64,000 bases of DNA from an uncultured Paracoccaceae bacterium. GTDB lineage: Bacteria > Pseudomonadota > Alphaproteobacteria > Rhodobacterales > Rhodobacteraceae. Position 1 is the first letter of the stretch. Each line of letters opens with the position of its first letter. Of the stretch, positions 1 through 64,000 are shown piece by piece. The notes below the pieces were generated by a model. It ran no database searches. It was not told where the DNA came from and saw only the letters and a program-made list of their open reading frames with translations. The position numbers were made by a program, and so were the translations under genes. The stretch spans positions 1-64,000 of the forward strand of contig CAJXSR010000015.1 in assembly GCA_913061275.1 (NCBI GenBank). The letters are read 5' to 3'.

Positions 1-308
<308 letters not shown>

Positions 309-329
309 TTTAGAAAAAGGCCCAGAAAA

Positions 330-2447
330 ATGGCACGCGAATATCCTCTCGAACTATACCGTAACTTCGGCATTATTGCACATATTGATGCGGGTAAGAC
401 GACTTGTTCAGAACGCATCCTGTACTACACAGGTAAAGAGCACAACATCGGCGAAGTTCATGATGGCGCAGCCACTATGGACTGGATGGAACAAGAGCAA
501 GAGCGTGGTATTACTATTACGTCTGCTGCGACCACTACTTTCTGGGAACGTACCGAAGATGGTACAACACCAGACTCGCTTAAACACCGTATGAACATCA
601 TCGACACACCGGGTCACGTTGACTTTACAATCGAAGTTGAACGTTCATTGGCTGTTTTGGATGGTGCTGTTTGTGTTCTTGATGCCAACGCTGGTGTAGA
701 GCCGCAAACAGAAACTGTTTGGCGTCAGGCTGACCGTTATAAAGTTCCACGTATTGTTTTTGTGAACAAAATGGACAAAACGGGCGCTGACTACATGAAC
801 TGCGTTGAAATGATCCGCGATCGTACTGGCGCACGCGCTATGCCTGTTCAAGTTCCAATCGGTGCAGAAACCGAATTGGAAGGCGGCATCGATCTAATCA
901 CACAAGAAGAGTGGGTTTACATCGGTGAAGATCTTGGCGCGACATGGGAAAAACGCCCTATTCGCCCTGAGCTTGCTGAGTATTGTGCGAACCTTCGCAA
1001 CGAGATGATCGAAATGGCTGTCGAAATGGACGACGATGTCATGGAAGCATATCTTGAAGGCCAAGAGCCTGATGTTGCAACTTTGCGTCGTTTGATCCGT
1101 AAGGGTACATTGGCATTGGAATTCGTTCCTGTGCTGGGTGGCTCTGCGTTTAAAAATAAAGGTGTGCAACCTTTGTTGAACGCTGTGATTGACTTCTTGC
1201 CGTCTCCTTTGGACGTTGTTGATTACATGGGCTTTAAGCCTGGTGATGAAACAGAGACACGTGACATTGCACGTCGTGCAGACGACGATATGGCATTCTC
1301 TGGCCTTGCGTTTAAAATCATGAACGACCCATTCGTGGGTACGCTGACATTCACACGGATCTATTCAGGTCAGTTGAAAAAAGGCGACAACATGATCAAC
1401 TCTACCAAGGGTAAGAAAGAACGTGTTGGCCGGATGATGATGATGCACTCAAACGAGCAGGTTCCTATTGAGGAAGCTTTCGCGGGCGACATCATTGCAC
1501 TTGCAGGTTTGAAAGAAACCACAACTGGTGACACACTTTGTTCTGTAAATGAGCAGGTTGTTCTGGAAACGATGACGTTCCCAGATCCCGTGATCGAAAT
1601 CGCTGTAGAGCCAAAAACAAAAGCTGACCAAGAGAGAATGTCTCAGGGTCTTGGCCGTCTTGCAGCAGAAGATCCATCTTTCCGTGTTGAAACTGACCAA
1701 GAATCCGGTCAGACAATCATGAAAGGCATGGGCGAGTTGCACTTGGATATCCTTGTGGATCGTCTGAAGCGTGAGTTTAAAGTTGAAGCGAACATTGGTG
1801 CGCCGCAAGTTGCATACCGTGAAACTATTTCGCACGAAGCTGAGATTACCTACACACACAAGAAACAATCTGGTGGGTCTGGTCAGTACGCTGAAGTTAA
1901 AATGATTATTCTTCCAACAGAGCCTGGCGAAGGGTTCTCATTTGAATCCAAAATCGTTGGCGGTTCTATTCCAAAAGAATATATCCCTGGCGTTCAAAAG
2001 GGTATCGAGTCTGTAATGGACAGTGGCCCATTGGCTGGCTTCCCAGTGATCGATTTTAAAGTGGAATTGATCGACGGTAAGTACCACGATGTTGATAGTA
2101 GCGTTATGGCATTTGAAATGGCTGGCCGCATGGGTATGCGTGATGGTTTGCGTAAAGCGGGTGCTAAAATGCTGGAACCGATCATGAAAGTCGAAGTTAT
2201 AACACCTGACGAATACACAGGTGGTATTATCGGTGATCTGACATCGCGTCGCGGTATGATTCAAGGTCAAGACACTCGCGGTAACGCGATTGCAATCGAC
2301 GCACGTGTGCCTTTGGCAAACATGTTCGGTTACATCAATACTCTACGGTCCATGTCTTCGGGCCGTGCGAACTTCAGTATGCAGTTCAGTCACTACGACA
2401 CTGTACCAAATAATATATCCGAAGAAATCCAGGCGAAATTCGCCTGA
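330..2447 (+). CDS. fusA: elongation factor G
   Basis: EF-G, the GTPase that drives translocation on the ribosome and, with RRF, ribosome recycling. The 705-residue length is typical. G1 AHIDAGKTT at residues 17-25, G3 DTPGH at 92-96 and G4 NKMD at 146-149 are all intact, followed by the domain II-V sequence. An AAAGG at 316-320 precedes the ATG by 9 bases. It sits between rpsG and tuf, cotranscribed in the str operon. Confidence 0.99.
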
Positions 2448-2505
2448 TCTGAAACCTAACAGGTCAGGCACTGCCGACCGAATATAAACCTAGGAGGCCC
2501 TAGTT

Positions 2506-3684
2506 ATGGCAAAAGAAAAGTTTGAACGTAATAAACCACACGTTAACATCGGCACAATCGGCCACGTTGACCACGGTAAAACAACATTGACAGCTGCGAT
2601 TACAAAGCAGTTTTCAGACAACTTCAAAGCGTACGACGAAATTGACGGCGCGCCAGAAGAAAAAGCACGTGGTATCACTATTTCTACTGCTCACGTTGAG
2701 TATGAAACAGAAGCACGCCACTACGCGCACGTTGATTGCCCTGGCCACGCCGACTATGTGAAAAACATGATTACTGGTGCGGCACAAATGGATGGTGCTA
2801 TCTTGGTTGTGAACGCAGCTGACGGCCCTATGCCACAAACACGTGAGCACATCTTGTTGGGTCGCCAGGTTGGCATCCCTCACATGGTTGTGTACATGAA
2901 CAAAGTTGACCAAGTAGACGACGACGAGTTGTTGGAATTGGTTGAAATGGAAATTCGTGAATTGTTGTCTATGTACGATTACCCAGGCGACGATGTTCCT
3001 ATCATTCCGGGTTCTGCACTGGCTGCTTTGGAAGACCGTGACGATGAAATCGGCAAAGAAAGCATCGCTAAATTGATGGCTGCTGTTGATGAGTATATCC
3101 CAACACCTGCACGTGCTATTGATAAACCTTTCTTGATGCCTATCGAGGATGTGTTCTCAATCTCTGGCCGTGGTACAGTTGTAACAGGCCGTATTGAGCG
3201 TGGCGTTGTGAATGTTGGTGAAGAACTAGAAATCATCGGCATCAAAGACACTAAGAAAACAACTTGTACTGGTGTTGAAATGTTCCGCAAACTGCTTGAT
3301 CGCGGTGAAGCAGGCGACAACGTTGGTGTTCTTCTTCGCGGTGTAGACCGTGATGGCGTTGAGCGTGGCCAGGTTCTTTGTAAGCCGGGTTCAGTGAAAC
3401 CACACACTAAGTTTGAAGCAGAAGTATACATTCTGACTAAAGACGAAGGTGGCCGTCACACGCCGTTCTTTGCTAACTACCGTCCACAGTTCTACTTCCG
3501 TACAACTGACGTGACAGGTACTGTTGAGTTGCCAGAAGGTACAGAAATGGTAATGCCAGGTGATAACCTGAAATTCTCAGCTGAACTGATCTATCCGATT
3601 GCGATGGAAGAAGGCCTACGTTTTGCGATCCGTGAAGGCGGCCGCACAGTTGGTTCTGGTGTTGTTTCTAAAATCATCGAATAA
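2506..3684 (+). CDS. tuf: elongation factor Tu
   Basis: EF-Tu, the GTPase that delivers aminoacyl-tRNA to the A site. GHVDHGKT (residues 19-26), DCPGH (77-81) and NKVD (132-135) are the G1, G3 and G4 motifs; the 392-residue length is normal. A strong AGGAGG at 2492-2497 fixes the ATG. Many alphaproteobacteria carry a second tuf elsewhere; only one is in this window. Confidence 0.99.
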
Positions 3685-3705
3685 AAATTAACCTTCGGGT
3701 TCGAC

Positions 3706-3734
3706 GTAGGGCGGCTGGTTCTCAGCCGCTCTAC
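3706..3734 (+). promoter_or_regulatory. hairpin in the tuf-rpsJ spacer
   Basis: A 12-bp stem (3706-3717 with 3723-3734, one G-T pair) closes a 5-base loop. No U-run follows, so it does not look like a rho-independent terminator. It lies about 35 bases before rpsJ and could be an mRNA leader structure or a processing/stability element for the S10 block. The role is inference. Confidence 0.5.
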
Positions 3735-3767
3735 CTATCAACTCTAACGCCTTGAAAGGCTTAAGAT

Positions 3768-4076
3768 ATGAAAAGCCAAAATATTCGTATTCGGCTGAAA
3801 GCTTATGATTACCGCGTGTTGGATGCTTCCACTGCAGAAATCGTGAACACAGCTAAACGGACGGGTGCCCAAGTACGCGGCCCTATTCCAATGCCGAACA
3901 AAATCGAGAAGTTTACCGTGCTGCGTAGCCCGCACGTAAACAAAAAATCTCGTGAACAGTTTGAAATTCGCACACACAAGCGTTTGTTAGACATTATTGA
4001 CCCAACTCCACAAACAGTAGACGCGCTTATGAAGCTCGATCTTGCTGCTGGTGTTGACGTCGAAATCAAATTGTAA
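3768..4076 (+). CDS. rpsJ: 30S ribosomal protein S10
   Basis: S10 (also NusE) of the 30S head; besides its ribosomal role it pairs with NusB in transcription antitermination. The 102-residue length and the segments [11 protein letters not shown] and [20 protein letters not shown] are diagnostic. It is the first gene of the S10 block, 15 bases ahead of rplC. Confidence 0.99.
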
Positions 4077-4091
4077 GGGGGCGGGGATATT

Positions 4092-4835
4092 ATGCGCTCT
4101 GGTATAATTGCAAAAAAACTGGGTATGACCCGGGTATTCATGGAAGACGGCAAACAGATCCCTGTTACCGTTTTGCACATGGAAAATCTACAGGTTGTGG
4201 CCCAACGCACAGGTGAAACAGATGGTTATACCGCTGTTCAGCTTGGTGCAGGTGTTGCTAAAGTAAAGCGTCAGTCAGCAGCAATGCGTGGCCACTTTGC
4301 AAAAGCAAAAGTCGAACCAAAACGTAAAATCGCGGAATTCCGCGTTTCAGCAGATAACTTGATTGAAGTTGGCGAAGAAATCACTGCCAACCATTTCTTG
4401 GAAGGTCAAAAAGTAGACGTAGCTGGTACATCAATCGGTAAAGGTTTTGCTGGTGCGATGAAACGCTGGAACTTTAAAGGTCTGCGCGCGACACACGGTG
4501 TATCTGTTTCACACCGTTCACACGGTTCAACAGGCCAGTGTCAAGAACCCGGTAAAGTTTTCAAAGGTAAGAAAATGGCTGGTCACATGGGTTCTGCCCG
4601 CGTGACGACACAAAACCTGGAAGTTGTCAAAACTGACATCGATCGTGGTTTAATCATGATTAAAGGTGCTGTTCCTGGTTCCAAAGGTGGTTGGGTTACT
4701 GTTAAAGATGCTGTTAAAAAGAAAGCCCCAGAAGGTTTGCCTTTACCAGCCGCTTTGCGCAGCCAGCAAGCACCTGCCGTTGAAGCACAAGTAGAAGAAG
4801 CCGCTGTTGAAGCGACAACCGGAGGCGCAGAATAA
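4092..4835 (+). CDS. rplC: 50S ribosomal protein L3
   Basis: L3, one of the first proteins to assemble on 23S rRNA, near the peptidyl transferase centre. The start [15 protein letters not shown] and the loop [23 protein letters not shown] are diagnostic. At 247 residues it is longer than E. coli L3 because of an Ala/Glu-rich C-terminal tail (from about residue 218). The stop TAA shares its last base with the rplD ATG, so the two are translationally coupled. Confidence 0.99.
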
Positions 4836-5455
4836 TGAAAGCCGACGTTATTAAACTGGACGCAAAAGCTGCGGGCAGCATCGAGTTATCCGATGCTATC
4901 TTCGGTCTAGAGCCTCGTGCCGACATTTTGCACCGTGTTGTACGTTACCAACTGGCAAAACGCCAAGCTGGTACGCACAAAGTAAAAACACGGTCTGAAG
5001 TTAGCTATTCAACCAAAAAGATCTATCGCCAAAAAGGTACAGGTGGCGCACGCCACGGTGCCCGCTCTGCGCCGATCTTTCGCGGTGGTGGTGTCTATAA
5101 AGGCCCAACACCACGCAGCCACGCACATGACTTGACTAAAAAGTTCCGTGCATTGGGTTTGCGTCACGCTTTGTCTGCAAAGGCAACAGCAGGTGAGTTG
5201 GTTGTTTTGGATGCGGCAACGTTGAGCAATGCAAAAACCAAAGATCTGGCTAAAACACTGGCTAATCTGGGTTGGAAAAAAGCATTGGTTATTGATGGTG
5301 CCGACGTGGATGCAAACTTTGCATTGGCTGCACGCAACATTGACGGCATTGATATTTTGCCATCTCAAGGTGCCAACGTTTACGACATCTTGAAAGCAAA
5401 CACTTTGGTTTTAACCAAAGCGGGCGCCGAAGCATTGGAGGCACGTTTGTCATGA
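4835..5455 (+). CDS. rplD: 50S ribosomal protein L4
   Basis: L4 lines the peptide exit tunnel with a long basic loop, here the segment [20 protein letters not shown]. In E. coli L4 also represses its own operon; nothing here shows that directly. The 206-residue length is typical. It overlaps rplC by 1 base and rplW by 4 bases (ATGA). Confidence 0.99.
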
Positions 5456-5748
5456 GTACGCAAGCAGAACTATATGATATAATTCGCAAACCGATCGTTA
5501 CTGAAAAAGCAACACTGGCGTCTGAACACAACGCTGTTGTATTTGAAGTAGCAATCGACGCTAACAAACCTCAGATCAAAGAAGCCGTTGAAAGCTTGTT
5601 TAATGTCAAAGTAAAAGCTGTGAATACAACGATCACTAAAGGTAAAGTGAAACGTTTCCGTGGCCAACTAGGCAAGCGTAAAGATGTCAAAAAGGCATAT
5701 GTTACACTTGAAGAAGGCAATACTATCGACGTGTCTACAGGTCTTTAA
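5452..5748 (+). CDS. rplW: 50S ribosomal protein L23
   Basis: L23 sits at the tunnel exit and docks trigger factor and SRP. The start [15 protein letters not shown] and the centre [21 protein letters not shown] are typical; length 98. In most bacteria rplB follows at once; here a terminator and a 2.1-kb insert separate them. Confidence 0.99.
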
Positions 5749-5771
5749 GTACCCCTCATAAAGGATTTAGA

Positions 5772-5798
5772 AGCCCTCGCATTTGCGGGGGCTTTTTT
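5772..5798 (+). terminator. rho-independent terminator after rplW
   Basis: A 9-bp GC-rich stem (5772-5780 with 5785-5793) with an ATTT loop is followed by a run of six T. It ends the rpsJ-rplW transcript, which implies that rplB and later genes need a separate promoter. Confidence 0.9.
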
Positions 5799-5820
5799 CG
5801 TAAGAGACACAGGGTAAATC

Positions 5821-6369
5821 ATGGCGCAAAAATCCACTATTTATAAAGCTGAGCTTTCCGTTTCCGATATGGATCGTCATTACTATGAGACCCATAAACT
5901 AACTGTTGCCAAACACCCGTCAGAAACGGATGAACGGTTAATGGTGCGTATTCTTGCTTTTGCACTGAATGCTCATGAACAGCTGGAAATGACCAAGGGC
6001 CTTTCAACAGATGACGAGCCAGACATTTGGCAGAAAAGCCTAAGTGGCGAGTTAGAGTTGTGGGTGGCGTTGGGGCTTCCAAGCGAGAAGATTGTGCGCC
6101 AATCCTGTGGCAAAGCCGACGCGGTGATTGTCTATTGTTACGGCGGCAAGACGGCAGAGATGTGGTGGGAGAAGATCAAAAACAGCACCACGCGGTTTGA
6201 TAATCTACAGGTTATAGGTTTTTCACAAAATGACACCCGCGAACTGGCAAAACTGGCAAGCCGCTCGATGAAGCTGCAGGTTAATATTCAGGACGGCGAT
6301 GTGATGGTCAGTGTTGATGATAGCATCGTTTACATTACCCTAGCCAAATGGAAAAATGCGGGTCATTGA
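5821..6369 (+). CDS. yaeQ: YaeQ family protein
   Basis: Matches the YaeQ family (PF07152) along its 182 residues: start STIYKAELSVSDMDRHYYETHKLTVAKHPSE, then ERLMVRILAFALNAHEQLEMTKGLS. The fold is nuclease-like (PD-(D/E)XK-like) by published structure work on the family, but no function is firmly established. It is the first gene in the insert between rplW and rplB and starts 22 bases after the terminator. Its base composition is like the host's, unlike the AT-rich genes that follow. Confidence 0.9.
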   Translation: MAQKSTIYKAELSVSDMDRHYYETHKLTVAKHPSETDERLMVRILAFALNAHEQLEMTKGLSTDDEPDIWQKSLSGELELWVALGLPSEKIVRQSCGKADAVIVYCYGGKTAEMWWEKIKNSTTRFDNLQVIGFSQNDTRELAKLASRSMKLQVNIQDGDVMVSVDDSIVYITLAKWKNAGH

Positions 6370-6381
6370 GTGGCTACATAA

Positions 6382-6447
6382 GCGCCTGACCCTAGGGTGG
6401 GTGCAGAATGCGCCCTCCCGTTGGGGAGGGTCGGGCGCGGGCCGCTT
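6382..6447 (+). repeat. GC-rich palindromic repeat, copy 1
   Basis: Outer arms 6382-6392 and 6428-6438 pair with one mismatch, and an inner CCCTCCC/GGGGAGGG hairpin sits inside. The core GGGTGGGTGCAGAATGCG matches the reverse complement of the element at 21464-21531 almost base for base. It looks like a REP- or MITE-type dispersed palindrome, placed just before the AT-rich gene pair of insert 1. Confidence 0.75.
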
Positions 6448-6592
6448 GCGCGACCTATATGGTGGCGTCTGATGCGCGTGGAGACCACGTATCCAATCTT
6501 TGCTGGATGGTTTTCCAATAATAGTGTTATACGAAGGATTATGTAATGCGTGGGCTGAAGGCCACCCTACGCTTGCTGAGGGCATATTGTAG

Positions 6593-7107
6593 ATGAGAAT
6601 TACAAAACCAGATTATGACTTCGAGAGCTTAAAGAAGGTTGCGCCAGAGTATAGTCGAAGGGCGAAAGTAATGCGCGAAATTTGTTCGAAGAGACACGAA
6701 CGAACTATTACTTGGGATAATAGAAGAAATTACGCGACAACGGCGATTTCGATTGTGGTTATTTCACTAACTTTTTTGGTACAAATGAATTAGCAATTGC
6801 CACAGAACTATCAGTTAATTTTTGGAATTGGTGTTTCAGATTAGCTTCGCTAGCGTTAGTTTTGATTTCAGTTTGGCAGCTAACTAAGAATAATTCTCAG
6901 ATAGCGTTTGTTTACTACTCTAGCATTCAAGATTTTTCTACTATTATAAACATGATCTATTTTATCGTGAATGCTGAATCGATGACAAAAACTAAAGCTT
7001 CGGAAGCGGCTAGCGAGCTTTTCTCAATGTATGATCAAGCTAGTAAAGATATTCCTCGTATTAGTAATAAAGAACATTCAGTAGTTAAGAAGGATTTGGG
7101 ACTTTGA
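6593..7107 (+). pseudogene. SLATT-like two-helix membrane protein, frameshifted
   Basis: Two open segments, 6593-6793 and an overlapping one ending at 7107 in the -1 frame, join at a run of six T into one plausible protein of about 171 residues. It has a basic, helical N-terminus, a first hydrophobic helix near residues 47-64, a second near 78-97 and a helical C-terminal part (YYSSIQDFSTIINMIYFI). This layout resembles SLATT effectors, two-helix proteins often found beside nucleotidyltransferases in conflict systems; the family assignment is by eye. The start has TGAGGG 10 bases upstream. It could be a mutated gene, a homopolymer sequencing error or a programmed -1 frameshift. Strongly AT-rich compared with the ribosomal genes. 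The last four bases overlap the next gene. Confidence 0.5.
6772..6778 (+). other. possible -1 slippery heptamer
   Basis: The bases read T TTT TTG in the frame of the upstream segment, which fits the X XXY YYZ pattern of -1 ribosomal frameshifting. Slipping here joins the two halves of the membrane protein in the right frame; without it translation stops at 6793. No clear downstream stem was identified. Confidence 0.35.
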
Positions 7108-7658
7108 TTTATGCTCAATTAATGAAAGAAGTGCTAAATAATAAAGAATTAATGCTTAACTTGGAGCTAGCATCTGAATTAAATCTCCCACAATGGTGTA
7201 TAGTAGGTGGAGCTATTCGAGATCATTTTTGGGGCTTACATACTCCACAAAGCAAGTATACGCCTAAAGATATAGATTTGATTTTTTTTGACCCGAAAGA
7301 TTGTTCAAAAACTCTTGAGCAAAATATCGAAGATAACCTTAAGGAAATTTCGGGTAAGATGTGGAGTGTTAAGAACCAAGCTAGAATGCACGAGCATAAT
7401 TCCGATACGCCATATTTAGGCACGCTCGATGCAATTTCCAAATTTCCATTGCAAGTTGTTACTACTGCGCTTTCAATTGCGTCAGATGGTGAACCGTTAC
7501 TCGTGACGATATATGGCTATCAAGATTTAATTGTGCCTGCTATTAATCCAACAATACATTATCAAACCAAAGAACGTAGAAGATCGTTAGTTGAATACAT
7601 TGAACGGAAAAAATTCTCGAAATTATGGCCTCAAGCAAAGCTAGCTGAATTCATTTAG
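7104..7658 (+). CDS. PF06042-family nucleotidyltransferase
   Basis: A pol-beta-fold nucleotidyltransferase of the COG3575/PF06042 type. The VGGAIRD turn (residues 34-40) and the DIDLIFFD metal site (Asp56, Asp58) are intact, as is the family signature WSVKNQARMH at 87-96. Length 184. I chose the TTG at 7104: it overlaps the stop of the membrane gene by four bases and has AAGGA 9 bases upstream, whereas the ATG at 7122 has no well-placed site. The coupling suggests the two proteins act together. The substrate of this family is unknown. AT-rich, likely acquired. Confidence 0.8.
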   Translation: MIYAQLMKEVLNNKELMLNLELASELNLPQWCIVGGAIRDHFWGLHTPQSKYTPKDIDLIFFDPKDCSKTLEQNIEDNLKEISGKMWSVKNQARMHEHNSDTPYLGTLDAISKFPLQVVTTALSIASDGEPLLVTIYGYQDLIVPAINPTIHYQTKERRRSLVEYIERKKFSKLWPQAKLAEFI

Positions 7659-7848
7659 ATTAGTGCCCTAGTTGTTCGCACAAAACTCCACCCATACTAT
7701 AGACACCCACCCACTTCCCTGATACTCCCGCCCAATCGATTGGCCTTGGATTCGTTCTGGGGCCTCTCTCTTTATAAAGCGGGGACCTTCGGGGCCCTAT
7801 AACCAAGCAGCCCCACATGGGTTGCGTTAAAAACGGAAGACAGAAAGA
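7659..7848 (+). promoter_or_regulatory. rplB leader and possible promoter region
   Basis: A terminator upstream and 2 kb of foreign genes mean rplB needs a promoter here. A TATAAA at 7773-7778 is the best -10 candidate, but no good -35 stands 16-18 bases before it (TTGGAT lies 21 bases away). Several GC-rich, partly self-complementary segments follow at 7780-7800. No ribosomal-protein leader motif was recognised. Confidence 0.3.
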
Positions 7849-8688
7849 ATGGCATTAAAGTCGTATAAACCGACGACGCCAGGCCAACGTGGGTTGGTTC
7901 TGATTGACCGTTCCGAGCTTTGGAAAGGCCGTCCTGTTAAAGCGCTCACAGAAGGTGTGCGTAAAAAGGGTGGCCGGAACAATACCGGACGGATAACTAT
8001 GCGTCGCAAAGGCGGTGGGGCGAAACGTCTTTACCGTATCGTAGATTTCAAGCGGAACAAAATGGATGTTCCAGCAACGGTTGAACGTATTGAATACGAT
8101 CCAAACCGGACTGCGTTTATCGCGCTGGTTAAATACGAAGACGGTCAACAAGCATACATCCTAGCACCACAGCGTTTGGCTGTTGGTGATACAGTGATTT
8201 CATCTGCTAAGGCCGACATCAAACCTGGTAACGCTATGCCGTTTACAGGCCTACCTATTGGTACAATCATCCACAACATCGAGCTGAAACAAGGCAAGGG
8301 CGGCCAAATGGTACGCGCTGCTGGTTCTTACGCTCAATTTGTTGGTCGTGATGGTGGGTACGCACAAGTGCGTTTGTCTTCTGGTGAATTGCGCTTGGTA
8401 CGCCAAGAATGCATGGCAACAGTCGGTGCCGTTTCTAATCCTGATCACAGCAACCAAAACCTTGGTAAAGCTGGTCGTAATCGTCACAAGGGCATCCGCC
8501 CAAGTGTTCGTGGTGTTGTTATGAACCCTGTAGATCACCCGCATGGTGGTGGTGAAGGTCGTACATCCGGTGGTCGTCATCCTGTGACACCTTGGGGCAA
8601 ACCAACTAAAGGTGCCCGCACACGTTCAAATAAGACAACGGATAAATACATCGTTCGTTCTCGTCACGCTAAGAAGAAGGGTCGTTAA
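7849..8688 (+). CDS. rplB: 50S ribosomal protein L2
   Basis: L2 is needed for subunit joining and peptidyl transfer. The start [14 protein letters not shown] and the C-terminal [25 protein letters not shown] (read in part) are diagnostic; the essential His of the HPHGGGEG loop is present. Length 279. It opens the second block of the superoperon; rpsS follows after 3 bases. Confidence 0.99.
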
Positions 8689-8691
8689 GAT

Positions 8692-8973
8692 ATGTCTCGT
8701 TCAGTCTGGAAAGGCCCATTCGTTGATGCATACGTTTTGAAAAAAGCGGAAGCAGTACGTGAGTCAGGGCGCACTCATGAAGTGATCAAAATTTGGTCTC
8801 GTCGTTCAACAATCCTACCACAGTTCGTAGGTTTGGTATTCGGCGTATATAATGGCCGCAAGCACATTCCGGTAAACGTATCTGAGGATATGATTGGCCA
8901 GAAATTTGGTGAATACAGCCCGACACGTACATATTACGGTCACACGGCTGATAAAAAAGCGAAGAGGAAATAA
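8692..8973 (+). CDS. rpsS: 30S ribosomal protein S19
   Basis: S19 of the 30S head, close to the A-site tRNA and S13. The start [11 protein letters not shown] and the region [21 protein letters not shown] are typical; length 93. It sits between rplB and rplV with 3-base spacers, so the three are cotranscribed. Confidence 0.99.
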
Positions 8974-8976
8974 GAC

Positions 8977-9360
8977 ATGTCTAAGTCTAAAAATGCTCGT
9001 CGCGTTGCAGATAACGAAGCTATGGCCGTATCTCGCATGCTTAAAACCAGCCCGCAAAAATTGAACCTTGTGGCTCAACTTATTCGCGGTAAATCAGTTG
9101 CAAAAGCATTGACCGATTTAACGTTTTCAAAGAAACGCATTTCCGATGATGTAAAGAAAACTTTGCAATCAGCTATTGCTAACGCTGAAAACAACCACGG
9201 TTTGGATGTTGACGAATTGATCGTCGCTGAAGCTTGGGTTGGAAAAAACCTGACAATGAAACGTGGACGTCCACGTGCACGTGGTCGTTACGGTAAAATC
9301 CTGAAGCCTTTCGCTCAGGTTACCATCCTTGTCCGCCAACCTGCAGAGGAGCAAGCATAA
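8977..9360 (+). CDS. rplV: 50S ribosomal protein L22
   Basis: L22 reaches into the exit tunnel through its beta-hairpin, here the segment around [38 protein letters not shown] is the usual N-terminal core. Length 127. Its stop TAA shares a base with the rpsC ATG. Confidence 0.99.
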
Positions 9361-10082
9361 TGGGTCAAAAGATCAATCCAATTGGCTTTCGTCTGCAAGT
9401 CAACCGTACATGGGACAGCCGCTGGTTTGCTGAAAGCAAAGATTTCGGGGATCTTCTACTAGAAGACCTGAAAATCCGCGATTTCATCAAAAAAGAATGT
9501 GTTCAAGCGGGTATCGCACGCGTAATTATCGAACGCCCACACAAGAAATGCCGCGTGACTATTCACTCTGCACGTCCTGGTGTGATCATCGGTAAAAAAG
9601 GTGCTGACATTGAAACTCTTCGTAAGAAAGTTGCCGCACTTACAGCGTCTGAATTGCACCTGAACATTGTTGAAGTTCGCAAGCCAGAAATGGACGCAAC
9701 CTTGGTTGCCGAAAGTGTAGCGCAACAGCTTGAACGTCGTGTATCTTTTCGCCGTGCGATGAAACGTGCTGTGCAAAACGCCATGCGTATGGGTGCCCTT
9801 GGTATTCGTATTAATGTGGCTGGTCGTTTGGGTGGTGCAGAGATTGCACGTACTGAATGGTACCGTGAAGGCCGCGTGCCTTTGCACACATTACGTGCTG
9901 ACATTGATTATGCGCGCTACGAAGCTCTGACCGCGTATGGTATCATTGGTATCAAGGTTTGGATTTTCAAAGGTGAGATCATGGAACATGATCCGCAAGC
10001 ACATGATCGTCGTATTGCTGAAGCTCAAGAAGGCGGTGGACCACGTCCACAAGGTGGCGGTAATCGCCCACCACGTCGCTAA
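9360..10082 (+). CDS. rpsC: 30S ribosomal protein S3
   Basis: S3 lies at the mRNA entry channel. The start [22 protein letters not shown], the KH-domain GXXG-type stretch [13 protein letters not shown] and [31 protein letters not shown] are diagnostic. At 240 residues it ends in a Gly/Pro/Arg-rich tail common in alphaproteobacteria. Confidence 0.99.
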
Positions 10083-10105
10083 GTAGTAGGTGAAGGAGAA
10101 ATAAA

Positions 10106-10519
10106 ATGCTTTTACCAAAGCGTACTAAATTCCGCAAAGCGTTTAAAGGCCGTATCCACGGTCTTGCAAAAGGCGGTTCCGATCTGAACTTCGGTTCATT
10201 CGGTCTTAAAACAACCCAACCAGAGCGTATCACGTCTCGTCAAATCGAAGCGGCCCGCCGTGCGATGACGCGTCACATGAAACGTCAAGGCCGTGTATGG
10301 ATCCGTATTTTCCCGGATTTACCTGTAACCAAAAAACCTACCGAAGTTCGGATGGGTAAAGGTAAAGGGTCTGTGGAATTTTGGGCAGCTAAAGTGAAAC
10401 CCGGTCGTATCATGTTTGAAATCGACGGTGTATCCGAAGCAGTTGCAGTAGAGGCCCTGCGCCTTGCCGCAATGAAGCTACCAGTAAAATGCCGCGTCGT
10501 TCAACGCGAAGATTGGTAG
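10106..10519 (+). CDS. rplP: 50S ribosomal protein L16
   Basis: L16 binds near the A- and P-site tRNAs on the large subunit. The start [18 protein letters not shown] and [21 protein letters not shown] are diagnostic; length 137. It closes the rplB block; rpmC, its usual neighbour, is 4.9 kb away. Confidence 0.99.
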
Positions 10520-10598
10520 GCAGTTTTGGCCGCTAGGCCAAAAGCTGCGCGGTGTAGGTGATACGAAGTATCGCCGGGCCGCTTAGATAAAGAATTGG

Positions 10599-10628
10599 AA
10601 ACCCCTGACCGAAAGGTTGGGGGTTTTT
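10599..10628 (+). terminator. rho-independent terminator after rplP
   Basis: A 12-bp stem with two G-T pairs (10599-10610 with 10615-10626) carries a stable GAAA tetraloop and leads into a T-run. It lies between rplP and the convergent TetR gene. Confidence 0.9.
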
Positions 10629-10651
10629 GCATTTGACTGAAATTAACCCAT

Positions 10652-11257
10652 TCAGCTTATCGGAAACGCATTGATCCCAGAGTCTACAAGGTCGCTGATG
10701 TAGGTTCGGGCAATCTTTGGGTTGATTGCGACAATGGCAGGCTTGCAAGCTAGTGAAACCAATCCGTGTACGCTAGCCCACAAAAGTAGAAAGAACTGCC
10801 TGTGTTGTTCGGATTTTGGATCGGCTTCACCGGCAATGATCAACGTTTCCAGTAGGCCGATTTGAAAGTCTTGTGCTTTGGGGTCTTGCGGCAGGTCTGA
10901 TCTGTACTCGAACATCAACCACCATCGCCGTGGCTCTGCCGTTGCAAAGTCAAAATAGGCCTCACCCAAGGCAACCAACCGTGAACGTTTATCTTGTGGT
11001 GCAGTTTGAATGGCCGCATGCAATCTATCAGACAGCATTGCGGCAGATTTTGAAATAACTGCGCGCACTACAGCATCCAGATCGCCAAACGCATTATACA
11101 ACGAACCAACCGATATATTCAGGTCTTTGGCCAACCCGCGTGCACTAAGTGTGTCGATCCCTTTTGTAAGGACGATGCGCTCTGCAACGATGCAAGCCCG
11201 TTCGCGAATGTTAGCCAGATTGCGTTCCCGCTTTGAAAGAGTTTTTTCTTTGGTCAT
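10652..11257 (-). CDS. TetR family transcriptional regulator
   Basis: A 201-residue TetR-type repressor. The N-terminal helix-turn-helix is clear: ERIVLTKGIDTLSARGLAKDLNISVGSLYNAFGDLDAVV (read as GLAKDLNISVGSLYNAF around residues 42-58). The C-terminal ligand domain, with YFDFATAEPRRWWLMFEY, resembles the WHG/TetR_C_33 type. It is the last gene of a three-gene minus-strand run (small exported protein, DUF2145 protein, regulator). Two palindromes at the promoter of that run are the likely operators, so it probably controls its own operon. The ligand is unknown. Confidence 0.9.
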   Translation of the reverse strand: MTKEKTLSKRERNLANIRERACIVAERIVLTKGIDTLSARGLAKDLNISVGSLYNAFGDLDAVVRAVISKSAAMLSDRLHAAIQTAPQDKRSRLVALGEAYFDFATAEPRRWWLMFEYRSDLPQDPKAQDFQIGLLETLIIAGEADPKSEQHRQFFLLLWASVHGLVSLACKPAIVAINPKIARTYISDLVDSGINAFPIS

Positions 11258-11304
11258 GGGTGCTTATGTGGGGTATCTTTCGGGTCATGTCAATTTCTGG
11301 AACC

Positions 11305-12105
11305 CTATAAACGCACGGCTTTGTTCGGGGTTAACCGATAGACCTTTGATGTCAGGTTATATGTGCGCAGGAACTGGGCAATAGACCCAAATGTCACTAT
11401 GCCAACCTTATTGCCATGATCGGCGGTGGTCATCGCCTTAGAGGTTAATGACGCAAGATTTCGTTTAAACATACCAATCGGGATGATTTGTGGCTTGAAA
11501 TGTGCCGCGATATTGGCCTTGATTTTGCTTTTGTTCGAAGTTTTGTACAAGCTTGCCATCACTACATCTAATGTATGTTCGGTACAATTCTGAAACTGGC
11601 TTGTTGAAGGGTTGGACAGCACTGAATAGTTGGGGTTGTGCAAGGTTGAATAAGTCGGGCTGGCAATCACCTTTAACAGTTTTTTCTGTAAGCGGGGATC
11701 AGGTATGATAATGCCTGCATCCAGTTTGTAGGCGCCCGCAAAAAAATCAGCGGGGCTGTCTTGTATAAGGTCGCTTCGCGTTTTGTTGCCAGATCGTTGG
11801 TACAGATTATAGACCCGATAACCACGCCCTGTGCTGCCATCTGCCTGTGTGATCTGGGAATAAACCCAAAACGCTACATGCGTGTAATTGATACCATTTG
11901 GCAGTGCTGATGGGTTACGCCCTATCCGCGCCACGATCGCTACATTTGCACCGCGCGCGGCAAGATCATGTTGTACGCGATTTGAGAATGCCGCAACCTT
12001 GGCGGCTGGTATGATGGATTTACCTGCCTCACTGCTGCCGGCCCACGCGATAGGCGGCAGCGTAGTTGTAAGTGCAAATATAACCGTGAAGAATAGACGT
12101 AGCAT
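11305..12105 (-). CDS. DUF2145 domain-containing exported protein
   Basis: A 266-residue protein with a signal peptide (RLFFTVIFALTTTLPPIAWAG, cleavage near residue 22). The mature part (FSNRVQHDLAARGANVAIVARIGR, YTHVAFWVY, CTEHTLDVVMA) fits DUF2145. The conserved His in YTHVAFWVYS, an NCTEH motif and the C-terminal part recall NlpC/P60-like papain folds, but that is only a guess. An AAGGAAGC seven bases upstream supports the ATG at 12105. It is 21 bases behind the small exported protein and 47 ahead of the TetR gene. Confidence 0.8.
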   Translation of the reverse strand: MLRLFFTVIFALTTTLPPIAWAGSSEAGKSIIPAAKVAAFSNRVQHDLAARGANVAIVARIGRNPSALPNGINYTHVAFWVYSQITQADGSTGRGYRVYNLYQRSGNKTRSDLIQDSPADFFAGAYKLDAGIIIPDPRLQKKLLKVIASPTYSTLHNPNYSVLSNPSTSQFQNCTEHTLDVVMASLYKTSNKSKIKANIAAHFKPQIIPIGMFKRNLASLTSKAMTTADHGNKVGIVTFGSIAQFLRTYNLTSKVYRLTPNKAVRL

Positions 12106-12126
12106 GATAAGCTTCCTTATTTCGGA

Positions 12127-12435
12127 TTAATCAAGGGTTGGGATGGCATCTGCTTGTACTGCTTTCGGTGTGATCTTTTGGCCAGTACCCACCTCAAGTG
12201 CATCTTCGCCGACTTCCTGTATGGCAGCACCGGAAATTGCTAGTGATGATCCAAACAGAACAAGTGGAACTGAAACTACTGTTGATGCACCTGTAATGAT
12301 AGCAGCTGATCCATGACTGGCGGCCTGCGCACTGTGATTGGCAGACTGGTTAGAATGCTGACCACTTGCGCCTGCAAAAGCAGATGTGGCAATCGTTGCG
12401 GCGAGAGTGGTGATGATTATGGTTTGAATATTCAT
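12127..12435 (-). CDS. small exported Ser/Ala/His-rich protein
   Basis: A 102-residue protein with a signal peptide (MNIQTIIITTLAATIATSAFA) and a mature part rich in Ser, Gln, His and Ala, then a hydrophobic stretch (STVVSVPLVLFGSSLAISGAAI). An ATG further upstream at 12465 lies inside an operator, upstream of the likely transcript start region; the ATG at 12435 has GAGG six bases ahead and begins at the signal peptide, so I use it. First gene of the TetR-controlled operon. Function unknown; perhaps a partner or substrate of the DUF2145 protein. Confidence 0.75.
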   Translation of the reverse strand: MNIQTIIITTLAATIATSAFAGASGQHSNQSANHSAQAASHGSAAIITGASTVVSVPLVLFGSSLAISGAAIQEVGEDALEVGTGQKITPKAVQADAIPTLD

Positions 12436-12450
12436 GGTAACCTCAAGTTT

Positions 12451-12465
12451 GTGAACGTTGTTCAT
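12451..12465. promoter_or_regulatory. TetR operator O2
   Basis: GTGAACGTTGTTCAT, an inverted repeat of GTGAAC/GTTCAY around a 3-base centre. It covers the expected transcription start of the small-protein operon, where a bound repressor would block RNA polymerase. It differs at few positions from O1, centred 52 bases away. Assignment to the operon's own TetR protein is inference. Confidence 0.75.
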
Positions 12466-12467
12466 GG

Positions 12468-12495
12468 TTTATATCCATTAACGCACGCCTGTCAA
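12468..12495 (-). promoter_or_regulatory. sigma70 promoter of the DUF2145 operon
   Basis: On the minus strand TTGACA (12495-12490) is followed after 16 bases by TATAAA (12473-12468), close to the sigma70 consensus. The expected start near 12461 falls in operator O2, and operator O1 abuts the -35 region. Confidence 0.85.
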
Positions 12496-12502
12496 TACAA
12501 AT

Positions 12503-12517
12503 GTGAACATCGTTCAC
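12503..12517. promoter_or_regulatory. TetR operator O1
   Basis: GTGAACATCGTTCAC, a 6-bp-arm perfect inverted repeat about 50 bases upstream of the expected start and 7 bases from the -35 box. Spacing to O2 is 52 bases, about five helical turns, so dimers at both sites would face the same side of the DNA. Confidence 0.8.
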
Positions 12518-12596
12518 AATAAGTAAAACATACCCCATAAGGACATGTGGCAATCTCTCCCTCGCACAACACCACTCTCTGCGCTATTACTCGCCC

Positions 12597-13217
12597 ATGT
12601 CACAAATAGAATCGCTTTTCGCCACCCGCCTTTACCGTGCTGCCCTTAGTGAGCAGGGCAAACCTATTGATACGCCTGAATTGGAAGCCACTTGCCTATC
12701 CATCGCAGATGATGATGAAGCGGGGCAGGTTTGGTGTGAGGAAAATGATTTTCCGGGCTACACCAGCTATGCGTCGTTAGATGATCTGGCTTGGCGGTTT
12801 CCGATCTTTAAGGATTTGGTTGAAACACTGGACAAACATGTTGCCGCTTTCGCAGATGACTTAGAGTTCAATCTGGATGGCAAAGAGTTGAAGCTGGACA
12901 GCATCTGGATAAACATCCTGCCCACGGGTGGGATTCACACCAGCCACATTCACCCGCATTCTGTAATCAGTGGCACAACCTATGTGTCCCGCCCAAAAGA
13001 TGCCAGTGCTATCAAGTTTGAAGACCCCCGTTCACAAATGATGATGGCATCCCCTATACGTAAGGCAGATGCCCGCAAAGAGCTGCGCAGCTTTATCTAT
13101 GTAGAACCAGATGCAGGTGACGTTCTGTTATGGGAAAGCTGGCTGCGCCACGAAGTGCCGATGAATATGTCCGACGAAGAACGTATTAGTGTTAGCTTTA
13201 ATTATGCTTGGGGCTAA
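12597..13217 (+). CDS. TIGR02466-type putative 2OG-Fe(II) oxygenase
   Basis: A 206-residue protein matching the TIGR02466/PF13759 family of putative 2-oxoglutarate, Fe(II)-dependent oxygenases. WINILPTGGIHTSHIHPHS holds candidate metal His residues (117, 119, 121); LRHEVPMN supplies the distal His185, and Arg196 in EERISVSF is a candidate 2OG-binding residue. Start FATRLYRA is typical of the family. It stands alone on the + strand between the DUF2145 operon and a convergent SnoaL gene. Substrate unknown. Confidence 0.8.
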   Translation: MSQIESLFATRLYRAALSEQGKPIDTPELEATCLSIADDDEAGQVWCEENDFPGYTSYASLDDLAWRFPIFKDLVETLDKHVAAFADDLEFNLDGKELKLDSIWINILPTGGIHTSHIHPHSVISGTTYVSRPKDASAIKFEDPRSQMMMASPIRKADARKELRSFIYVEPDAGDVLLWESWLRHEVPMNMSDEERISVSFNYAWG

Positions 13218-13235
13218 GGCCAGTATTGGCCTTAG
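13214..13235. terminator. convergent hairpin, possible bidirectional terminator
   Basis: A 9-bp perfect inverted repeat CTAAGGCCA/TGGCCTTAG with a 4-base loop begins in the stop codon of the oxygenase gene and lies 25 bases from the end of the convergent SnoaL gene. The following T content is modest (ACTATTTTA), so efficiency is uncertain. Confidence 0.5.
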
Positions 13236-13259
13236 ATCACTATTTTAAGCTTCTAAAAA

Positions 13260-13640
13260 TCAAAACGCAGCTTTCCATTGTTCAGTATCTATAAACCAAC
13301 GCTCTTCGTAGACTTTTGAATTGGTAAGTTTGAATAATACTGAAAGTTGGCTACCATCGAGAACTTTATCGCATTTCCACTCAACGACTGAAACGACCTC
13401 TCCTTGGGTTCCGATCTGGCGTATTGACGTGATCTCGAAACCACCAGGTAGTGCCGCCCCAAGATTGTTCAAGACATCACGAAATGCAGCTCTGCCTGTT
13501 AAGACGTCATTCTGACCGGGCATCACGAAAATCATATCGTCGGTATAATCTGCAATTAATGTGTCCCAATCGCCATTGGCAACAGCTTCCCATCCGCGCT
13601 GTACGATATCAGCATCGTTTATTGTTAGTGTGTCTGACAT
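13260..13640 (-). CDS. SnoaL-like / nuclear transport factor 2-fold protein
   Basis: A 126-residue protein of the SnoaL-like fold. The start NDADIVQRGWEAVANGDWDTLIADYTDDMIFVMPG and GRAAFRDVL follow the pattern of that superfamily, which includes isomerases, hydrolases and non-enzymatic ligand binders. The ATG at 13640 has GGAG seven bases upstream; a longer reading from 13709 adds an unlikely N-terminus. It is divergent from the LuxR/TPR regulator gene, which may control it. Specific reaction not predictable. Confidence 0.8.
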   Translation of the reverse strand: MSDTLTINDADIVQRGWEAVANGDWDTLIADYTDDMIFVMPGQNDVLTGRAAFRDVLNNLGAALPGGFEITSIRQIGTQGEVVSVVEWKCDKVLDGSQLSVLFKLTNSKVYEERWFIDTEQWKAAF

Positions 13641-13801
13641 TTGGTATCTCCGTTTTGTGTGATTACCTTGCAAAGTTATAAGGATCACAGCAGAATAGAA
13701 ATAGGTCACATGCTGTATTATGGATACTGCAAATGTAGTATTTTTTATTACAAAGTCGTTTTCTATTTGGAAAAGCGAACAGCAATGTCGAATGGAAATT
13801 G

Positions 13802-15247
13802 ATGAATAATTTGGATAAACCCGCTTCGCAAACTGAGCACCTTAGTGCAAGAGAGATGGAGATTGCAGAAGCTTTTTCAGGCGGGGAAAGTTACGTCAAT
13901 ATTGCTGATAGGTTGTGCATAGCACCCTCAACAGTACGTACGCATCTTTCGACGATTTATCGAAAACTTGGGGTGTCAACGAAACTGGAACTTCATAAAT
14001 ATTTGGACAATAGCCAGCAACCCCCGAAGCCAAAAGAAATTCAGAAAATCCCGCTGCCTGACAAACCTTCGATTGCGGTTCTTGCGTTTGAAAACATGTC
14101 TGGTGATCCAGAACAGGAATATTTTTCTGATGGCATTACCGAAGATATAATTACAGCACTTTCACGCTCGCCTTGGCTGTTCATCATCGCCCGCAATACG
14201 ACCTTTACTTATAAAGGTGAAAACGTCGACGTGAAACGGGTCGCAGAAGATTTGGGTGTAAGGTACGTACTAGAAGGTAGCGTTCGCAAGTCAGGCAACC
14301 GTATCCGAGTAACCGCACAGCTGATTGATGGTATAACGGGTGGGCATGTTTGGTCAGAGCGTTATGACGGACAGCTTGCCGATGTTTTTGATCTTCAGGA
14401 TGAAATTACGCAAAACGTTGTAGCTTCTATACTGACACGGGTGCATCTAACTGCAAGTGAACCAACCACGCAGCGGCCCCGACCGAACCTGACGGTTTGG
14501 GAATTGACGATGCGCGGATGGCACCTGCTTTATGATTTCACACCAGAAAGCTTTGCTTCGGCAGAAGTATTACTGCAGCAGGCGTTACAGCATGATCCGG
14601 ATAGTTCCGAGGCCAATTTGGTTCTATCTGTGATCCATTATCATAGTGTAATTCTGGGCTTTACCAGCGAGCCAGTAAAAACGGCAACATTAGCCTATGA
14701 ATTGGGCCGACGTGCAACGCGGTTAGATGATCGGAACAAATACGCTCAATGGGCTCTTGGGCTTAGTTGTTTTGCTTTGCAAAGGCATGATGAAGCCATC
14801 ACTGCCCTTGAACAGGCGGTAGAGTTGAACCCAAATTGTTCGGTTGCTTATGGTAGCCTTGGAACCGCGCTGGGTTTAGTGGGTCGTGTTGACGAGGCAA
14901 TTACCTGCCAGGAAATCGCGATCCGTTCTAATCCACGTGATCCCAGTATCTTTTTTCGTTTCAGTGGAATGGCATTAGCCAATTATTTGGCAAATCGCTA
15001 CGATAGTGCAATCGACTGGGCATCAAAAGCCGTTCATCTTATGCCGCAGTGGTACTTTGGCCATTTTATTCTTGCCGCCAGCCAGATGCGGGCAGGGCGT
15101 GTGGCAGAAGCCAAAGCCGCAATCCAAAACTGCTACGCAGCCTTGCCCGATGCAGCTATCTGTCATCTTGATCGTATGCCATTGAAAGGTGCTGCTGAAA
15201 TGGAACAGCTTCGGTGCAACTTGCGCAAAGCAGGGTTGCAAGAATAG
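13802..15247 (+). CDS. LuxR-type HTH, TolB-like and TPR regulator
   Basis: A 481-residue three-part protein. Residues about 15-66 are a LuxR/GerE helix-turn-helix (LSAREMEIAEAF, IADRLCIAPSTVRTHLSTIYRKLGV). Residues about 88-195 match the TolB-like domain common in TPR proteins of adenylate-cyclase type (SIAVLAFENMSGDPEQEYFSDGI, VRYVLEGSVRKSGNRIRVTAQLID). The rest is TPR repeats (DEAITALEQAVELNPNC). Relatives usually carry a cyclase domain or OmpR-type HTH at the N-terminus; a LuxR HTH is the less usual arrangement. I chose ATG 13802 over the TTG just before it, with GGAA close upstream. Divergent from the SnoaL gene. Confidence 0.85.
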   Translation: MNNLDKPASQTEHLSAREMEIAEAFSGGESYVNIADRLCIAPSTVRTHLSTIYRKLGVSTKLELHKYLDNSQQPPKPKEIQKIPLPDKPSIAVLAFENMSGDPEQEYFSDGITEDIITALSRSPWLFIIARNTTFTYKGENVDVKRVAEDLGVRYVLEGSVRKSGNRIRVTAQLIDGITGGHVWSERYDGQLADVFDLQDEITQNVVASILTRVHLTASEPTTQRPRPNLTVWELTMRGWHLLYDFTPESFASAEVLLQQALQHDPDSSEANLVLSVIHYHSVILGFTSEPVKTATLAYELGRRATRLDDRNKYAQWALGLSCFALQRHDEAITALEQAVELNPNCSVAYGSLGTALGLVGRVDEAITCQEIAIRSNPRDPSIFFRFSGMALANYLANRYDSAIDWASKAVHLMPQWYFGHFILAASQMRAGRVAEAKAAIQNCYAALPDAAICHLDRMPLKGAAEMEQLRCNLRKAGLQE

Positions 15248-15305
15248 TTATTCAGCCCACCCTACATATGCCCCATGATTTTCGGAACGTTATCTGCTAA
15301 AACCC

Positions 15306-15334
15306 TTGCCAACACCCCGATTTCGCCCTATAGA
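15306..15334 (+). promoter_or_regulatory. promoter of the rpmC-rpmD block
   Basis: TTGCCA (15306-15311), a 17-base spacer and TATAGA (15329-15334) lie 80 bases before rpmC. This is the expected place for a promoter that restarts ribosomal-protein transcription after insert 2. Confidence 0.6.
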
Positions 15335-15413
15335 CCGCGTTCATCATGCACTCCACTGGAATCAAGGTGACTCGTTTATGAGGCCCACCAGTGATGTTGA
15401 AAGGAAAATGGCG

Positions 15414-15617
15414 ATGAATGCCAATGATTTAAGAGATAAAACACCCGACCAGCTACGTGAAGAGCTGTCTGCACAAAAGAAAGCACAATTCAACTTGCGC
15501 TTTCAAGCAGCTACTAACCAGTTGGAAAATACCGCACAGATCAAAACGGCTCGCCGTACTGCTGCGCGCGTAAAAACAATTTTGAACCAGAAAGCCGCTG
15601 AAGCGGCTGCTGAATAA
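15414..15617 (+). CDS. rpmC: 50S ribosomal protein L29
   Basis: L29, at the tunnel exit beside L23. The core [27 protein letters not shown] is diagnostic; length 67. AAGGA at 15401-15405 favours the ATG at 15414 (8 bases away) over the one at 15408 (2 bases). Longer in-frame starts at 15306 and 15378 are not supported. Confidence 0.97.
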
Positions 15618-15628
15618 GGAAGTTTGAC

Positions 15629-15862
15629 ATGCCAAAGCGTATTCTAAGCGGTGTTGTAACAGGCGACCAAAACGAACAGACAGTAACAGTTTCTGTTCAG
15701 CGTAGCTTTCAGCACCCAGTTCTAAAGAAGATTATTCGTAAGTCTAAGACATACCGTGCCCATGACGCGAAAAACCAATTCAAAATCGGCGATCAAATTC
15801 GAATTGAAGAGTGTAAGCCGATTTCGAAAACCAAACGTTGGATGGTTCTGACAGACGCTTAA
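15629..15862 (+). CDS. rpsQ: 30S ribosomal protein S17
   Basis: S17, a primary 16S rRNA binder. [20 protein letters not shown] and [14 protein letters not shown], then [11 protein letters not shown] are typical; length 77. It follows rpmC after 11 bases. Confidence 0.98.
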
Positions 15863-15930
15863 CAGCTAAGTCAGACAATCCAGCTTAACGAAACCCTGGG
15901 GATGATCCCCAAAGGTCGGAAGGAAATCAA

Positions 15931-16299
15931 ATGATCCAGATGCAGACCAACCTGGATGTAGCTGACAACAGCGGCGCTCGCCGTGTTCAGTGCATCAAGG
16001 TTCTGGGCGGTTCCAAACGGAGATATGCCTCCGTTGGAGATATTATCGTAGTCTCTGTGAAAGAAGCCATTCCACGCGGTCGCGTGAAAAAAGGCGACGT
16101 TCGCAAAGCTGTGGTAGTACGCACCAGAAAAGAAGTTCGCCGTGAAGACGGCACAGCAATTCGCTTTGATAGCAATGCTGCAGTAATCCTTAACACGTCG
16201 AATGAGCCTTTGGGCACACGTATCTTTGGCCCAGTTGTTCGCGAATTACGCGCGAAAAACTTCATGAAGATCATCTCACTTGCGCCGGAGGTGCTGTAA
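15931..16299 (+). CDS. rplN: 50S ribosomal protein L14
   Basis: L14 contacts 16S rRNA in an intersubunit bridge. [21 protein letters not shown] and [20 protein letters not shown] are diagnostic; length 122. It ends one base before rplX. Confidence 0.99.
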
Positions 16300-16300
16300 G

Positions 16301-16615
16301 ATGGCTGCTAAATTGAAAAAAGGTGACAAGATCATCGTTTTAGCCGGTAAAGATAAAGGTAAAGAAGGCGAAATCGCCTCTCTGAACCCAACTACTGGTA
16401 AAGCAATCGTAACGGGTGTGAACACTTCAATCCGTCACGTTAAACAATCACAAAACGCTCAGGGTGGCCGCGTTCCTACGGACATGCCAATTCAGTTGTC
16501 AAATTTGGCACTGATTGACCCAAAAGAGGGCGGTGCAACACGTGTTGGCTTCAAAACTGAAGACGGCAAAAAAGTACGTTTTGCAAAAAAATCAGGAGCG
16601 TTGATCGATGGCTGA
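16301..16615 (+). CDS. rplX: 50S ribosomal protein L24
   Basis: L24 initiates large-subunit assembly. The KOW motif [20 protein letters not shown] lies at residues 5-24. Start ATG 16301 follows the rplN stop at once; a longer in-frame start at 16280 lies within rplN. Length 104; overlaps rplE by 8 bases. Confidence 0.98.
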
Positions 16616-17159
16616 TTATACTCCACGTCTTCAGACGCAATATGCTGACACAGCACGCGCGGCACTGAAAGAAGAATTTGCCTACAAGAACGACATGATG
16701 ATCCCGAAATTGGATAAAATCGTGTTGAACATGGGTGTTGGTGAAACAGTTAATGACACCAAGAAAATTCGCTCTGCGGTTTCAAGCATGGCAACAATTT
16801 CAGGCCAACAGCCTGTGATTACCAAAGCTAAAAAATCTATCGCGGGCTTCCGAGTTCGTGAAGAAATGCCTTTGGGTTGCAAAGTAACATTGCGCGGCAC
16901 CAAGATGTATGAATTTCTTGATAGCCTTGTAACAGTTGCAATGCCTCGTATTCGTGACTTTCGCGGCGTTTCCGGCAAAAGTTTCGATGGTAACGGCAAC
17001 TACGCAATGGGCTTGAAAGAACACATCGTGTTCCCAGAGATTAACTATGACGACGTAGATCAAATGTGGGGCATGGATATCATCATCTGTACGACCGCAA
17101 AAACAGATGCAGAAGCTAAAAGCTTGTTGAAGCAATTCAACATGCCTTTTAACGACTGA
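16608..17159 (+). CDS. rplE: 50S ribosomal protein L5
   Basis: L5 carries 5S rRNA into the large subunit. [33 protein letters not shown] and the C-terminal [20 protein letters not shown] are diagnostic; length 183. Confidence 0.99.
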
Positions 17160-17178
17160 TCGCGGAAGGGAAGAAAAC

Positions 17179-17484
17179 ATGGCAAAAGCTGCAATGGTCC
17201 AACGCGAAGTTAAGCGGGCAAAGCTGGTAGAGAAATATGCTGCCAAGCGTGCCGCACTTAAGGAAATCGTGAACAACCAAAAACTACCAATGGAAGAGCG
17301 CTTTAAAGCGGGTCTGGCATTGGCAAAACTACCGCGTAATTCATCCGCGACACGCCTGCACAATCGCTGTCAGGTAACCGGTCGTCCGAAGGGTTATTAT
17401 CGTAAACTTAAAGTGTCCAGGATTGCTCTACGCCAGTTGGCGTCAGACGGTATGATCCCGGGCATGGTTAAATCTAGCTGGTAA
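17179..17484 (+). CDS. rpsN: 30S ribosomal protein S14
   Basis: S14 of the 30S head, 101 residues, the long form without the zinc-binding CXXC pairs. [23 protein letters not shown] (read in part) and the end [11 protein letters not shown] are typical. GGAAGG at 17163-17168 precedes the start. Confidence 0.99.
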
Positions 17485-17496
17485 GGGAGAAATATT

Positions 17497-17889
17497 ATGA
17501 ACGATCCTATCGGCGATATGCTGACACGAATTCGCAACGCTCAAATGCGTGGCAAATCTACTGTGTTAACGCCAGCGTCAAAACTACGTGGTTGGGTGCT
17601 CGATGTTCTAGCGAACGAAGGCTATATCCGTGGTTATGAAAATGCGACATCTAAAACAGGTTTCCCAGAGTTGGAGATTTCTTTGAAATACTTCGACGGT
17701 CAACCTGTGATCAAAGAGATTAAGCGCGTGTCCAAACCAGGCCGCCGCGTTTATTCTGGTGCACAAGACATTCCGACTGTGCGTCAAGGTCTAGGTGTTG
17801 CAATCGTATCTACGCCAAAAGGCGTGATGTCAGATGCACAAGCACGCACTGCCAATATTGGTGGTGAAGTGTTGTGCACAATCTTCTAA
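17497..17889 (+). CDS. rpsH: 30S ribosomal protein S8
   Basis: S8, central 16S rRNA binder; in E. coli it represses the spc operon. [21 protein letters not shown] at the N-terminus and [20 protein letters not shown] at the C-terminus are diagnostic; length 130. Confidence 0.99.
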
Positions 17890-17899
17890 GGAGTATCTG

Positions 17900-18433
17900 A
17901 TGTCTCGTATTGGTAAAAAAGTAGTTGATCTACCAGCTGGCGTTTCCGCCACTTTGTCTGGTCAACAAATAGAAGTAAAAGGCCCAAAAGGTGTTCTATC
18001 CTTTAAGGCTACGGATGACGTAACAATAGCTATTGATGGCGACGTGGTTTCAGTGAAACCACGTGGCATGTCAAAACGCGCACGTCAGCAATGGGGTATG
18101 TCCCGCACACAGATCGCAAATTGCGTGAAAGGTGTAACGGAAGGCTTCAAAAAGGAACTAGAAATCAACGGTGTTGGTTATCGTGCTAAAATGGTTGGCA
18201 ATGTCTTGAACATGACATTGGGCTATTCACATGATGTTAACTTCGAAGTTCCTGCTGGTATCACTGTTACTGCACCGAAAGTAACTGAAATCATTGTTGA
18301 AGGTATTGACGCACAACAAGTTGGTGAAGTTGCCGCGAAAATTCGCGAGTGGCGTAAACCCGAGCCTTTCAAAGGCAAGGGCATCAAGTACAAAGGCGAA
18401 TATATCTTCCGCAAAGAAGGCAAGAAAAAGTAA
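17900..18433 (+). CDS. rplF: 50S ribosomal protein L6
   Basis: L6 lies near the sarcin-ricin loop where the factors bind. [20 protein letters not shown] and the end [20 protein letters not shown] are diagnostic; length 177. The ATG at 17900 with AAGGAG at 17888-17893 is the start; an upstream in-frame ATG at 17834 lies inside rpsH. Confidence 0.99.
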
Positions 18434-18445
18434 GGAGCGCATAAT

Positions 18446-18805
18446 ATGGCTAATAGTAAGAGAACTCTGTTCCTTAAGCGCCGCATGCGCAACCGGAACA
18501 AAATTAAGAAGATGGCCAATGGCCGTCCTCGCCTGAGCGTTCATCGCTCATCTAAAAACATCTCGGTTCAACTGATCGATGATGTGAGCGGTGTAACATT
18601 GGCTGCGGCTTCCACATTGGAAAAAGCATTGGGTGTTATAGGCAAAAACAATGTAGAAGCTTCTGCTAAAGTGGGTGCTGCAATCGCAGAACGTGCTAAA
18701 AAAGCAGGCGTTGAAGAGTGTTACTTTGATCGTGGTGGCTTTTTGTTCCACGGCAAAGTGAAAGCACTTGCCGATGCGGCCCGCGAAGGCGGTCTAAAGT
18801 TTTAG
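18446..18805 (+). CDS. rplR: 50S ribosomal protein L18
   Basis: L18 binds 5S rRNA with L5 and L25. [20 protein letters not shown] and the end [27 protein letters not shown] are typical; length 119. AAGGAG stands 9 bases before the ATG. Confidence 0.99.
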
Positions 18806-18912
18806 AAAACTTGCAGGTGGGCATCTTGTCCACCTCGATGATCCGGGGGGCGCACATGTGCCCCACTTGGGTTGATTAATGGGGCGCAAGCCCAAGTATT
18901 TAGGAGGCCTTC
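18806..18912 (+). promoter_or_regulatory. structured rplR-rpsE spacer
   Basis: Unusually long (107 bases) for this operon. Three self-complementary pieces are visible: GGTGG with CCACC near 18817-18834, GGGGCGCA with TGTGCCCC near 18846-18864, and ACTTGGG with CCCAAGT closing around 18866-18898. The last stem ends just before the AGGAGG of rpsE. No T-run follows, so it is more likely a leader or RNA-processing structure than a terminator. Confidence 0.4.
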
Positions 18913-19479
18913 ATGGCTAGAGATAATAACCGCCGGGGTCGCGATCGCGACGAAACACCGGAATTTCAAGATCGTCTGGTTGCGATCAACCGTGTGTCTA
19001 AAACAGTTAAAGGCGGTAAACGCTTTGGCTTTGCAGCACTTGTTGTTGTTGGTGACCAAAAAGGCCGTGTAGGTTTTGGCAAAGGTAAAGCCAAAGAGGT
19101 TCCTGAAGCTATTCGTAAAGCTACAGAGCAAGCGAAACGCCAAATGATCCGCGTGCCATTGCGCGAAGGCCGCACATTGCACCACGATGTAAATGGTCGT
19201 CACGGTGCTGGTAAAGTTGTGATGCGTACTGCACCACAAGGTACTGGTATTATTGCTGGTGGCCCGATGCGTGCTGTTTTTGAAATGCTTGGCGTTCTAG
19301 ACGTTGTTGCGAAATCAATCGGGTCACAAAACCCGTATAACATGATCCGCGCTACTATGGATGGTTTGGCTAAAGAAGCTAGCCCACGTAACGTGGCCCA
19401 ACGTCGTGGCAAGAAAGTTTCTGACATCCTGCCAAAAACTGATGCAGCACCTGCTGCACCTGCAACTGCGGAGGCTTGA
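18913..19479 (+). CDS. rpsE: 30S ribosomal protein S5
   Basis: S5, important for decoding accuracy. [20 protein letters not shown] and [15 protein letters not shown] are diagnostic; the 188 residues end in an Ala/Pro tail. AGGAGG at 18902-18907 precedes the ATG. Confidence 0.99.
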
Positions 19480-19484
19480 GTTAA

Positions 19485-19673
19485 ATGGCTAAAACAATCG
19501 TCGTAAAACAGGTTGGTTCACCAATCCGTCGCCCAGCCAAACAACGTGCTACACTTGTTGGTCTTGGCTTGAACAAAATGCACCGCACCCGCGAATTGGA
19601 AGATACACCATCCGTACGCGGCATGGTTGCCAAGGTTTCTCACATGGTAGAGATCATCGAAGAAAAAGGCTAA
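19485..19673 (+). CDS. rpmD: 50S ribosomal protein L30
   Basis: L30, 62 residues. [35 protein letters not shown] (read in part) is the family pattern. It ends the third ribosomal block, five bases after rpsE; rplO normally follows but is 4.4 kb away. Confidence 0.98.
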
Positions 19674-19682
19674 ATTAGCCAC

Positions 19683-19705
19683 TGTCATCCCCGATTTAAT
19701 CGGGG
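19683..19705. repeat. palindromic repeat A, copy 1
   Basis: TGTCAT followed by a 17-base palindrome with CCCCGATT/AATCGGGG arms around one base. The same sequence recurs at 20658-20682, on the other side of the HExxH gene. Confidence 0.8.
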
Positions 19706-19718
19706 ACCGAATAAATTC

Positions 19719-19754
19719 AAAACGCCTCGTAAGAAACTACGGGGCGTTTTTTTT
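19719..19754 (+). terminator. rho-independent terminator after rpmD
   Basis: An 11-bp stem with one G-T pair (19721-19731 with 19738-19748), extendable by two A-T pairs, with a 6-base loop and eight T. Its 3' half is repeated at 20604-20623. Confidence 0.92.
19733..19752 (+). repeat. 20-bp direct repeat, left copy
   Basis: The 20 bases starting GAAACTACGGGGCG and ending in six T, part of the rpmD terminator, are repeated exactly at 20604-20623. The two copies flank the HExxH gene 871 bases apart. Confidence 0.8.
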
Positions 19755-19775
19755 GTTTAAGCACAGTCCGCCCGC

Positions 19776-19804
19776 TGTCATCCCCGAGCAAATCGGGGAT
19801 GACA
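19776..19804. repeat. palindromic repeat B, copy 1
   Basis: A perfect 12-bp-arm inverted repeat TGTCATCCCCGA/TCGGGGATGACA around GCAAA. The 30 bases from 19782 to 19811 recur exactly at 20718-20747. Confidence 0.85.
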
Positions 19805-19904
19805 TGAATTAAATATGGGGTGGTTTTCATTCTCAGGATTAAATATCTATAGCGTGAATGCAGATTTATAATTAAAATACGAATTACAATAAAAGTGATT
19901 GAAA

Positions 19905-20627
19905 ATGTTTTTTAAATACTCAGTTTCCCAAGAAATCCAAGATTGGATATATGATAGTTTTATTTGGGCTATTGATGAAAATATAATTTGCGCAGATACC
20001 GCACTGGTATATCCATCAATGGAGTTTTTCAAAGCGCCAAATGGGCAAAACATAGAAACCGCTTATGCATTGCTTGATGATTTAAAGCATATTTTAAAAA
20101 TTCAGGATGAGGAAATTGAGCTTTCGCCCATGAATAGGCTTCCTGATGAGCTAACACATGAATATGGTGTCCTCTCTGATATTGCTGGAACATGGCAAGG
20201 TGATACCCAACAGGCGTTAATAAATTACAACCCAAATCTCATGGGCAGGCCCGTTGCCTTTATAGCAATGCTCGCACATGAACTTATGCACCATGTTTTA
20301 CACATGCGCACAAGCCTTCCTCCGGGCGGTGAAGATGTGGAAGAACTATCAACTGACTTACATGTAATCACTTCGGGTCTTGGGGTCATACAAATGATTG
20401 GTGCAGAACAAACTGGATGGCAAGGGTATATGTCCCAGCCTTCTCGTGCGCATGCATTAGCATTATTTCTAGAGTTACGTGATATACCAATGGAAGATGT
20501 TATACCTTCATTACCCGCTATATCAGCTAAATATTTAAAGAAGTCGGTAACGCATATTCGAAAAAACCCTGAACAGGTTTATGAATTGAGAAAGAGGCTT
20601 AATGAAACTACGGGGCGTTTTTTGTGA
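19905..20627 (+). CDS. putative HExxH zinc metalloprotease
   Basis: A 240-residue protein I cannot place in a named family. MLAHELMHHVLHMRT holds an HExxH zinc-binding motif (His125, Glu126, His129), and EELSTDLHVITSG some 20 residues later could supply the third ligand, as in gluzincin-like proteases of the IrrE/DUF kind. No signal peptide or membrane helix, so cytosolic. AT-rich relative to its neighbours. Its last codons (ETTGRFL) are written in the duplicated half of the rpmD terminator, which suggests it arrived by insertion there. ATG 19905 and a TTG two codons earlier are both possible starts; no good ribosome site is seen. Confidence 0.65.
   Translation: MFFKYSVSQEIQDWIYDSFIWAIDENIICADTALVYPSMEFFKAPNGQNIETAYALLDDLKHILKIQDEEIELSPMNRLPDELTHEYGVLSDIAGTWQGDTQQALINYNPNLMGRPVAFIAMLAHELMHHVLHMRTSLPPGGEDVEELSTDLHVITSGLGVIQMIGAEQTGWQGYMSQPSRAHALALFLELRDIPMEDVIPSLPAISAKYLKKSVTHIRKNPEQVYELRKRLNETTGRFL
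20604..20623 (+). repeat. 20-bp direct repeat, right copy
   Basis: Exact copy of 19733-19752. It lies inside the 3' end of the HExxH gene and lacks the 5' half of the terminator stem, so it cannot form the same hairpin. Confidence 0.8.
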
Positions 20628-20657
20628 AGTCATGCCAACCACAACACCCCCAACCCC

Positions 20658-20682
20658 TGTCATCCCCGATTTAATCGGGGAT
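20658..20682. repeat. palindromic repeat A, copy 2
   Basis: TGTCATCCCCGATT, one base, AATCGGGGAT: same sequence as 19683-19705, downstream of the HExxH gene. Confidence 0.8.
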
Positions 20683-20711
20683 CCCCAACCGCAATGTACA
20701 GCCCAAACAAA

Positions 20712-20747
20712 TGGCATCCCCGAGCAAATCGGGGATGACATGAATTA
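20712..20747. repeat. palindromic repeat B, copy 2
   Basis: Shares 30 identical bases (20718-20747) with repeat B copy 1, but the left arm has one change (TGGCAT for TGTCAT). Copies of A and B on both sides of the HExxH gene point to segmental duplication. Confidence 0.8.
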
Positions 20748-20853
20748 TATACTTTTTTATGTGTTTGGATGATTATGTCTTACTCAAGCGTATGCATATA
20801 AATACATTTGCTGAAAAATTTGCTACAATAGGTGGGTATCGAGAGGGGATATT

Positions 20854-21438
20854 TTGAGATTACAACCGCAAGAAATAGATCCAAGTATCGTAAAGGCATT
20901 GACTGCTTGGCAAGCGTTTAGTTCAGATACGATGTTACAAGATAAACTTATAGAACACTCATCTTCATTCTCGAATTTGACCAACCAGCTTAATCAAGCT
21001 GTAATTTTCTGGAGTACTTCATCTGTTTTAAAAGAAATGATCGATGCACCAGATATTCTCAATAGGTTTAGACCAACGCTATCAATTAAAGATGAAACAA
21101 TGGCGTTCTTTGCACAAGCAGAAGGATTTAATAATAGCTCAATTATCTTCAGAACCTATGTTTCAGTTGTGCTAGGGCGCAGTGAAAACCTTGTTAGCGT
21201 ATTTAATGTTTTGCAACAAGAGTTGCATTCTAGGCATTTGGGTGCAGTCCTAACATTACTTAGAAATGCAATTAGTCATGGTACATATCATGCACATGGG
21301 AACGTTTTGGATTATTGGGATAATATGAAAAAGCGCAGGATTTCTTTTCCAGAGCTAGATGAATTAAATTTTTCTATACTTAAGATTGTACTTATGGCGT
21401 GGTCGTCATCGGCTGTGTCAACTCAAAGCACTCATTAA
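20854..21438 (+). CDS. HEPN-like protein, orphan
   Basis: A 194-residue, all-helical-looking cytosolic protein. Near residues 135-143 it reads LLRNAISHG: Arg137-x4-His142 is the RX4-6H pattern of HEPN RNases, in the usual context of the family (RNAxxHG). HEPN domains are found in toxins, RNA-processing enzymes and abortive-infection proteins. The TTG start at 20854 is supported by GAGAGGGG five bases upstream. AT-rich, flanked by repeats, with no cognate antitoxin or nucleotidyltransferase adjacent, so it is an orphan here. Family call is from motif only. Confidence 0.5.
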   Translation: MRLQPQEIDPSIVKALTAWQAFSSDTMLQDKLIEHSSSFSNLTNQLNQAVIFWSTSSVLKEMIDAPDILNRFRPTLSIKDETMAFFAQAEGFNNSSIIFRTYVSVVLGRSENLVSVFNVLQQELHSRHLGAVLTLLRNAISHGTYHAHGNVLDYWDNMKKRRISFPELDELNFSILKIVLMAWSSSAVSTQSTH

Positions 21439-21463
21439 GAGCCTAACTTAGCCCGTTGTAAAC

Positions 21464-21531
21464 GGGCCGCGCCCGAACCTCCCCCACGGGGAGGGCGCAT
21501 TCGCACCCACCCCTCGGTTCGGGCGCGGCCC
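21464..21531. repeat. GC-rich palindromic repeat, copy 2
   Basis: Perfect 16-bp outer arms (21464-21479 with 21516-21531) enclose an inner CTCCCC/GGGGAG hairpin. The core is the reverse complement of the element at 6382-6447. It begins 25 bases after the HEPN-like gene. Confidence 0.8.
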
Positions 21532-21676
21532 TTCTTGGTGGACGTATCGTACGCTCAAACCTCTTGCACCTTCCCCAATCTCAAGCAAAGATACCTTGAG
21601 CCCGCGAATGGCACCCCATCAGACTTAAATATTGGAACATCGCCCCCGAAGTTTTGCACTATATTATGGACACCCC

Positions 21677-22753
21677 ATGAAAATCACATCAATAGAAGCA
21701 CAAGCGTTCTCATACCCTTTGCCGCGTCATTTTAAGGGTAGCAATTATGTCTATACCCATAAAAAGGGTATGTTTGCCAAAGCGGCCACAGATGCGGGGA
21801 TAGAGGGCTTTTGCTACTTGGGGGATGATTTTGGTTTGGGCGCCAAAATAGCCGAAGCCGTTAATACTGATTTTGCAAAACTTTTAATCGGCCGTGATCC
21901 TGTGAACACAGCAGATATATGGCAAGATATGCGCCCACTGGCCCGCGATATATTGGGGGATCGGCGTGTGTTGCTACATGCGCAGGCCCTTTGTGATATC
22001 TTATGTTGGGATTTACGAGCTAAAGCAGCTGAAAAATCACTTGTGGATTTGTTGGGGCAAAAACAGGAAAAGACACCGATAATAGCAATCGCTGGTTATT
22101 ATAAAGACGGACATCCAACGGACGGTCTAAAGGAAGAAATTCATGACCTGCAGGCATTGGGATGTCAGGGTATAAAGCTAAAGGTTGGTGGCTTGTCTAT
22201 TGCCGATGATGTGGCGCGGGTAAGGGCGGTTCGTGCGGCAGGTGGTGCATCCTTCTTGCTTGCGGTTGATGCCAATCAGGGGTGGTCACTTAAAGAAGCC
22301 GTTGAATTTTCCCACGCATGTGAAGACCAAGATATATTCTGGATAGAAGAACCCGTTCACTGGGATAACGATATCAAAGATCTTGCTGCATTAAGAAAAG
22401 AAACCGATATTCCGATCTGTGCAGGGCAAAGTGAAATAAGTGTCGCGGGTATTGCGCGTTTAATAGATGCAGGTGCCGTTGATATTTGTAACCTTCACGC
22501 AGGATATGCGGGCGGCATCACCCCGTGGCTAGAAGCAGCAGAATTGGCCCGCAAAAATGGCCTGAAAGTTGCAAACACGGGTGAGCCGCAATTTTCCGCA
22601 AGTTTGATCCTAGCATGTGAACATGGAATGGGTCTTGAAATATATCACCCAGACCGTGATCCGGTTTTTCCTAGACACTGCCCAGATTTTAGCAATCATG
22701 CAAATGGATGTATTGGCAAACCTAGTTTGTTAGGCTTGGGGATAATTCCATAG
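21677..22753 (+). CDS. enolase superfamily (mandelate racemase-like) enzyme
   Basis: A 358-residue member of the enolase superfamily, mandelate racemase / muconate lactonizing group, which abstracts a proton alpha to a carboxylate using Mg2+. Visible catalytic features: GIKLKVGG (KxK-type base), AVDANQGW and WIEEPVHW (metal ligands Asp, Glu), then CAGQSE (third ligand region) and VANTGEPQFSASLILA. Substrate cannot be read from sequence; sugar-acid dehydration or racemisation is usual. The ATG at 21677 begins the capping domain (KITSIEAQAFSYP). It stands alone, downstream of the repeat element. Confidence 0.85.
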   Translation: MKITSIEAQAFSYPLPRHFKGSNYVYTHKKGMFAKAATDAGIEGFCYLGDDFGLGAKIAEAVNTDFAKLLIGRDPVNTADIWQDMRPLARDILGDRRVLLHAQALCDILCWDLRAKAAEKSLVDLLGQKQEKTPIIAIAGYYKDGHPTDGLKEEIHDLQALGCQGIKLKVGGLSIADDVARVRAVRAAGGASFLLAVDANQGWSLKEAVEFSHACEDQDIFWIEEPVHWDNDIKDLAALRKETDIPICAGQSEISVAGIARLIDAGAVDICNLHAGYAGGITPWLEAAELARKNGLKVANTGEPQFSASLILACEHGMGLEIYHPDRDPVFPRHCPDFSNHANGCIGKPSLLGLGIIP

Positions 22754-22865
22754 GTAGGGGTTTTGCTATTTTAAAACAGCATCATATTTATTGTGAAAAT
22801 AACTTGATAACAGTACTTTGACATAGTGTCCCAACTGGGACATTCTTAAATATATAATTCAATCT

Positions 22866-23744
22866 CTAGCTGGATACCTTATTTTTACGCGTGGCGATAT
22901 AAACCCCAACGGCGGCAACAGCGATGCCGGCCCATGCGGTGACGGGCATTATTTCACCTAGTAATAGCCAAGCTAAAAAGGCTGCTAGGGGTGGGATCAT
23001 AAAGAACAGCGATGAAACAGAACTGACATCACCCGCGCGTATCATGGCCAGCAGCAGGCCCACGGCGATAACAGAGTTGCCGATCACCAGATAGAACAGT
23101 GCGGCACTAAATTGCCATGTCCAGTCGATTTGCATTGTCTCTAACGTTAGCATGAAGGGCAGAACCCCCAATAGACCCGCGCCATATCCAATTAGGTTTG
23201 CTGTGACGGGATGGTGCTGTTTGCCAAACCGTTTTTCCCACAAAGTGCCAGTAGTGATCCCCAGCAAACCGATGGCGCAATAAAATAACCCGATCATACT
23301 GGGCGGTGCGACCCCAGATTTGGCGATGATAACGAAGGCAGTGCCGATCAAGCCCAGTGCAAGACCTACCCAACGCAACCACCCCACATGCTCTTTGGTC
23401 CATGTCGGGGCTATTAGGGCGACCAGAATGGGTTGCAGGGACATGATTAGGGCAACTGTACCAGCCGCCACGCCATCGCGAAACGCAAGCCAGCATAGGG
23501 CGAAGTAAACGGTTTGGATAAGAACACCCACGATGGATAAATGCATCCATTCCGCAGGGGCTTTGGGCAAGGGTGGCCTGATAATTGCGAAGATGACCAA
23601 CATGATAGCGATGACACAAGCATAACGTACGGCCAATAGCGTCATTGGTTCGGCGTATTGCAGGCCAATTTTTGCAACAGCATAACCGCCAGACCAAAGG
23701 CCCAGAAAAATGAAAGGCGCAAAAGAAAGCCAACGCGGTTGCAA
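22866..23744 (-). CDS. EamA/DMT family transporter
   Basis: An inner-membrane protein with ten predicted helices in two EamA halves, as in drug/metabolite exporters (RhtA-like). FIFLGLWSGGYAVAKIGLQYAEPMTLLAVRY is the typical first half. I use the TTG at 23744 with AGGA 9 bases upstream; a longer reading from ATG 23813 adds 23 residues unlike the family. It is convergent with the enolase-family gene and divergent from rplO. Substrate unknown. Confidence 0.85.
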   Translation of the reverse strand: MQPRWLSFAPFIFLGLWSGGYAVAKIGLQYAEPMTLLAVRYACVIAIMLVIFAIIRPPLPKAPAEWMHLSIVGVLIQTVYFALCWLAFRDGVAAGTVALIMSLQPILVALIAPTWTKEHVGWLRWVGLALGLIGTAFVIIAKSGVAPPSMIGLFYCAIGLLGITTGTLWEKRFGKQHHPVTANLIGYGAGLLGVLPFMLTLETMQIDWTWQFSAALFYLVIGNSVIAVGLLLAMIRAGDVSSVSSLFFMIPPLAAFLAWLLLGEIMPVTAWAGIAVAAVGVYIATRKNKVSS

Positions 23745-24031
23745 ATAAAACAGTCCTATAGATGTTGGGCAGAGCCTACTGCTATTTTCAGCGCGTGAAA
23801 GCACGTAATGCAAGTTTTGGAATATTAATGTTACCCTGCGGGTTTGAAAAAACTGTGGTCTTGATGCAGACTGGCTTTTGCCCTGAATGAAACCTGATTG
23901 CCTACACTTGCATTCACTGCAAACAGCGTCTACACACCCGCATCTGGGTCATTTGGTTCAGAATCAACGTAACGCCGCGTTTGCCCCTTTGTCGCTAATC
24001 GGGGGTAGTTCCGGCAATAGGAGATAGCGAC

Positions 24032-24517
24032 ATGAAATTGAATGAATTAAGTGATAACGCTGGTGCAACCAAACGCCGTAAACGCGTAGGTCGTGGCCCT
24101 GGTTCAGGTACTGGTAAAATGGCTGGCCGTGGTATCAAAGGTCAAAAATCCCGTTCAGGTGTGGCGATTAATGGTTTTGAAGGCGGTCAAATGCCTTTGT
24201 ACATGCGTCTTCCAAAGCGTGGCTTTAACAACATCAACGCAAAAACACATGCTGTTGTGAATGTAGGCCTGTTGCAGAAGTTTATTGACGCTAAGAAAAT
24301 TGATGCGAAAAAGCCGATCACAGAAGAAGTTCTGGTTGAAAGCGGCCTTGTAACGCGCGTTAAAGACGGTGTTCGCATCCTTGGTAAAGGTGAGCTGACT
24401 TCAAAGATTGATCTGTCTGTAACTGGTGCTTCTAAGTCTGCTATTGCAGCTGTAGAAAAGCTGGGCGGTAAATTAACAGTCACTTCTAAGACAGAAGCGG
24501 CCCCTGCGGCAGAATAA
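24032..24517 (+). CDS. rplO: 50S ribosomal protein L15
   Basis: L15, 161 residues, a late-assembly protein. [41 protein letters not shown] are the Gly-rich family signature. Opens the fourth block after insert 3. The 200-base region before it must hold a promoter, but no convincing pair of boxes was found. Confidence 0.99.
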
Positions 24518-24619
24518 TACTTGTAGGCAGCCAATAGGTTGCTTACATATATACAAGTTTTTAAGCGCCGCGTGTCTGTAAAACGGATAACGTGGCGTTT
24601 GTTTTTGAAAGGTTAAATA

Positions 24620-25981
24620 ATGGCATCTGCTGCGGAACAAATGGCATCCAACATTTCTTGGGGCGCATTTGGTAAGGCTAAAGAGTTGCAATCTCGTATT
24701 TTGTTCGCTCTTGGTTTGTTAATCGTTTACCGCATTGGTACGTTTATTCCAGTTCCTGGGATTGACGCGATTGCTTTACGTGATTTTGTGGATCAGGCCC
24801 AAACAGGTATTGGCGGCATTCTGAACATGTTCTCAGGTGGTGCGATTGGGCGTATGGCGATTTTTGCGCTTGGTATTATGCCGTATATTTCGGCGTCCAT
24901 CATCATTCAGCTGATGACCGCGATGGTGCCTCAACTAGAACAGTTGAAAAAAGAAGGCGAACAGGGCCGCAAGAAGATCAATCAATACACACGCTATGGC
25001 ACAGTATTGCTGGCGTTGTTTCAAGCTTACGGTCTGTCAAAAGGCCTAGAGGCAAGTGGCTTGGTCACGGCACCTGGCTTTGTAACTTTTCAGTTGCCCT
25101 GCATTATTACCCTTGTGGGTGGTACAATGTTCCTGATGTGGCTGGGTGAGCAAATTACCGCACGCGGCATTGGCAACGGCATTTCATTGATTATCTTTGT
25201 TGGTATCGTGGCAGAGCTTCCTGCCGCACTTGCACAATTCTTTAGCCAAGGCCGTTCAGGCGCCTTATCACCTGCAGTTATCTTGGGTGTTATGGTAATG
25301 GTTGTGACTGTGATTGCCTTTATCGTGTTCATGGAACGCGCATTGCGCAAAGTTCATATTCAATACCCCAAACGTCAGGTTGGCATGAAGGTTTACGGTG
25401 GTGAAAGTTCACATCTACCTATCAAAGTTAACCCAGCGGGCGTGATTCCTGCGATCTTTGCCTCAGCCTTGTTGTTGCTACCTACTACGGTCAGCACGTT
25501 TTCAGGCACGCAAACCTCACCGCTTATGTCAACGATCCTTGCTTATTTCGGGCCAGGTCAACCGCTGTATCTGTTGTTCTTCACTGTAATGATTGTGTTC
25601 TTCTCATATTTCTATACCGCCAACGTGGCATTTAAAACGGATGAGGTTGCGGACAATCTGAAAAAGCAAAACGGTTTTGTACCGGGCATTCGTCCTGGTG
25701 CCAAAACCGCCGAATATTTAGATTTTGTGGTCACACGCACACTTGTTTTGGGCTCAGGTTATCTTGCTGCTGTTTGTTTGCTGCCAGAGATTTTGCGCAG
25801 TCAATTATCGATCCCGTTTTACTTTGGTGGTACATCATTGTTGATCGTGGTATCGGTTACGATGGACACAATCACACAAGTGCAGTCACATCTGTTGGCG
25901 CATCAATATGAAGGTTTAATTGAGAAATCGCAGTTGCGGGGTAAAAATCGCAGCAAAGCTCGCAGAAAGGCTCGCAAATAA
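24620..25981 (+). CDS. secY: protein translocase subunit SecY
   Basis: The channel subunit of the Sec translocon, 453 residues with ten membrane helices. [17 protein letters not shown] and the plug region near [28 protein letters not shown] (read in part) are diagnostic, as is the C-terminal [12 protein letters not shown]. The last base of its stop is the first of the adk ATG. Confidence 0.99.
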
Positions 25982-26634
25982 TGAACATTATCCTTTTAGG
26001 ACCACCAGGTGCAGGCAAAGGCACACAAGCAGCACGTTTAGTTGAAGAACGAAACATGGTGCAGTTATCGACCGGCGACATGTTGCGCGCTGCGAAATCT
26101 TCTGGGACTGAAATGGGTAATATGGTTGCGGGTGTCATGGATCGCGGTGAGTTGGTGACGGATGAGATCGTAATCGGTCTGATCGAAGAACAACTTACAA
26201 CGGCTGATGCGGCTGGTGGTTTTATCTTTGATGGTTTTCCACGCACTTTGGCGCAAGCCGACGCTTTGGGGGTTTTGCTGGATAAAGTTGGCAAAACGCT
26301 GGATACTGTTGTTGAAATGCGTGTTGATGATAGCGCATTGGTTAAACGTATCACGGGCCGCTTTACCTGTGGTAATTGTGGCGCGGGTTACCATGAAGAA
26401 TTTAAGAAACCTCGCGTTGACGGCGTTTGTGATGAATGCGGCAAGTCTGACTTTAAAAAACGTGCGGATGATAACGAAGAGTCTTTAAAAACCCGCCTGA
26501 TGGCATACTACAAAGAAACCTCACCATTGCTTGGATATTACTATGCCAAGGGTCAGTTGCAGTCGGTTGACGGGCTTGCATCTATTGAAGGTGTAGCAGG
26601 TAGTATTGCAGGCGCGTTGGATACTGTTTCTTAG
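25981..26634 (+). CDS. adk: adenylate kinase
   Basis: Interconverts ATP + AMP and 2 [14 protein letters not shown] (residues 7-17) is the P-loop and [14 protein letters not shown] the AMP-binding part. The LID is the long form with four Cys (CGNCGAGYH and CDECG), which suggests a structural zinc. Length 217. Overlaps secY by one base. Confidence 0.98.
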
Positions 26635-26766
26635 GCCGTTAATACACCTTAATCTCTTGACGTTTTTACACATTTCCCATAAGGGAAGCTCTTCTAGGCC
26701 AAAATCTTAGGATTTTCCTGAAAACTGTCGATTCGGCAAAGTCTCAGGATGGCGTAGATATAAGTT

Positions 26767-26791
26767 AGCCCAGTGCATATATCGCTGGGCT
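26767..26791 (+). promoter_or_regulatory. hairpin in the adk-rpsM spacer
   Basis: A 7-bp stem AGCCCAG/CTGGGCT with an 11-base loop in the 212-base gap between adk and rpsM. No T-run follows. It may be an mRNA leader element of the alpha operon; nothing else recognisable lies in the gap. Confidence 0.35.
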
Positions 26792-26846
26792 TCGTTGTGA
26801 AAACAGGTTCTGGAAAGACGGAACCGCAACCAAAGGATACTATAAC

Positions 26847-27215
26847 GTGGCACGTATTGCTGGCGTAAACATCCCGACACATAAACGGGTAAAAATCGCA
26901 CTTACATATATTCATGGCATCGGAAATACTTCTGCAGTTCAAATTTGTGACGCAGTTGGCATTGAAGAAGCCCGCCGTATCAACGAATTGTCAGACGCTG
27001 AAGTTCTGAAAATCCGTGAATACATCGACGCAAATCTGGACGTAGAGGGTGACCTGCGCCGTGAAGTTTCCATGAACATCAAACGTATGATGGACATGGG
27101 TTCATATCGCGGTCTTCGTCACCGTCGTGGTTTGCCTGTTCGCGGCCAACGCACCCATACAAACGCACGCACGCGCAAAGGCCCAGCCCGCGCGATTGCC
27201 GGCAAGAAGAAATAG
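26847..27215 (+). CDS. rpsM: 30S ribosomal protein S13
   Basis: S13, contacts P-site tRNA and forms an intersubunit bridge. [20 protein letters not shown] and [21 protein letters not shown] (read in part) are diagnostic; length 122. The start is GTG, with AAGGA 10 bases upstream. Confidence 0.99.
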
Positions 27216-27228
27216 GAGGGTTTGACTA

Positions 27229-27618
27229 ATGGCACGTGAAAAAGTTCGCACGAAGCGTAAAGAGCGCAAAAACATCAGCACTGGTGTTGCGCACGTAAAC
27301 TCTTCATTCAATAACACAAAAATCTTGATCGCTGACGCGCAAGGCAATGCAATCGCATGGTCATCTGCTGGCACAATGGGTTTTAAAGGCTCTCGTAAAT
27401 CTACACCTTATGCCGCCCAAATGGCAGCAGAAGATGCGGGTAAAAAAGCACAAGAACATGGCATGAAAACTTTGGAAGTTGAAGTTCAAGGCCCAGGTTC
27501 TGGACGTGAAAGTGCGCTTCGCGCATTGGCAGCTATTGGCCTGAACATCACAGCAATTCGTGATGTAACACCGATTGCACACAACGGTTGTCGCCCACCA
27601 AAGCGCCGTCGCGTATAA
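27229..27618 (+). CDS. rpsK: 30S ribosomal protein S11
   Basis: S11 of the 30S platform. [20 protein letters not shown] and the end [18 protein letters not shown] are diagnostic; length 129. Confidence 0.99.
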
Positions 27619-27715
27619 GTATTCAGGGTTGGCTTGAGGGCCAGCCCAACAAGAATTTTAACCTCGAGCGTTTGTTGGTTCGGATCCATATCAACAAACA
27701 AGAATGGAGGCCCTT

Positions 27716-28732
27716 ATGATCCATAAGAACTGGCAAGAATTAATTCGCCCTACACAGCTAGAAATTAAACCTGGTGCAGATCCTTTGCGCTCTGCGATCG
27801 TTGTCGCAGAACCTTTGGAACGCGGCTATGGCCTAACATTGGGTAACGCATTGCGTCGTGTTCTATTGTCATCCTTGCAAGGCGCAGCAATCACATCTGT
27901 CCAAATTGACAATGTTTTGCATGAGTTTTCGTCTGTTGCAGGTGTACGTGAAGACGTGACCGATATTGTTTTGAACTTGAAGGGCGTTGCTATTTCAATG
28001 GAAGTTGAAGGCGCAAAACGCGTTTCTATCTCTGCAAAAGGCCCAGGTGTTGTTACCGCTGGTGACATTACCGAAACCTCTGGCATTGAAGTTTTAAACC
28101 GTGACCATGTAATTTGTCACCTTGATGATGGCGCAAGCTTATTCATGGAAATGACAGTCGAAACTGGTAAAGGCTACATCGCTGGCGACAAAAACCGCCC
28201 AGACGATGCTCCTATCGGCCTAATCCCAATCGACGCATTGTTTTCACCTGTAACACGCGTGTCTTATGACGTGCAGCCTACACGTGAAGGTCAAGTTCTT
28301 GACTATGACAAACTGACAATGAAGATCGAAACAGACGGTTCAATTTCACCTGAAGATGCTGTCGCATTTTCGGCACGCATTTTGCAAGACCAACTATCTG
28401 TGTTCGTGAACTTTGATGAGCCAGAATCAGCTAGCCGCCAAGAAGAAGAAGACGAGTTGGAATTCAACCCGCTTCTACTGAAAAAGGTCGACGAGCTGGA
28501 ATTGTCTGTACGTTCTGCAAACTGCCTGAAAAACGACAATATCGTTTACATCGGCGATTTGATCCAAAAGACCGAAGCAGAAATGCTTCGCACACCAAAC
28601 TTTGGCCGCAAATCTTTGAACGAGATCAAAGAAGTGCTGACAGGTATGGGTCTGCATTTGGGTATGGACATCATTGATTGGCCACCAGACAACATCGAAG
28701 AGCTGGCTAAGAAATACGAAGACCAGTTTTAA
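27716..28732 (+). CDS. rpoA: RNA polymerase subunit alpha
   Basis: Alpha subunit of RNA polymerase, 338 residues: N-terminal dimerisation domain ([20 protein letters not shown]) and C-terminal domain that binds UP elements and activators ([17 protein letters not shown]). TGGAGG at 27705-27710 selects the ATG at 27716 ([10 protein letters not shown]) over one at 27704 that overlaps this site. Confidence 0.99.
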
Positions 28733-28875
28733 TAAAGTTTCGGGCAGGCTTTCGAGCCTGTCCAAAAAAATGCCCACGTAGGTGGGGAATATTCGGACGA
28801 TAATGTCCCAAGGAGTGCATGGCCCAACGCAGGTCAGCCAGACAAAGTATAAACGAAGATATAAGGATTGAAATT

Positions 28876-29304
28876 ATGCGTCACGCACGTGGTTACCGCC
28901 GCCTGAATAGAACACATGAGCACCGTAAAGCTCTGTTCGCAAACATGGCAGGCTCGCTTATTGAACATGAGCAAATTAAAACAACATTGCCGAAAGCCAA
29001 AGAGCTTCGCCCAATCATTGAAAAAATGATTACATTGGCGAAACGCGGCGATCTGCACGCACGCCGTCAGGCAGCATCAAAACTAAAACAAGAAGCATAC
29101 GTTGCTAAATTGTTTGAAATTTTGGGCCCACGCTACAAAGACCGCCAAGGTGGTTATGTGCGTGTGTTAAAAGCTGGCTTTCGCTACGGTGACATGGCGC
29201 CTATGGCGATCATCGAATTCGTTGACCGTGATGTAGATGCTAAAGGCAAGGGCGACAAAGCCCGCATTGCTGCAGAAGATGCAGCAGATGAGGCTGCTAG
29301 CTAA
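28876..29304 (+). CDS. rplQ: 50S ribosomal protein L17
   Basis: L17, 142 residues. The start [27 protein letters not shown] (read in part) is diagnostic, with AAGG 9 bases before ATG 28876; an in-frame ATG at 28819 would add an unrelated leader. Last gene of the superoperon. Confidence 0.98.
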
Positions 29305-29340
29305 GTACAGTTTACTAAGACTGTCAGTATTAGAATTTTT

Positions 29341-29376
29341 AACAGGGGCTTTGGTATAACAAAGCCCCTGTTTTTT
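29341..29376 (+). terminator. rho-independent terminator after rplQ
   Basis: A perfect 13-bp stem (29341-29353 with 29360-29372) with a 6-base loop, followed by T residues. Ends the superoperon; also lies beyond the 3' end of the convergent EamA gene. Confidence 0.93.
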
Positions 29377-29441
29377 GTAGGGATAGTGATCCAACCCAAC
29401 TAGCTTAGCGCATTAACGGTAAATGATGCGTATTGGGTCAG

Positions 29442-30281
29442 CTAATAAGCCAAAATACCAATGCCATAAAATACGATTACTACGACAACCCATTGGGCGC
29501 GGGTCATATATTCGTGCAAGAAAACGCGGGCAAGGATTACCGTTAACATGCCAAATAATGATGAAGATACGGCTGCAAACTCTGGGTGGGGCATGGTGCC
29601 CGCGCTGGTTACCATTGCAAGTGCTGAAGCATCCAAAAAGCCAAGCAATCCTAGTCGGAGCCAGATATTTTTAGGTAACATCCACGGTGACTTTACCGCA
29701 ATAATAAGAATACCGATTGTAATAGTGGCACTAGCACGTGCAATAAAAATAACCATGCTATCATCCCAAACTAGGGTTGCGGCCTGAGACGTTGCAAATG
29801 TAGCGGCAAAACCAATGCCTGCCAAAATGGAATACAAAATGGCCCGATGCTTTTGGGTGCTGCCTTGAGATGTGTCAGACAGAGTTGCTACCAGCGCCAC
29901 GCCACAAACAACAAGCAAAACAGCCCCCCACTGCGCCCCCGAAATCAAAGATTCGTTCAACACTGCCCAGCCAACCGACACAACCGGATATGCGCTGATT
30001 ATAGGTGCTACCAGTTTAACAGGCCCAATAGAAAAAGCGGCATAAAGACTAAGGCTGGCAAAAGCAAAAACAACCCCAGACGCGATGGAAAGGCCATATG
30101 CGGGCATACTGACGATGTTGCGTTCTTCGCTTAAGAATATGGTGGGTGTAAGCAAAAGAGTGCCAAATAAAAGAACAAAGAATAACATAGGTAAAATAGG
30201 AATTTTTTGAGTGATCTGGCGCACAAAAAGATCATGAAATGCCCAAGCCACGGCGGCATAAAGTCCTAATATCAACGACAT
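29442..30281 (-). CDS. EamA/DMT family transporter
   Basis: A 279-residue inner-membrane protein with about ten helices, two EamA domains (start SLILGLYAAVAWAFHDLFVRQI; second half from about residue 145). Convergent with rplQ. Distinct from the EamA gene at 22866. Substrate not predictable. Confidence 0.85.
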   Translation of the reverse strand: MSLILGLYAAVAWAFHDLFVRQITQKIPILPMLFFVLLFGTLLLTPTIFLSEERNIVSMPAYGLSIASGVVFAFASLSLYAAFSIGPVKLVAPIISAYPVVSVGWAVLNESLISGAQWGAVLLVVCGVALVATLSDTSQGSTQKHRAILYSILAGIGFAATFATSQAATLVWDDSMVIFIARASATITIGILIIAVKSPWMLPKNIWLRLGLLGFLDASALAMVTSAGTMPHPEFAAVSSSLFGMLTVILARVFLHEYMTRAQWVVVVIVFYGIGILAY

Positions 30282-30500
30282 TTGGGTGGCCTTTTGTGGT
30301 TTTGGTGCACACTTATTAGAACCACAGATCCATTATGCAATCAAGCCAGAGCGATGCAATAACGACGGGAATTATAGTAATAAAGTGAGGTTTTGAAAGT
30401 TATGCAAGTTTTTCTATTGGCCTGCATATTGCATTCTATGCGGGCCAATCAGTAGCGAACCATGATTGCCAGCAGGGTAGCGGTGTGAAATAGTTCGGTT

Positions 30501-31823
30501 ATGGCTGATCTATTTGATACTATTGGTGCCGCGCCCCCTGACGCGGAGAAAATCACTCCGCTGGCGGATCGCATTCGGCCGCAGGTTTTGGCAGAGGTTA
30601 TCGGGCAACAGCATTTGATCGGTGATAAGGGCGCGTTGACTTTGATGCTTGGATCAAACGCATTAGCCTCAATTATTTTCTGGGGGCCGCCGGGTGTTGG
30701 CAAAACCACATTGGCCCGATTGTTGGCACATTCTACCGAAATGAAGTTTGTTCAAATCAGTGCGATTTTTTCAGGTATTGCGGATTTGAAAAAGGTGTTT
30801 GAAGCGGCCCGTTTGCGCCGTTCAAATGGCAAGCAAACCCTGCTTTTTGTGGATGAAATACACCGCTTTAATAAATCACAACAAGATGGTTTTTTACCGT
30901 TCATGGAGGATGGCACGATTATATTAGTCGGTGCTACCACGGAAAACCCGTCGTTTGAATTGAACTCGGCTTTACTGTCGCGCGCACAAGTGTTGGTTCT
31001 TGAACGGTTGGAATTGAAGGATTTGGAGCTAATGGCGCAACGGGCCGAGGCCGAGTTGAAAAAGAAGCTGCCTTTAAAAGCCCCTGCGCGTGAAGCACTG
31101 CTAGAAATGGCCGATGGGGACGGGCGCAGCCTGCTGAACTTGATTGAGCAATGTTTCAGCTGGAATTTAAGCAAACCCATAGATGTTGACGAATTGTCAA
31201 AACGGCTGCAACGGCGTGCAGCACTTTATGATAAATCGGGTGACGGACATTACAATCTGATTTCAGCCCTGCATAAATCAGTGCGCGGCTCTGATCCTGA
31301 CGCAGCCCTTTATTGGTTTACCCGTATGTTGGATGGGGGTGAAGACCCGCGTTATTTGGCGCGGCGTATTACCCGAATGGCGGTTGAGGATATTGGGTTG
31401 GCCGACCCAAGTGCACAATCGGTGTGCTTACAGTCTTGGCAAACATTTGAACGGTTGGGCAGCCCCGAAGGGGAATTGGCCTTAGCGCAAGCGGTGATTT
31501 ATCTGGCCTTAGCCCCTAAATCTAATGCGGCTTATACGGCCTATAAGGCGGCTTATGCGCAGGCAAAATCTACAGGATCGAAGCCACCCCCCAAACATAT
31601 ATTAAACGCACCCACTAACATGATGAAAGATCAGGGTTATGGGGCAGGATATGCCTACGATCACGATCAGGAAGATGGCTTTTCCGGGCAGAATTATTTC
31701 CCGGATGATATGCACCGTGGGATATATTATTTCCCAGTAGAACGCGGGCAAGAGCGCGAATTTAAGAAGCGGCTGGATTATTTCGCTAAATTACGTGCTA
31801 AAAAGAACGCGGATAAGAATTAA
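30501..31823 (+). CDS. rarA: replication-associated AAA+ ATPase RarA (MgsA)
   Basis: A 440-residue clamp-loader-like ATPase that acts at stalled replication forks. FWGPPGVGKTTLARLLA is Walker A, LLFVDEIHRFNKSQQD Walker B, GATTENPSFELN the sensor region; the C-terminal tetramerisation part ends normally. First of a + strand run with crcB, rluC and the ATP12 gene. Confidence 0.96.
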   Translation: MADLFDTIGAAPPDAEKITPLADRIRPQVLAEVIGQQHLIGDKGALTLMLGSNALASIIFWGPPGVGKTTLARLLAHSTEMKFVQISAIFSGIADLKKVFEAARLRRSNGKQTLLFVDEIHRFNKSQQDGFLPFMEDGTIILVGATTENPSFELNSALLSRAQVLVLERLELKDLELMAQRAEAELKKKLPLKAPAREALLEMADGDGRSLLNLIEQCFSWNLSKPIDVDELSKRLQRRAALYDKSGDGHYNLISALHKSVRGSDPDAALYWFTRMLDGGEDPRYLARRITRMAVEDIGLADPSAQSVCLQSWQTFERLGSPEGELALAQAVIYLALAPKSNAAYTAYKAAYAQAKSTGSKPPPKHILNAPTNMMKDQGYGAGYAYDHDQEDGFSGQNYFPDDMHRGIYYFPVERGQEREFKKRLDYFAKLRAKKNADKN

Positions 31824-31893
31824 GCGATAGTTTGCTCTCGCTACCAATCGGTAAGCGCAGTAATGCTGCGCCGAAATGTTAGGAAAATTTGAG

Positions 31894-32274
31894 ATGTTAA
31901 ACACATTTGGGCTAGTAGCGGTAGGCGGCGCCATAGGGGCTATGCTGCGCTATAGTGTATATCTTTCATCTGTGCGTATTCTAGGGGCAAGCTTTCCTTT
32001 TGGCACAATGATCGTGAATGTTGCAGGATCGTTCTTGATGGGTATCGCTGCCGTTGTTCTTATGCAGCGCGGGCAGGCTGGGCTACTGGCTCCGTTTTTA
32101 ATGATAGGTGTTTTGGGCGGCTTTACGACGTTTTCTGCCTTTTCGTTGGATACTTTGGTGTTGATTGAGAAGGGTAAACTGGCGTTGGCTTCTGTTTATG
32201 TGTTTGGATCAGTGGGGCTATCTATATTGGCCCTGTTTACAGGGTTACTATTAGCGCGGAGTATTTGGGGATGA
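31894..32274 (+). CDS. crcB: fluoride exporter CrcB/FluC
   Basis: A 126-residue four-helix membrane protein that exports fluoride as a dual-topology dimer. GGAIGAMLRY, GTMIVNVAGSFLMG and GGFTTFSAFSLD are the family motifs. AGGA at 31881-31884 favours ATG 31894 over that at 31876. No fluoride riboswitch was recognised upstream. Overlaps rluC by four bases (ATGA). Confidence 0.95.
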   Translation: MLNTFGLVAVGGAIGAMLRYSVYLSSVRILGASFPFGTMIVNVAGSFLMGIAAVVLMQRGQAGLLAPFLMIGVLGGFTTFSAFSLDTLVLIEKGKLALASVYVFGSVGLSILALFTGLLLARSIWG

Positions 32275-33302
32275 GCAGGGTTCAACTTATCGAAGTCAAC
32301 AATGATGGTGATGGGCAACGCCTAGATCGTTGGTTGCGAAAGCAGTTTTCACAGTTAAGCCAAGTGCGCATTGAAAAGATGTGCCGCAAGGGTGAACTGC
32401 GTGTGGATGGCGGGCGAGTAAAAGCGGCAACCCGTGTGGAAAGCGGGCAAACCGTGCGTGTGCCACCTATTCCTGATGAGACATATCAGGATTATGACAA
32501 GCGGGAATATCAGGTATCAGACGCAGATGTCGAGATGATCCAATCCTGTGTGATTTACAAAGACGCGGATATAATTGTTCTGAACAAGCCTGCGGGATTG
32601 GCAGTGCAGGGTGGTACCAAAACCAATGTGCATGTTGATGGGTTATCAGAGGCCCTGAAATTTGAGTTAGACAGCAAACCCAAGCTGGTTCACCGGCTTG
32701 ATCGCGATACATCGGGTGTATTGCTATTGGCCCGTAACGGTAAAGCCGCGCAAGGCTTGGCCAAAGCGTTTCAATCGCGCGATACGCGTAAGATTTACTG
32801 GGCGGCGGTAGCGGGTGTTGCACGACCTAAATTGGGAACAGTTCGATTTGGTTTGGTCAAAGCAGGCGGGCAGGGTAGCGAAAAGATGTATTGCGTTCAT
32901 CCCAAAGATATTGATGCTACCAAAGGCGCAAAACGTGCAACCACGGACTACGCAACCATCAATGAACTTGGGCGCCGTGTAAGTTGGATGGCATTGGTGC
33001 CGATTACCGGGCGCACGCATCAGCTGCGTGCCCATATGGCTGAGATCGGCAACCCGATTATTGGCGATGGTAAATATGGTGGTAATAGCCAGTCGAATGA
33101 AGGTGATGGTTGGGGCGCGCAACTGGGCGGAGAGATTAGCCGCAAGTTGCATTTACACGCACGGTCTATTTCGTTTGACCATCCGATCACTGGACGGCGG
33201 ATGAATTTTACCGCCGATATGCCCAATCATATGAAACGTACTTGGGACTTTTTAGGATGGGAACTGGCCGATGCGTCAGCTGATCCATTTGAAGAGATAT
33301 AA
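32271..33302 (+). CDS. rluC: 23S rRNA pseudouridine synthase RluC
   Basis: Makes pseudouridine in 23S rRNA. N-terminal S4 RNA-binding domain (RLDRWLRKQFSQLSQVRIEKM), then the catalytic domain with HRLDRDTSGVLLLARN, in which the Asp after HRL is the catalytic residue, and GRTHQLRAH. Length 343. Start ATG 32271 is inside the crcB stop overlap. RluC rather than RluD is the better guess from the order and length. Confidence 0.9.
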   Translation: MSRVQLIEVNNDGDGQRLDRWLRKQFSQLSQVRIEKMCRKGELRVDGGRVKAATRVESGQTVRVPPIPDETYQDYDKREYQVSDADVEMIQSCVIYKDADIIVLNKPAGLAVQGGTKTNVHVDGLSEALKFELDSKPKLVHRLDRDTSGVLLLARNGKAAQGLAKAFQSRDTRKIYWAAVAGVARPKLGTVRFGLVKAGGQGSEKMYCVHPKDIDATKGAKRATTDYATINELGRRVSWMALVPITGRTHQLRAHMAEIGNPIIGDGKYGGNSQSNEGDGWGAQLGGEISRKLHLHARSISFDHPITGRRMNFTADMPNHMKRTWDFLGWELADASADPFEEI

Positions 33303-33307
33303 AAGAT

Positions 33308-34018
33308 ATGGCCGAATGGGCGCAAAAGGTATTTTGGTCGGAAGTAACCGTGGCAGAATGTGCAGGCGGTTATACGATTTTGCTTGATGAGCGTGGTTTG
33401 AAAACCCCGCTTAAAGCTACTTTAGAAGTTCCTACTGAAAATATGGCCCTTGCTATTGCGGAAGAATGGCGCGGGTTGGAAAAAGACGTTGATCCACAAA
33501 TGTTACCGATTACAAAACTGGCCAATTCGGCAATCGATAATGTCGCGGTACAGTTTGAACCAATCACTGAAATGTTGGCGGAATATGCTGCAACTGATTT
33601 ATTGTGCTACCGCGCAACAAGCCCTGTCGGGTTAGCCGATCGCCAAGAACAAGTATGGCAACCGCTACTTTATTGGTTTGAACGTACCCACGGGATAAAG
33701 CTTAAGGTTGGTAGCGGCGTGATGCCAATTTCGCAATCAGCTGATGTTATGGATATGTGCAGCCGATTGCTTGCGACGTATTCAAATTTTGAGCTAGCGG
33801 CGGTTTATGACCTGATAACACTGTCTGGTTCATTTGTAATAGGGTTGGCAACTGCGGATGAATATTTAGCTGTTAGTGACGGTTGGGATGCCTCTCGGAT
33901 TGATGAAGATTGGCAAATTCAAGAATGGGGCGATGATGAAGATGCACGTTCTTTGAGCCAAAGTCGTAGAATTGCGTTTGAACGTGCTGCTTTTGTACTG
34001 AAATTATTGAAAAAGTAA
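33308..34018 (+). CDS. ATP12 family F1-ATPase assembly chaperone
   Basis: A 236-residue protein of the ATP12 family, which chaperones the F1 alpha subunit; found in alphaproteobacteria and mitochondria. TILLDERGLKTPLKATLEVPT, AEEWRGLEKDVDPQMLPITKLANSAID (read in part) and TDLLCYRA are the signature. Five bases behind rluC, as in other Rhodobacterales. Confidence 0.95.
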   Translation: MAEWAQKVFWSEVTVAECAGGYTILLDERGLKTPLKATLEVPTENMALAIAEEWRGLEKDVDPQMLPITKLANSAIDNVAVQFEPITEMLAEYAATDLLCYRATSPVGLADRQEQVWQPLLYWFERTHGIKLKVGSGVMPISQSADVMDMCSRLLATYSNFELAAVYDLITLSGSFVIGLATADEYLAVSDGWDASRIDEDWQIQEWGDDEDARSLSQSRRIAFERAAFVLKLLKK

Positions 34019-34218
34019 GGTGCTTATTGCGGTTGACATCGTTCAGACCACAATACCTAGCGTTACATTGCGGAATATTTTGACTAATCCCTTGACCTAC
34101 AATGAAAGTCCTGAACAAATGTGGAACTAGAAATTGGGGATTCCCCTATTTCAAAAAATCTGGCTAAGATGGCCGGGAGAGTGCCCCATTAGGGGCAGAC
34201 CATCAGGAAGAGGTAAAA

Positions 34219-35238
34219 ATGAAAAAATCTGTATTTATTGGAACGCTAGCTGCTGTATCTGTAACAGCAGGCATGGCTGCCGCAAGCACGCTTGACGATG
34301 TCAAAGCTGCTGGCGAACTAAAATGTGGCGTATCCACTGGCTTGGTTGGCTTTGCTGCCGCTGACGCTAATGGCGTATACCATGGCTTCGACGTGGCTGT
34401 TTGCCGCGCTGTAGCTGCTGCTGTCTTGGGTGACGGCGACAAAGTGAAGTTTGTACCAACTACTGGTAAAACACGCTTTACTGCACTTGCATCTGGCGAA
34501 GTTGACATGTTGGCACGTAACACAACATGGACATTCTCACGCGACGTAGACCTTAAGTTTGAATTTATTGGCGTTAACTACTATGACGGCCAAGGCTTTA
34601 TGGTTCCAAAAGCATTGGGTGTTGCATCTGCAAAAGATCTAGACGGTGCTACTGTTTGTATCCAAACTGGTACAACGACAGAGTTGAACTTGGCGGACTA
34701 CTTCCGTTCAAACAACATCTCTTATGAGCCAGTGCCAATCGAAACAAATGCTGAAGGTCAAGCACAGTACCTATCAGGTGCATGTGACGTGTACACAACT
34801 GACGCATCTGGTCTTGCTGCTACTCGTGCAACATTCGAAAAGCCAGACGATCACGTTGTTCTACCAGAAATCATCTCTAAAGAGCCTTTGGGCCCACTTG
34901 TTCGCCACGGCGACAACCAATGGGGTGACATCATTCGCTGGACTTTGAATGCATTGATCACTGCTGAAGAGCTGGGTGTTACATCTGCAAACATTGACAA
35001 AATGAGCATGGAAGCTGGCAACAACCCAGAAATCAACCGTCTGTTAGGTACAGAAGGTGATTTGGGCGGTATGCTTGGTTTGGATAAAGAATGGGCCAAA
35101 CGTGCGGTTGCGCAAAGCGGTAACTACGGCGAAATCTTCGATAGTAATATCGGTGAAGGTTCTCCAGTTGGTATTGCACGCGGTTTGAACGCATCGTGGA
35201 CAGACGGTGGTCTGCTCTACACTCCACCTTTCCGTTAA
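34219..35238 (+). CDS. aapJ: general L-amino acid ABC transporter, binding protein
   Basis: Periplasmic solute-binding protein of the Aap/Bzt type for glutamate, glutamine, aspartate and other amino acids. Signal peptide KSVFIGTLAAVSVTAGMAA; then STLDDVKAAGELKCGVSTG and GFDVAVCRAVAAAVLGD, typical of family 3 binding proteins. Length 339. First gene of aapJQMP; GGAAGAGG seven to ten bases before the ATG. A small hairpin (TGCCCC/GGGGCA, 34182-34197) lies just before the ribosome site. Confidence 0.96.
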   Translation: MKKSVFIGTLAAVSVTAGMAAASTLDDVKAAGELKCGVSTGLVGFAAADANGVYHGFDVAVCRAVAAAVLGDGDKVKFVPTTGKTRFTALASGEVDMLARNTTWTFSRDVDLKFEFIGVNYYDGQGFMVPKALGVASAKDLDGATVCIQTGTTTELNLADYFRSNNISYEPVPIETNAEGQAQYLSGACDVYTTDASGLAATRATFEKPDDHVVLPEIISKEPLGPLVRHGDNQWGDIIRWTLNALITAEELGVTSANIDKMSMEAGNNPEINRLLGTEGDLGGMLGLDKEWAKRAVAQSGNYGEIFDSNIGEGSPVGIARGLNASWTDGGLLYTPPFR

Positions 35239-35251
35239 TCGGATAAAAGTT

Positions 35252-35279
35252 AAGGGCGCAACCAAGGTTGCGCCCTTTT
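35252..35279 (+). terminator. terminator between aapJ and aapQ
   Basis: A perfect 12-bp stem (35252-35263 with 35266-35277) with a 2-base gap in the drawn loop and a short T-run. A partial terminator after the binding-protein gene is common in ABC operons and would give an excess of AapJ over the membrane parts. Confidence 0.85.
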
Positions 35280-35386
35280 CATATCTATAGACTACATAAG
35301 TATAATCCGAGGCCTGATCGTCTGACTGCATGTAAGCTGGTCAGTATAGAAATCTAGGCCCGACCAACAAAGGGAGATGTAGACAC

Positions 35387-36916
35387 ATGTCTGCTACAGC
35401 CGAACCTGAAAAGGGCGGTTTCCGACTGAGCCAGCTAATATACGATACACGCTATCGCTCTATGACCATCCAAATCATTGCCCTCATTGGGTTTTTGCTT
35501 TCGGTTGGTTGGCTTATCAGAAACGCCGGACAAAACCTTGCTGAACTAGGGAAGCCTCTAGGGTTTGGTTTTTTAACTGAACAAGCTGGCTACGATATTA
35601 ATCAACGCCTTATCGAATACAACTCGCAAATGACTCATGGTCGTGCCGCAGTTATCGGACTTTTAAATACACTTCTGGTAGCCTTTTTAGGGTGTATCAC
35701 AGCAACTGTGATAGGTGTTTCAATCGGTGTTCTACGCCTGTCGAAGAACTGGATCGTGTCTCGGTTAATGACACTTTACATCGAAATGTTCAGAAATGTT
35801 CCTGTGCTGCTTTGGATCATTATCACGATGGCGATTTTCATCGAGGTATTTCCGCAACCAAGGGATTTCCGAGGCGAAGATGCTATTGCCACGATGAAGT
35901 TGTTTGACAGTATTGCGATTACAAATCGGGGAATTCTTATTCCTGCACTGGCCTATGGCCCTGGTATTGTTTTGGTTTTCATAACCTTTGTTCTTTCGCT
36001 TATCGGGATTGTATTTTTTCGGCGCTATGCAAAAAAACTTCAAGAAGAAACTGGGAAAATATTACCATCAGGACTTATTTCAACGGGTATTTTCTTTGTT
36101 CCAACATTGGTGGTCTTCTTTGCAGCTACGATGATCAACCTAAACAAAGAGCACGTAGTATTTGGTGCGAAAACGCTAACTTTGAACGCTGATAATTCGA
36201 TTTCGGCTGACAGTGGTATACGCTTTTGTGACACGGGCGGTGCTGGTAACGTAAATGCGAAAAACCTGATGCGGGCGAATGGCATTAAATTTAAGTCTGT
36301 ACCGTCATATGATCTAGCCGACTCGCTTACTCGTATGAGTAGTGGCAATACAAGAACTGGTTGTGATATTGCTACCGTGCCGTCTGGGACAGCGCTTCCT
36401 GAAGGGCTTTTCGTTTCAGAAGGTATTTCTTTATATTCTGGTCGACCTATTGAATTGGAAAAACCTTACCTTTCTGGTTTCAACTTTACCGACGGTGTCT
36501 TGATGCGTAATTCGTTGATTGCGCTTTGGTTTGCTTTGTCTCTATATACTGCAGCATTTATTGCTGAAACGGTACGTTCAGGCATACAAGCAGTTTCCAA
36601 AGGTCAAACAGAAGCGGCGGGTGCCCTTGGTTTACGACCTGGGCGGATCACAAGTCTGGTGGTTTTACCACAAGCCTTGCGAGTAATTATTCCACCGATG
36701 ATTTCGCAATATCTAAACCTAACCAAAAACTCGTCGTTGGCGATTGCGGTTGGATATATGGATATCACAGGTACGCTGGGTGGCATTACGCTGAACCAGA
36801 CGGGCCGTGAAATGGAAAGTCTGATTATCTTGATGGCAATTTATCTAGCCATTTCATTAACCATCTCCACGATCATGAACCAATACAATGAACGTGTTAA
36901 GCTGAGGGAGCGTTGA
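35387..36916 (+). CDS. aapQ: general L-amino acid ABC transporter, permease AapQ with an inserted domain
   Basis: Inner-membrane permease. The start of the permease core (GLLNTLLVAFLGCITATVIG), the FRNVPVLLW helix and the coupling-helix region EAAGALGLRPGRITSLVVLPQALRVIIPP (read in part) are intact. At 509 residues it is about 100 longer than the roughly 400 usual for AapQ. The extra part, about residues 255-365, falls between two membrane helices and resembles lobe 2 of an amino-acid binding protein (FCDTGGAGN, NLMRANGIKFKSVP, TGCDIATVPSGTALPEG compare with parts of AapJ). Two bases ahead of aapM. Confidence 0.9.
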   Translation: MSATAEPEKGGFRLSQLIYDTRYRSMTIQIIALIGFLLSVGWLIRNAGQNLAELGKPLGFGFLTEQAGYDINQRLIEYNSQMTHGRAAVIGLLNTLLVAFLGCITATVIGVSIGVLRLSKNWIVSRLMTLYIEMFRNVPVLLWIIITMAIFIEVFPQPRDFRGEDAIATMKLFDSIAITNRGILIPALAYGPGIVLVFITFVLSLIGIVFFRRYAKKLQEETGKILPSGLISTGIFFVPTLVVFFAATMINLNKEHVVFGAKTLTLNADNSISADSGIRFCDTGGAGNVNAKNLMRANGIKFKSVPSYDLADSLTRMSSGNTRTGCDIATVPSGTALPEGLFVSEGISLYSGRPIELEKPYLSGFNFTDGVLMRNSLIALWFALSLYTAAFIAETVRSGIQAVSKGQTEAAGALGLRPGRITSLVVLPQALRVIIPPMISQYLNLTKNSSLAIAVGYMDITGTLGGITLNQTGREMESLIILMAIYLAISLTISTIMNQYNERVKLRER

Positions 36917-36917
36917 T

Positions 36918-38216
36918 ATGAGTGATGTATCATATGTCCGCACAGAAATGTTGCCAGAAAAAGCACCACCTGTCGGTCAACAAGGTCTGATAAAATGGTT
37001 TCGGGAAAACATGTTTTCATCAATCCCGAATTCGATCCTGTCTATTTTGGCGATATGGGCAATTTATGCCGTTTTAAGCCACATCTTGCCATGGGTTTTT
37101 CAGTCATCATGGAACGCTTCATCCTTGACGGAATGTCGGGCTAACATCGTTGCTGAATACGGCGAAGGTGCCACAGGCGCTTGCTGGGCGGTTGTTAATG
37201 AACGTTTCCCGCAGCTGATCTACGGGTTCTACCCGCAGGAATTGCGCTGGCGTCTGGATTTGGCCTTTGTCGGTATGTTGGTCGCTCTTGCGCCTGTACT
37301 GTTCGACAAGTTGCCCAAAAAGATGCTGTGGTTCACAGCTGTATATCCATTCTTGGCCTTTTGGTTGCTTTGGGGTGGGTCAATATGGTTGCCTGTCTCG
37401 ATAATCGCAGGGTTTGTACTAGGTGTTGTTGCCTTTAAGGTAATAGGCAAAATGTTTGGCTCTCTTGCAGGTATGGTTTCTGTTGCTTTCGTTCCCATCA
37501 TTTGGTGGCTTTTGTTTGCAGGCGGGGCAGCTGATATAGCCCAATCGATTATTCCACTTTCAATACAGTCGGTTCCATCATCCCAGTTTGGCGGTTTATC
37601 ACTATCGATAATCATTGGCGTTACGGGCATCGCCTTTTCGTTGCCAATCGGCATTGTTTTGGCATTAGGTCGTCAATCTGACCTGATGATCGTCAAAGTG
37701 CTATGTGTTGGCTTCATCGAGTTTATTCGTGGTGTGCCGCTGATTACTTTGTTGTTTGTGGCGTCAACCCTGTTGAACTACTTTATGCCACCTGGCACGA
37801 ACTTTGATATTATCCTGCGGGTTATCATTATGGTAACGCTGTTTTCTGCGGCTTACATGGCCGAAGTGATCAGGGGCGGTCTAGCTGCCCTGCCTAAAGG
37901 ACAGTATGAAGGGGCCGATAGTTTGGGTCTTGATTTTTGGCAAGCAACGCGGTTGGTTATCATGCCGCAAGCGCTGAAAATCTCAATCCCGAACATTGTA
38001 TCAAGTTTCATCGGACTGTTTAAAGATACCACTTTGGTGTCGATTATCGGTCTTTTGGATCCTTTGGGATTGTCTACAAATATTCGTGCAGACCAAAATT
38101 GGAACGGTATTATATGGGAACTATATGGCTTCGTTGCCGTCATGTTCTTTATATTCTGTTTCTCTATGTCTCGTTACTCAATGTATCTGGAGCGTAAGCT
38201 TCAGACAGGCCACTAA
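36918..38216 (+). CDS. aapM: general L-amino acid ABC transporter, permease AapM
   Basis: Second permease, 432 residues with about ten helices. The C-terminal half has the core FIEFIRGVPLITLLFVA and EGADSLGLDFWQATRLVIMPQALK (read in part). Length is normal for AapM. It heterodimerises with AapQ and is driven by AapP. Confidence 0.95.
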   Translation: MSDVSYVRTEMLPEKAPPVGQQGLIKWFRENMFSSIPNSILSILAIWAIYAVLSHILPWVFQSSWNASSLTECRANIVAEYGEGATGACWAVVNERFPQLIYGFYPQELRWRLDLAFVGMLVALAPVLFDKLPKKMLWFTAVYPFLAFWLLWGGSIWLPVSIIAGFVLGVVAFKVIGKMFGSLAGMVSVAFVPIIWWLLFAGGAADIAQSIIPLSIQSVPSSQFGGLSLSIIIGVTGIAFSLPIGIVLALGRQSDLMIVKVLCVGFIEFIRGVPLITLLFVASTLLNYFMPPGTNFDIILRVIIMVTLFSAAYMAEVIRGGLAALPKGQYEGADSLGLDFWQATRLVIMPQALKISIPNIVSSFIGLFKDTTLVSIIGLLDPLGLSTNIRADQNWNGIIWELYGFVAVMFFIFCFSMSRYSMYLERKLQTGH

Positions 38217-38228
38217 GGAGTTAAGCTC

Positions 38229-38999
38229 ATGGCTAATACTAAAAAGAAATTGGTTGTTTCCGACGAAGTTGCAATCCAAATCGAAAATATGAACAAATGG
38301 TACGGATCGTTCCATGTTCTAAAAGACATCAACCTGACCGTTAATCGCGGTGAACGGATTGTGGTTTGTGGGCCTTCGGGTTCTGGTAAATCTACACTGA
38401 TCCGTTGCATCAATGCACTGGAAGAGCATCAGGAAGGTAAGATCACTGTGGATGGTACCCATCTGTCATCTGATCTGAAGAACATCGATGCGATCCGATC
38501 AGAGGTGGGGATGTGTTTCCAACACTTCAACCTGTTCCCGCATTTGTCTATTCTGGATAACTGTACTTTGGCACCGATCTGGGTTCGTAAGATACCTAAG
38601 AAAGAAGCCGAGGAAACTGCGATGCACTTCCTAGAAAAGGTGAAAATCCCAGAGCAGGCTGATAAGTTTCCGGGCCAACTATCTGGCGGTCAGCAGCAAC
38701 GTGTGGCGATTGCGCGTTCTTTGTGCATGCAACCACGTATCATGCTGTTTGATGAGCCAACATCAGCGCTTGACCCTGAGATGATTAAAGAGGTTTTGGA
38801 TACAATGATTAGTCTGGCCGAAGAAGGCATGACCATGATCTGTGTGACCCACGAAATGGGCTTTGCCCGCCAAGTGGCCAACCGCGTGATCTTTATGGAT
38901 GCAGGCCAAATCGTTGAACAAAACGAGCCAGAAGAATTCTTTAACAACCCGCAATCAGAGCGGACACAGTTGTTCTTAAGCCAGATTTTGGGCCACTAA
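38229..38999 (+). CDS. aapP: general L-amino acid ABC transporter, ATP-binding protein
   Basis: ATPase subunit, 256 residues: Walker [10 protein letters not shown], signature LSGGQQQR, Walker [15 protein letters not shown], switch His in [11 protein letters not shown]. Closely follows the GlnQ/AapP pattern ([18 protein letters not shown]). TAAGGAG lies 7 bases before the ATG. Confidence 0.97.
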
Positions 39000-39024
39000 G
39001 TTCTAACTGCATAAAGCTTATGAG

Positions 39025-39051
39025 AAGCCCCGCCAATGTGCGGGGCTTTTT
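39025..39051 (+). terminator. rho-independent terminator after aapP
   Basis: A 9-bp stem AAGCCCCGC/GCGGGGCTT (39025-39033 with 39040-39048), 6-base loop, five T. Ends the aap operon. Confidence 0.92.
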
Positions 39052-39112
39052 GCTGTTTGGGGGTGGGGTTGTTTTGAGTGGGGTAAAGCTATCGTTTGAG
39101 ATCAAATCAAAC

Positions 39113-39538
39113 TCAATCTTCAGGTTTCCAATCGGGTTGGGTAGCAAATGACATGACATCGAGGCCAAGCTGATCCCAGTGTTGTTTGTCACGCTCGAAT
39201 ATAACGACTTGAATATCCAGCTCCTTGGCATCATCCATTGAACCTAGAGTGAGTGTCAGATGATTTGGTGTCCGCGAGTTTGTCCCATAAATAGGGCTTC
39301 CGCATTGTGCGCAAAAGGCTTTCAAAACTTCAGTGCTTTTACCCGATACATATTCGAATTTTCTTAGTGTTCCCTTCAATGTAACAACCTTTGAAGGGAA
39401 CATGGCCCCTACTGTATGGCCAGTACCACTTAATCTACGGCATTCATCACAATGACATTGGGCAACAATAATTGGTTGTCCATCCGCTTCATAAGTGACT
39501 GCGCCACAAAGGCATTTTCCAGAATACTTATTTTTCAT
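39113..39538 (-). CDS. GFA family (glutathione-dependent formaldehyde-activating-like) protein
   Basis: A 141-residue zinc protein of the GFA family (PF04828). The Cys pattern is complete: GKCLCGAV, CHCDECRR and FCAQCGSPIYG. Many members are not formaldehyde-activating enzymes, so the reaction is open. ATG 39538 fits the usual start; one at 39550 is also in frame. Convergent with aapP. Confidence 0.88.
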   Translation of the reverse strand: MKNKYSGKCLCGAVTYEADGQPIIVAQCHCDECRRLSGTGHTVGAMFPSKVVTLKGTLRKFEYVSGKSTEVLKAFCAQCGSPIYGTNSRTPNHLTLTLGSMDDAKELDIQVVIFERDKQHWDQLGLDVMSFATQPDWKPED

Positions 39539-39659
39539 ATTTTGGATCATACGGGTGATTACATGGAATACAACTTAAGATCGCATAAAATTTCTCGCTG
39601 ACATAATTGGATCTGCGCCTAGTTCAGATTTTTGATCAGTAAAACCTCAAACCAACCAT

Positions 39660-40169
39660 TCACACACCAACACCCAACTCGCGTGGCACTATAAAAGAAT
39701 GCAACTTCCCAGAACGTAATTGCAGCTCTGACCAATTATCAATATCAAAATCAATCAATGTGGTCGCCGCCGTCGGGTAATTGTAAAAGTTCTGACTGTT
39801 GGGGACTGTTTTAAGCAGCTCTTCGGCAAACCCAGAAATTCCAGGATTATGGCCCAGCATTAGGATTGTATCTGCATTGCCCGTCTTAAGTTTCTCCAGC
39901 ATGATGCCAACATGGGCGTGATAAATCTGGCGGTCAAAGGTGGGGGTAATGCCAAGCTTTAGCACTTGCTCTAATCCAGCCCAAGTTTCAACGCACCGTT
40001 TTGCAGTTGATGAAATAACTTGCCCCGGGATGTACCCGTTATCCAGCAGCCAATGCCCGATTTTCAAAGATGCCTTTTGCCCACGGTCATTCAACGGGCG
40101 ATCATGGTCATCTTGCCCCAGATCGGCCCAGCTGGATTTTGCATGGCGCGTAAGAATGACACGTTTCAT
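39660..40169 (-). CDS. SixA-like phosphohistidine phosphatase
   Basis: A 169-residue histidine phosphatase. ILTRHAKSSWADLGQDDHDRPLNDRG (read in part) gives the RHA catalytic His and the Asp-rich SixA pattern; GHNPG holds the second His. SixA removes phosphate from His of phosphotransfer proteins in E. coli; the target here is unknown. Start overlaps the ferredoxin-like gene stop by four bases. Confidence 0.88.
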   Translation of the reverse strand: MKRVILTRHAKSSWADLGQDDHDRPLNDRGQKASLKIGHWLLDNGYIPGQVISSTAKRCVETWAGLEQVLKLGITPTFDRQIYHAHVGIMLEKLKTGNADTILMLGHNPGISGFAEELLKTVPNSQNFYNYPTAATTLIDFDIDNWSELQLRSGKLHSFIVPRELGVGV

Positions 40170-40816
40170 TTATTCCCCCGAAAAGCCCGCATATGCAGGG
40201 CTGATTGTTCTACCAGTCTATGCGCACCTGCACTGGCAGGGCAAGCCCTGCGCACGATGCAACCGTTAGTCAGGCAGTTGTTACCTTCGCTGGTGTCTAA
40301 ATAATCGTGGCATGCAGGGACATTGTAATCACCTGCGCTTAATGCGTTTACAGGGCAGGCGGAAAGGCAGGGTTTTTCTGCGCATGTGTCACATGGGTTT
40401 TGGAATGTCTGTACAGGTAAGTTTAGTGGCTCTTTAAAGGCCAGAGCACCTCGATAAGATACCATTAACCCCGTTGTATCATGCACCAACATTCCAACAG
40501 GTGAGTTCCATGCGCGACCTGATGCGCGGGCCCAATGTAGAAACGGGGCATAGGGTGGGCCGCCAAACGGGAAAAAGGGCTTTGCGCCCAAGTCTTGGGC
40601 AATGGTGGGGATGACCTTTGTAGCCCAGCGGTCAATCGGGTCGGATCTGCCATCTTGGTATATGTCTGACGCTGTGAAGATAGGCCAAAACTGCGCCGAG
40701 GGGCCTAGCAGCACAATACTGGCTGCTTGTGCAAAATCATCCGCTTCAGGATGGAATGCCCCGTAAACGTCCAGCCCGTGGTCAAGAGCAGTGGTGCGAA
40801 TTTGTTTCAGCCTCAT
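40166..40816 (-). CDS. 4Fe-4S ferredoxin-like protein
   Basis: A 216-residue protein with one Cys cluster CDTCAEKPCLSACPVNAL and further Cys (ACHDYL, NNCLTNGCIVRRACP) near the C-terminus. This resembles the iron-sulfur part of QueG-like proteins, but the B12-binding QueG core and length are lacking. The N-terminal half has no clear assignment. Four-base overlaps at both ends couple it to the sterol-desaturase-like and SixA-like genes. Confidence 0.75.
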   Translation of the reverse strand: MRLKQIRTTALDHGLDVYGAFHPEADDFAQAASIVLLGPSAQFWPIFTASDIYQDGRSDPIDRWATKVIPTIAQDLGAKPFFPFGGPPYAPFLHWARASGRAWNSPVGMLVHDTTGLMVSYRGALAFKEPLNLPVQTFQNPCDTCAEKPCLSACPVNALSAGDYNVPACHDYLDTSEGNNCLTNGCIVRRACPASAGAHRLVEQSALHMRAFRGNK

Positions 40817-41607
40817 TTATTGCGAAACGGCAAAAGCAGGTTCCAGACCAACTTCAAGGGCCGTTCATCCTGCCAGCGAAGCCCAATGGTCATATTATCA
40901 TGGCCCTTGGCAGGTTGTGCTATATAGGTGCCGAACATACGATCCCAGATTGACAGGGAAAACCCGTAGTTGCTGTCATGTTCTGCGCGAATGTCTGAAT
41001 GGTGAACGCGGTGCATGTCAGGTGTGACCAGCACAAGGCGCACGATCTGATCCAGCTTGTGTGGCAACCTAATATTCGCGTGATTGAACATGGCCGAACC
41101 ATTGAGCAGGATTTCAAACAGAATGACCGCAAACGCAGTTGGGCCAAGCGCATAGACCACGCCGATTTTCAGAACCATCGACAGGGCAATTTCAATTGGA
41201 TGAAACCGAATGGCTGTGGTCACATCCATATCGCGGTCGGCGTGATGCACTTGGTGCAGGCGCCACAACAAAGGTATTTTATGCGTGATTAAGTGCTGCG
41301 CCCAGATCACGAAATCAAGGGTTAGTATTGCCAAAATCACCTCTAGCCAATTTGGCCAATTCACGAGGCCCAATAGCCCCCATCCGTGATTGTTGGCGTC
41401 AGCTGCGGCAGCTACGGCAAGGACAGGTAAGATAAAGGCCATAAGCCTAATCGTAAGGCTATCGATTATAATCAAACCTATATTGGTAAACCAACGCGCT
41501 TTGCGTTTTATATCACGCTTGCGGCGCGGTAATAAAACTTCGGCTAGGGCCAAAAGGACGAAAAGCCCCAAAAATACAGCCAGCCTAATCGTTGTTTCAT
41601 TTGCCAT
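40813..41607 (-). CDS. sterol desaturase / fatty acid hydroxylase superfamily protein
   Basis: A 264-residue integral membrane protein with the di-iron His boxes of this superfamily: HLITHKIPLLWRLHQVHHADRD (HxxxH and HxxHH, read in part) and HRVHHSD further on, plus three to four membrane helices at the N-terminus. Substrate, such as a hopanoid, carotenoid or fatty acyl chain, cannot be told. Sixteen bases behind argB. The coupled ferredoxin-like protein could supply electrons, which is inference. Confidence 0.88.
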   Translation of the reverse strand: MANETTIRLAVFLGLFVLLALAEVLLPRRKRDIKRKARWFTNIGLIIIDSLTIRLMAFILPVLAVAAAADANNHGWGLLGLVNWPNWLEVILAILTLDFVIWAQHLITHKIPLLWRLHQVHHADRDMDVTTAIRFHPIEIALSMVLKIGVVYALGPTAFAVILFEILLNGSAMFNHANIRLPHKLDQIVRLVLVTPDMHRVHHSDIRAEHDSNYGFSLSIWDRMFGTYIAQPAKGHDNMTIGLRWQDERPLKLVWNLLLPFRNK

Positions 41608-41623
41608 AAATGTGCTTTCTGTG

Positions 41624-42487
41624 TCAGGCGCGGATCATGCTGCCCGCACCATAATCTGTGAACAGTTCCAGTAAACATGCATGCGGAGCGCGGCCATCCA
41701 TAATCACAACTGCGCGAACACCGTTATTTATTGCATCTAAGGCAGTTTGTGTCTTTGGGATCATACCCCCTGCAATCACACCCTCTTTGGTTAATGTCGT
41801 AACCTGTGCGGCAGACAGGTTTGTTAAAACATGCCCTTCTGCATCTTTAACGCCCTCTACATCGGTTAGTAACAACAGCCGATCTGCATTCAACCCTGCG
41901 GCAATCGCACCTGCGGCAGTGTCGCCGTTGATATTAAAAGTTTCGCCATTTTCACCCGTCCCGATAGGGGCAATAACTGGGATAAAGCGGCTGTCGTTTA
42001 GGGATGTGATGACATCGGCGTTTATATGTGTCGGCTCACCGACCATGCCCAGATCACCCGCTGCTTTAACGCAGGTGATTAGATTGCCATCTTTGCCAGA
42101 CAGACCAACAGCCTTGCCGCCCTGACGGTTAATTGCCTGTACGATCTTTTTGTTGACCTTGCCTGACAGAACCATTTCCACAACTTCAACGGTTTCAGGT
42201 GTGCTGACCCGTTTGCCGTCTATAAATTTAGTTTCAATGGCCAACTTTTCTAACATCGCATTGATCATCGGCCCACCGCCATGCACAATCACGGGGTTTA
42301 GGCCGCATTGGCGCATCATGACGACATCGCGTGCAAACAAATCCATCGCGGCGTCACTGCTCATCGCGTTGCCGCCAAGTTTTATTACCACGATAGCCCC
42401 GTCGTAACGTTGCATAAGCGGCAATGCCTCACTTAACAGGCGGGCGGTTGCTATTGAGTCGCGTTCCATCGCTTTGGACTTCTCCAT
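41624..42487 (-). CDS. argB: acetylglutamate kinase
   Basis: Second step of arginine synthesis, phosphorylating N-acetylglutamate. [12 protein letters not shown] (ATP site), [15 protein letters not shown] (N-acetylglutamate site) and [14 protein letters not shown] are diagnostic; length 287. AAGG eight bases before ATG 42487. In relatives argB usually sits near engB; here a nitrile hydratase cassette and an MFS gene lie between. Confidence 0.96.
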
Positions 42488-42605
42488 ATTGGCGGCCTTA
42501 TTCTATGTCTTTTGTCTGCATAGCTTAACCTCAAGGGCCTTGCAACTTGGCAAAATACCTGTCCTTAATGACAGTCGTAATTCAGCATATATTCAGGATA
42601 CTAAA

Positions 42606-43346
42606 ATGTCGTCAGAAACTGCACAAAAAACTCTGCTTTTGACGGGTGCAAGCCGGGGTATAGGCCATGCTACGGTGATTAAATTTGCAAAAGAAGGGTG
42701 GCGGGTGATTACCTGTTCGCGCCAAGCTTTTTCCGAAGAATGCCCGTGGGGTGGTGAAAAAAACCATATACAGCTTGATTTAAGTAGCCCAAGTGCCACG
42801 ATTGATGCGATTGAACGGGTTAAAAAGCGCCTAAAAGGTGGACGGTTGGATGCGTTGGTGAACAATGCGGGCATTTCACCGAAAGGTGAAAATGGCGAAC
42901 GTCTGAACACGTTTGATACGGATTTACGCGATTGGGGGCATGTGTTCCATGTAAATTTTTTTGCTTCCGTAGTTTTGGCGCGGGGTTTGAAGGATGAACT
43001 GTCTTTAGCCAAGGGCTCGATCGTGAATGTGACGTCTATTGCAGGTGTGCGGGTACATCCGTTTGCTGGGGCTGCTTATGCCACGTCCAAGGCAGCATTG
43101 GCAGCACTGACGCGTGAAATGGCGCATGATTTTGGGCCTTTGGGTGTGCGCGTGAACGCGATTGCGCCCGGCGAAGTGGAAACTAGTATTTTAAGTGAAG
43201 GTACTGATAAAATAGTGGAAAAACTGCCAATGCGCCGTTTGGGACAGCCCAGTGAAGTCGCCAATGCGATTTATTTCTTATGTTCAGATCAAAGTAGTTA
43301 TGTTTCAGGTGCCGAAATAGAAGTGAACGGGGCGCAACACGTTTAA
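42606..43346 (+). CDS. short-chain dehydrogenase/reductase
   Basis: A 246-residue Rossmann oxidoreductase. TGASRGIGHA is the NAD(P)-binding turn, NNAGISP follows, catalytic Tyr and Lys are in YATSKAALAAL and Ser in NVTSIAG. FabG-like ending GAEIEVNGAQHV. Start ATG 42606 with AGGA eight bases upstream; the long in-frame extension from 42474 is antisense to argB. It lies 11 bases before the nitrile hydratase genes and may act on a product of that pathway. Confidence 0.9.
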   Translation: MSSETAQKTLLLTGASRGIGHATVIKFAKEGWRVITCSRQAFSEECPWGGEKNHIQLDLSSPSATIDAIERVKKRLKGGRLDALVNNAGISPKGENGERLNTFDTDLRDWGHVFHVNFFASVVLARGLKDELSLAKGSIVNVTSIAGVRVHPFAGAAYATSKAALAALTREMAHDFGPLGVRVNAIAPGEVETSILSEGTDKIVEKLPMRRLGQPSEVANAIYFLCSDQSSYVSGAEIEVNGAQHV

Positions 43347-43357
43347 GGAGTTAACCC

Positions 43358-43999
43358 ATGCCAAGTTTTGACCCAAAGAAAATCACAAAAATCCATCAAC
43401 ATTTGCACAGCCATTTGCCATCTGACCCTGCACTGCGTGTAAAAGCGCTGGAAACCATTTTGGTTGAAAAAGGTTTGGTAAACAGTGAAAATATTGATCG
43501 GTGGGTCGAGGTCTATGCCGATGACATTGGCCCCAAGCGCGGTGCGCATGTGGTAGCACGTGCATGGACAGACCCCGCGTTTAAGGCGCGGTTACTGGCA
43601 GACGGATCAAAAGCCGTGGGTGAAATGGGTTATGCTGGCCCTGCATCGGGGCATTTGAAGGCAGTTGAAAACACTGCTGACAGTCACAATGTTGTCGTTT
43701 GCACACTTTGTTCCTGCTATCCGTTTGCGATTTTGGGCATGGCCCCCAACTGGTATAAAACTGCCGCTTACCGTTCGCGTGTGGTGCGTGAGCCACGTGC
43801 AGTTTTGGCAGAATTCGGGGTAGAGTTGTCGGAAGATACCGCTGTACATGTCTGGGACAGCACAGCCGAATTGCGCTATCTGGTGATCCCTGAACGGCCT
43901 GCTGGAACAGATGGTATGACCGTGGATGAACTGGCTAAATTGGTCACACGAAATTCCATGATAGGCACAGATCGCGACCTGAAAACAGGGGGTGTGTGA
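43358..43999 (+). CDS. nthA: nitrile hydratase subunit alpha, cobalt type
   Basis: Catalytic subunit that hydrates nitriles to amides. The metal claw VCTLCSC gives Cys115, Cys118, Ser119, Cys120; Thr in the third position (CTLCSC) marks the cobalt type, whereas the iron type has Ser. ARAWTDPAFKARLLADG and the YRSRVVREPRAVLAEFG stretch are typical. Length 213. One-base overlap with the beta gene. Confidence 0.96.
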   Translation: MPSFDPKKITKIHQHLHSHLPSDPALRVKALETILVEKGLVNSENIDRWVEVYADDIGPKRGAHVVARAWTDPAFKARLLADGSKAVGEMGYAGPASGHLKAVENTADSHNVVVCTLCSCYPFAILGMAPNWYKTAAYRSRVVREPRAVLAEFGVELSEDTAVHVWDSTAELRYLVIPERPAGTDGMTVDELAKLVTRNSMIGTDRDLKTGGV

Positions 44000-44655
44000 T
44001 GGATGGTATCCACGATCTAGGCGGCAAGCTGGGCTATGGCCCCGTTGATGTGAATGAACCTGAAGAGCCGTTTCACGCAGATTATGAGGGGCGTGAATGG
44101 GGCATGGCGCGAACAGCCCGTGTATCCAATATTCCAATCGACTGGTGGCGGCATACACGTGAACTGATTGATCCAGAGGATTATCTTAATCGTTCGTATT
44201 TCGACAGTTGGGCGCAAACAGATATGGCAGCTATGATTGACGCTGGAATTTTTACTTTGGCAGAGTTGAAAAGCGGTATTTCTGAAACCCCGCCATTGGG
44301 ACAAATCGAAACCGTGGATTATGATGCAGTTTTGAAGCACAACGGCACATTGGCTTCTAAGTTCGAACATCCTGTCGATGCGCCCGCAAAATATTTCGTT
44401 GGTCAAAGCGTTATAACCAATGCAATAGGCCATGAAGGGCATACGCGATTGCCAGAATATGCGCGCGCCAAGGTGGGGGTTATACTTAGTCACCACGGTG
44501 GGCATCTTTTTCCAGATGACTGTGCGAAGGGTATTGAGGCAGCACAGCATCTTTATACGGTGTCTTTCAAAGCGACCGAATTATGGGGTGCAAACGCTAG
44601 CCCGAACGACAGCGTGTCGCTTGATTTGTGGGAAAGTTATCTTGATGCAAGCTGA
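43999..44655 (+). CDS. nthB: nitrile hydratase subunit beta
   Basis: Partner subunit, 218 residues. DGIHDLGGKLGYGPV is the invariant start and the C-terminal SH3-like barrel has GHTRLPEYARAKVG and HGGHLFPDD. ATG 43999 (TGATG overlap with the alpha stop) is chosen over a GTG just before. It overlaps the accessory gene by 11 bases. Confidence 0.95.
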   Translation: MDGIHDLGGKLGYGPVDVNEPEEPFHADYEGREWGMARTARVSNIPIDWWRHTRELIDPEDYLNRSYFDSWAQTDMAAMIDAGIFTLAELKSGISETPPLGQIETVDYDAVLKHNGTLASKFEHPVDAPAKYFVGQSVITNAIGHEGHTRLPEYARAKVGVILSHHGGHLFPDDCAKGIEAAQHLYTVSFKATELWGANASPNDSVSLDLWESYLDAS

Positions 44656-44989
44656 TACGCCTATAATACCGCTTCCGCGATTGGACGAAGAACCTACATT
44701 CAACGAGGCTTGGCAGGCGCAAGTTCTGGCGATTGCACAGAACCTGATTGCTACAGGGGCGATTGCGGCGGATGACTGGTCAAATGCGCTGGGGGCGGCT
44801 TTGTGTGAACTTCAGGTTGACGCGAAAAGCGATACGGTGGAAAATTATTATCAAGCGGCATTGAATACGTTGGAAACCCTGTTGCAGGCGAACTGCGGAA
44901 TTTCCAAAGACGTGATGGATCAGTGCAAATCAGACTGGACACGTGCCTATGAAACTACGCCACATGGGCAACCTGTTAAGCTACAGTAA
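44645..44989 (+). CDS. nitrile hydratase accessory protein (P14K-like)
   Basis: A 114-residue protein of the nitrile hydratase accessory/activator type (TIGR03889), which resembles the N-terminal part of the beta subunit and helps insert cobalt. FNEAWQAQVLAIAQNLIATG and YYQAALNTLETLL are typical. ATG 44645 lies in the end of nthB, so translation is coupled. Confidence 0.88.
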   Translation: MQADTPIIPLPRLDEEPTFNEAWQAQVLAIAQNLIATGAIAADDWSNALGAALCELQVDAKSDTVENYYQAALNTLETLLQANCGISKDVMDQCKSDWTRAYETTPHGQPVKLQ

Positions 44990-44995
44990 ACTCTA

Positions 44996-46240
44996 TCAAG
45001 CAGGTTTACGCCCTTTCAAAGGCATTTCAATCACTGGTAAATGTACTATTGCAGAAAATACACCTACACCAATACCAACCCACCAAACGGCGGTGTAGCT
45101 GCCGTATATGTCGTATAGTCGCCCACCTAGCCATACACCAAGGAATGACCCTAACTGGTGACTGAAAAACACTATTCCGTAGAGTGTTCCCATATAGCGT
45201 AATCCATATATATACCCGACCAAACCAGAGGTGAGAGGCACGGATGCTAACCATAAAAAGCCCATGGATGCTGCAAATAACAACACCGTTACAGGGGTCA
45301 TTGGCGCCAATATAAACAGTGCGGAAATGATCGTTCGTAAGGTGTAAATACCCGCCAATAAATACTTCTTGGAATAGGTTTGCCCCAGTTTACCTGCCAA
45401 TACAGTACCTGCAATATTGGCGGCCCCGATCACGGCTATTGCAAGTGCACCCAATGACGATGTTGTTTTGACGCCGATGCTTGCCAAAAGTCCATCTTGG
45501 GCAATCGGACCACAGACCTCTGTGATAAATGCGGGAAAATGCGCAGTGATAAAACCTAACTGGAAACCACAGGAAAAGAAGCCCAGAAAGATCAAGGTAA
45601 AAGATGGGTCGCGAAATGCTTTGCCTAATATTTCGGATAATGTTTCTTCTAACTCGGCTTTACTAAGAACCTGTGCTGACCGCAGAAATGGCAACAATAG
45701 AAGTGAGCTTAAAATCAATATTGCGAAAATGATAAATACCCAACTCCAATTCATGTAACCTAGTAAATATTCAGCCGCAGGTGGGCCAATGATTTGCCCA
45801 GCAGAGCCAAATGCGGTTGCAACGCCCAAAGCCATAGATCGGTTTTGATCTGATGCAGCCCGGCCCACAATGGCTAAGATTACGCCAAAACCAGTACCCG
45901 CAATGCCGAAGCCGACAAGTATTGCATAAAACTGATGTTCGCCTGCGGTGGTTGCATAACTTGATAGAACAAGACCTATGGCGTATAAAATAGCCCCCAA
46001 AATAATAGCTTTGCGGTCACCGAATTTTTCAGCAAACGCACCAAAAAGTGGCTGACCTATTCCCCAAGCAAGGTTTTGGACGGCAATCGCCAATGAAAAC
46101 TCTGACCGTAACCAACCGAATTCGCTGGCGATTGGAATTTGAAAGACACCAAACGTTGCGCGAATTGCGAAACCTGTCATTAAAATCAAAGATCCAGCGA
46201 TTAAAATCGGAGTAAAAATCGGGTCTTTTGTTTGTGCCAT
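44996..46240 (-). CDS. MFS transporter
   Basis: A 414-residue, 12-helix major facilitator. ATFGVFQIPIASEFGW and WGIGQPLFGAFAEKFGDRKAII (read in part) carry the helix 2-3 motif; the type resembles monocarboxylate/oxalate-formate-like carriers. Convergent with the nitrile hydratase genes with six bases between stops, so it could move their substrate or product, but that is speculation. Confidence 0.85.
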   Translation of the reverse strand: MAQTKDPIFTPILIAGSLILMTGFAIRATFGVFQIPIASEFGWLRSEFSLAIAVQNLAWGIGQPLFGAFAEKFGDRKAIILGAILYAIGLVLSSYATTAGEHQFYAILVGFGIAGTGFGVILAIVGRAASDQNRSMALGVATAFGSAGQIIGPPAAEYLLGYMNWSWVFIIFAILILSSLLLLPFLRSAQVLSKAELEETLSEILGKAFRDPSFTLIFLGFFSCGFQLGFITAHFPAFITEVCGPIAQDGLLASIGVKTTSSLGALAIAVIGAANIAGTVLAGKLGQTYSKKYLLAGIYTLRTIISALFILAPMTPVTVLLFAASMGFLWLASVPLTSGLVGYIYGLRYMGTLYGIVFFSHQLGSFLGVWLGGRLYDIYGSYTAVWWVGIGVGVFSAIVHLPVIEMPLKGRKPA

Positions 46241-46268
46241 AGGACGTTCCGATATTTGGATTTTGATG

Positions 46269-46919
46269 TTAGATCATAGTGGCAATAACGCTACGCAATG
46301 TATCAATGCCATCGCCTTTTTCCGAAGATGTCAAGATAATTTCAGGAAAAGCTGCTGGATGGTTTTGTAAAACAGCTATGGTTTTTTCCACTGTTTTTTG
46401 CAATTCATCTTTTTTGATCTTGTCGCATTTCGTCATAATGACCTGAAATGTAACCGCAGAACGGCCCAAAAGTTGCATAATCTCTGCATCGACTTCTTTG
46501 GCGCCATGACGTGCGTCAATCAGCAAAAATACGCGACGCAAAGATTGACGGCCTGAAAGGTATGCTTTTAAAAGCCGCTGCCATTTTTCGACGATAGGCT
46601 TTGGCGCATTGGCAAAGCCATATCCCGGTACATCAACCAAATACCGTTCTTCACCCAAAGTGAAGAAGTTAATCTCTTGGGTGCGGCCTGGTGTATTTGA
46701 AGTTCTAGCCAAAGCCTTACGCCCTGTTAGCGCGTTTATCAGGCTCGATTTTCCAACATTAGATCGGCCTGCAAAGCACACTTCTAGGCGGTCAGACGGG
46801 GGCATGCCATCCATTGCAACAACGCCTTTTAGAAAGTCAGCACCGCCTGCGAAAAGTTTACGACCAATTTCACGCGTGGTGTAATCAGGCCGTTCGGTAA
46901 TCGTAAAACGCATTTCCAT
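46269..46919 (-). CDS. engB: ribosome biogenesis GTPase EngB (YsxC/YihA)
   Basis: Essential GTPase for large-subunit assembly. FAGRSNVGKSSLINAL is G1, DVPGYGFA G3 and TKCDK G4; length 216. Its ATG directly follows the stop of the MOSC gene with no gap. Confidence 0.96.
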   Translation of the reverse strand: MEMRFTITERPDYTTREIGRKLFAGGADFLKGVVAMDGMPPSDRLEVCFAGRSNVGKSSLINALTGRKALARTSNTPGRTQEINFFTLGEERYLVDVPGYGFANAPKPIVEKWQRLLKAYLSGRQSLRRVFLLIDARHGAKEVDAEIMQLLGRSAVTFQVIMTKCDKIKKDELQKTVEKTIAVLQNHPAAFPEIILTSSEKGDGIDTLRSVIATMI

Positions 46920-47675
46920 TTACAGAACCTCTATTGTATCGCCCAATGTGATTTTACCAACCTTGGTAATTACACCAAACACGCCAAAATCCTTGTGACC
47001 CCAGTTTGATTGTAGCGTTGCAAGTGTGGCACAATCTGAAATGCCTGTATCTGGATTTACCGTTGTGGCCATGCAACGCTCAATCGGATCGATGATTTCA
47101 AATTCGGCTTCACCGATGCGAATATGATGGCCAATCCAGCTGAACTCTTCCCAAGCATTAAACCCGTCAACCCAAATATTGCCTCGAAAACGGCGTTGAT
47201 CCAAAACTGTACCAGTGGCCTTTGATAAGGCTTCTAATGAAGCTTTGGTATTAATTGACAGGGTAGCAGTGCTGCTGTCCGTCATGCCGCGATCTGGTGC
47301 CTTGAACACTTGTGCAGGTAAAGAACGATCAGGATTGCTGATTTCAGTTACCCATTCAACCAGCGCTTTTGCATCTGCCACATTGTCAGGATTAACGGTA
47401 ATGGTTTCTAAATCGGGGTGCTTCAATGTGATCGTCCCTGCACCCTCATCCAGATGTGATGAAACAGCCATTAGCCGATAACCGCGCGCGGCCCGTGCAA
47501 AGTTCATACATCTTGCCCATACAGGGTTTTCTGGGTCAACTTTTGCATCAACATGGGCAATCGCCCAATGGCGATCCCACGGCATGGTTTTTCCGACCTC
47601 TAGTGCAACGGACTGAAGCTGCTCACGGCCGACACCTTTGATTGGGTGTCGCCACAGATCAGTTACATTTGGCAT
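46920..47675 (-). CDS. MOSC domain-containing protein
   Basis: A 251-residue protein with an N-terminal beta-barrel MOSC_N part (VTDLWRHPIKGVGREQLQSV) and a MOSC domain (RRFRGNIWVDG, IRIGEAEFEIIDPIERCMATTVNPDTG read in part). The conserved Cys in ERCMATTVN is the usual active-site residue. MOSC domains bind molybdenum cofactor or transfer sulfur; the substrate here is open. One-base overlap with yidC (TAATG). Confidence 0.92.
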   Translation of the reverse strand: MPNVTDLWRHPIKGVGREQLQSVALEVGKTMPWDRHWAIAHVDAKVDPENPVWARCMNFARAARGYRLMAVSSHLDEGAGTITLKHPDLETITVNPDNVADAKALVEWVTEISNPDRSLPAQVFKAPDRGMTDSSTATLSINTKASLEALSKATGTVLDQRRFRGNIWVDGFNAWEEFSWIGHHIRIGEAEFEIIDPIERCMATTVNPDTGISDCATLATLQSNWGHKDFGVFGVITKVGKITLGDTIEVL

Positions 47676-49495
47676 TATGTTTCCGTCTCACCCTTTTTGA
47701 AGCGCTTAAGAATGTTACCTAAAACGTCGGGTTTTACACCTTGTTGTGTCATGATTACGTATTGCTGGATAAATGTGATGGTGTTGTTTGCAACCCAGTA
47801 GACCACCAGCCCGCTGGCAAAACCACCAAGCATGAACATAAACACCCACGGCATCCAAGCAAAAATTTGCGCTTGGGTTTTGTCGGTTGGTGCAGGGTTA
47901 AGTTTTTGCTGCATCCACATTGTGATACCCATTAGAACTGGGAATACACCGATAGAGATTATTGCCAAGAAGGATGTTGGATCTGGCGTGTCCCACGGCA
48001 ACAGGCCAAACAGATTTAGCAGCGATGTGGGGTCAGGTGCGGACAGATCCTGAATCCAGCCAAAAAACGGCGCGTGGTACATTTCAATGGTTACAAATAT
48101 AACTTTGTAAAGTGAGAAAAAGATCGGAATTTGCAGCAGAATTGGTAAGCAACCAGAGACCGGACTAACCTTATTATCACGGTAGAGCTTCATAATTTCG
48201 GTTTGAACTTTTTGTTTGTCGTCGCCTGCCTTTTCCTTGATGGCCTCCATTTGTGGTTGAAGTGCTTTCATTTTAGCCATTGAGACAAAGGATTTATAGG
48301 CAAGTGGAAACAAAATTGCCTTAATTAGCAATGTTAAGCCGATAATTGCATAGCCCATGTTGCCAATTAGGTTGTTCAAAAAATGCAGAACTTGGAAAAT
48401 TGGTTTGGTCAGGAAAAAGAACACACCCCAATCAATAGAGTCGATATACTGATTAAAACCATAACCCTTTTCATACCCTTTGATGGTCTCGTATTCTTTA
48501 GCACCGGCAAACAGTGAGGTTGTGATGTCGTATTCACCACTGGGTGCTATTGTTATTGCAGGCAGGCGCACGTCTGCCTGATAACGATTGATCCGTGGAT
48601 TGTATTCAATAACGGAAGTGAAAGGTTGATCTGGGCGTGGCAACAGGTTTGTCATCCAGTAGTGGTCGGTAAAGCCAGTCCAGCCGCCTTCTTTAATAGC
48701 GTAGGATTTGAAGCTTACCCCATTACTGTTTTCATCAAACTTGCGCACATCTTTGTAGCTTTCTTCCACTAATTCGCCATCAATGGATGCAATCACGCCT
48801 TCGTGCAGAATGTAAAACCCGCGAATGTCTGGATCACCCTTGCGTGTTAGCGCGCTATAGGGGGCCAGTTGAATAATTTTATCGGTGTTGTTCTTAACGG
48901 TTTGAGTGATGTTAATCAGGTAGTTTTCGTCGATTGATACGACACGGTTGAAGATCAATCCGTTACCGTTATCCCATTCCAATGTAATCGGTGATGTTTC
49001 AGATAATGTTGTGCCTGATTTTAGCTGCCATAATGTTTTGGAAGAAGGGATATCTTCTGCGATGACTGACTTGTCAGGTGACCACCATGCGTGAAATGCC
49101 CAATAGCCAATGCTTTCTTGAATAGGTGAGAAAATTACAATTTTCTCACTTTCATCATTTAGACGCACATTATAATTTTTTAATGACAGATCGTCGATCA
49201 ATGCGCCTCGTAACGAGATTGATCCTGATACGCGTTTTGAATCAATACTAACGCGTGGTGATACACTTAAAGCATGTTCGCGGCTTTGCGAATTATCTGC
49301 GGCAGAAGGTACTGATGCATCGCTTGCGCTTGTTGGTACTGCGTTAGGTTCGTCTGACGTTGCAATAGCTTGTGCCGTTTCTGTAGTCAGAGGGGGTGCT
49401 GGTTGTTCAGGCGGAAAAACAAGAAACCAGACCAGAATAACAAGAAAGCTAAGTGCGGTCGCTAGGATCAAATTTTTATTGTTATCATCTTGCAT
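47675..49495 (-). CDS. yidC: membrane protein insertase YidC
   Basis: Inserts inner-membrane proteins alone or with SecYEG. 606 residues: N-terminal anchor LILATALSFLVILVWFLVF, large periplasmic beta domain (about 60-350), then the five-helix core with GCLPILLQIPIFFSLYKVI and a basic tail. Length and layout are typical of proteobacterial YidC. Confidence 0.97.
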   Translation of the reverse strand: MQDDNNKNLILATALSFLVILVWFLVFPPEQPAPPLTTETAQAIATSDEPNAVPTSASDASVPSAADNSQSREHALSVSPRVSIDSKRVSGSISLRGALIDDLSLKNYNVRLNDESEKIVIFSPIQESIGYWAFHAWWSPDKSVIAEDIPSSKTLWQLKSGTTLSETSPITLEWDNGNGLIFNRVVSIDENYLINITQTVKNNTDKIIQLAPYSALTRKGDPDIRGFYILHEGVIASIDGELVEESYKDVRKFDENSNGVSFKSYAIKEGGWTGFTDHYWMTNLLPRPDQPFTSVIEYNPRINRYQADVRLPAITIAPSGEYDITTSLFAGAKEYETIKGYEKGYGFNQYIDSIDWGVFFFLTKPIFQVLHFLNNLIGNMGYAIIGLTLLIKAILFPLAYKSFVSMAKMKALQPQMEAIKEKAGDDKQKVQTEIMKLYRDNKVSPVSGCLPILLQIPIFFSLYKVIFVTIEMYHAPFFGWIQDLSAPDPTSLLNLFGLLPWDTPDPTSFLAIISIGVFPVLMGITMWMQQKLNPAPTDKTQAQIFAWMPWVFMFMLGGFASGLVVYWVANNTITFIQQYVIMTQQGVKPDVLGNILKRFKKGETET

Positions 49496-49557
49496 CGGTG
49501 GGTCCTAAAGCGGGTAAGAAACTGTTTGGTAGGTTCAATAGAAAACCAGCCAAAAGG

Positions 49558-50415
49558 TCAAGGTTTTAAACGGTCTTTTGTTGGTAGTGGGTTCGGGCGC
49601 ACAAGGCCTGCAAAATCAAACAAACCCTGATCTAATAAATGGCTTGGGCGTGCATTCATTAAGCTGCGAAACATAACCTGTCGCCGTCCAGGGCTGTTGG
49701 CTTCCCAACCATTCAAAATCGCTTTGACCTGTTGGCGTTGCAACCCGTCTTGTGAGCCACAAAGGTCACATGGAATAATAGGGTAATTCATCGCATTTGA
49801 GAACTTTTCACAATCTTTCTCAGCGACAAAGGCAAGTGGGCGATAAACCAATAAATCACCTTCGTCATTCACCAGTTTTGGCGGCATGGTGGCAAGCCGC
49901 CCGCCATGAAATAGGTTCATAAAAAAGGTTTCAAGTATATCGTCGCGGTGATGCCCTAATACGACTGCCGAGCAGCCTTCCTCTCGGGCAATACGGTACA
50001 AATTACCACGACGCAGGCGAGAGCACATTGCACAGTAAGTGCGCCCTGCGGGTACTTTTTCTTTGACGATAGAATAGGTGTCTTCAAATTCAATGCGGTG
50101 GTCTACACCCATCTTTTTCAAGAACTCTGGTAGGACAGTTGCCGGGAAATTCGGTTGGCCTTGATCTAAATTGCAGGCTAATAGTTCGACAGGTAAAAGG
50201 CCGCGCCATTTTAATTCGTGCAATACTGCCAAAAGCGTGTAGCTATCTTTACCACCTGACAAACATACCAACCACTTGGCACCACGTTCGATCATGCCAT
50301 ATTCTTCGATGGCTTCACGGGCTTGGCGAACAATGCGTTTGCGAAGTTTTTTGAACTCTGTTGTTGAAGGCGCACCTTCAAATAAAGCGTGTATATCGGT
50401 TAATTCGCTTAACAT
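49558..50415 (-). CDS. ttcA: tRNA 2-thiocytidine biosynthesis protein TtcA
   Basis: Thiolates C32 of certain tRNAs. PP-loop [13 protein letters not shown] near residues 53-65 and the two CxxC motifs [12 protein letters not shown] and [13 protein letters not shown], which bind a 4Fe-4S cluster. Length 285. It lies 62 bases upstream of yidC on the same strand. Confidence 0.95.
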
Positions 50416-50530
50416 TGGCGTGATCCCACAAGTGGTTGTCAGATTGATGTTAGCGGAATGAACCTTAAATCATGAATGTGCAATATGGCATGCGTAATAA
50501 AACACGATATGTTGCAATCAATAATTGGCT

Positions 50531-51403
50531 TTAGGTGAATTTTCGAAACAAGCGTGTCGTGTCGAATAAAGCGTCAAGGCGTTCAAAACGGGTTTGCGCA
50601 TCGGGCCAGTTTTCTTCTTGTGTGGCCGCAACTAAGGCTTCCAGCAACATTAACGTGGCGACATTCGAATCCCATGCTGATGGTATTTCGCTCCAGCAAT
50701 TAAACGTATGTGTGGCAACTTTGGCGACGGGTGATACCCATTGATCTGTCATCAGAATGATAATCACACCACGTGATGCGGCCAGTTCTGCCAAACGTAA
50801 AAGGTTGGTTTCATACCTGCGAACATCAAATATGACCAACACATCATTCTTTTCCATATCCAACACGTAATGAGGCCATGTGGCAGATGAAGATGTCATA
50901 TGCGTCATGCGGGGCCGGATCGCTTGCAGATGTGTGAAAGCGTATTCAGCTAAAGATCGGGTGATTCGGCCACCAACGATGTATAATTGTTGTTCCGAGC
51001 TTGACATTTGCTTTGCCGCTAGGTTGAAACTTTCTGCATCCACATGCGCAAAGGTCTGACGTAAATTGTGCATTACCGCATCGGCCAAGCGGTTTAGTAT
51101 GTGCGACGCAGGGGCTTCAGCTGCCCAATTTTCACGCCTTTGTGTGGGGCCAGAAATTATCGCCTCTAGTTCATTTCGCAAAGCTTGGTGGAATTGTGGA
51201 AAGCCTTTAAATCCAAGCTTTTGAACCATACGTGCAACGGTAGGCGTTGAAACATCAGCCGTTGCTGCGACAATGGTAATAGATGCCAGACCCGCTGCTG
51301 GGTAATTCTCTAGAAGAGAGTTCGCAAGTTTGCGCTCGGATTGTGTTAATGTTTCGTAGCGATCACGGATTAATTCGCGGACCACAGGGGTTGATTTAGG
51401 CAA
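50531..51403 (-). CDS. MurR/RpiR family transcriptional regulator
   Basis: A 290-residue regulator: N-terminal HTH (SITIVAATADVSTPTVARMVQKLGFKGFPQF, read in part), then a SIS domain (LYIVGGRITRSLAEYAF, VLVIFDVRRYETNLLRLAELAASRG), which usually binds a phosphosugar but in many relatives senses other ligands. Divergent from the glutamine-synthetase-like gene, so it likely controls that cluster. Confidence 0.92.
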   Translation of the reverse strand: MPKSTPVVRELIRDRYETLTQSERKLANSLLENYPAAGLASITIVAATADVSTPTVARMVQKLGFKGFPQFHQALRNELEAIISGPTQRRENWAAEAPASHILNRLADAVMHNLRQTFAHVDAESFNLAAKQMSSSEQQLYIVGGRITRSLAEYAFTHLQAIRPRMTHMTSSSATWPHYVLDMEKNDVLVIFDVRRYETNLLRLAELAASRGVIIILMTDQWVSPVAKVATHTFNCWSEIPSAWDSNVATLMLLEALVAATQEENWPDAQTRFERLDALFDTTRLFRKFT

Positions 51404-51486
51404 AAGCTTATCCTGTTGTGGTTTTAGTTAATACTATGCGTTGAAGGTTATTTATACCAGCATACAATGTTTTATCATATATGTGT

Positions 51487-51524
51487 GAAAATATATTGAC
51501 AGCGTTGCAAATAGAGGAAAATAT
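51487..51524. promoter_or_regulatory. paired GAAAATAT boxes, possible RpiR operator
   Basis: GAAAATAT occurs at 51487-51494 and 51517-51524, 30 bases (three turns) apart, in the 203-base gap between the divergent RpiR and ligase genes. A TTGACA at 51496-51501 overlaps the gap, but the spacing to a -10 is poor. The gap is AT-rich, so chance is possible. Confidence 0.35.
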
Positions 51525-51606
51525 TTATACAATTCGGATGTGGATGTAGCGGGCAGTGCAACTGTCAACATAAAGACCACTTCTCAGCTAGAATAGGAAC
51601 TTTGAC

Positions 51607-52968
51607 ATGCCAAACCAGATGACTTTTGATGAATTAAAAAACCAAGTTACCAGTGGTAGTATAGATACCGTTTTGGTCTGTATTATTGACATGCAAGGTC
51701 GCCTGATGGGGAAACGCTTTGTTGCCCAGCATTTTGTAGACGGCGGTTGGGAAGAGACGCATTGCTGTAATTATCTGCTGGCTACTGATTTAGAGATGGC
51801 CACACCTGACGGATATGCTTCTACAAGTTGGGAAAGCGGTTATGGTGATTATGTGATGAAGCCTGACATGGATACATTGCGCCCCGTGCCTTGGCTGGAA
51901 GGTACTGTGATGATCTTGTGTGACGTGTTGGATCATAACACTCACAAACCGGTGCCACATTCGCCCCGTGCTGTGTTGAAAAAGCAAATAGCACGTCTTG
52001 CCGATATGGGGTTCGACCCGATGATGGCAACCGAACTAGAGTTTTTCTTATTTGAGAAAAGCTTTGACGATATTCGTAAATCGGGCTTCCGCGACCTTGA
52101 GCCAATTAGCGGATACAATGAAGATTACCACATCTTCCAGACCACTAAAGAAGAGCATGTGATGCGCCCAATCCGCAACTATCTATATGCTGCTGGCCTG
52201 CCGATTGAAGGCACCAAAGGTGAGGCTGAAGCAGGTCAAGAAGAGCTGAATATCAAATACGGTACTGCCATGGATACGGCAGATCACCATACGATCGCCA
52301 AACATGCGATCAAAGAAATCGCGTGGCAACAGGGCCATGCGGTAACGTTCCTGCCGAAATGGGATCATAATCGTGTTGGGTCTTCCTCACATGTGCATCA
52401 ATCTTTATGGAAAGGCGGCAATCCTGCTTTTTATGATAAAGACGCCGAACTTGGTATGTCTGATCTGATGCGAACATATATGGGTGGTTTGCTGAAATAT
52501 GCGCCTGACTACATGTATTTCTTAGCCCCTTACATCAACAGCTATAAACGGTTTTCCAAAGGCTCATTTGCCCCCACACGCACCATCTGGTCAGTAGATA
52601 ACCGTACCGCAGGTTTCCGCCTGTGTGCGGCTGGTAGCAAAGCAGTACGGGTGGAATGCCGCATTCCAGGGTCAGACATGAACCCATACCTTGCAATGGC
52701 TGTGCAACTGGCAGCAGGCATCAAGGGTATTGAAGATCAAGAAAAGCTGGATCCGCCATCAGAGGGGGATGCTTATGCAGGTACAGGCGGCTTTATCCCG
52801 CAAAACCTGCGTGATGCCAAAGATGCCCTGAAAGGATCGACAATGTTACGCGAAGCTTTGGGTGATGATGTGGTTGACCACTACACCCGTGCAGCAGAAT
52901 GGGAGCTGGAAGAATTTGAAAAAGTCGTGACCGATTATGAAATTGCACGTGGATTTGAACGAGTTTAG
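51607..52968 (+). CDS. glutamine synthetase family protein, likely gamma-glutamyl-amine ligase
   Basis: A 453-residue type I glutamine-synthetase fold. The beta-grasp start FDELKNQVTSGSIDTVLVCIIDMQGRLMGKR (read in part), ATELEFFLFE (metal Glu), GEAEAGQEELNIKYG, GSSSHVHQSLW (metal His) and RIPGSDMNPYLAMA are present. The VxDMQGRLMGKR start and divergence from canonical GlnA suggest a PuuA/GlnA4-like enzyme joining glutamate to an amine. The neighbouring alcohol and aldehyde dehydrogenases point to an amino alcohol as substrate; this is inference. Confidence 0.85.
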   Translation: MPNQMTFDELKNQVTSGSIDTVLVCIIDMQGRLMGKRFVAQHFVDGGWEETHCCNYLLATDLEMATPDGYASTSWESGYGDYVMKPDMDTLRPVPWLEGTVMILCDVLDHNTHKPVPHSPRAVLKKQIARLADMGFDPMMATELEFFLFEKSFDDIRKSGFRDLEPISGYNEDYHIFQTTKEEHVMRPIRNYLYAAGLPIEGTKGEAEAGQEELNIKYGTAMDTADHHTIAKHAIKEIAWQQGHAVTFLPKWDHNRVGSSSHVHQSLWKGGNPAFYDKDAELGMSDLMRTYMGGLLKYAPDYMYFLAPYINSYKRFSKGSFAPTRTIWSVDNRTAGFRLCAAGSKAVRVECRIPGSDMNPYLAMAVQLAAGIKGIEDQEKLDPPSEGDAYAGTGGFIPQNLRDAKDALKGSTMLREALGDDVVDHYTRAAEWELEEFEKVVTDYEIARGFERV

Positions 52969-53050
52969 ATAACAAAACAGTAGTCGCACTGGTTTAGTGT
53001 CAGTGCTTTTTGCCTTTGAATGGCATATTTTTGGTTGACGCGAGGTTCTT

Positions 53051-54433
53051 ATGACCAAGATTTTGAAATGTATATCACCGATTGATGGTTCGGTTTACGC
53101 TGAACGGCCATGCCTTAGCATGCAAGAAGCGACAGATGCAGTCGCGCGGGCAAAAACCGCACAAAAAGAATGGGCGGCACGCCCTTTGAAACAGCGTATT
53201 GAATTGGTTATGGCAGGTGTTGCCCGTGTCGGTGAGATGGGGGATGAGGTTGTAACTGAGCTTGCCCATATGATGGGTCGCCCAACACGTTATGGCGGCG
53301 AGTTTGGCGGCTTTAATGAGCGCGCGTCACATATGGCAAAAATCGCTGAAGATACTTTGGAACCTATCTTGGTTGAAGAAAGTGATACTTTCAAACGGGT
53401 TATTAAACGTGAGCCGCATGGTGTTGTGCTGGTCGTTGCCCCTTGGAACTACCCATATATGACGGCGATCAACACAGTTGCGCCTGCTCTGATTGCAGGG
53501 AATGCTGTTGTTTTAAAACATGCAACGCAAACCTTGCTGGTTGGCGAGCGTATGGCGCAAGCATTTCATGAAGTGGGTATACCTGCGGATGTGTTTCAAA
53601 ACGCATTTCTGGATCACGGAACTACATCCGATCTGATTGCAGCAAATTTGTTTGGCTTTGTGAATTTCACGGGGTCTGTTGGTGGTGGTAAAGCAATGGA
53701 AATTGCAGCAGCTGGTACGTTTACAGGTGTTGGTACTGAACTGGGTGGCAAAGACCCAGGCTATGTGATGGAAGATGCTGATCTGGATGCCGCTGTTGAT
53801 ACGCTTATTGATGGTGCGATGTTTAATGCAGGCCAATGCTGTTGTGGCATTGAACGCATTTACGTTCATGAAAGCCTGTACGATCAGTTTGTCGCCAAGG
53901 CGGTTGATATTGTGAATGGATATAAACTGGGTAACCCATTGGATGCTGAAACTACTATGGGTCCAATGGCCAATGTGCGGTTTGCTTCCGAGGTTCGCGC
54001 CCAAATCGATGAAGCTTTGGCCGCAGGTGCTGTCGCACATATTGAAACAGCTGCCGAAGACGATGGCGGAGCCTATCTGACGCCGCAAATTCTTACAAAC
54101 GTTACCCATGATATGCGTGTGATGCGCGACGAAAGCTTTGGCCCTGTTGTTGGCATAATGAAAGTATCTTCAGATCAAGAGGCCGTTGCGTTGATGAATG
54201 ACAGCGAGTTTGGTCTGACCGCATCCCTTTGGACACAAAACGTGGAACGTGCCGAAGCTTTGGGTGCGCAAATTGAAACTGGCACTGTGTTTATGAACCG
54301 TGCTGATTATCTTGACCCTGGTCTATGCTGGACTGGCTGTAAAAATACAGGTCGTGGCGGCGCATTATCTGTTATCGGCTATCATAATTTAACCCATCCT
54401 AAATCGTATCATTTGAAAAAGGTGACATCATGA
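53051..54433 (+). CDS. NAD(P)-dependent aldehyde dehydrogenase
   Basis: A 460-residue aldehyde dehydrogenase. VAPWNYPYMTAINTVAPALIAGNAVVLKHA (read in part), the active-site Glu in GTELGGKDPGYV and the catalytic Cys in FNAGQCCCGIERIYV are intact. Eighty-two bases behind the ligase gene and overlapping the alcohol dehydrogenase by four bases. Expected to oxidise the aldehyde made by its neighbour. Confidence 0.94.
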   Translation: MTKILKCISPIDGSVYAERPCLSMQEATDAVARAKTAQKEWAARPLKQRIELVMAGVARVGEMGDEVVTELAHMMGRPTRYGGEFGGFNERASHMAKIAEDTLEPILVEESDTFKRVIKREPHGVVLVVAPWNYPYMTAINTVAPALIAGNAVVLKHATQTLLVGERMAQAFHEVGIPADVFQNAFLDHGTTSDLIAANLFGFVNFTGSVGGGKAMEIAAAGTFTGVGTELGGKDPGYVMEDADLDAAVDTLIDGAMFNAGQCCCGIERIYVHESLYDQFVAKAVDIVNGYKLGNPLDAETTMGPMANVRFASEVRAQIDEALAAGAVAHIETAAEDDGGAYLTPQILTNVTHDMRVMRDESFGPVVGIMKVSSDQEAVALMNDSEFGLTASLWTQNVERAEALGAQIETGTVFMNRADYLDPGLCWTGCKNTGRGGALSVIGYHNLTHPKSYHLKKVTS

Positions 54434-55575
54434 CCCTTGTAGGAAACTGGTCTTATCCGACCACTATAAAATTCGGCAATGGCCGTATTAAAGAATTGCC
54501 AGAGGCCTGCGCCGCTTCTGGAATGAAAAATCCCTTGTTGGTTACTGACAAAGGGCTGGCCAGTTTACCGATTACTTCGGAAGCATTAGATATTCTAGAT
54601 GCCGCTGGTTTGGGTCGTGGTCTGTTTTCTGAAGTTGACCCGAACCCGAATGAGCTAAACCTTGAAGCAGGTGTTGCCGCCTATAAGGCTGGTGGCCATG
54701 ACGGGGTTATTGCATTTGGCGGTGGCTCTGGCTTGGATTTGGGTAAAATGGTTGCCTTTATGGCCAATCAAACCCGACCGATTTGGGATTACGAAGATGT
54801 GGGTGATTGGTGGACACGTGCAGATGCAGATGCGATTGCGCCGATTATTGCGATACCAACCACGGCTGGAACAGGCTCAGAAGTGGGGCGAGCTAGCGTT
54901 ATCACCAACTCTGTCACCCATGTGAAAAAAATCATCTTTCACCCCAAAGTGTTGCCCGCTGTGGTGATTTGTGACCCTGAACTGACTGTTGGAATGCCAA
55001 AATTCATCACAGCTGGTACAGGTCTTGATGCTTTTGCCCATTGTGTCGAAGCATTCAGCAGCCCACATTATCACCCGATGTCACAAGGTATGGCACTGGA
55101 AGGCATGCGGTTGGTTAAGGATAATCTGCCACGCGCATATGCAGACGGCACTGACCTAGAAGCACGGGCCCATATGATGTCGGCAGCGGCAATGGGTGCG
55201 ACTGCATTTCAAAAGGGTTTGGGGGCAATTCACGCACTTAGCCATCCAATCGGGGCGGTATACAATACGCATCATGGTACCACCAATGCGGTTTGTATGC
55301 CTGCGGTTCTGGCGTTTAACGCACCTGCCATCGAAGAGCGGTTCGATATGGTTTCTGCCTACTTGGGTATCTCTGGCGGCTTCAAGGGGTTTTGTGATTT
55401 CGTTCAAACATTTAATGACGACATGGGCATTCCACGCACATTATCCGATCTTGGGGTTGGAACCGATAAGATAGATGAGCTGACAAAAATGGCGTTGAAT
55501 GACCCAAGTTGCGGCGGCAATCCGATTGAATTAACCGCTGAAAATACGAAACAGTTGTTTATAGATTGTATCTAA
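54430..55575 (+). CDS. iron-containing alcohol dehydrogenase
   Basis: A 381-residue group III dehydrogenase. FGGGSGLDLGKMVAF is the NAD-binding turn; PTTAGTGSEVGRASVI, GLDAFAHCVEAFSS and HALSHPIGAVYNTHHG hold the iron-binding Asp and His. Start ATG 54430 overlaps the aldehyde dehydrogenase stop, so the two steps are coupled: alcohol to aldehyde to acid. Confidence 0.94.
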   Translation: MTLVGNWSYPTTIKFGNGRIKELPEACAASGMKNPLLVTDKGLASLPITSEALDILDAAGLGRGLFSEVDPNPNELNLEAGVAAYKAGGHDGVIAFGGGSGLDLGKMVAFMANQTRPIWDYEDVGDWWTRADADAIAPIIAIPTTAGTGSEVGRASVITNSVTHVKKIIFHPKVLPAVVICDPELTVGMPKFITAGTGLDAFAHCVEAFSSPHYHPMSQGMALEGMRLVKDNLPRAYADGTDLEARAHMMSAAAMGATAFQKGLGAIHALSHPIGAVYNTHHGTTNAVCMPAVLAFNAPAIEERFDMVSAYLGISGGFKGFCDFVQTFNDDMGIPRTLSDLGVGTDKIDELTKMALNDPSCGGNPIELTAENTKQLFIDCI

Positions 55576-55582
55576 CCGAATA

Positions 55583-55605
55583 TAGGGCACCCATTGGGTG
55601 CCCTA
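55583..55605. terminator. convergent palindrome between ADH and hydrolase genes
   Basis: A perfect inverted repeat TAGGGCACCCA, T, TGGGTGCCCTA; its right edge is the hydrolase stop codon. Placed where a bidirectional terminator is expected, though the T-tracts are weak on both sides. Confidence 0.6.
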
Positions 55606-56394
55606 ATCTAACAGGGTAGCCACCATAGCAGAATTTGGGTTTTTTAGCCCGTCGATTACATCAAAATGATGTTTTTTATCCTCTATAATCAAAGCGGTAC
55701 CATCCCATACTTGCGGCATTATTTTGCTTTGATTAATGAACTCTGGCCGTTCATCCCCCCCAACCCAACATGTTACTCTGGCTGAATTGATCGGTGTACT
55801 TAAGTACGGGCTTTCACTGATTGCCTCATCTTCAGATAAACGTAGGGTTTCGTTCATCTTGGTTTTCAGCAAATTGCGTAGATCATGAACACCGCTAATA
55901 GATACTGTGTTTTCAATTCGGTTTTGAATAGTAGCAGGTAAGGGGCTGTTTTTACAAAGCATCCTTGTTGCCAAATGCCCGCCTGCAGAGTGACCAATAA
56001 TACGGATGGGGCCGTCAAACTTGTGGGCAACATATTTGATGGCTTCAGAAATTTGATTTGTTATTTCACTGATACGTGCGCTTGGGGCAAGGGTGTAAGA
56101 AGGAATTGCAACAGCCCAATTATGTGCAAGCGGCCCATGTGCAAGATCAGAAAAATACGACCGATCCAGTCGCATCCAATACCCGCCATGAATGAAGATA
56201 ACCACGCCTTTAGGGGGCGTATCAGGCCAAAATACATCTAGGCATTCGCGTGGTGAAGGGCCATATGGCAAATCTAGATCATGCACCACACCACTATTTT
56301 GATATGCGCGTGCGCGTGCGGCCCAAGTATCAAAATATGCCAGCGCGTTCTTGACGTGGCCTACATTATCAAAAGCGTCATCCCAGTCAGTCAT
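55603..56394 (-). CDS. alpha/beta hydrolase (esterase/kynurenine formamidase-like)
   Basis: A 263-residue alpha/beta hydrolase. FIHGGYWMRLDRSYFSDL holds the oxyanion motif HGGYW, GHSAGGHLATRML the nucleophile Ser, and HFDVIDGL near the end the catalytic His. The HGGYW form resembles kynurenine formamidase and related esterases/amidases. Convergent with the alcohol dehydrogenase. Amide hydrolysis could in principle close the gamma-glutamyl pathway, but nothing here shows that. Confidence 0.85.
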   Translation of the reverse strand: MTDWDDAFDNVGHVKNALAYFDTWAARARAYQNSGVVHDLDLPYGPSPRECLDVFWPDTPPKGVVIFIHGGYWMRLDRSYFSDLAHGPLAHNWAVAIPSYTLAPSARISEITNQISEAIKYVAHKFDGPIRIIGHSAGGHLATRMLCKNSPLPATIQNRIENTVSISGVHDLRNLLKTKMNETLRLSEDEAISESPYLSTPINSARVTCWVGGDERPEFINQSKIMPQVWDGTALIIEDKKHHFDVIDGLKNPNSAMVATLLD

Positions 56395-56569
56395 TTCTTT
56401 GGTTTACCCTTCAGTGTAGATTTAGAATGGCTGATCTTTTGACTAATTTCAAATAATCATATGGTATCTATTATGTGATATATGGATAGTGTTGAAAACA
56501 TAGGTTGCGCCGAACTGCTTAGGCTTTAGGCTGACTAATAATTGACCATGAGAGTTACAGGAGAATGTC

Positions 56570-56806
56570 ATGAACGTTATATTTGTACAGTTAAGGTGCA
56601 AACCGGGAAGTGCATACAAAGTTGCTGACGCACTTTATGAGCTTGAGATCGTTTCACAACTATTTTCCACAAGTGGCGATTGGGATTTGTTGGCGCAGAT
56701 TTATCCGCCAAAGGATGTGGATGTTGGCAAATGGGTTAATGATAATGTTCTAACGATCGACGGGATAGAGCGATCACTTACAACCCTGACTTTCAAAGCA
56801 TTCTAG
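56570..56806 (+). CDS. stand-alone Lrp/AsnC ligand-binding domain protein
   Basis: A 78-residue protein equal to the RAM (Lrp/AsnC effector) domain without a DNA-binding part: VIFVQLRCKPGSAYKVADALYELEIV, STSGDWDLLAQIYP. Such proteins bind small ligands, often amino acids, as oligomers. AGGAG precedes the ATG by about 8 bases. Sits between the hydrolase and tctC; target unknown. Confidence 0.85.
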   Translation: MNVIFVQLRCKPGSAYKVADALYELEIVSQLFSTSGDWDLLAQIYPPKDVDVGKWVNDNVLTIDGIERSLTTLTFKAF

Positions 56807-56923
56807 GGTCTGTCGTCTCTAAGGCAAAGACACTTACTCAGATCAGTATTGCAATTTAACGAAAGTTAAGCGTTACTTGTCGTTTATGCTGGGTATTTCC
56901 TGCATATAACTTGGGAGAAAGAA

Positions 56924-57892
56924 ATGACACATCACTTTTTCAAAGCATTCGTTATGGGTGCTGTACTAACTATTAGCGCGCCTACATCTGTAATAGCTGC
57001 GGAATGTATCGCACCTGCGAACCCTGGTGGGGGATGGGATTTCACGTGCCGCCAAATTGGTAAAATCATGTATGAAATAGGGGCAGTTGATAAACCTATT
57101 CAAGTAACAAATATGGCAGGCGGTGGTGGCGGTCTTGCTTATGGTCATGTTGTGAATGAACGCGACACGGATGCTGATTTAATTGTAGCAGCATCTTCGG
57201 CTACATCCACAAGACTTGCGCAAAACGCCTATGCGGGGATGACCGCAGATCAGGTACGTTTTGTGGGGGCAATCGGTGCTGATCCAGGCGTTATTGTTGT
57301 GGCGGCCGACAGCCCTTTTAAAACCCTTGGTGATATGGTTGATGCGATCAAAGCAAACCCAGGTTCCGTTGCTTTTGCAGGCGGTTCGGCGGTTGGCGGA
57401 TTTGACCATCTTAAGCCGTTGATGATATTACAGCGCGGCGGTTTTACCGATATTACGAAAGTAAAGTATATCGGTCTTGACGGCGGGGCTGATGCCATCA
57501 CGCAAACAGTTGGCGGTTTTACACAAGTAATGACGGGCGACATGTCAGAGATTGTTGGCTTTTTGAAAGCTGGTGAAATTCGGGTTTTGGCAGTTCTTAC
57601 AGATGAGCGTGTGCCGGGATTTGAAAAAATACCAACCGCAAAAGAGCAAGGGTTTGATGTTGTAGCTGTAAATTGGCGTGGTCTGTATGTACCTAAAGGC
57701 GTTAGCGATGATACATTCAATGAGTGGGCATCAAAGCTGCAACAAGTCGCTGATAGCGATGCTTGGAAAGAAGCGATGGTTGCAAACGGCTTAGCCCCGT
57801 TTACCAAAGTTGGTGGTGATTTCCAGTCATATGTTGATGGGCTGGTTACAGAAATTCGCCAGTTATCAAAAGACATAGGGGTTATTCAATAA
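56924..57892 (+). CDS. tctC: tripartite tricarboxylate transporter, binding protein
   Basis: A 322-residue periplasmic binding protein of the Bug/TctC family with a signal peptide (cleaved after TSVIAA, near residue 26). The mature start ECIAPANPGGGWDFTCRQI is the family's typical PGGGWD segment. Its stop overlaps tctB by one base. The ligand (citrate, other carboxylates) is not predictable. Confidence 0.92.
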   Translation: MTHHFFKAFVMGAVLTISAPTSVIAAECIAPANPGGGWDFTCRQIGKIMYEIGAVDKPIQVTNMAGGGGGLAYGHVVNERDTDADLIVAASSATSTRLAQNAYAGMTADQVRFVGAIGADPGVIVVAADSPFKTLGDMVDAIKANPGSVAFAGGSAVGGFDHLKPLMILQRGGFTDITKVKYIGLDGGADAITQTVGGFTQVMTGDMSEIVGFLKAGEIRVLAVLTDERVPGFEKIPTAKEQGFDVVAVNWRGLYVPKGVSDDTFNEWASKLQQVADSDAWKEAMVANGLAPFTKVGGDFQSYVDGLVTEIRQLSKDIGVIQ

Positions 57893-58332
57893 TGCCCAGT
57901 GATCGGATCTTTGGTCTGGTCGCACTTATGACGGCGCTTGCGTTCATCGCAAGTGCCACACAAATCCAGACAAGCTTTTTATCAGACCCAGTTGGGCCGA
58001 AAATGTTTCCCATTCTGATAGGTGTGGTGGCTGTCATTGGCAGTCTTAGTCTTATTTTACGCCCAGACCCGAATCCAGATTGGCCCGCAATGCGCAGCTT
58101 TATGGCCTTGCTTGTTGCTGTTGTGGTTTTGATTGGGTACGCATTTGCGCTAAAACCTTTTGGCTTTTTGATCCCAACCGCAATAACGGCTGGTATATTA
58201 AGTTACCAAATATCCCCAAAGATAAATGCGGCAATGATGTCGGGTCTTGGCCTGTCAGTTGGATTGTTTGGGCTGTTTAAGTTTGCTTTAGGTCTTGGGC
58301 TGGTAGCATTTCCCAGATTTCTGACAGGGTAG
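57892..58332 (+). CDS. tctB: tripartite tricarboxylate transporter, small membrane subunit
   Basis: A 146-residue TctB protein with four hydrophobic segments (for example FLSDPVGPKMFPILIGVVAVIGSL, read in part). The GPKMFP motif is typical. One-base overlap with tctC; six bases to tctA. Confidence 0.9.
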   Translation: MPSDRIFGLVALMTALAFIASATQIQTSFLSDPVGPKMFPILIGVVAVIGSLSLILRPDPNPDWPAMRSFMALLVAVVVLIGYAFALKPFGFLIPTAITAGILSYQISPKINAAMMSGLGLSVGLFGLFKFALGLGLVAFPRFLTG

Positions 58333-58338
58333 AGGCGT

Positions 58339-59844
58339 ATGGAAATTATTGATAATCTGGCATTAGGATTTAGCATAGCCCTTTCACCCTACACATTAAT
58401 GCTCGCAGTAATCGGGTGCTTTTTAGGGACAATCATCGGGGCCTTACCAGGCTTAGGCCCATCAAACGGTGTGGCGATCTTAATCCCTTTGACTTTCACA
58501 CTAGGGTTGGATGCAACTTCTGCATTGGTATTGATGACTTCGGTTTATTATGGTGCGATGTATGGCGGGCGCATTTCGTCTATTTTGTTGAACATACCAG
58601 GTGATGAACCTGCGTTAATGACCACGTTGGATGGCTATCCTATGGCAAAGGCGGGGCGTGGGGGTGATGCACTTGTATTATCGGGTGTTGCGTCTTTTGT
58701 AGGGGCTTTTTTGGCAACTATCGGATTGATGTTACTGGCACCAATGCTGGCGCGGGTGGCTTATTTGTTTGGCCCTGCTGAGTATTTTGCACTTTATATG
58801 CTGGCGTTTTGTACTTTGGGCGGGATGGCGTCGAATAATCAGGCAAAGGCTGCGATTGCATCTTGTATCGGGCTGGGTATTGCAATGATCGGTGTCGATA
58901 ACAGCTCTGGTTTGCCACGCCTTACAGGGGGCAATCTGCACCTGATGGACGGGGTTGATTTTTTGGTGGCGATTGTCGGGCTATTTGCAATTTCTGAGGT
59001 TTTCTTTTTTATTGAAAGCCATGGAAAAGGATCATCCATTGGTATTAAGCTCGAAAAAGTAACGATACCGTGGAAAGATATTTATGAAACTAAATGGACG
59101 ATGTTACGTGCCAGTGGTATCGGGTTTATTGCAGGTATTTTGCCTGGTGCCGGTGCCTCTTTAGGTAGCTTTTTGGCCTATATGAGCGAAAAGTCTATTG
59201 CGGGTGAAAAAGGCGGTTTTGGAACGGGTGTTCCCAAAGGGGTTGCGGCACCAGAAGCTGGAAATAATGCCGCTGCAGGGGGGGCTTTAGTGCCCATGCT
59301 TACATTAGGTGTTCCAGGGTCAGGTACGACAGCAGTTTTATTGGCCTTACTAATGACCTTGAATATAACCCCGGGCCCGACATTGTTTACCGACAGACCA
59401 GAGGTGGTTTGGGGGCTAATTGCATCATTACTGATCGCCAATGTGGTTTTGTTGTTGATGAACGTGCCGATGGTCAAAATATTTGTGCGTATTTTACAAG
59501 TTCCAGCGTGGATACTGTTGCCAGGTGTGACGATGGTTTCTTTTGTTGGTATTTATTCTTTGTCGGGTAGCTATTTTGACTTGGTTCTAATGGTAGGGTT
59601 TGGGGCATTAGGGTATGTCTTGCGCAAACTAGATATACCAACAGTACCTGTAATTTTGGGCATTTTGTTAGGCGGTCATATGGAAGATGCACTGCGGCGG
59701 GCAATGGTATTATCTGATGGAGATGTTGCATATCTGGTGTCATCACCCATAGCGATTGTATTATGGGTGGCCGCGATCCTTGGGTTTGTTGCACCAATGA
59801 TGTTGCGAAAATTTTTAGAAAAACCACAACGGGTAACGGACTAG
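58339..59844 (+). CDS. tctA: tripartite tricarboxylate transporter, large permease
   Basis: A 501-residue TctA permease with about 12 helices. GTIIGALPGLGPSNGVAILIPL and GILPGAGASLGSFLAYMSEK are the two repeat motifs, SVYYGAMYGGRISSILLNIPGD the intervening signature. Drives uptake with TctB and TctC. Its stop overlaps the convergent deacetylase stop by four bases. Confidence 0.95.
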   Translation: MEIIDNLALGFSIALSPYTLMLAVIGCFLGTIIGALPGLGPSNGVAILIPLTFTLGLDATSALVLMTSVYYGAMYGGRISSILLNIPGDEPALMTTLDGYPMAKAGRGGDALVLSGVASFVGAFLATIGLMLLAPMLARVAYLFGPAEYFALYMLAFCTLGGMASNNQAKAAIASCIGLGIAMIGVDNSSGLPRLTGGNLHLMDGVDFLVAIVGLFAISEVFFFIESHGKGSSIGIKLEKVTIPWKDIYETKWTMLRASGIGFIAGILPGAGASLGSFLAYMSEKSIAGEKGGFGTGVPKGVAAPEAGNNAAAGGALVPMLTLGVPGSGTTAVLLALLMTLNITPGPTLFTDRPEVVWGLIASLLIANVVLLLMNVPMVKIFVRILQVPAWILLPGVTMVSFVGIYSLSGSYFDLVLMVGFGALGYVLRKLDIPTVPVILGILLGGHMEDALRRAMVLSDGDVAYLVSSPIAIVLWVAAILGFVAPMMLRKFLEKPQRVTD

Positions 59845-60590
59845 GGTATTGTGTATATTGTGGTCGGGCCGTTTTGCATAATTGTTAAGAATTGCTGTAT
59901 AAACGACGATATATCTTGGTCGTGAACAAGGTGATGCGTTAGCAATCCGAATGGCTCGGTGTTATCTGCCCGCCCCAATCGGCGATCCTGCATTTGTTTG
60001 ACGATTTCAGAAATAAGTATATCTGGTGCAACCAACCCACGCCCATCATGCCATGCGATCGGATCTAGGTGGGTGTTTATCTGGGTAAGCCCTATGGCTG
60101 CTTGTCTGGATTTACGCGGCGAATAGGTTGATAGGTTTGTATACCCAATCATAGCAAGATGTGCGTTTATATCTGGGTTGATACGGTTCCAAGGTGGTAC
60201 AAACATTGGCTTTAGGCGTGTGCCAAACATATTTTTTAACAGGTCTAGGCCCGCTTTGGCGTCTTCAATACAGGTTTCTATTGGGCGCGTCGCGCCGAAT
60301 TCTGCTTTTTTTATTCCCTGTGGTTCATGGTTTTGATGCGCCCAACCGTGTACTACAGGTATGACATTGGGCATAGCATGAATATGATCTGCAAGGGCAG
60401 GGGTTGCCAGTTTTGGGATTATGGCCAAATGAACAGGAATGTTTGTATCACATGCAATATTATCTAGCATATCAAGGGCAGGGGTTGGGGCAATAGCATC
60501 ATCATCACGCCACCAAATGGGCAAGATCATATCAACGTCACGCCACTGCTGAAATTCATTCTGTAAAGGTTGCCAGTTTATATTAATCAT
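59841..60590 (-). CDS. polysaccharide deacetylase (NodB-like) family protein
   Basis: A 249-residue NodB-type protein. WWRDDDAIAPTPALDML gives the metal Asp pair region, HLAIIPKLATPALADHI and VVHGWAHQNHEP the metal His pair. No signal peptide, so cytosolic, unlike classical chitin deacetylases. ATG 60590 overlaps the preceding glycosyltransferase stop (ATGA). Probably modifies a glycan or lipid-linked sugar with its neighbours. Confidence 0.83.
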   Translation of the reverse strand: MININWQPLQNEFQQWRDVDMILPIWWRDDDAIAPTPALDMLDNIACDTNIPVHLAIIPKLATPALADHIHAMPNVIPVVHGWAHQNHEPQGIKKAEFGATRPIETCIEDAKAGLDLLKNMFGTRLKPMFVPPWNRINPDINAHLAMIGYTNLSTYSPRKSRQAAIGLTQINTHLDPIAWHDGRGLVAPDILISEIVKQMQDRRLGRADNTEPFGLLTHHLVHDQDISSFIQQFLTIMQNGPTTIYTIP

Positions 60591-61726
60591 GTCTGCTTTA
60601 GCCAATTTGTTGCAATGCGAACGGTTTCATTTGCGCCATCAAATTCAAGACCTGCGATTTCAGCACCTTTCACAGACCGTGATGCATGTATGGATTCTAT
60701 CAAGCTTTGTGGGGTTAAAACATTAGCGGTTAAAACCGAAAACCCTGGATGTTTTGCAAGGCTTTTTGCGCGCAGGGTTTGTTCAACTTCACCGCCTTCA
60801 TCAAAGGGTATAAACACTGATGCCGTTCCTGTCTGCATCAGATCTAGGGCGGTATTATATCCACACATACTGACCGAACAGGCCGCATGGTGCAACATTT
60901 GGCGAAAATCGGGGCGTGTGCTTTCTATAGTTAAATTATTGCTTCTAGCGCGTTTTTTCAGCCGCTTTATTTCATTCGCAGAGTTCGACCCACCAACCAA
61001 AATACGCCAGTTTTGACTGGTATCTAGTGATGCGGCCTCAATGGCGCATTCAAATATGGCTTTGCCCACTGACCCGCCGCCTGCACTTACGATAATTTCA
61101 TTTTGTCCCTCTAAATCGGGGTGTGGCCCTGCTATGGTTGGGGCAACATAGCCAGTGTAATGCAGTTTCTTGGCCAACGTTTTTGACACTGGCCAGCTTT
61201 GATCTAATGGTGTGGTTGTGGGGTCGGAATGAACAAACACCCCATCATAATACTGGGCAATAATCTGATCCGCTTTTGTAGCTTTGGACGGCTTCGAGGG
61301 AGGGGCAAGAATATCGCGAATAGAGCTAAATATTGCGCATCTTTTCGTATTCGCTTTGGCTGTAGAAAGTAGGTTAAGGAACTCTGACGATAAGACGCGC
61401 CTGCCGAAGGGATATAATTCAGTTATCAGAAAATCAGGTTGAAGAGTGTTGAAAATGCCCTCTATATTGCGTTGGCGTTTTGTTAAATAAGCCTGATCCG
61501 CTGCCGTATCATGTGCTGTCAATAATGTGGAAAAATTGGTGCCATCAGAGCGCACAGCGGGTAGTTGATGCAAGGTGATGCCATCAGTGTTCAGGTGGGG
61601 TGCAGGCATTCCACCGCTTACCACATCTACAGTATGCCCATGTGCTACAAAAGCACGCGCCAAGTTTAATGCGCGGCTTAGATGGCCCGTTCCCAACAGA
61701 TGCGTGACTAGGATAAGAACCTGCAT
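60587..61726 (-). CDS. MurG/GT28-like glycosyltransferase
   Basis: A 379-residue GT-B enzyme. VTHLLGTGHLSRALNLARAFVAHGH is the N-terminal acceptor side; IIVSAGGGSVGKAIFE and HHAACSVSMCGYNTALDLMQTGTASVFIPF (read in part) the nucleotide-sugar side, as in MurG and related enzymes. Product unknown. Three bases downstream of the histidine phosphatase gene on the minus strand. Confidence 0.82.
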   Translation of the reverse strand: MQVLILVTHLLGTGHLSRALNLARAFVAHGHTVDVVSGGMPAPHLNTDGITLHQLPAVRSDGTNFSTLLTAHDTAADQAYLTKRQRNIEGIFNTLQPDFLITELYPFGRRVLSSEFLNLLSTAKANTKRCAIFSSIRDILAPPSKPSKATKADQIIAQYYDGVFVHSDPTTTPLDQSWPVSKTLAKKLHYTGYVAPTIAGPHPDLEGQNEIIVSAGGGSVGKAIFECAIEAASLDTSQNWRILVGGSNSANEIKRLKKRARSNNLTIESTRPDFRQMLHHAACSVSMCGYNTALDLMQTGTASVFIPFDEGGEVEQTLRAKSLAKHPGFSVLTANVLTPQSLIESIHASRSVKGAEIAGLEFDGANETVRIATNWLKQT

Positions 61727-61729
61727 GAT

Positions 61730-62311
61730 TTATCGCTTTTCCAGTCTGATGGGTTCATCATTTACGATGTTAAGATGGCCGTTATCAATTTCAATTAAGA
61801 ACAAACGATTACGTTTAATACGAAAAGGTGCAGGGCCGTCAAAGTCCCACCCATGTGCTGTTGCTAAAATCATCCGCATAATGCCAATATGGCAGACTGC
61901 GATTGTATCTGTTGTAAGTGCCATAACCCACGGTTTTATTCTGTCACATACATCTTGCGGGCTTTCACCATTTGGTGGGCGGTAATGCCAGCCCCAATGC
62001 TCTATATCCCGAAACCCCGATGATGGATCGGCCTTTAGATCAATACCACGCAAACCTTCCCAATCGCCCCAGTTCATTTCAATCAAGCAATCCACATGTT
62101 GCGGGGTGCGGTCTGCGATGATTTCAGCTGTTTGGCTTGCACGCTTTAACGGGCTTGAGATTAGGTCTGCATCAGCCCATTGGCTTGGTAGTTTATAGTT
62201 TTTCAATTCTGTAATAGCATCAGGATCAAGATCAATATCCGTACGCCCCTGAATGCGGCCTGCACGGTTCCAAGGTGTGTGTCCGTGACGGATAAGGGCA
62301 AGTGTGGTCAT
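61730..62311 (-). CDS. histidine phosphatase family protein
   Basis: A 193-residue phosphoglycerate-mutase-like phosphatase. LALIRHGHTPWNRAGRIQGRTDIDL gives the RHG catalytic His and the GRTD loop; CHIGIMRMIL holds the second His. Between two glycosyltransferase genes, with a four-base overlap upstream, so it may act on a phosphorylated sugar. Confidence 0.88.
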   Translation of the reverse strand: MTTLALIRHGHTPWNRAGRIQGRTDIDLDPDAITELKNYKLPSQWADADLISSPLKRASQTAEIIADRTPQHVDCLIEMNWGDWEGLRGIDLKADPSSGFRDIEHWGWHYRPPNGESPQDVCDRIKPWVMALTTDTIAVCHIGIMRMILATAHGWDFDGPAPFRIKRNRLFLIEIDNGHLNIVNDEPIRLEKR

Positions 62312-63405
62312 GGGCGTGATCCTATGAATGGCGATAAAATTGTTGAAAGGTTTTTAGAGGCTGCCCCAAAAAGATGGTTTTGTTTGATAAATTCAATACC
62401 AGCGCGGCTGTTTTTCTGCCAGAGGTCAGTGTTTGTTAACAAATTATCAACCGCATGGGCCATTTCGGTGGGTATATTAGGCGGGATAAGTATTGTTTCA
62501 GAGTTAATCACATCACAAACACCCGATAAATCCTGTGCTATCACGGGCAGGCCTGCGGCTTGGGCTTCAAGGTAAACCATGCCAAATGCCTCATCTACAC
62601 CCGGCCATAAAAAAACCGATGCGGATTGATACTGTTCTGCCAATTCCGCGCTTGTGCATTGTCCTAAGAAAGTCACTCGGGATTTGAACAGTGCAAACAG
62701 GTTTTCTATTTCAGGCCTTGCTGGCCCGTCACCTGCAATTTTTAAAGTCCAGTCGGTAGTTTTCAAAGTGGCAAGTGTTTTGGCTATCAATTTATATGAT
62801 TGGGTTTTGGCGCCTTTTCGTAACATTCCAACACATAAGATCGTGTTGCTTTTGGGTTTGGTACGTTTGGGGACAGATGAAACGCCTTGTGCCAAAAAGG
62901 GTGGTAGGTGGATGATTTTTTGACCCTTGGGCTTGTAATCCATCAAAGATTGGCGGTCGCGCTGGGTGAAATACAGAATTGCATCGGCTTTGTCACAGGC
63001 AGTTTCTGCAAGTTGCGCATAATACGCCCAAGGTCCGTGAAGCCGTTTTTTTGCCCGCGTTGCTTCTAATAAAATATAGGGAATACCCAACGCTTTTGAC
63101 ACAATCGGGCCTATCAGATCGGGGGATTTGTAGTAATTGTGATACGTAAACCAAAGGCGCCAATTTTGTTTTTGCCCCAAAGTTATCAACTTTTTGGCTT
63201 CAACCTTAGCCTGCGTTATTAATGCTAATTGTGCATCATCGTTACCTTTACCGTCATATGTGCGCAAATCAGACACCAGTTTTGCATCATAACCCTGCTC
63301 AATGGTATTCAGAGCTTCCAACACACCACGGGCAATTTCCCTATCGCCCGAAGGTGTCGGGTGGGTCGGGGGTTTGAGGGGAGCATAAAAAGCGATTGTT
63401 GGCAT
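62308..63405 (-). CDS. glycosyltransferase family 4
   Basis: A 365-residue GT-B (GT4) enzyme. The C-terminal half shows LKIAGDGPARPEIENLF, VTFLGQCTSAELAEQYQSASVFLWPGVDEAFGMVYLEAQAAGLPVIAQ (read in part) with the E-x7-E motif. Acts on an activated sugar; acceptor unknown. Overlaps the phosphatase gene. Confidence 0.9.
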   Translation of the reverse strand: MPTIAFYAPLKPPTHPTPSGDREIARGVLEALNTIEQGYDAKLVSDLRTYDGKGNDDAQLALITQAKVEAKKLITLGQKQNWRLWFTYHNYYKSPDLIGPIVSKALGIPYILLEATRAKKRLHGPWAYYAQLAETACDKADAILYFTQRDRQSLMDYKPKGQKIIHLPPFLAQGVSSVPKRTKPKSNTILCVGMLRKGAKTQSYKLIAKTLATLKTTDWTLKIAGDGPARPEIENLFALFKSRVTFLGQCTSAELAEQYQSASVFLWPGVDEAFGMVYLEAQAAGLPVIAQDLSGVCDVINSETILIPPNIPTEMAHAVDNLLTNTDLWQKNSRAGIEFIKQNHLFGAASKNLSTILSPFIGSRP

Positions 63406-63414
63406 ATGGTTAGT

Positions 63415-64000
63415 TTAGCGATTTGTGCCTAAGCTTTGCAAGCGGGCTGTCAGTTTTGTGATCCCTGCATCCATACCAAAATCTATTGTTAAACGATCAT
63501 ACGCAGCTTCTGCCATTGTGTTGCGCATTTCGGGTTTAGATGCCAGTTCTGTAATTGCTTCGGCAAGTTCATCGGAATTGTCATTTACCAATAAGCCATG
63601 GGTACCTGTTTCAATAAATTCAGGGATTGCAGAAACATTAGTTGAGATAATCGGAAGCTTTTGTGAAGCGGCCTCCATTAACACATTTGGTAGACCGTCA
63701 CGGTCACCATCATCGGCAATACGGCTTGGCAAAATGAATATATCGGCAACACGCAAGGCGTCTATTACAGCGGGTTGGTCACAGGCACCGTGCCAACTTA
63801 TACGGTTGGCAATCCCAAGTTTTTGGGCTTGGGTTAGCAGCGTTTCTTTCAAGCCACCGCCACCTATATGCGACCACTGCCAGTTTAGATCGGCAGGCAA
63901 TTTGGCCAGTGCATTTATCAACCTGTCAAAACCCTTTTTTTCCACCAAACGCCCAACAGATAGAAATTGTATTGGGCCGCTAGGGTTTGTCTTTGGTCGT
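63415..64000 (-). CDS. glycosyltransferase family 4 (3' part)
   Basis: The frame runs past the window edge, so the start is missing. LVEKKGFDRLINALAKLPADLNW, IGGGGLKETLLTQAQKLG and GLPNVLMEAASQKLPIISTNVSAIPEFIE (read in part) are the nucleotide-binding half of a GT4 enzyme. Nine bases upstream of the next glycosyltransferase in the same direction. Confidence 0.92.
   Translation of the reverse strand, partial: RPKTNPSGPIQFLSVGRLVEKKGFDRLINALAKLPADLNWQWSHIGGGGLKETLLTQAQKLGIANRISWHGACDQPAVIDALRVADIFILPSRIADDGDRDGLPNVLMEAASQKLPIISTNVSAIPEFIETGTHGLLVNDNSDELAEAITELASKPEMRNTMAEAAYDRLTIDFGMDAGITKLTARLQSLGTNR

Follow-up and report, generated by a model that had tools for sequence, protein, structure and literature searches.

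Introduction

The closest described system is the operon MED193_10021-10056 of Phaeobacter sp. MED193, which is reported to comprise RpiR, GGAH, EtoV, EtoW, EtoX, ligase, ALDH and ADH genes (PMC10132767). GGAH, EtoX, ligase, ALDH and ADH of this strain rose on phosphoethanolamine according to Table 2 of that article and its EtoX binds ethanolamine with a Kd of 7.9 uM; the evidence for the enzyme steps is induction and homology, and the legend of Fig. 5 presents the pathways as predicted (PMC10132767). Earlier work in C. salexigens and Agrobacterium tumefaciens is credited in the same article. The ethanolamine operon of C. salexigens, with Csal_0678 as the binding protein, is cited in PMC10132767, PMC6529630 and PMC9397018, and its pathway was predicted in silico as per PMC6529630. 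The same steps are given for GlnA4 of S. coelicolor in PMC6529630 and PMC9397018, where those of C. salexigens are described as predicted or proposed. The GlnA4 cluster of Streptomyces coelicolor, compared here by its description, is like the present system in the glutamylation of ethanolamine followed by proposed dehydrogenase, ALDH and hydrolase steps; it contains a short-chain dehydrogenase and the regulator EtuRI (PMC6529630).

In our study, the window, i.e. the whole stretch of 64,000 nucleotides that was analysed, has been found to carry RpiR, ligase, ALDH and Fe-ADH genes in the order ligase-ALDH-ADH, like MED193, and the host genome also has GGAH and EtoVWX. Unlike in MED193, the host GGAH and EtoVWX genes lie on another contig (C12) and an operator-like element is placed directly before the window ligase. 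This likeness to MED193 is one of published gene composition, the sequences compared being those of Ruegeria and Chromohalobacter. The window ligase is of the 5dm3 type like that of Chromohalobacter, in which two loci (L025 and L045) carry RpiR, GGAH, EtoVWX, GS, ALDH and ADH together, L045 in the order RpiR, GGAH-EtoV-EtoW-EtoX-GS-ALDH-ADH; unlike in the host, the Chromohalobacter operon is intact, and the two ligases share 75% identity. On this comparison of sequences, we consider it highly probable (about 90%) that the window cassette and the GGAH/EtoVWX genes on C12 constitute a split ethanolamine gamma-glutamylation pathway, with RpiR acting at position 51486. The pathway is already published and is an ordinary catabolic route with precedent, involving no new chemistry. 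Against the pathway literature searched, three things are new to us: the splitting of the operon, the scar left by the deletion and the mosaic make-up of the ligase.

Organization of the cassette and the proposed pathway

The gene of the RpiR/MurR-family regulator (HTH_6 and SIS domains) occupies positions 50531-51403 of the reverse strand, with a TTG start as listed, and the real start may differ. Divergent from it, the forward strand encodes a probable ethanolamine gamma-glutamyl ligase (gamma-glutamylethanolamide synthetase, equivalent to ETAGA of Phaeobacter MED193; 51607-52968), an ALDH putatively converting gamma-glutamylaminoacetaldehyde to gamma-glutamylglycine (equivalent to GAADDH; 53051-54433) and an iron-containing ADH putatively converting gamma-glutamylethanolamide to the aldehyde (equivalent to GETADH; 54430-55575), the start of which overlaps the ALDH end by 4 bases. 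The ligase was assigned from its Gln-synt_C domain and its match to 5dm3, and the two dehydrogenases from the Pfam families Aldedh and Fe-ADH together with their neighbourhood. Pfam agrees with the family of each of the 8 proteins scanned, and the open reading frames stand at the coordinates given; the divergent layout of RpiR against ligase-ALDH-Fe-ADH, as described in the initial annotation, is thus real. The divergent RpiR and the ALDH and Fe-ADH genes directly 3' of the ligase are features of the eto operon. An FGase-family GGAH and EtoVWX, which would belong to the same operon, were both absent between the window RpiR and the ligase, and the locus is classed by its pathway enzymes, not as a complete operon.

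Downstream of the ADH, an alpha/beta hydrolase gene (55603-56394; Pfam BD-FAE/Abhydrolase_3) lies on the reverse strand, convergent to the ADH. Beyond it, the TctC, TctB and TctA genes (TctCBA, 56924-59844) are on the same strand as the cassette. The hydrolase gene had earlier been included in the feature and has been removed from it, because just one of the 80 related loci (L057; best 80 of at least 596) has a relative close to the ligase.

In the proposed mechanism, ethanolamine would be taken up by the EtoVWX TRAP transporter encoded on C12, and the ligase would form gamma-glutamylethanolamide from ethanolamine, glutamate and ATP. The Fe-ADH would then oxidize the gamma-glutamylated alcohol to the aldehyde, the ALDH would convert the aldehyde to gamma-glutamylglycine, and the GGAH of C12 would release glycine and glutamate from it. 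RpiR is predicted to act at the 51486 element, and the operon which is usually single in relatives is here split into two loci. The genes with their families, the conserved neighbourhood, the presence of two loci, the scar of the deletion and the mosaicism of the ligase are seen in the sequence itself. We infer these reactions and the substrate in the host from the gene content, which matches the pathway described in PMC10132767 gene for gene. This match supports the gamma-glutamylation reading of the initial annotation as well as its guess that ethanolamine may be converted to gamma-glutamylglycine.

Identity of the ligase and conserved residues

In a search of solved structures, the ligase matched PDB 5dm3 over its full length with 816 bits. 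PDB 11zs, a second solved GS-like match, came next with 567 bits. With 1044 bits, the Chromohalobacter israelensis ligase (L045) comes close to identity with 5dm3. The window ligase is 92% identical to Amylibacter orthologues located in full operons. It clades with the same-genus eto ligases with a support of 100 and, together with the 816-bit match, is found to be of the 5dm3/ETAGA type.

Housekeeping GS and putrescine GS were both rejected as identities of this protein on the basis of NCBIfam model scores: it reached 241.1 bits with TIGR00653 (GlnA type I), below the cut-off of 429.15, and 193.3 bits with NF045547 (PuuA gamma-glutamylputrescine synthetase), below the cut-off of 650. A separate housekeeping GlnA is encoded on contig C18 (633 bits, above the TIGR00653 cut-off), and a type III GS on contig C6 scores above the cut-off of its own model. 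PuuA and IpuC are GS-like ligases that gamma-glutamylate an amine. The window ligase is unlike PuuA (193 vs 650 bits required) and has 36% identity to a plasmid gene annotated as ipuC.

After duplicates were dropped (11 of 119 GS, 9 of 106 ALDH and 1 of 85 ADH rows), Glu143, Glu145, Glu206, His262, His264 and Arg352 of the GS were found to be kept in 108/108 aligned rows, Cys264 and Glu230 of the ALDH in 97/97 and Asp200, His204, His268 and His282 of the ADH in 84/84. Going by the roles of such residues in the families, we take these positions to be catalytic, the four ADH residues being presumed metal ligands.

Neighbourhood of the ligase in related loci

A scan of species genomes gave at least 597 pattern matches, 596 of which encode a relative; the analysis was continued with the best 80. 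Neighbours were counted up to a distance of 6.5 kb, with identity floors of 38% for GGAH and RpiR, 35% for EtoV, 55-60% for EtoW, EtoX, ALDH and ADH, and 25-30% for TctC, TctA and the alpha/beta hydrolase. Among these best 80 of at least 596 loci, 66 have at least 5.5 kb upstream of the ligase; GGAH lies within 6.5 kb in 63 of them, EtoV, EtoW and EtoX are near the ligase in 55, and RpiR in at least 51, which is a lower bound as the 6.5 kb limit missed RpiR in some loci, e.g. L052. On the other side, 67 loci have at least 3 kb downstream, with an ALDH relative within the same distance in 63 and an ADH relative in 66. All seven partners (RpiR, GGAH, EtoVWX, ALDH and ADH) accompany the ligase in 43 of the 60 loci having both flanks, and none of these counts represents independent events, because the loci are related and were picked by ligase similarity. 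The neighbourhood is hence conserved, and since 11 of the 66 related loci also have no EtoVWX near the ligase, this linkage has not been treated as strictly defining.

Some of the loci showed variations. Four of them (L008, L041, L070 and L081) have the ligase and ADH without an ALDH of at least 60% identity within 6.5 kb; their ALDH may be elsewhere or replaced. An EamA-family transporter gene is found near the operon in L017, L027, L049, L060, L063, L070 and L087, and it is a candidate alternative transporter in L017, L070 and L087, where EtoVWX is absent. In L090, a plasmid of Salipiger abyssi, glyA and a gene for L-serine ammonia-lyase come after the operon, in keeping with glycine being the product.

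The second locus and the deletion scar

The GGAH, EtoV, EtoW and EtoX genes are present together on contig C12 of the same genome, at 60343-64164 on the reverse strand. In comparison to the Ruegeria proteins (L086), identities are 48% for GGAH, 62% for EtoV, 85% for EtoW and 90% for EtoX, and in four same-genus relatives the GGAH identity to Ruegeria is likewise 47-49%. The C12 GGAH belongs to the N-formylglutamate-amidohydrolase (FGase) family, two more genes of which occur in the genome, on contigs C41 and C3. These two additional genes, the low GGAH identity and the lack of linkage of GGAH and EtoVWX to the window cassette speak against the pathway reading. The C12 EtoX matched 4uab/4xf5, which we take to be the Chromohalobacter ethanolamine-binding protein, with 642 bits. 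None of RpiR, ligase, ALDH and ADH was found in the 19.9 kb around the C12 GGAH-EtoVWX genes. The hydrolase and the transporter thus seemed to be missing at the window because the operon is in two pieces, and both of them are encoded elsewhere in the genome.

Among the same-genus relatives, the operon is whole in G024 and G001, and in G012 it is intact as far as the contig reaches, to a point within the ALDH. In G006, RpiR stands with GGAH-GS-ALDH-ADH, and a more distant EtoX (63%) is found with EtoW on another contig. The C12 GGAH-EtoVWX genes occupy the usual operon site of the genus. Just past the C12 EtoX, the stretch L129 7560-7820 is 81% identical to the one just past the G024 ADH (L131 6512-6772), and the end of the C12 EtoX (L129 7844 onwards) is 87% identical to the end of the G024 EtoX (L131 10763 onwards). 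These two flank alignments show a clean gap in place of the ligase, ALDH and ADH genes, i.e. a deletion scar. Genes of a phosphatidylserine decarboxylase (PF02666) and an MTTB-family methyltransferase are also seen near GGAH-EtoVWX (L129 5044-5793 and neighbours), and homologous stretches adjoin the operon in G006 and G024.

Regulator and operator-like element

The window RpiR shares 65-74% identity with its counterparts in 24 related loci. It has 74% identity to the RpiR of Cochlodiniinecator (L009) and 52-54% to those of the four same-genus relatives; it is also the best match of the genome to the RpiR of the relatives (52%, the next being 29%). Between RpiR and the ligase, a 16-mer at 51486-51501 of the forward strand, including a -35-like TTGACA, probably serves as the RpiR operator/promoter, as suggested by the shared motif. 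It is exact in L009 and L010 and was taken from the window after the sharing with these two loci was seen. In the DNA upstream of RpiR, the window left aside, it occurs with at most 1 mismatch in 18 of the 24 loci whose RpiR is at least 63% identical, and in 1 of the 43 loci where RpiR is more distant (best 80 of at least 596; 2 of 70 RpiR rows were dropped as duplicates). The close-RpiR loci with 2 or more mismatches are L028, L035, L045, L058, L066 and L067. Shuffles of the window region came to a mean best of 5.8 mismatches to the 16-mer, with a 1st percentile of 4. Part of this conservation may be due to the promoter, since TTGACA is included in the 16-mer.

Another 16-mer is found upstream of GGAH in the genus loci L130-L133, exact in three and with 1 mismatch in L132, the motif having been taken from them. 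This genus-type 16-mer is present twice on C12 with 2 mismatches each (1st percentile of the shuffles, 4), and the best occurrence of the window-type 16-mer on C12 has 4 mismatches, no better than shuffles. Both shared 16-mers were spotted by eye in the output of a palindrome search, which itself gave nothing consistent as palindromic operators, and were then counted. The distribution of the motifs indicates that the cassette brought its own type of operator along and that the C12 piece kept the native type; any co-regulation of the two loci is putative.

Genomic site and proposed mosaic origin

The TtcA-YidC side of the window (TtcA at 49558-50415 and below) is kept in all four same-genus relatives. 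Beyond TtcA, the stretches covered in G001, G006 and G024 contained none of the window genes past 50415, and the G012 contig extends just 1.2 kb beyond the TtcA side. Therefore, as far as these relatives show, the cassette stands at a non-ancestral place. The block 50531-64000, without counterpart there in G001, G006 and G024, looks like an island. Beyond TtcA it also contains TctCBA and genes which by eye resemble a deacetylase and glycosyltransferases.

The genes of the cassette show different affinities. The ligase has 90-92% identity to the genus and groups with it in the tree with a support of 100, and the sister of the ADH is L009 (support 93.8, not starred; 90% identity). Holding the ligase with Cochlodiniinecator L009 was rejected (p 3.5e-5), as was holding the ADH with the genus (p 2e-4), and holding the ALDH was rejected neither with the genus (AU p 0.157) nor with L009 (0.317), these AU p-values being optimistic because the groups were named after the identities had been seen. 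Once named duplicates had been removed, 79 loci had all three genes; the trees cover 47 of them, from a set of 49 hand-picked loci of which 2 were without a gene, and were computed by a quick method without a mixture model.

At the nucleotide level, a genus-type tract lies in the ligase gene at 51660-52967 (ends approximate), where identity to L130/L131 is 84% vs 71% in the ALDH/ADH part. In 100-base steps over 51707-52906, the identities to three genus relatives range over 0.73-0.90, with a drop at either end, and those to L009 over 0.71-0.80; local alignments to the genus start at about 51654 and stop at about 52967-52976. The ligase-ALDH spacer has 82 bases in the window and in L009, the two spacer sequences giving no alignment, and 2 bases in G024. 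Thus, the window cassette looks mosaic, with a ligase of the genus type and with ADH, RpiR and operator-like element resembling those of Cochlodiniinecator. We would give even odds to a history in which an acquired cassette (RpiR, operator, ADH and perhaps ALDH) had its ligase gene exchanged for the native one by recombination, and in which RpiR, ligase, ALDH and ADH disappeared from the native operon. If this is true, the pathway runs from two loci, and either the foreign-type RpiR controls the native operator in trans or the GGAH and the transporter are without RpiR control.

Alternative explanations

The cassette could instead direct the same gamma-glutamyl chemistry at a different amino alcohol or at a short amine (3-aminopropanol, an isopropylamine-like compound or alaninol), with TctCBA importing the substrate. 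The position of TctCBA downstream on the same strand, the absence of the operon's usual transporter from the window locus and the 36% identity to the annotated ipuC gene would suit this reading, but the ligase is 92% identical to orthologues within full operons and 75% to that of Chromohalobacter, the genome retains EtoVWX, and an opposite-strand gene separates ADH from TctC. Moreover, TctC was found near the ligase in 0/80 and TctA in 1/80 related loci (L042; best 80 of at least 596), counts which, like that of the alpha/beta hydrolase, are lower bounds because some loci are short. Such a substrate is therefore quite unlikely. Even less credence can be given to the alpha/beta hydrolase (55603-56394) as the gamma-glutamyl hydrolase of the pathway, a role which the initial annotation had left to it as the only adjacent candidate. 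It is indeed adjacent and the sole hydrolase in the window cassette; however, it is convergent, matches the NCBIfam HaHSL_fam model (hormone-sensitive lipase) above cut-off, and has a relative near the ligase in the single locus mentioned above; the four nearest relatives keep it (57-65%) and their ligase on separate contigs. Further, an FGase-family GGAH exists on C12, and the alpha/beta hydrolase is probably not the dedicated enzyme. The alpha/beta hydrolase as pathway hydrolase and TctCBA as pathway transporter were both rejected, as they are non-conserved neighbours and GGAH and EtoVWX are present on C12.

The split might also be an assembly error hiding one intact operon in the organism, since the genome is a draft of 56 contigs and no counterpart of the window block stands at that site in the relatives examined. 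Against this, both pieces lie inside contigs (C12 of 99.7 kb and C15 of 87.5 kb), and the C12 junction runs on into genus-type flanking DNA. The genome has one close ligase copy (next best 35%), one EtoX (next 25%), one ADH at E <= 1e-60 and one eto-type RpiR (next 29%). Further, the genus has other types of ADH, RpiR and operator-like element than the window. An assembly error thus has little probability, and the preferred reading is that of an ethanolamine pathway split between the window cassette and C12.

Conclusion

This study reflects that a complete pathway in a genome can look incomplete at one locus, and such a case would escape searches in which the ligase has to be linked to EtoX or GGAH. 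The split provides a natural test of the fit between RpiR and operator after a regulator swap. The organism would be one more carrier for marine ethanolamine and phospholipid turnover.
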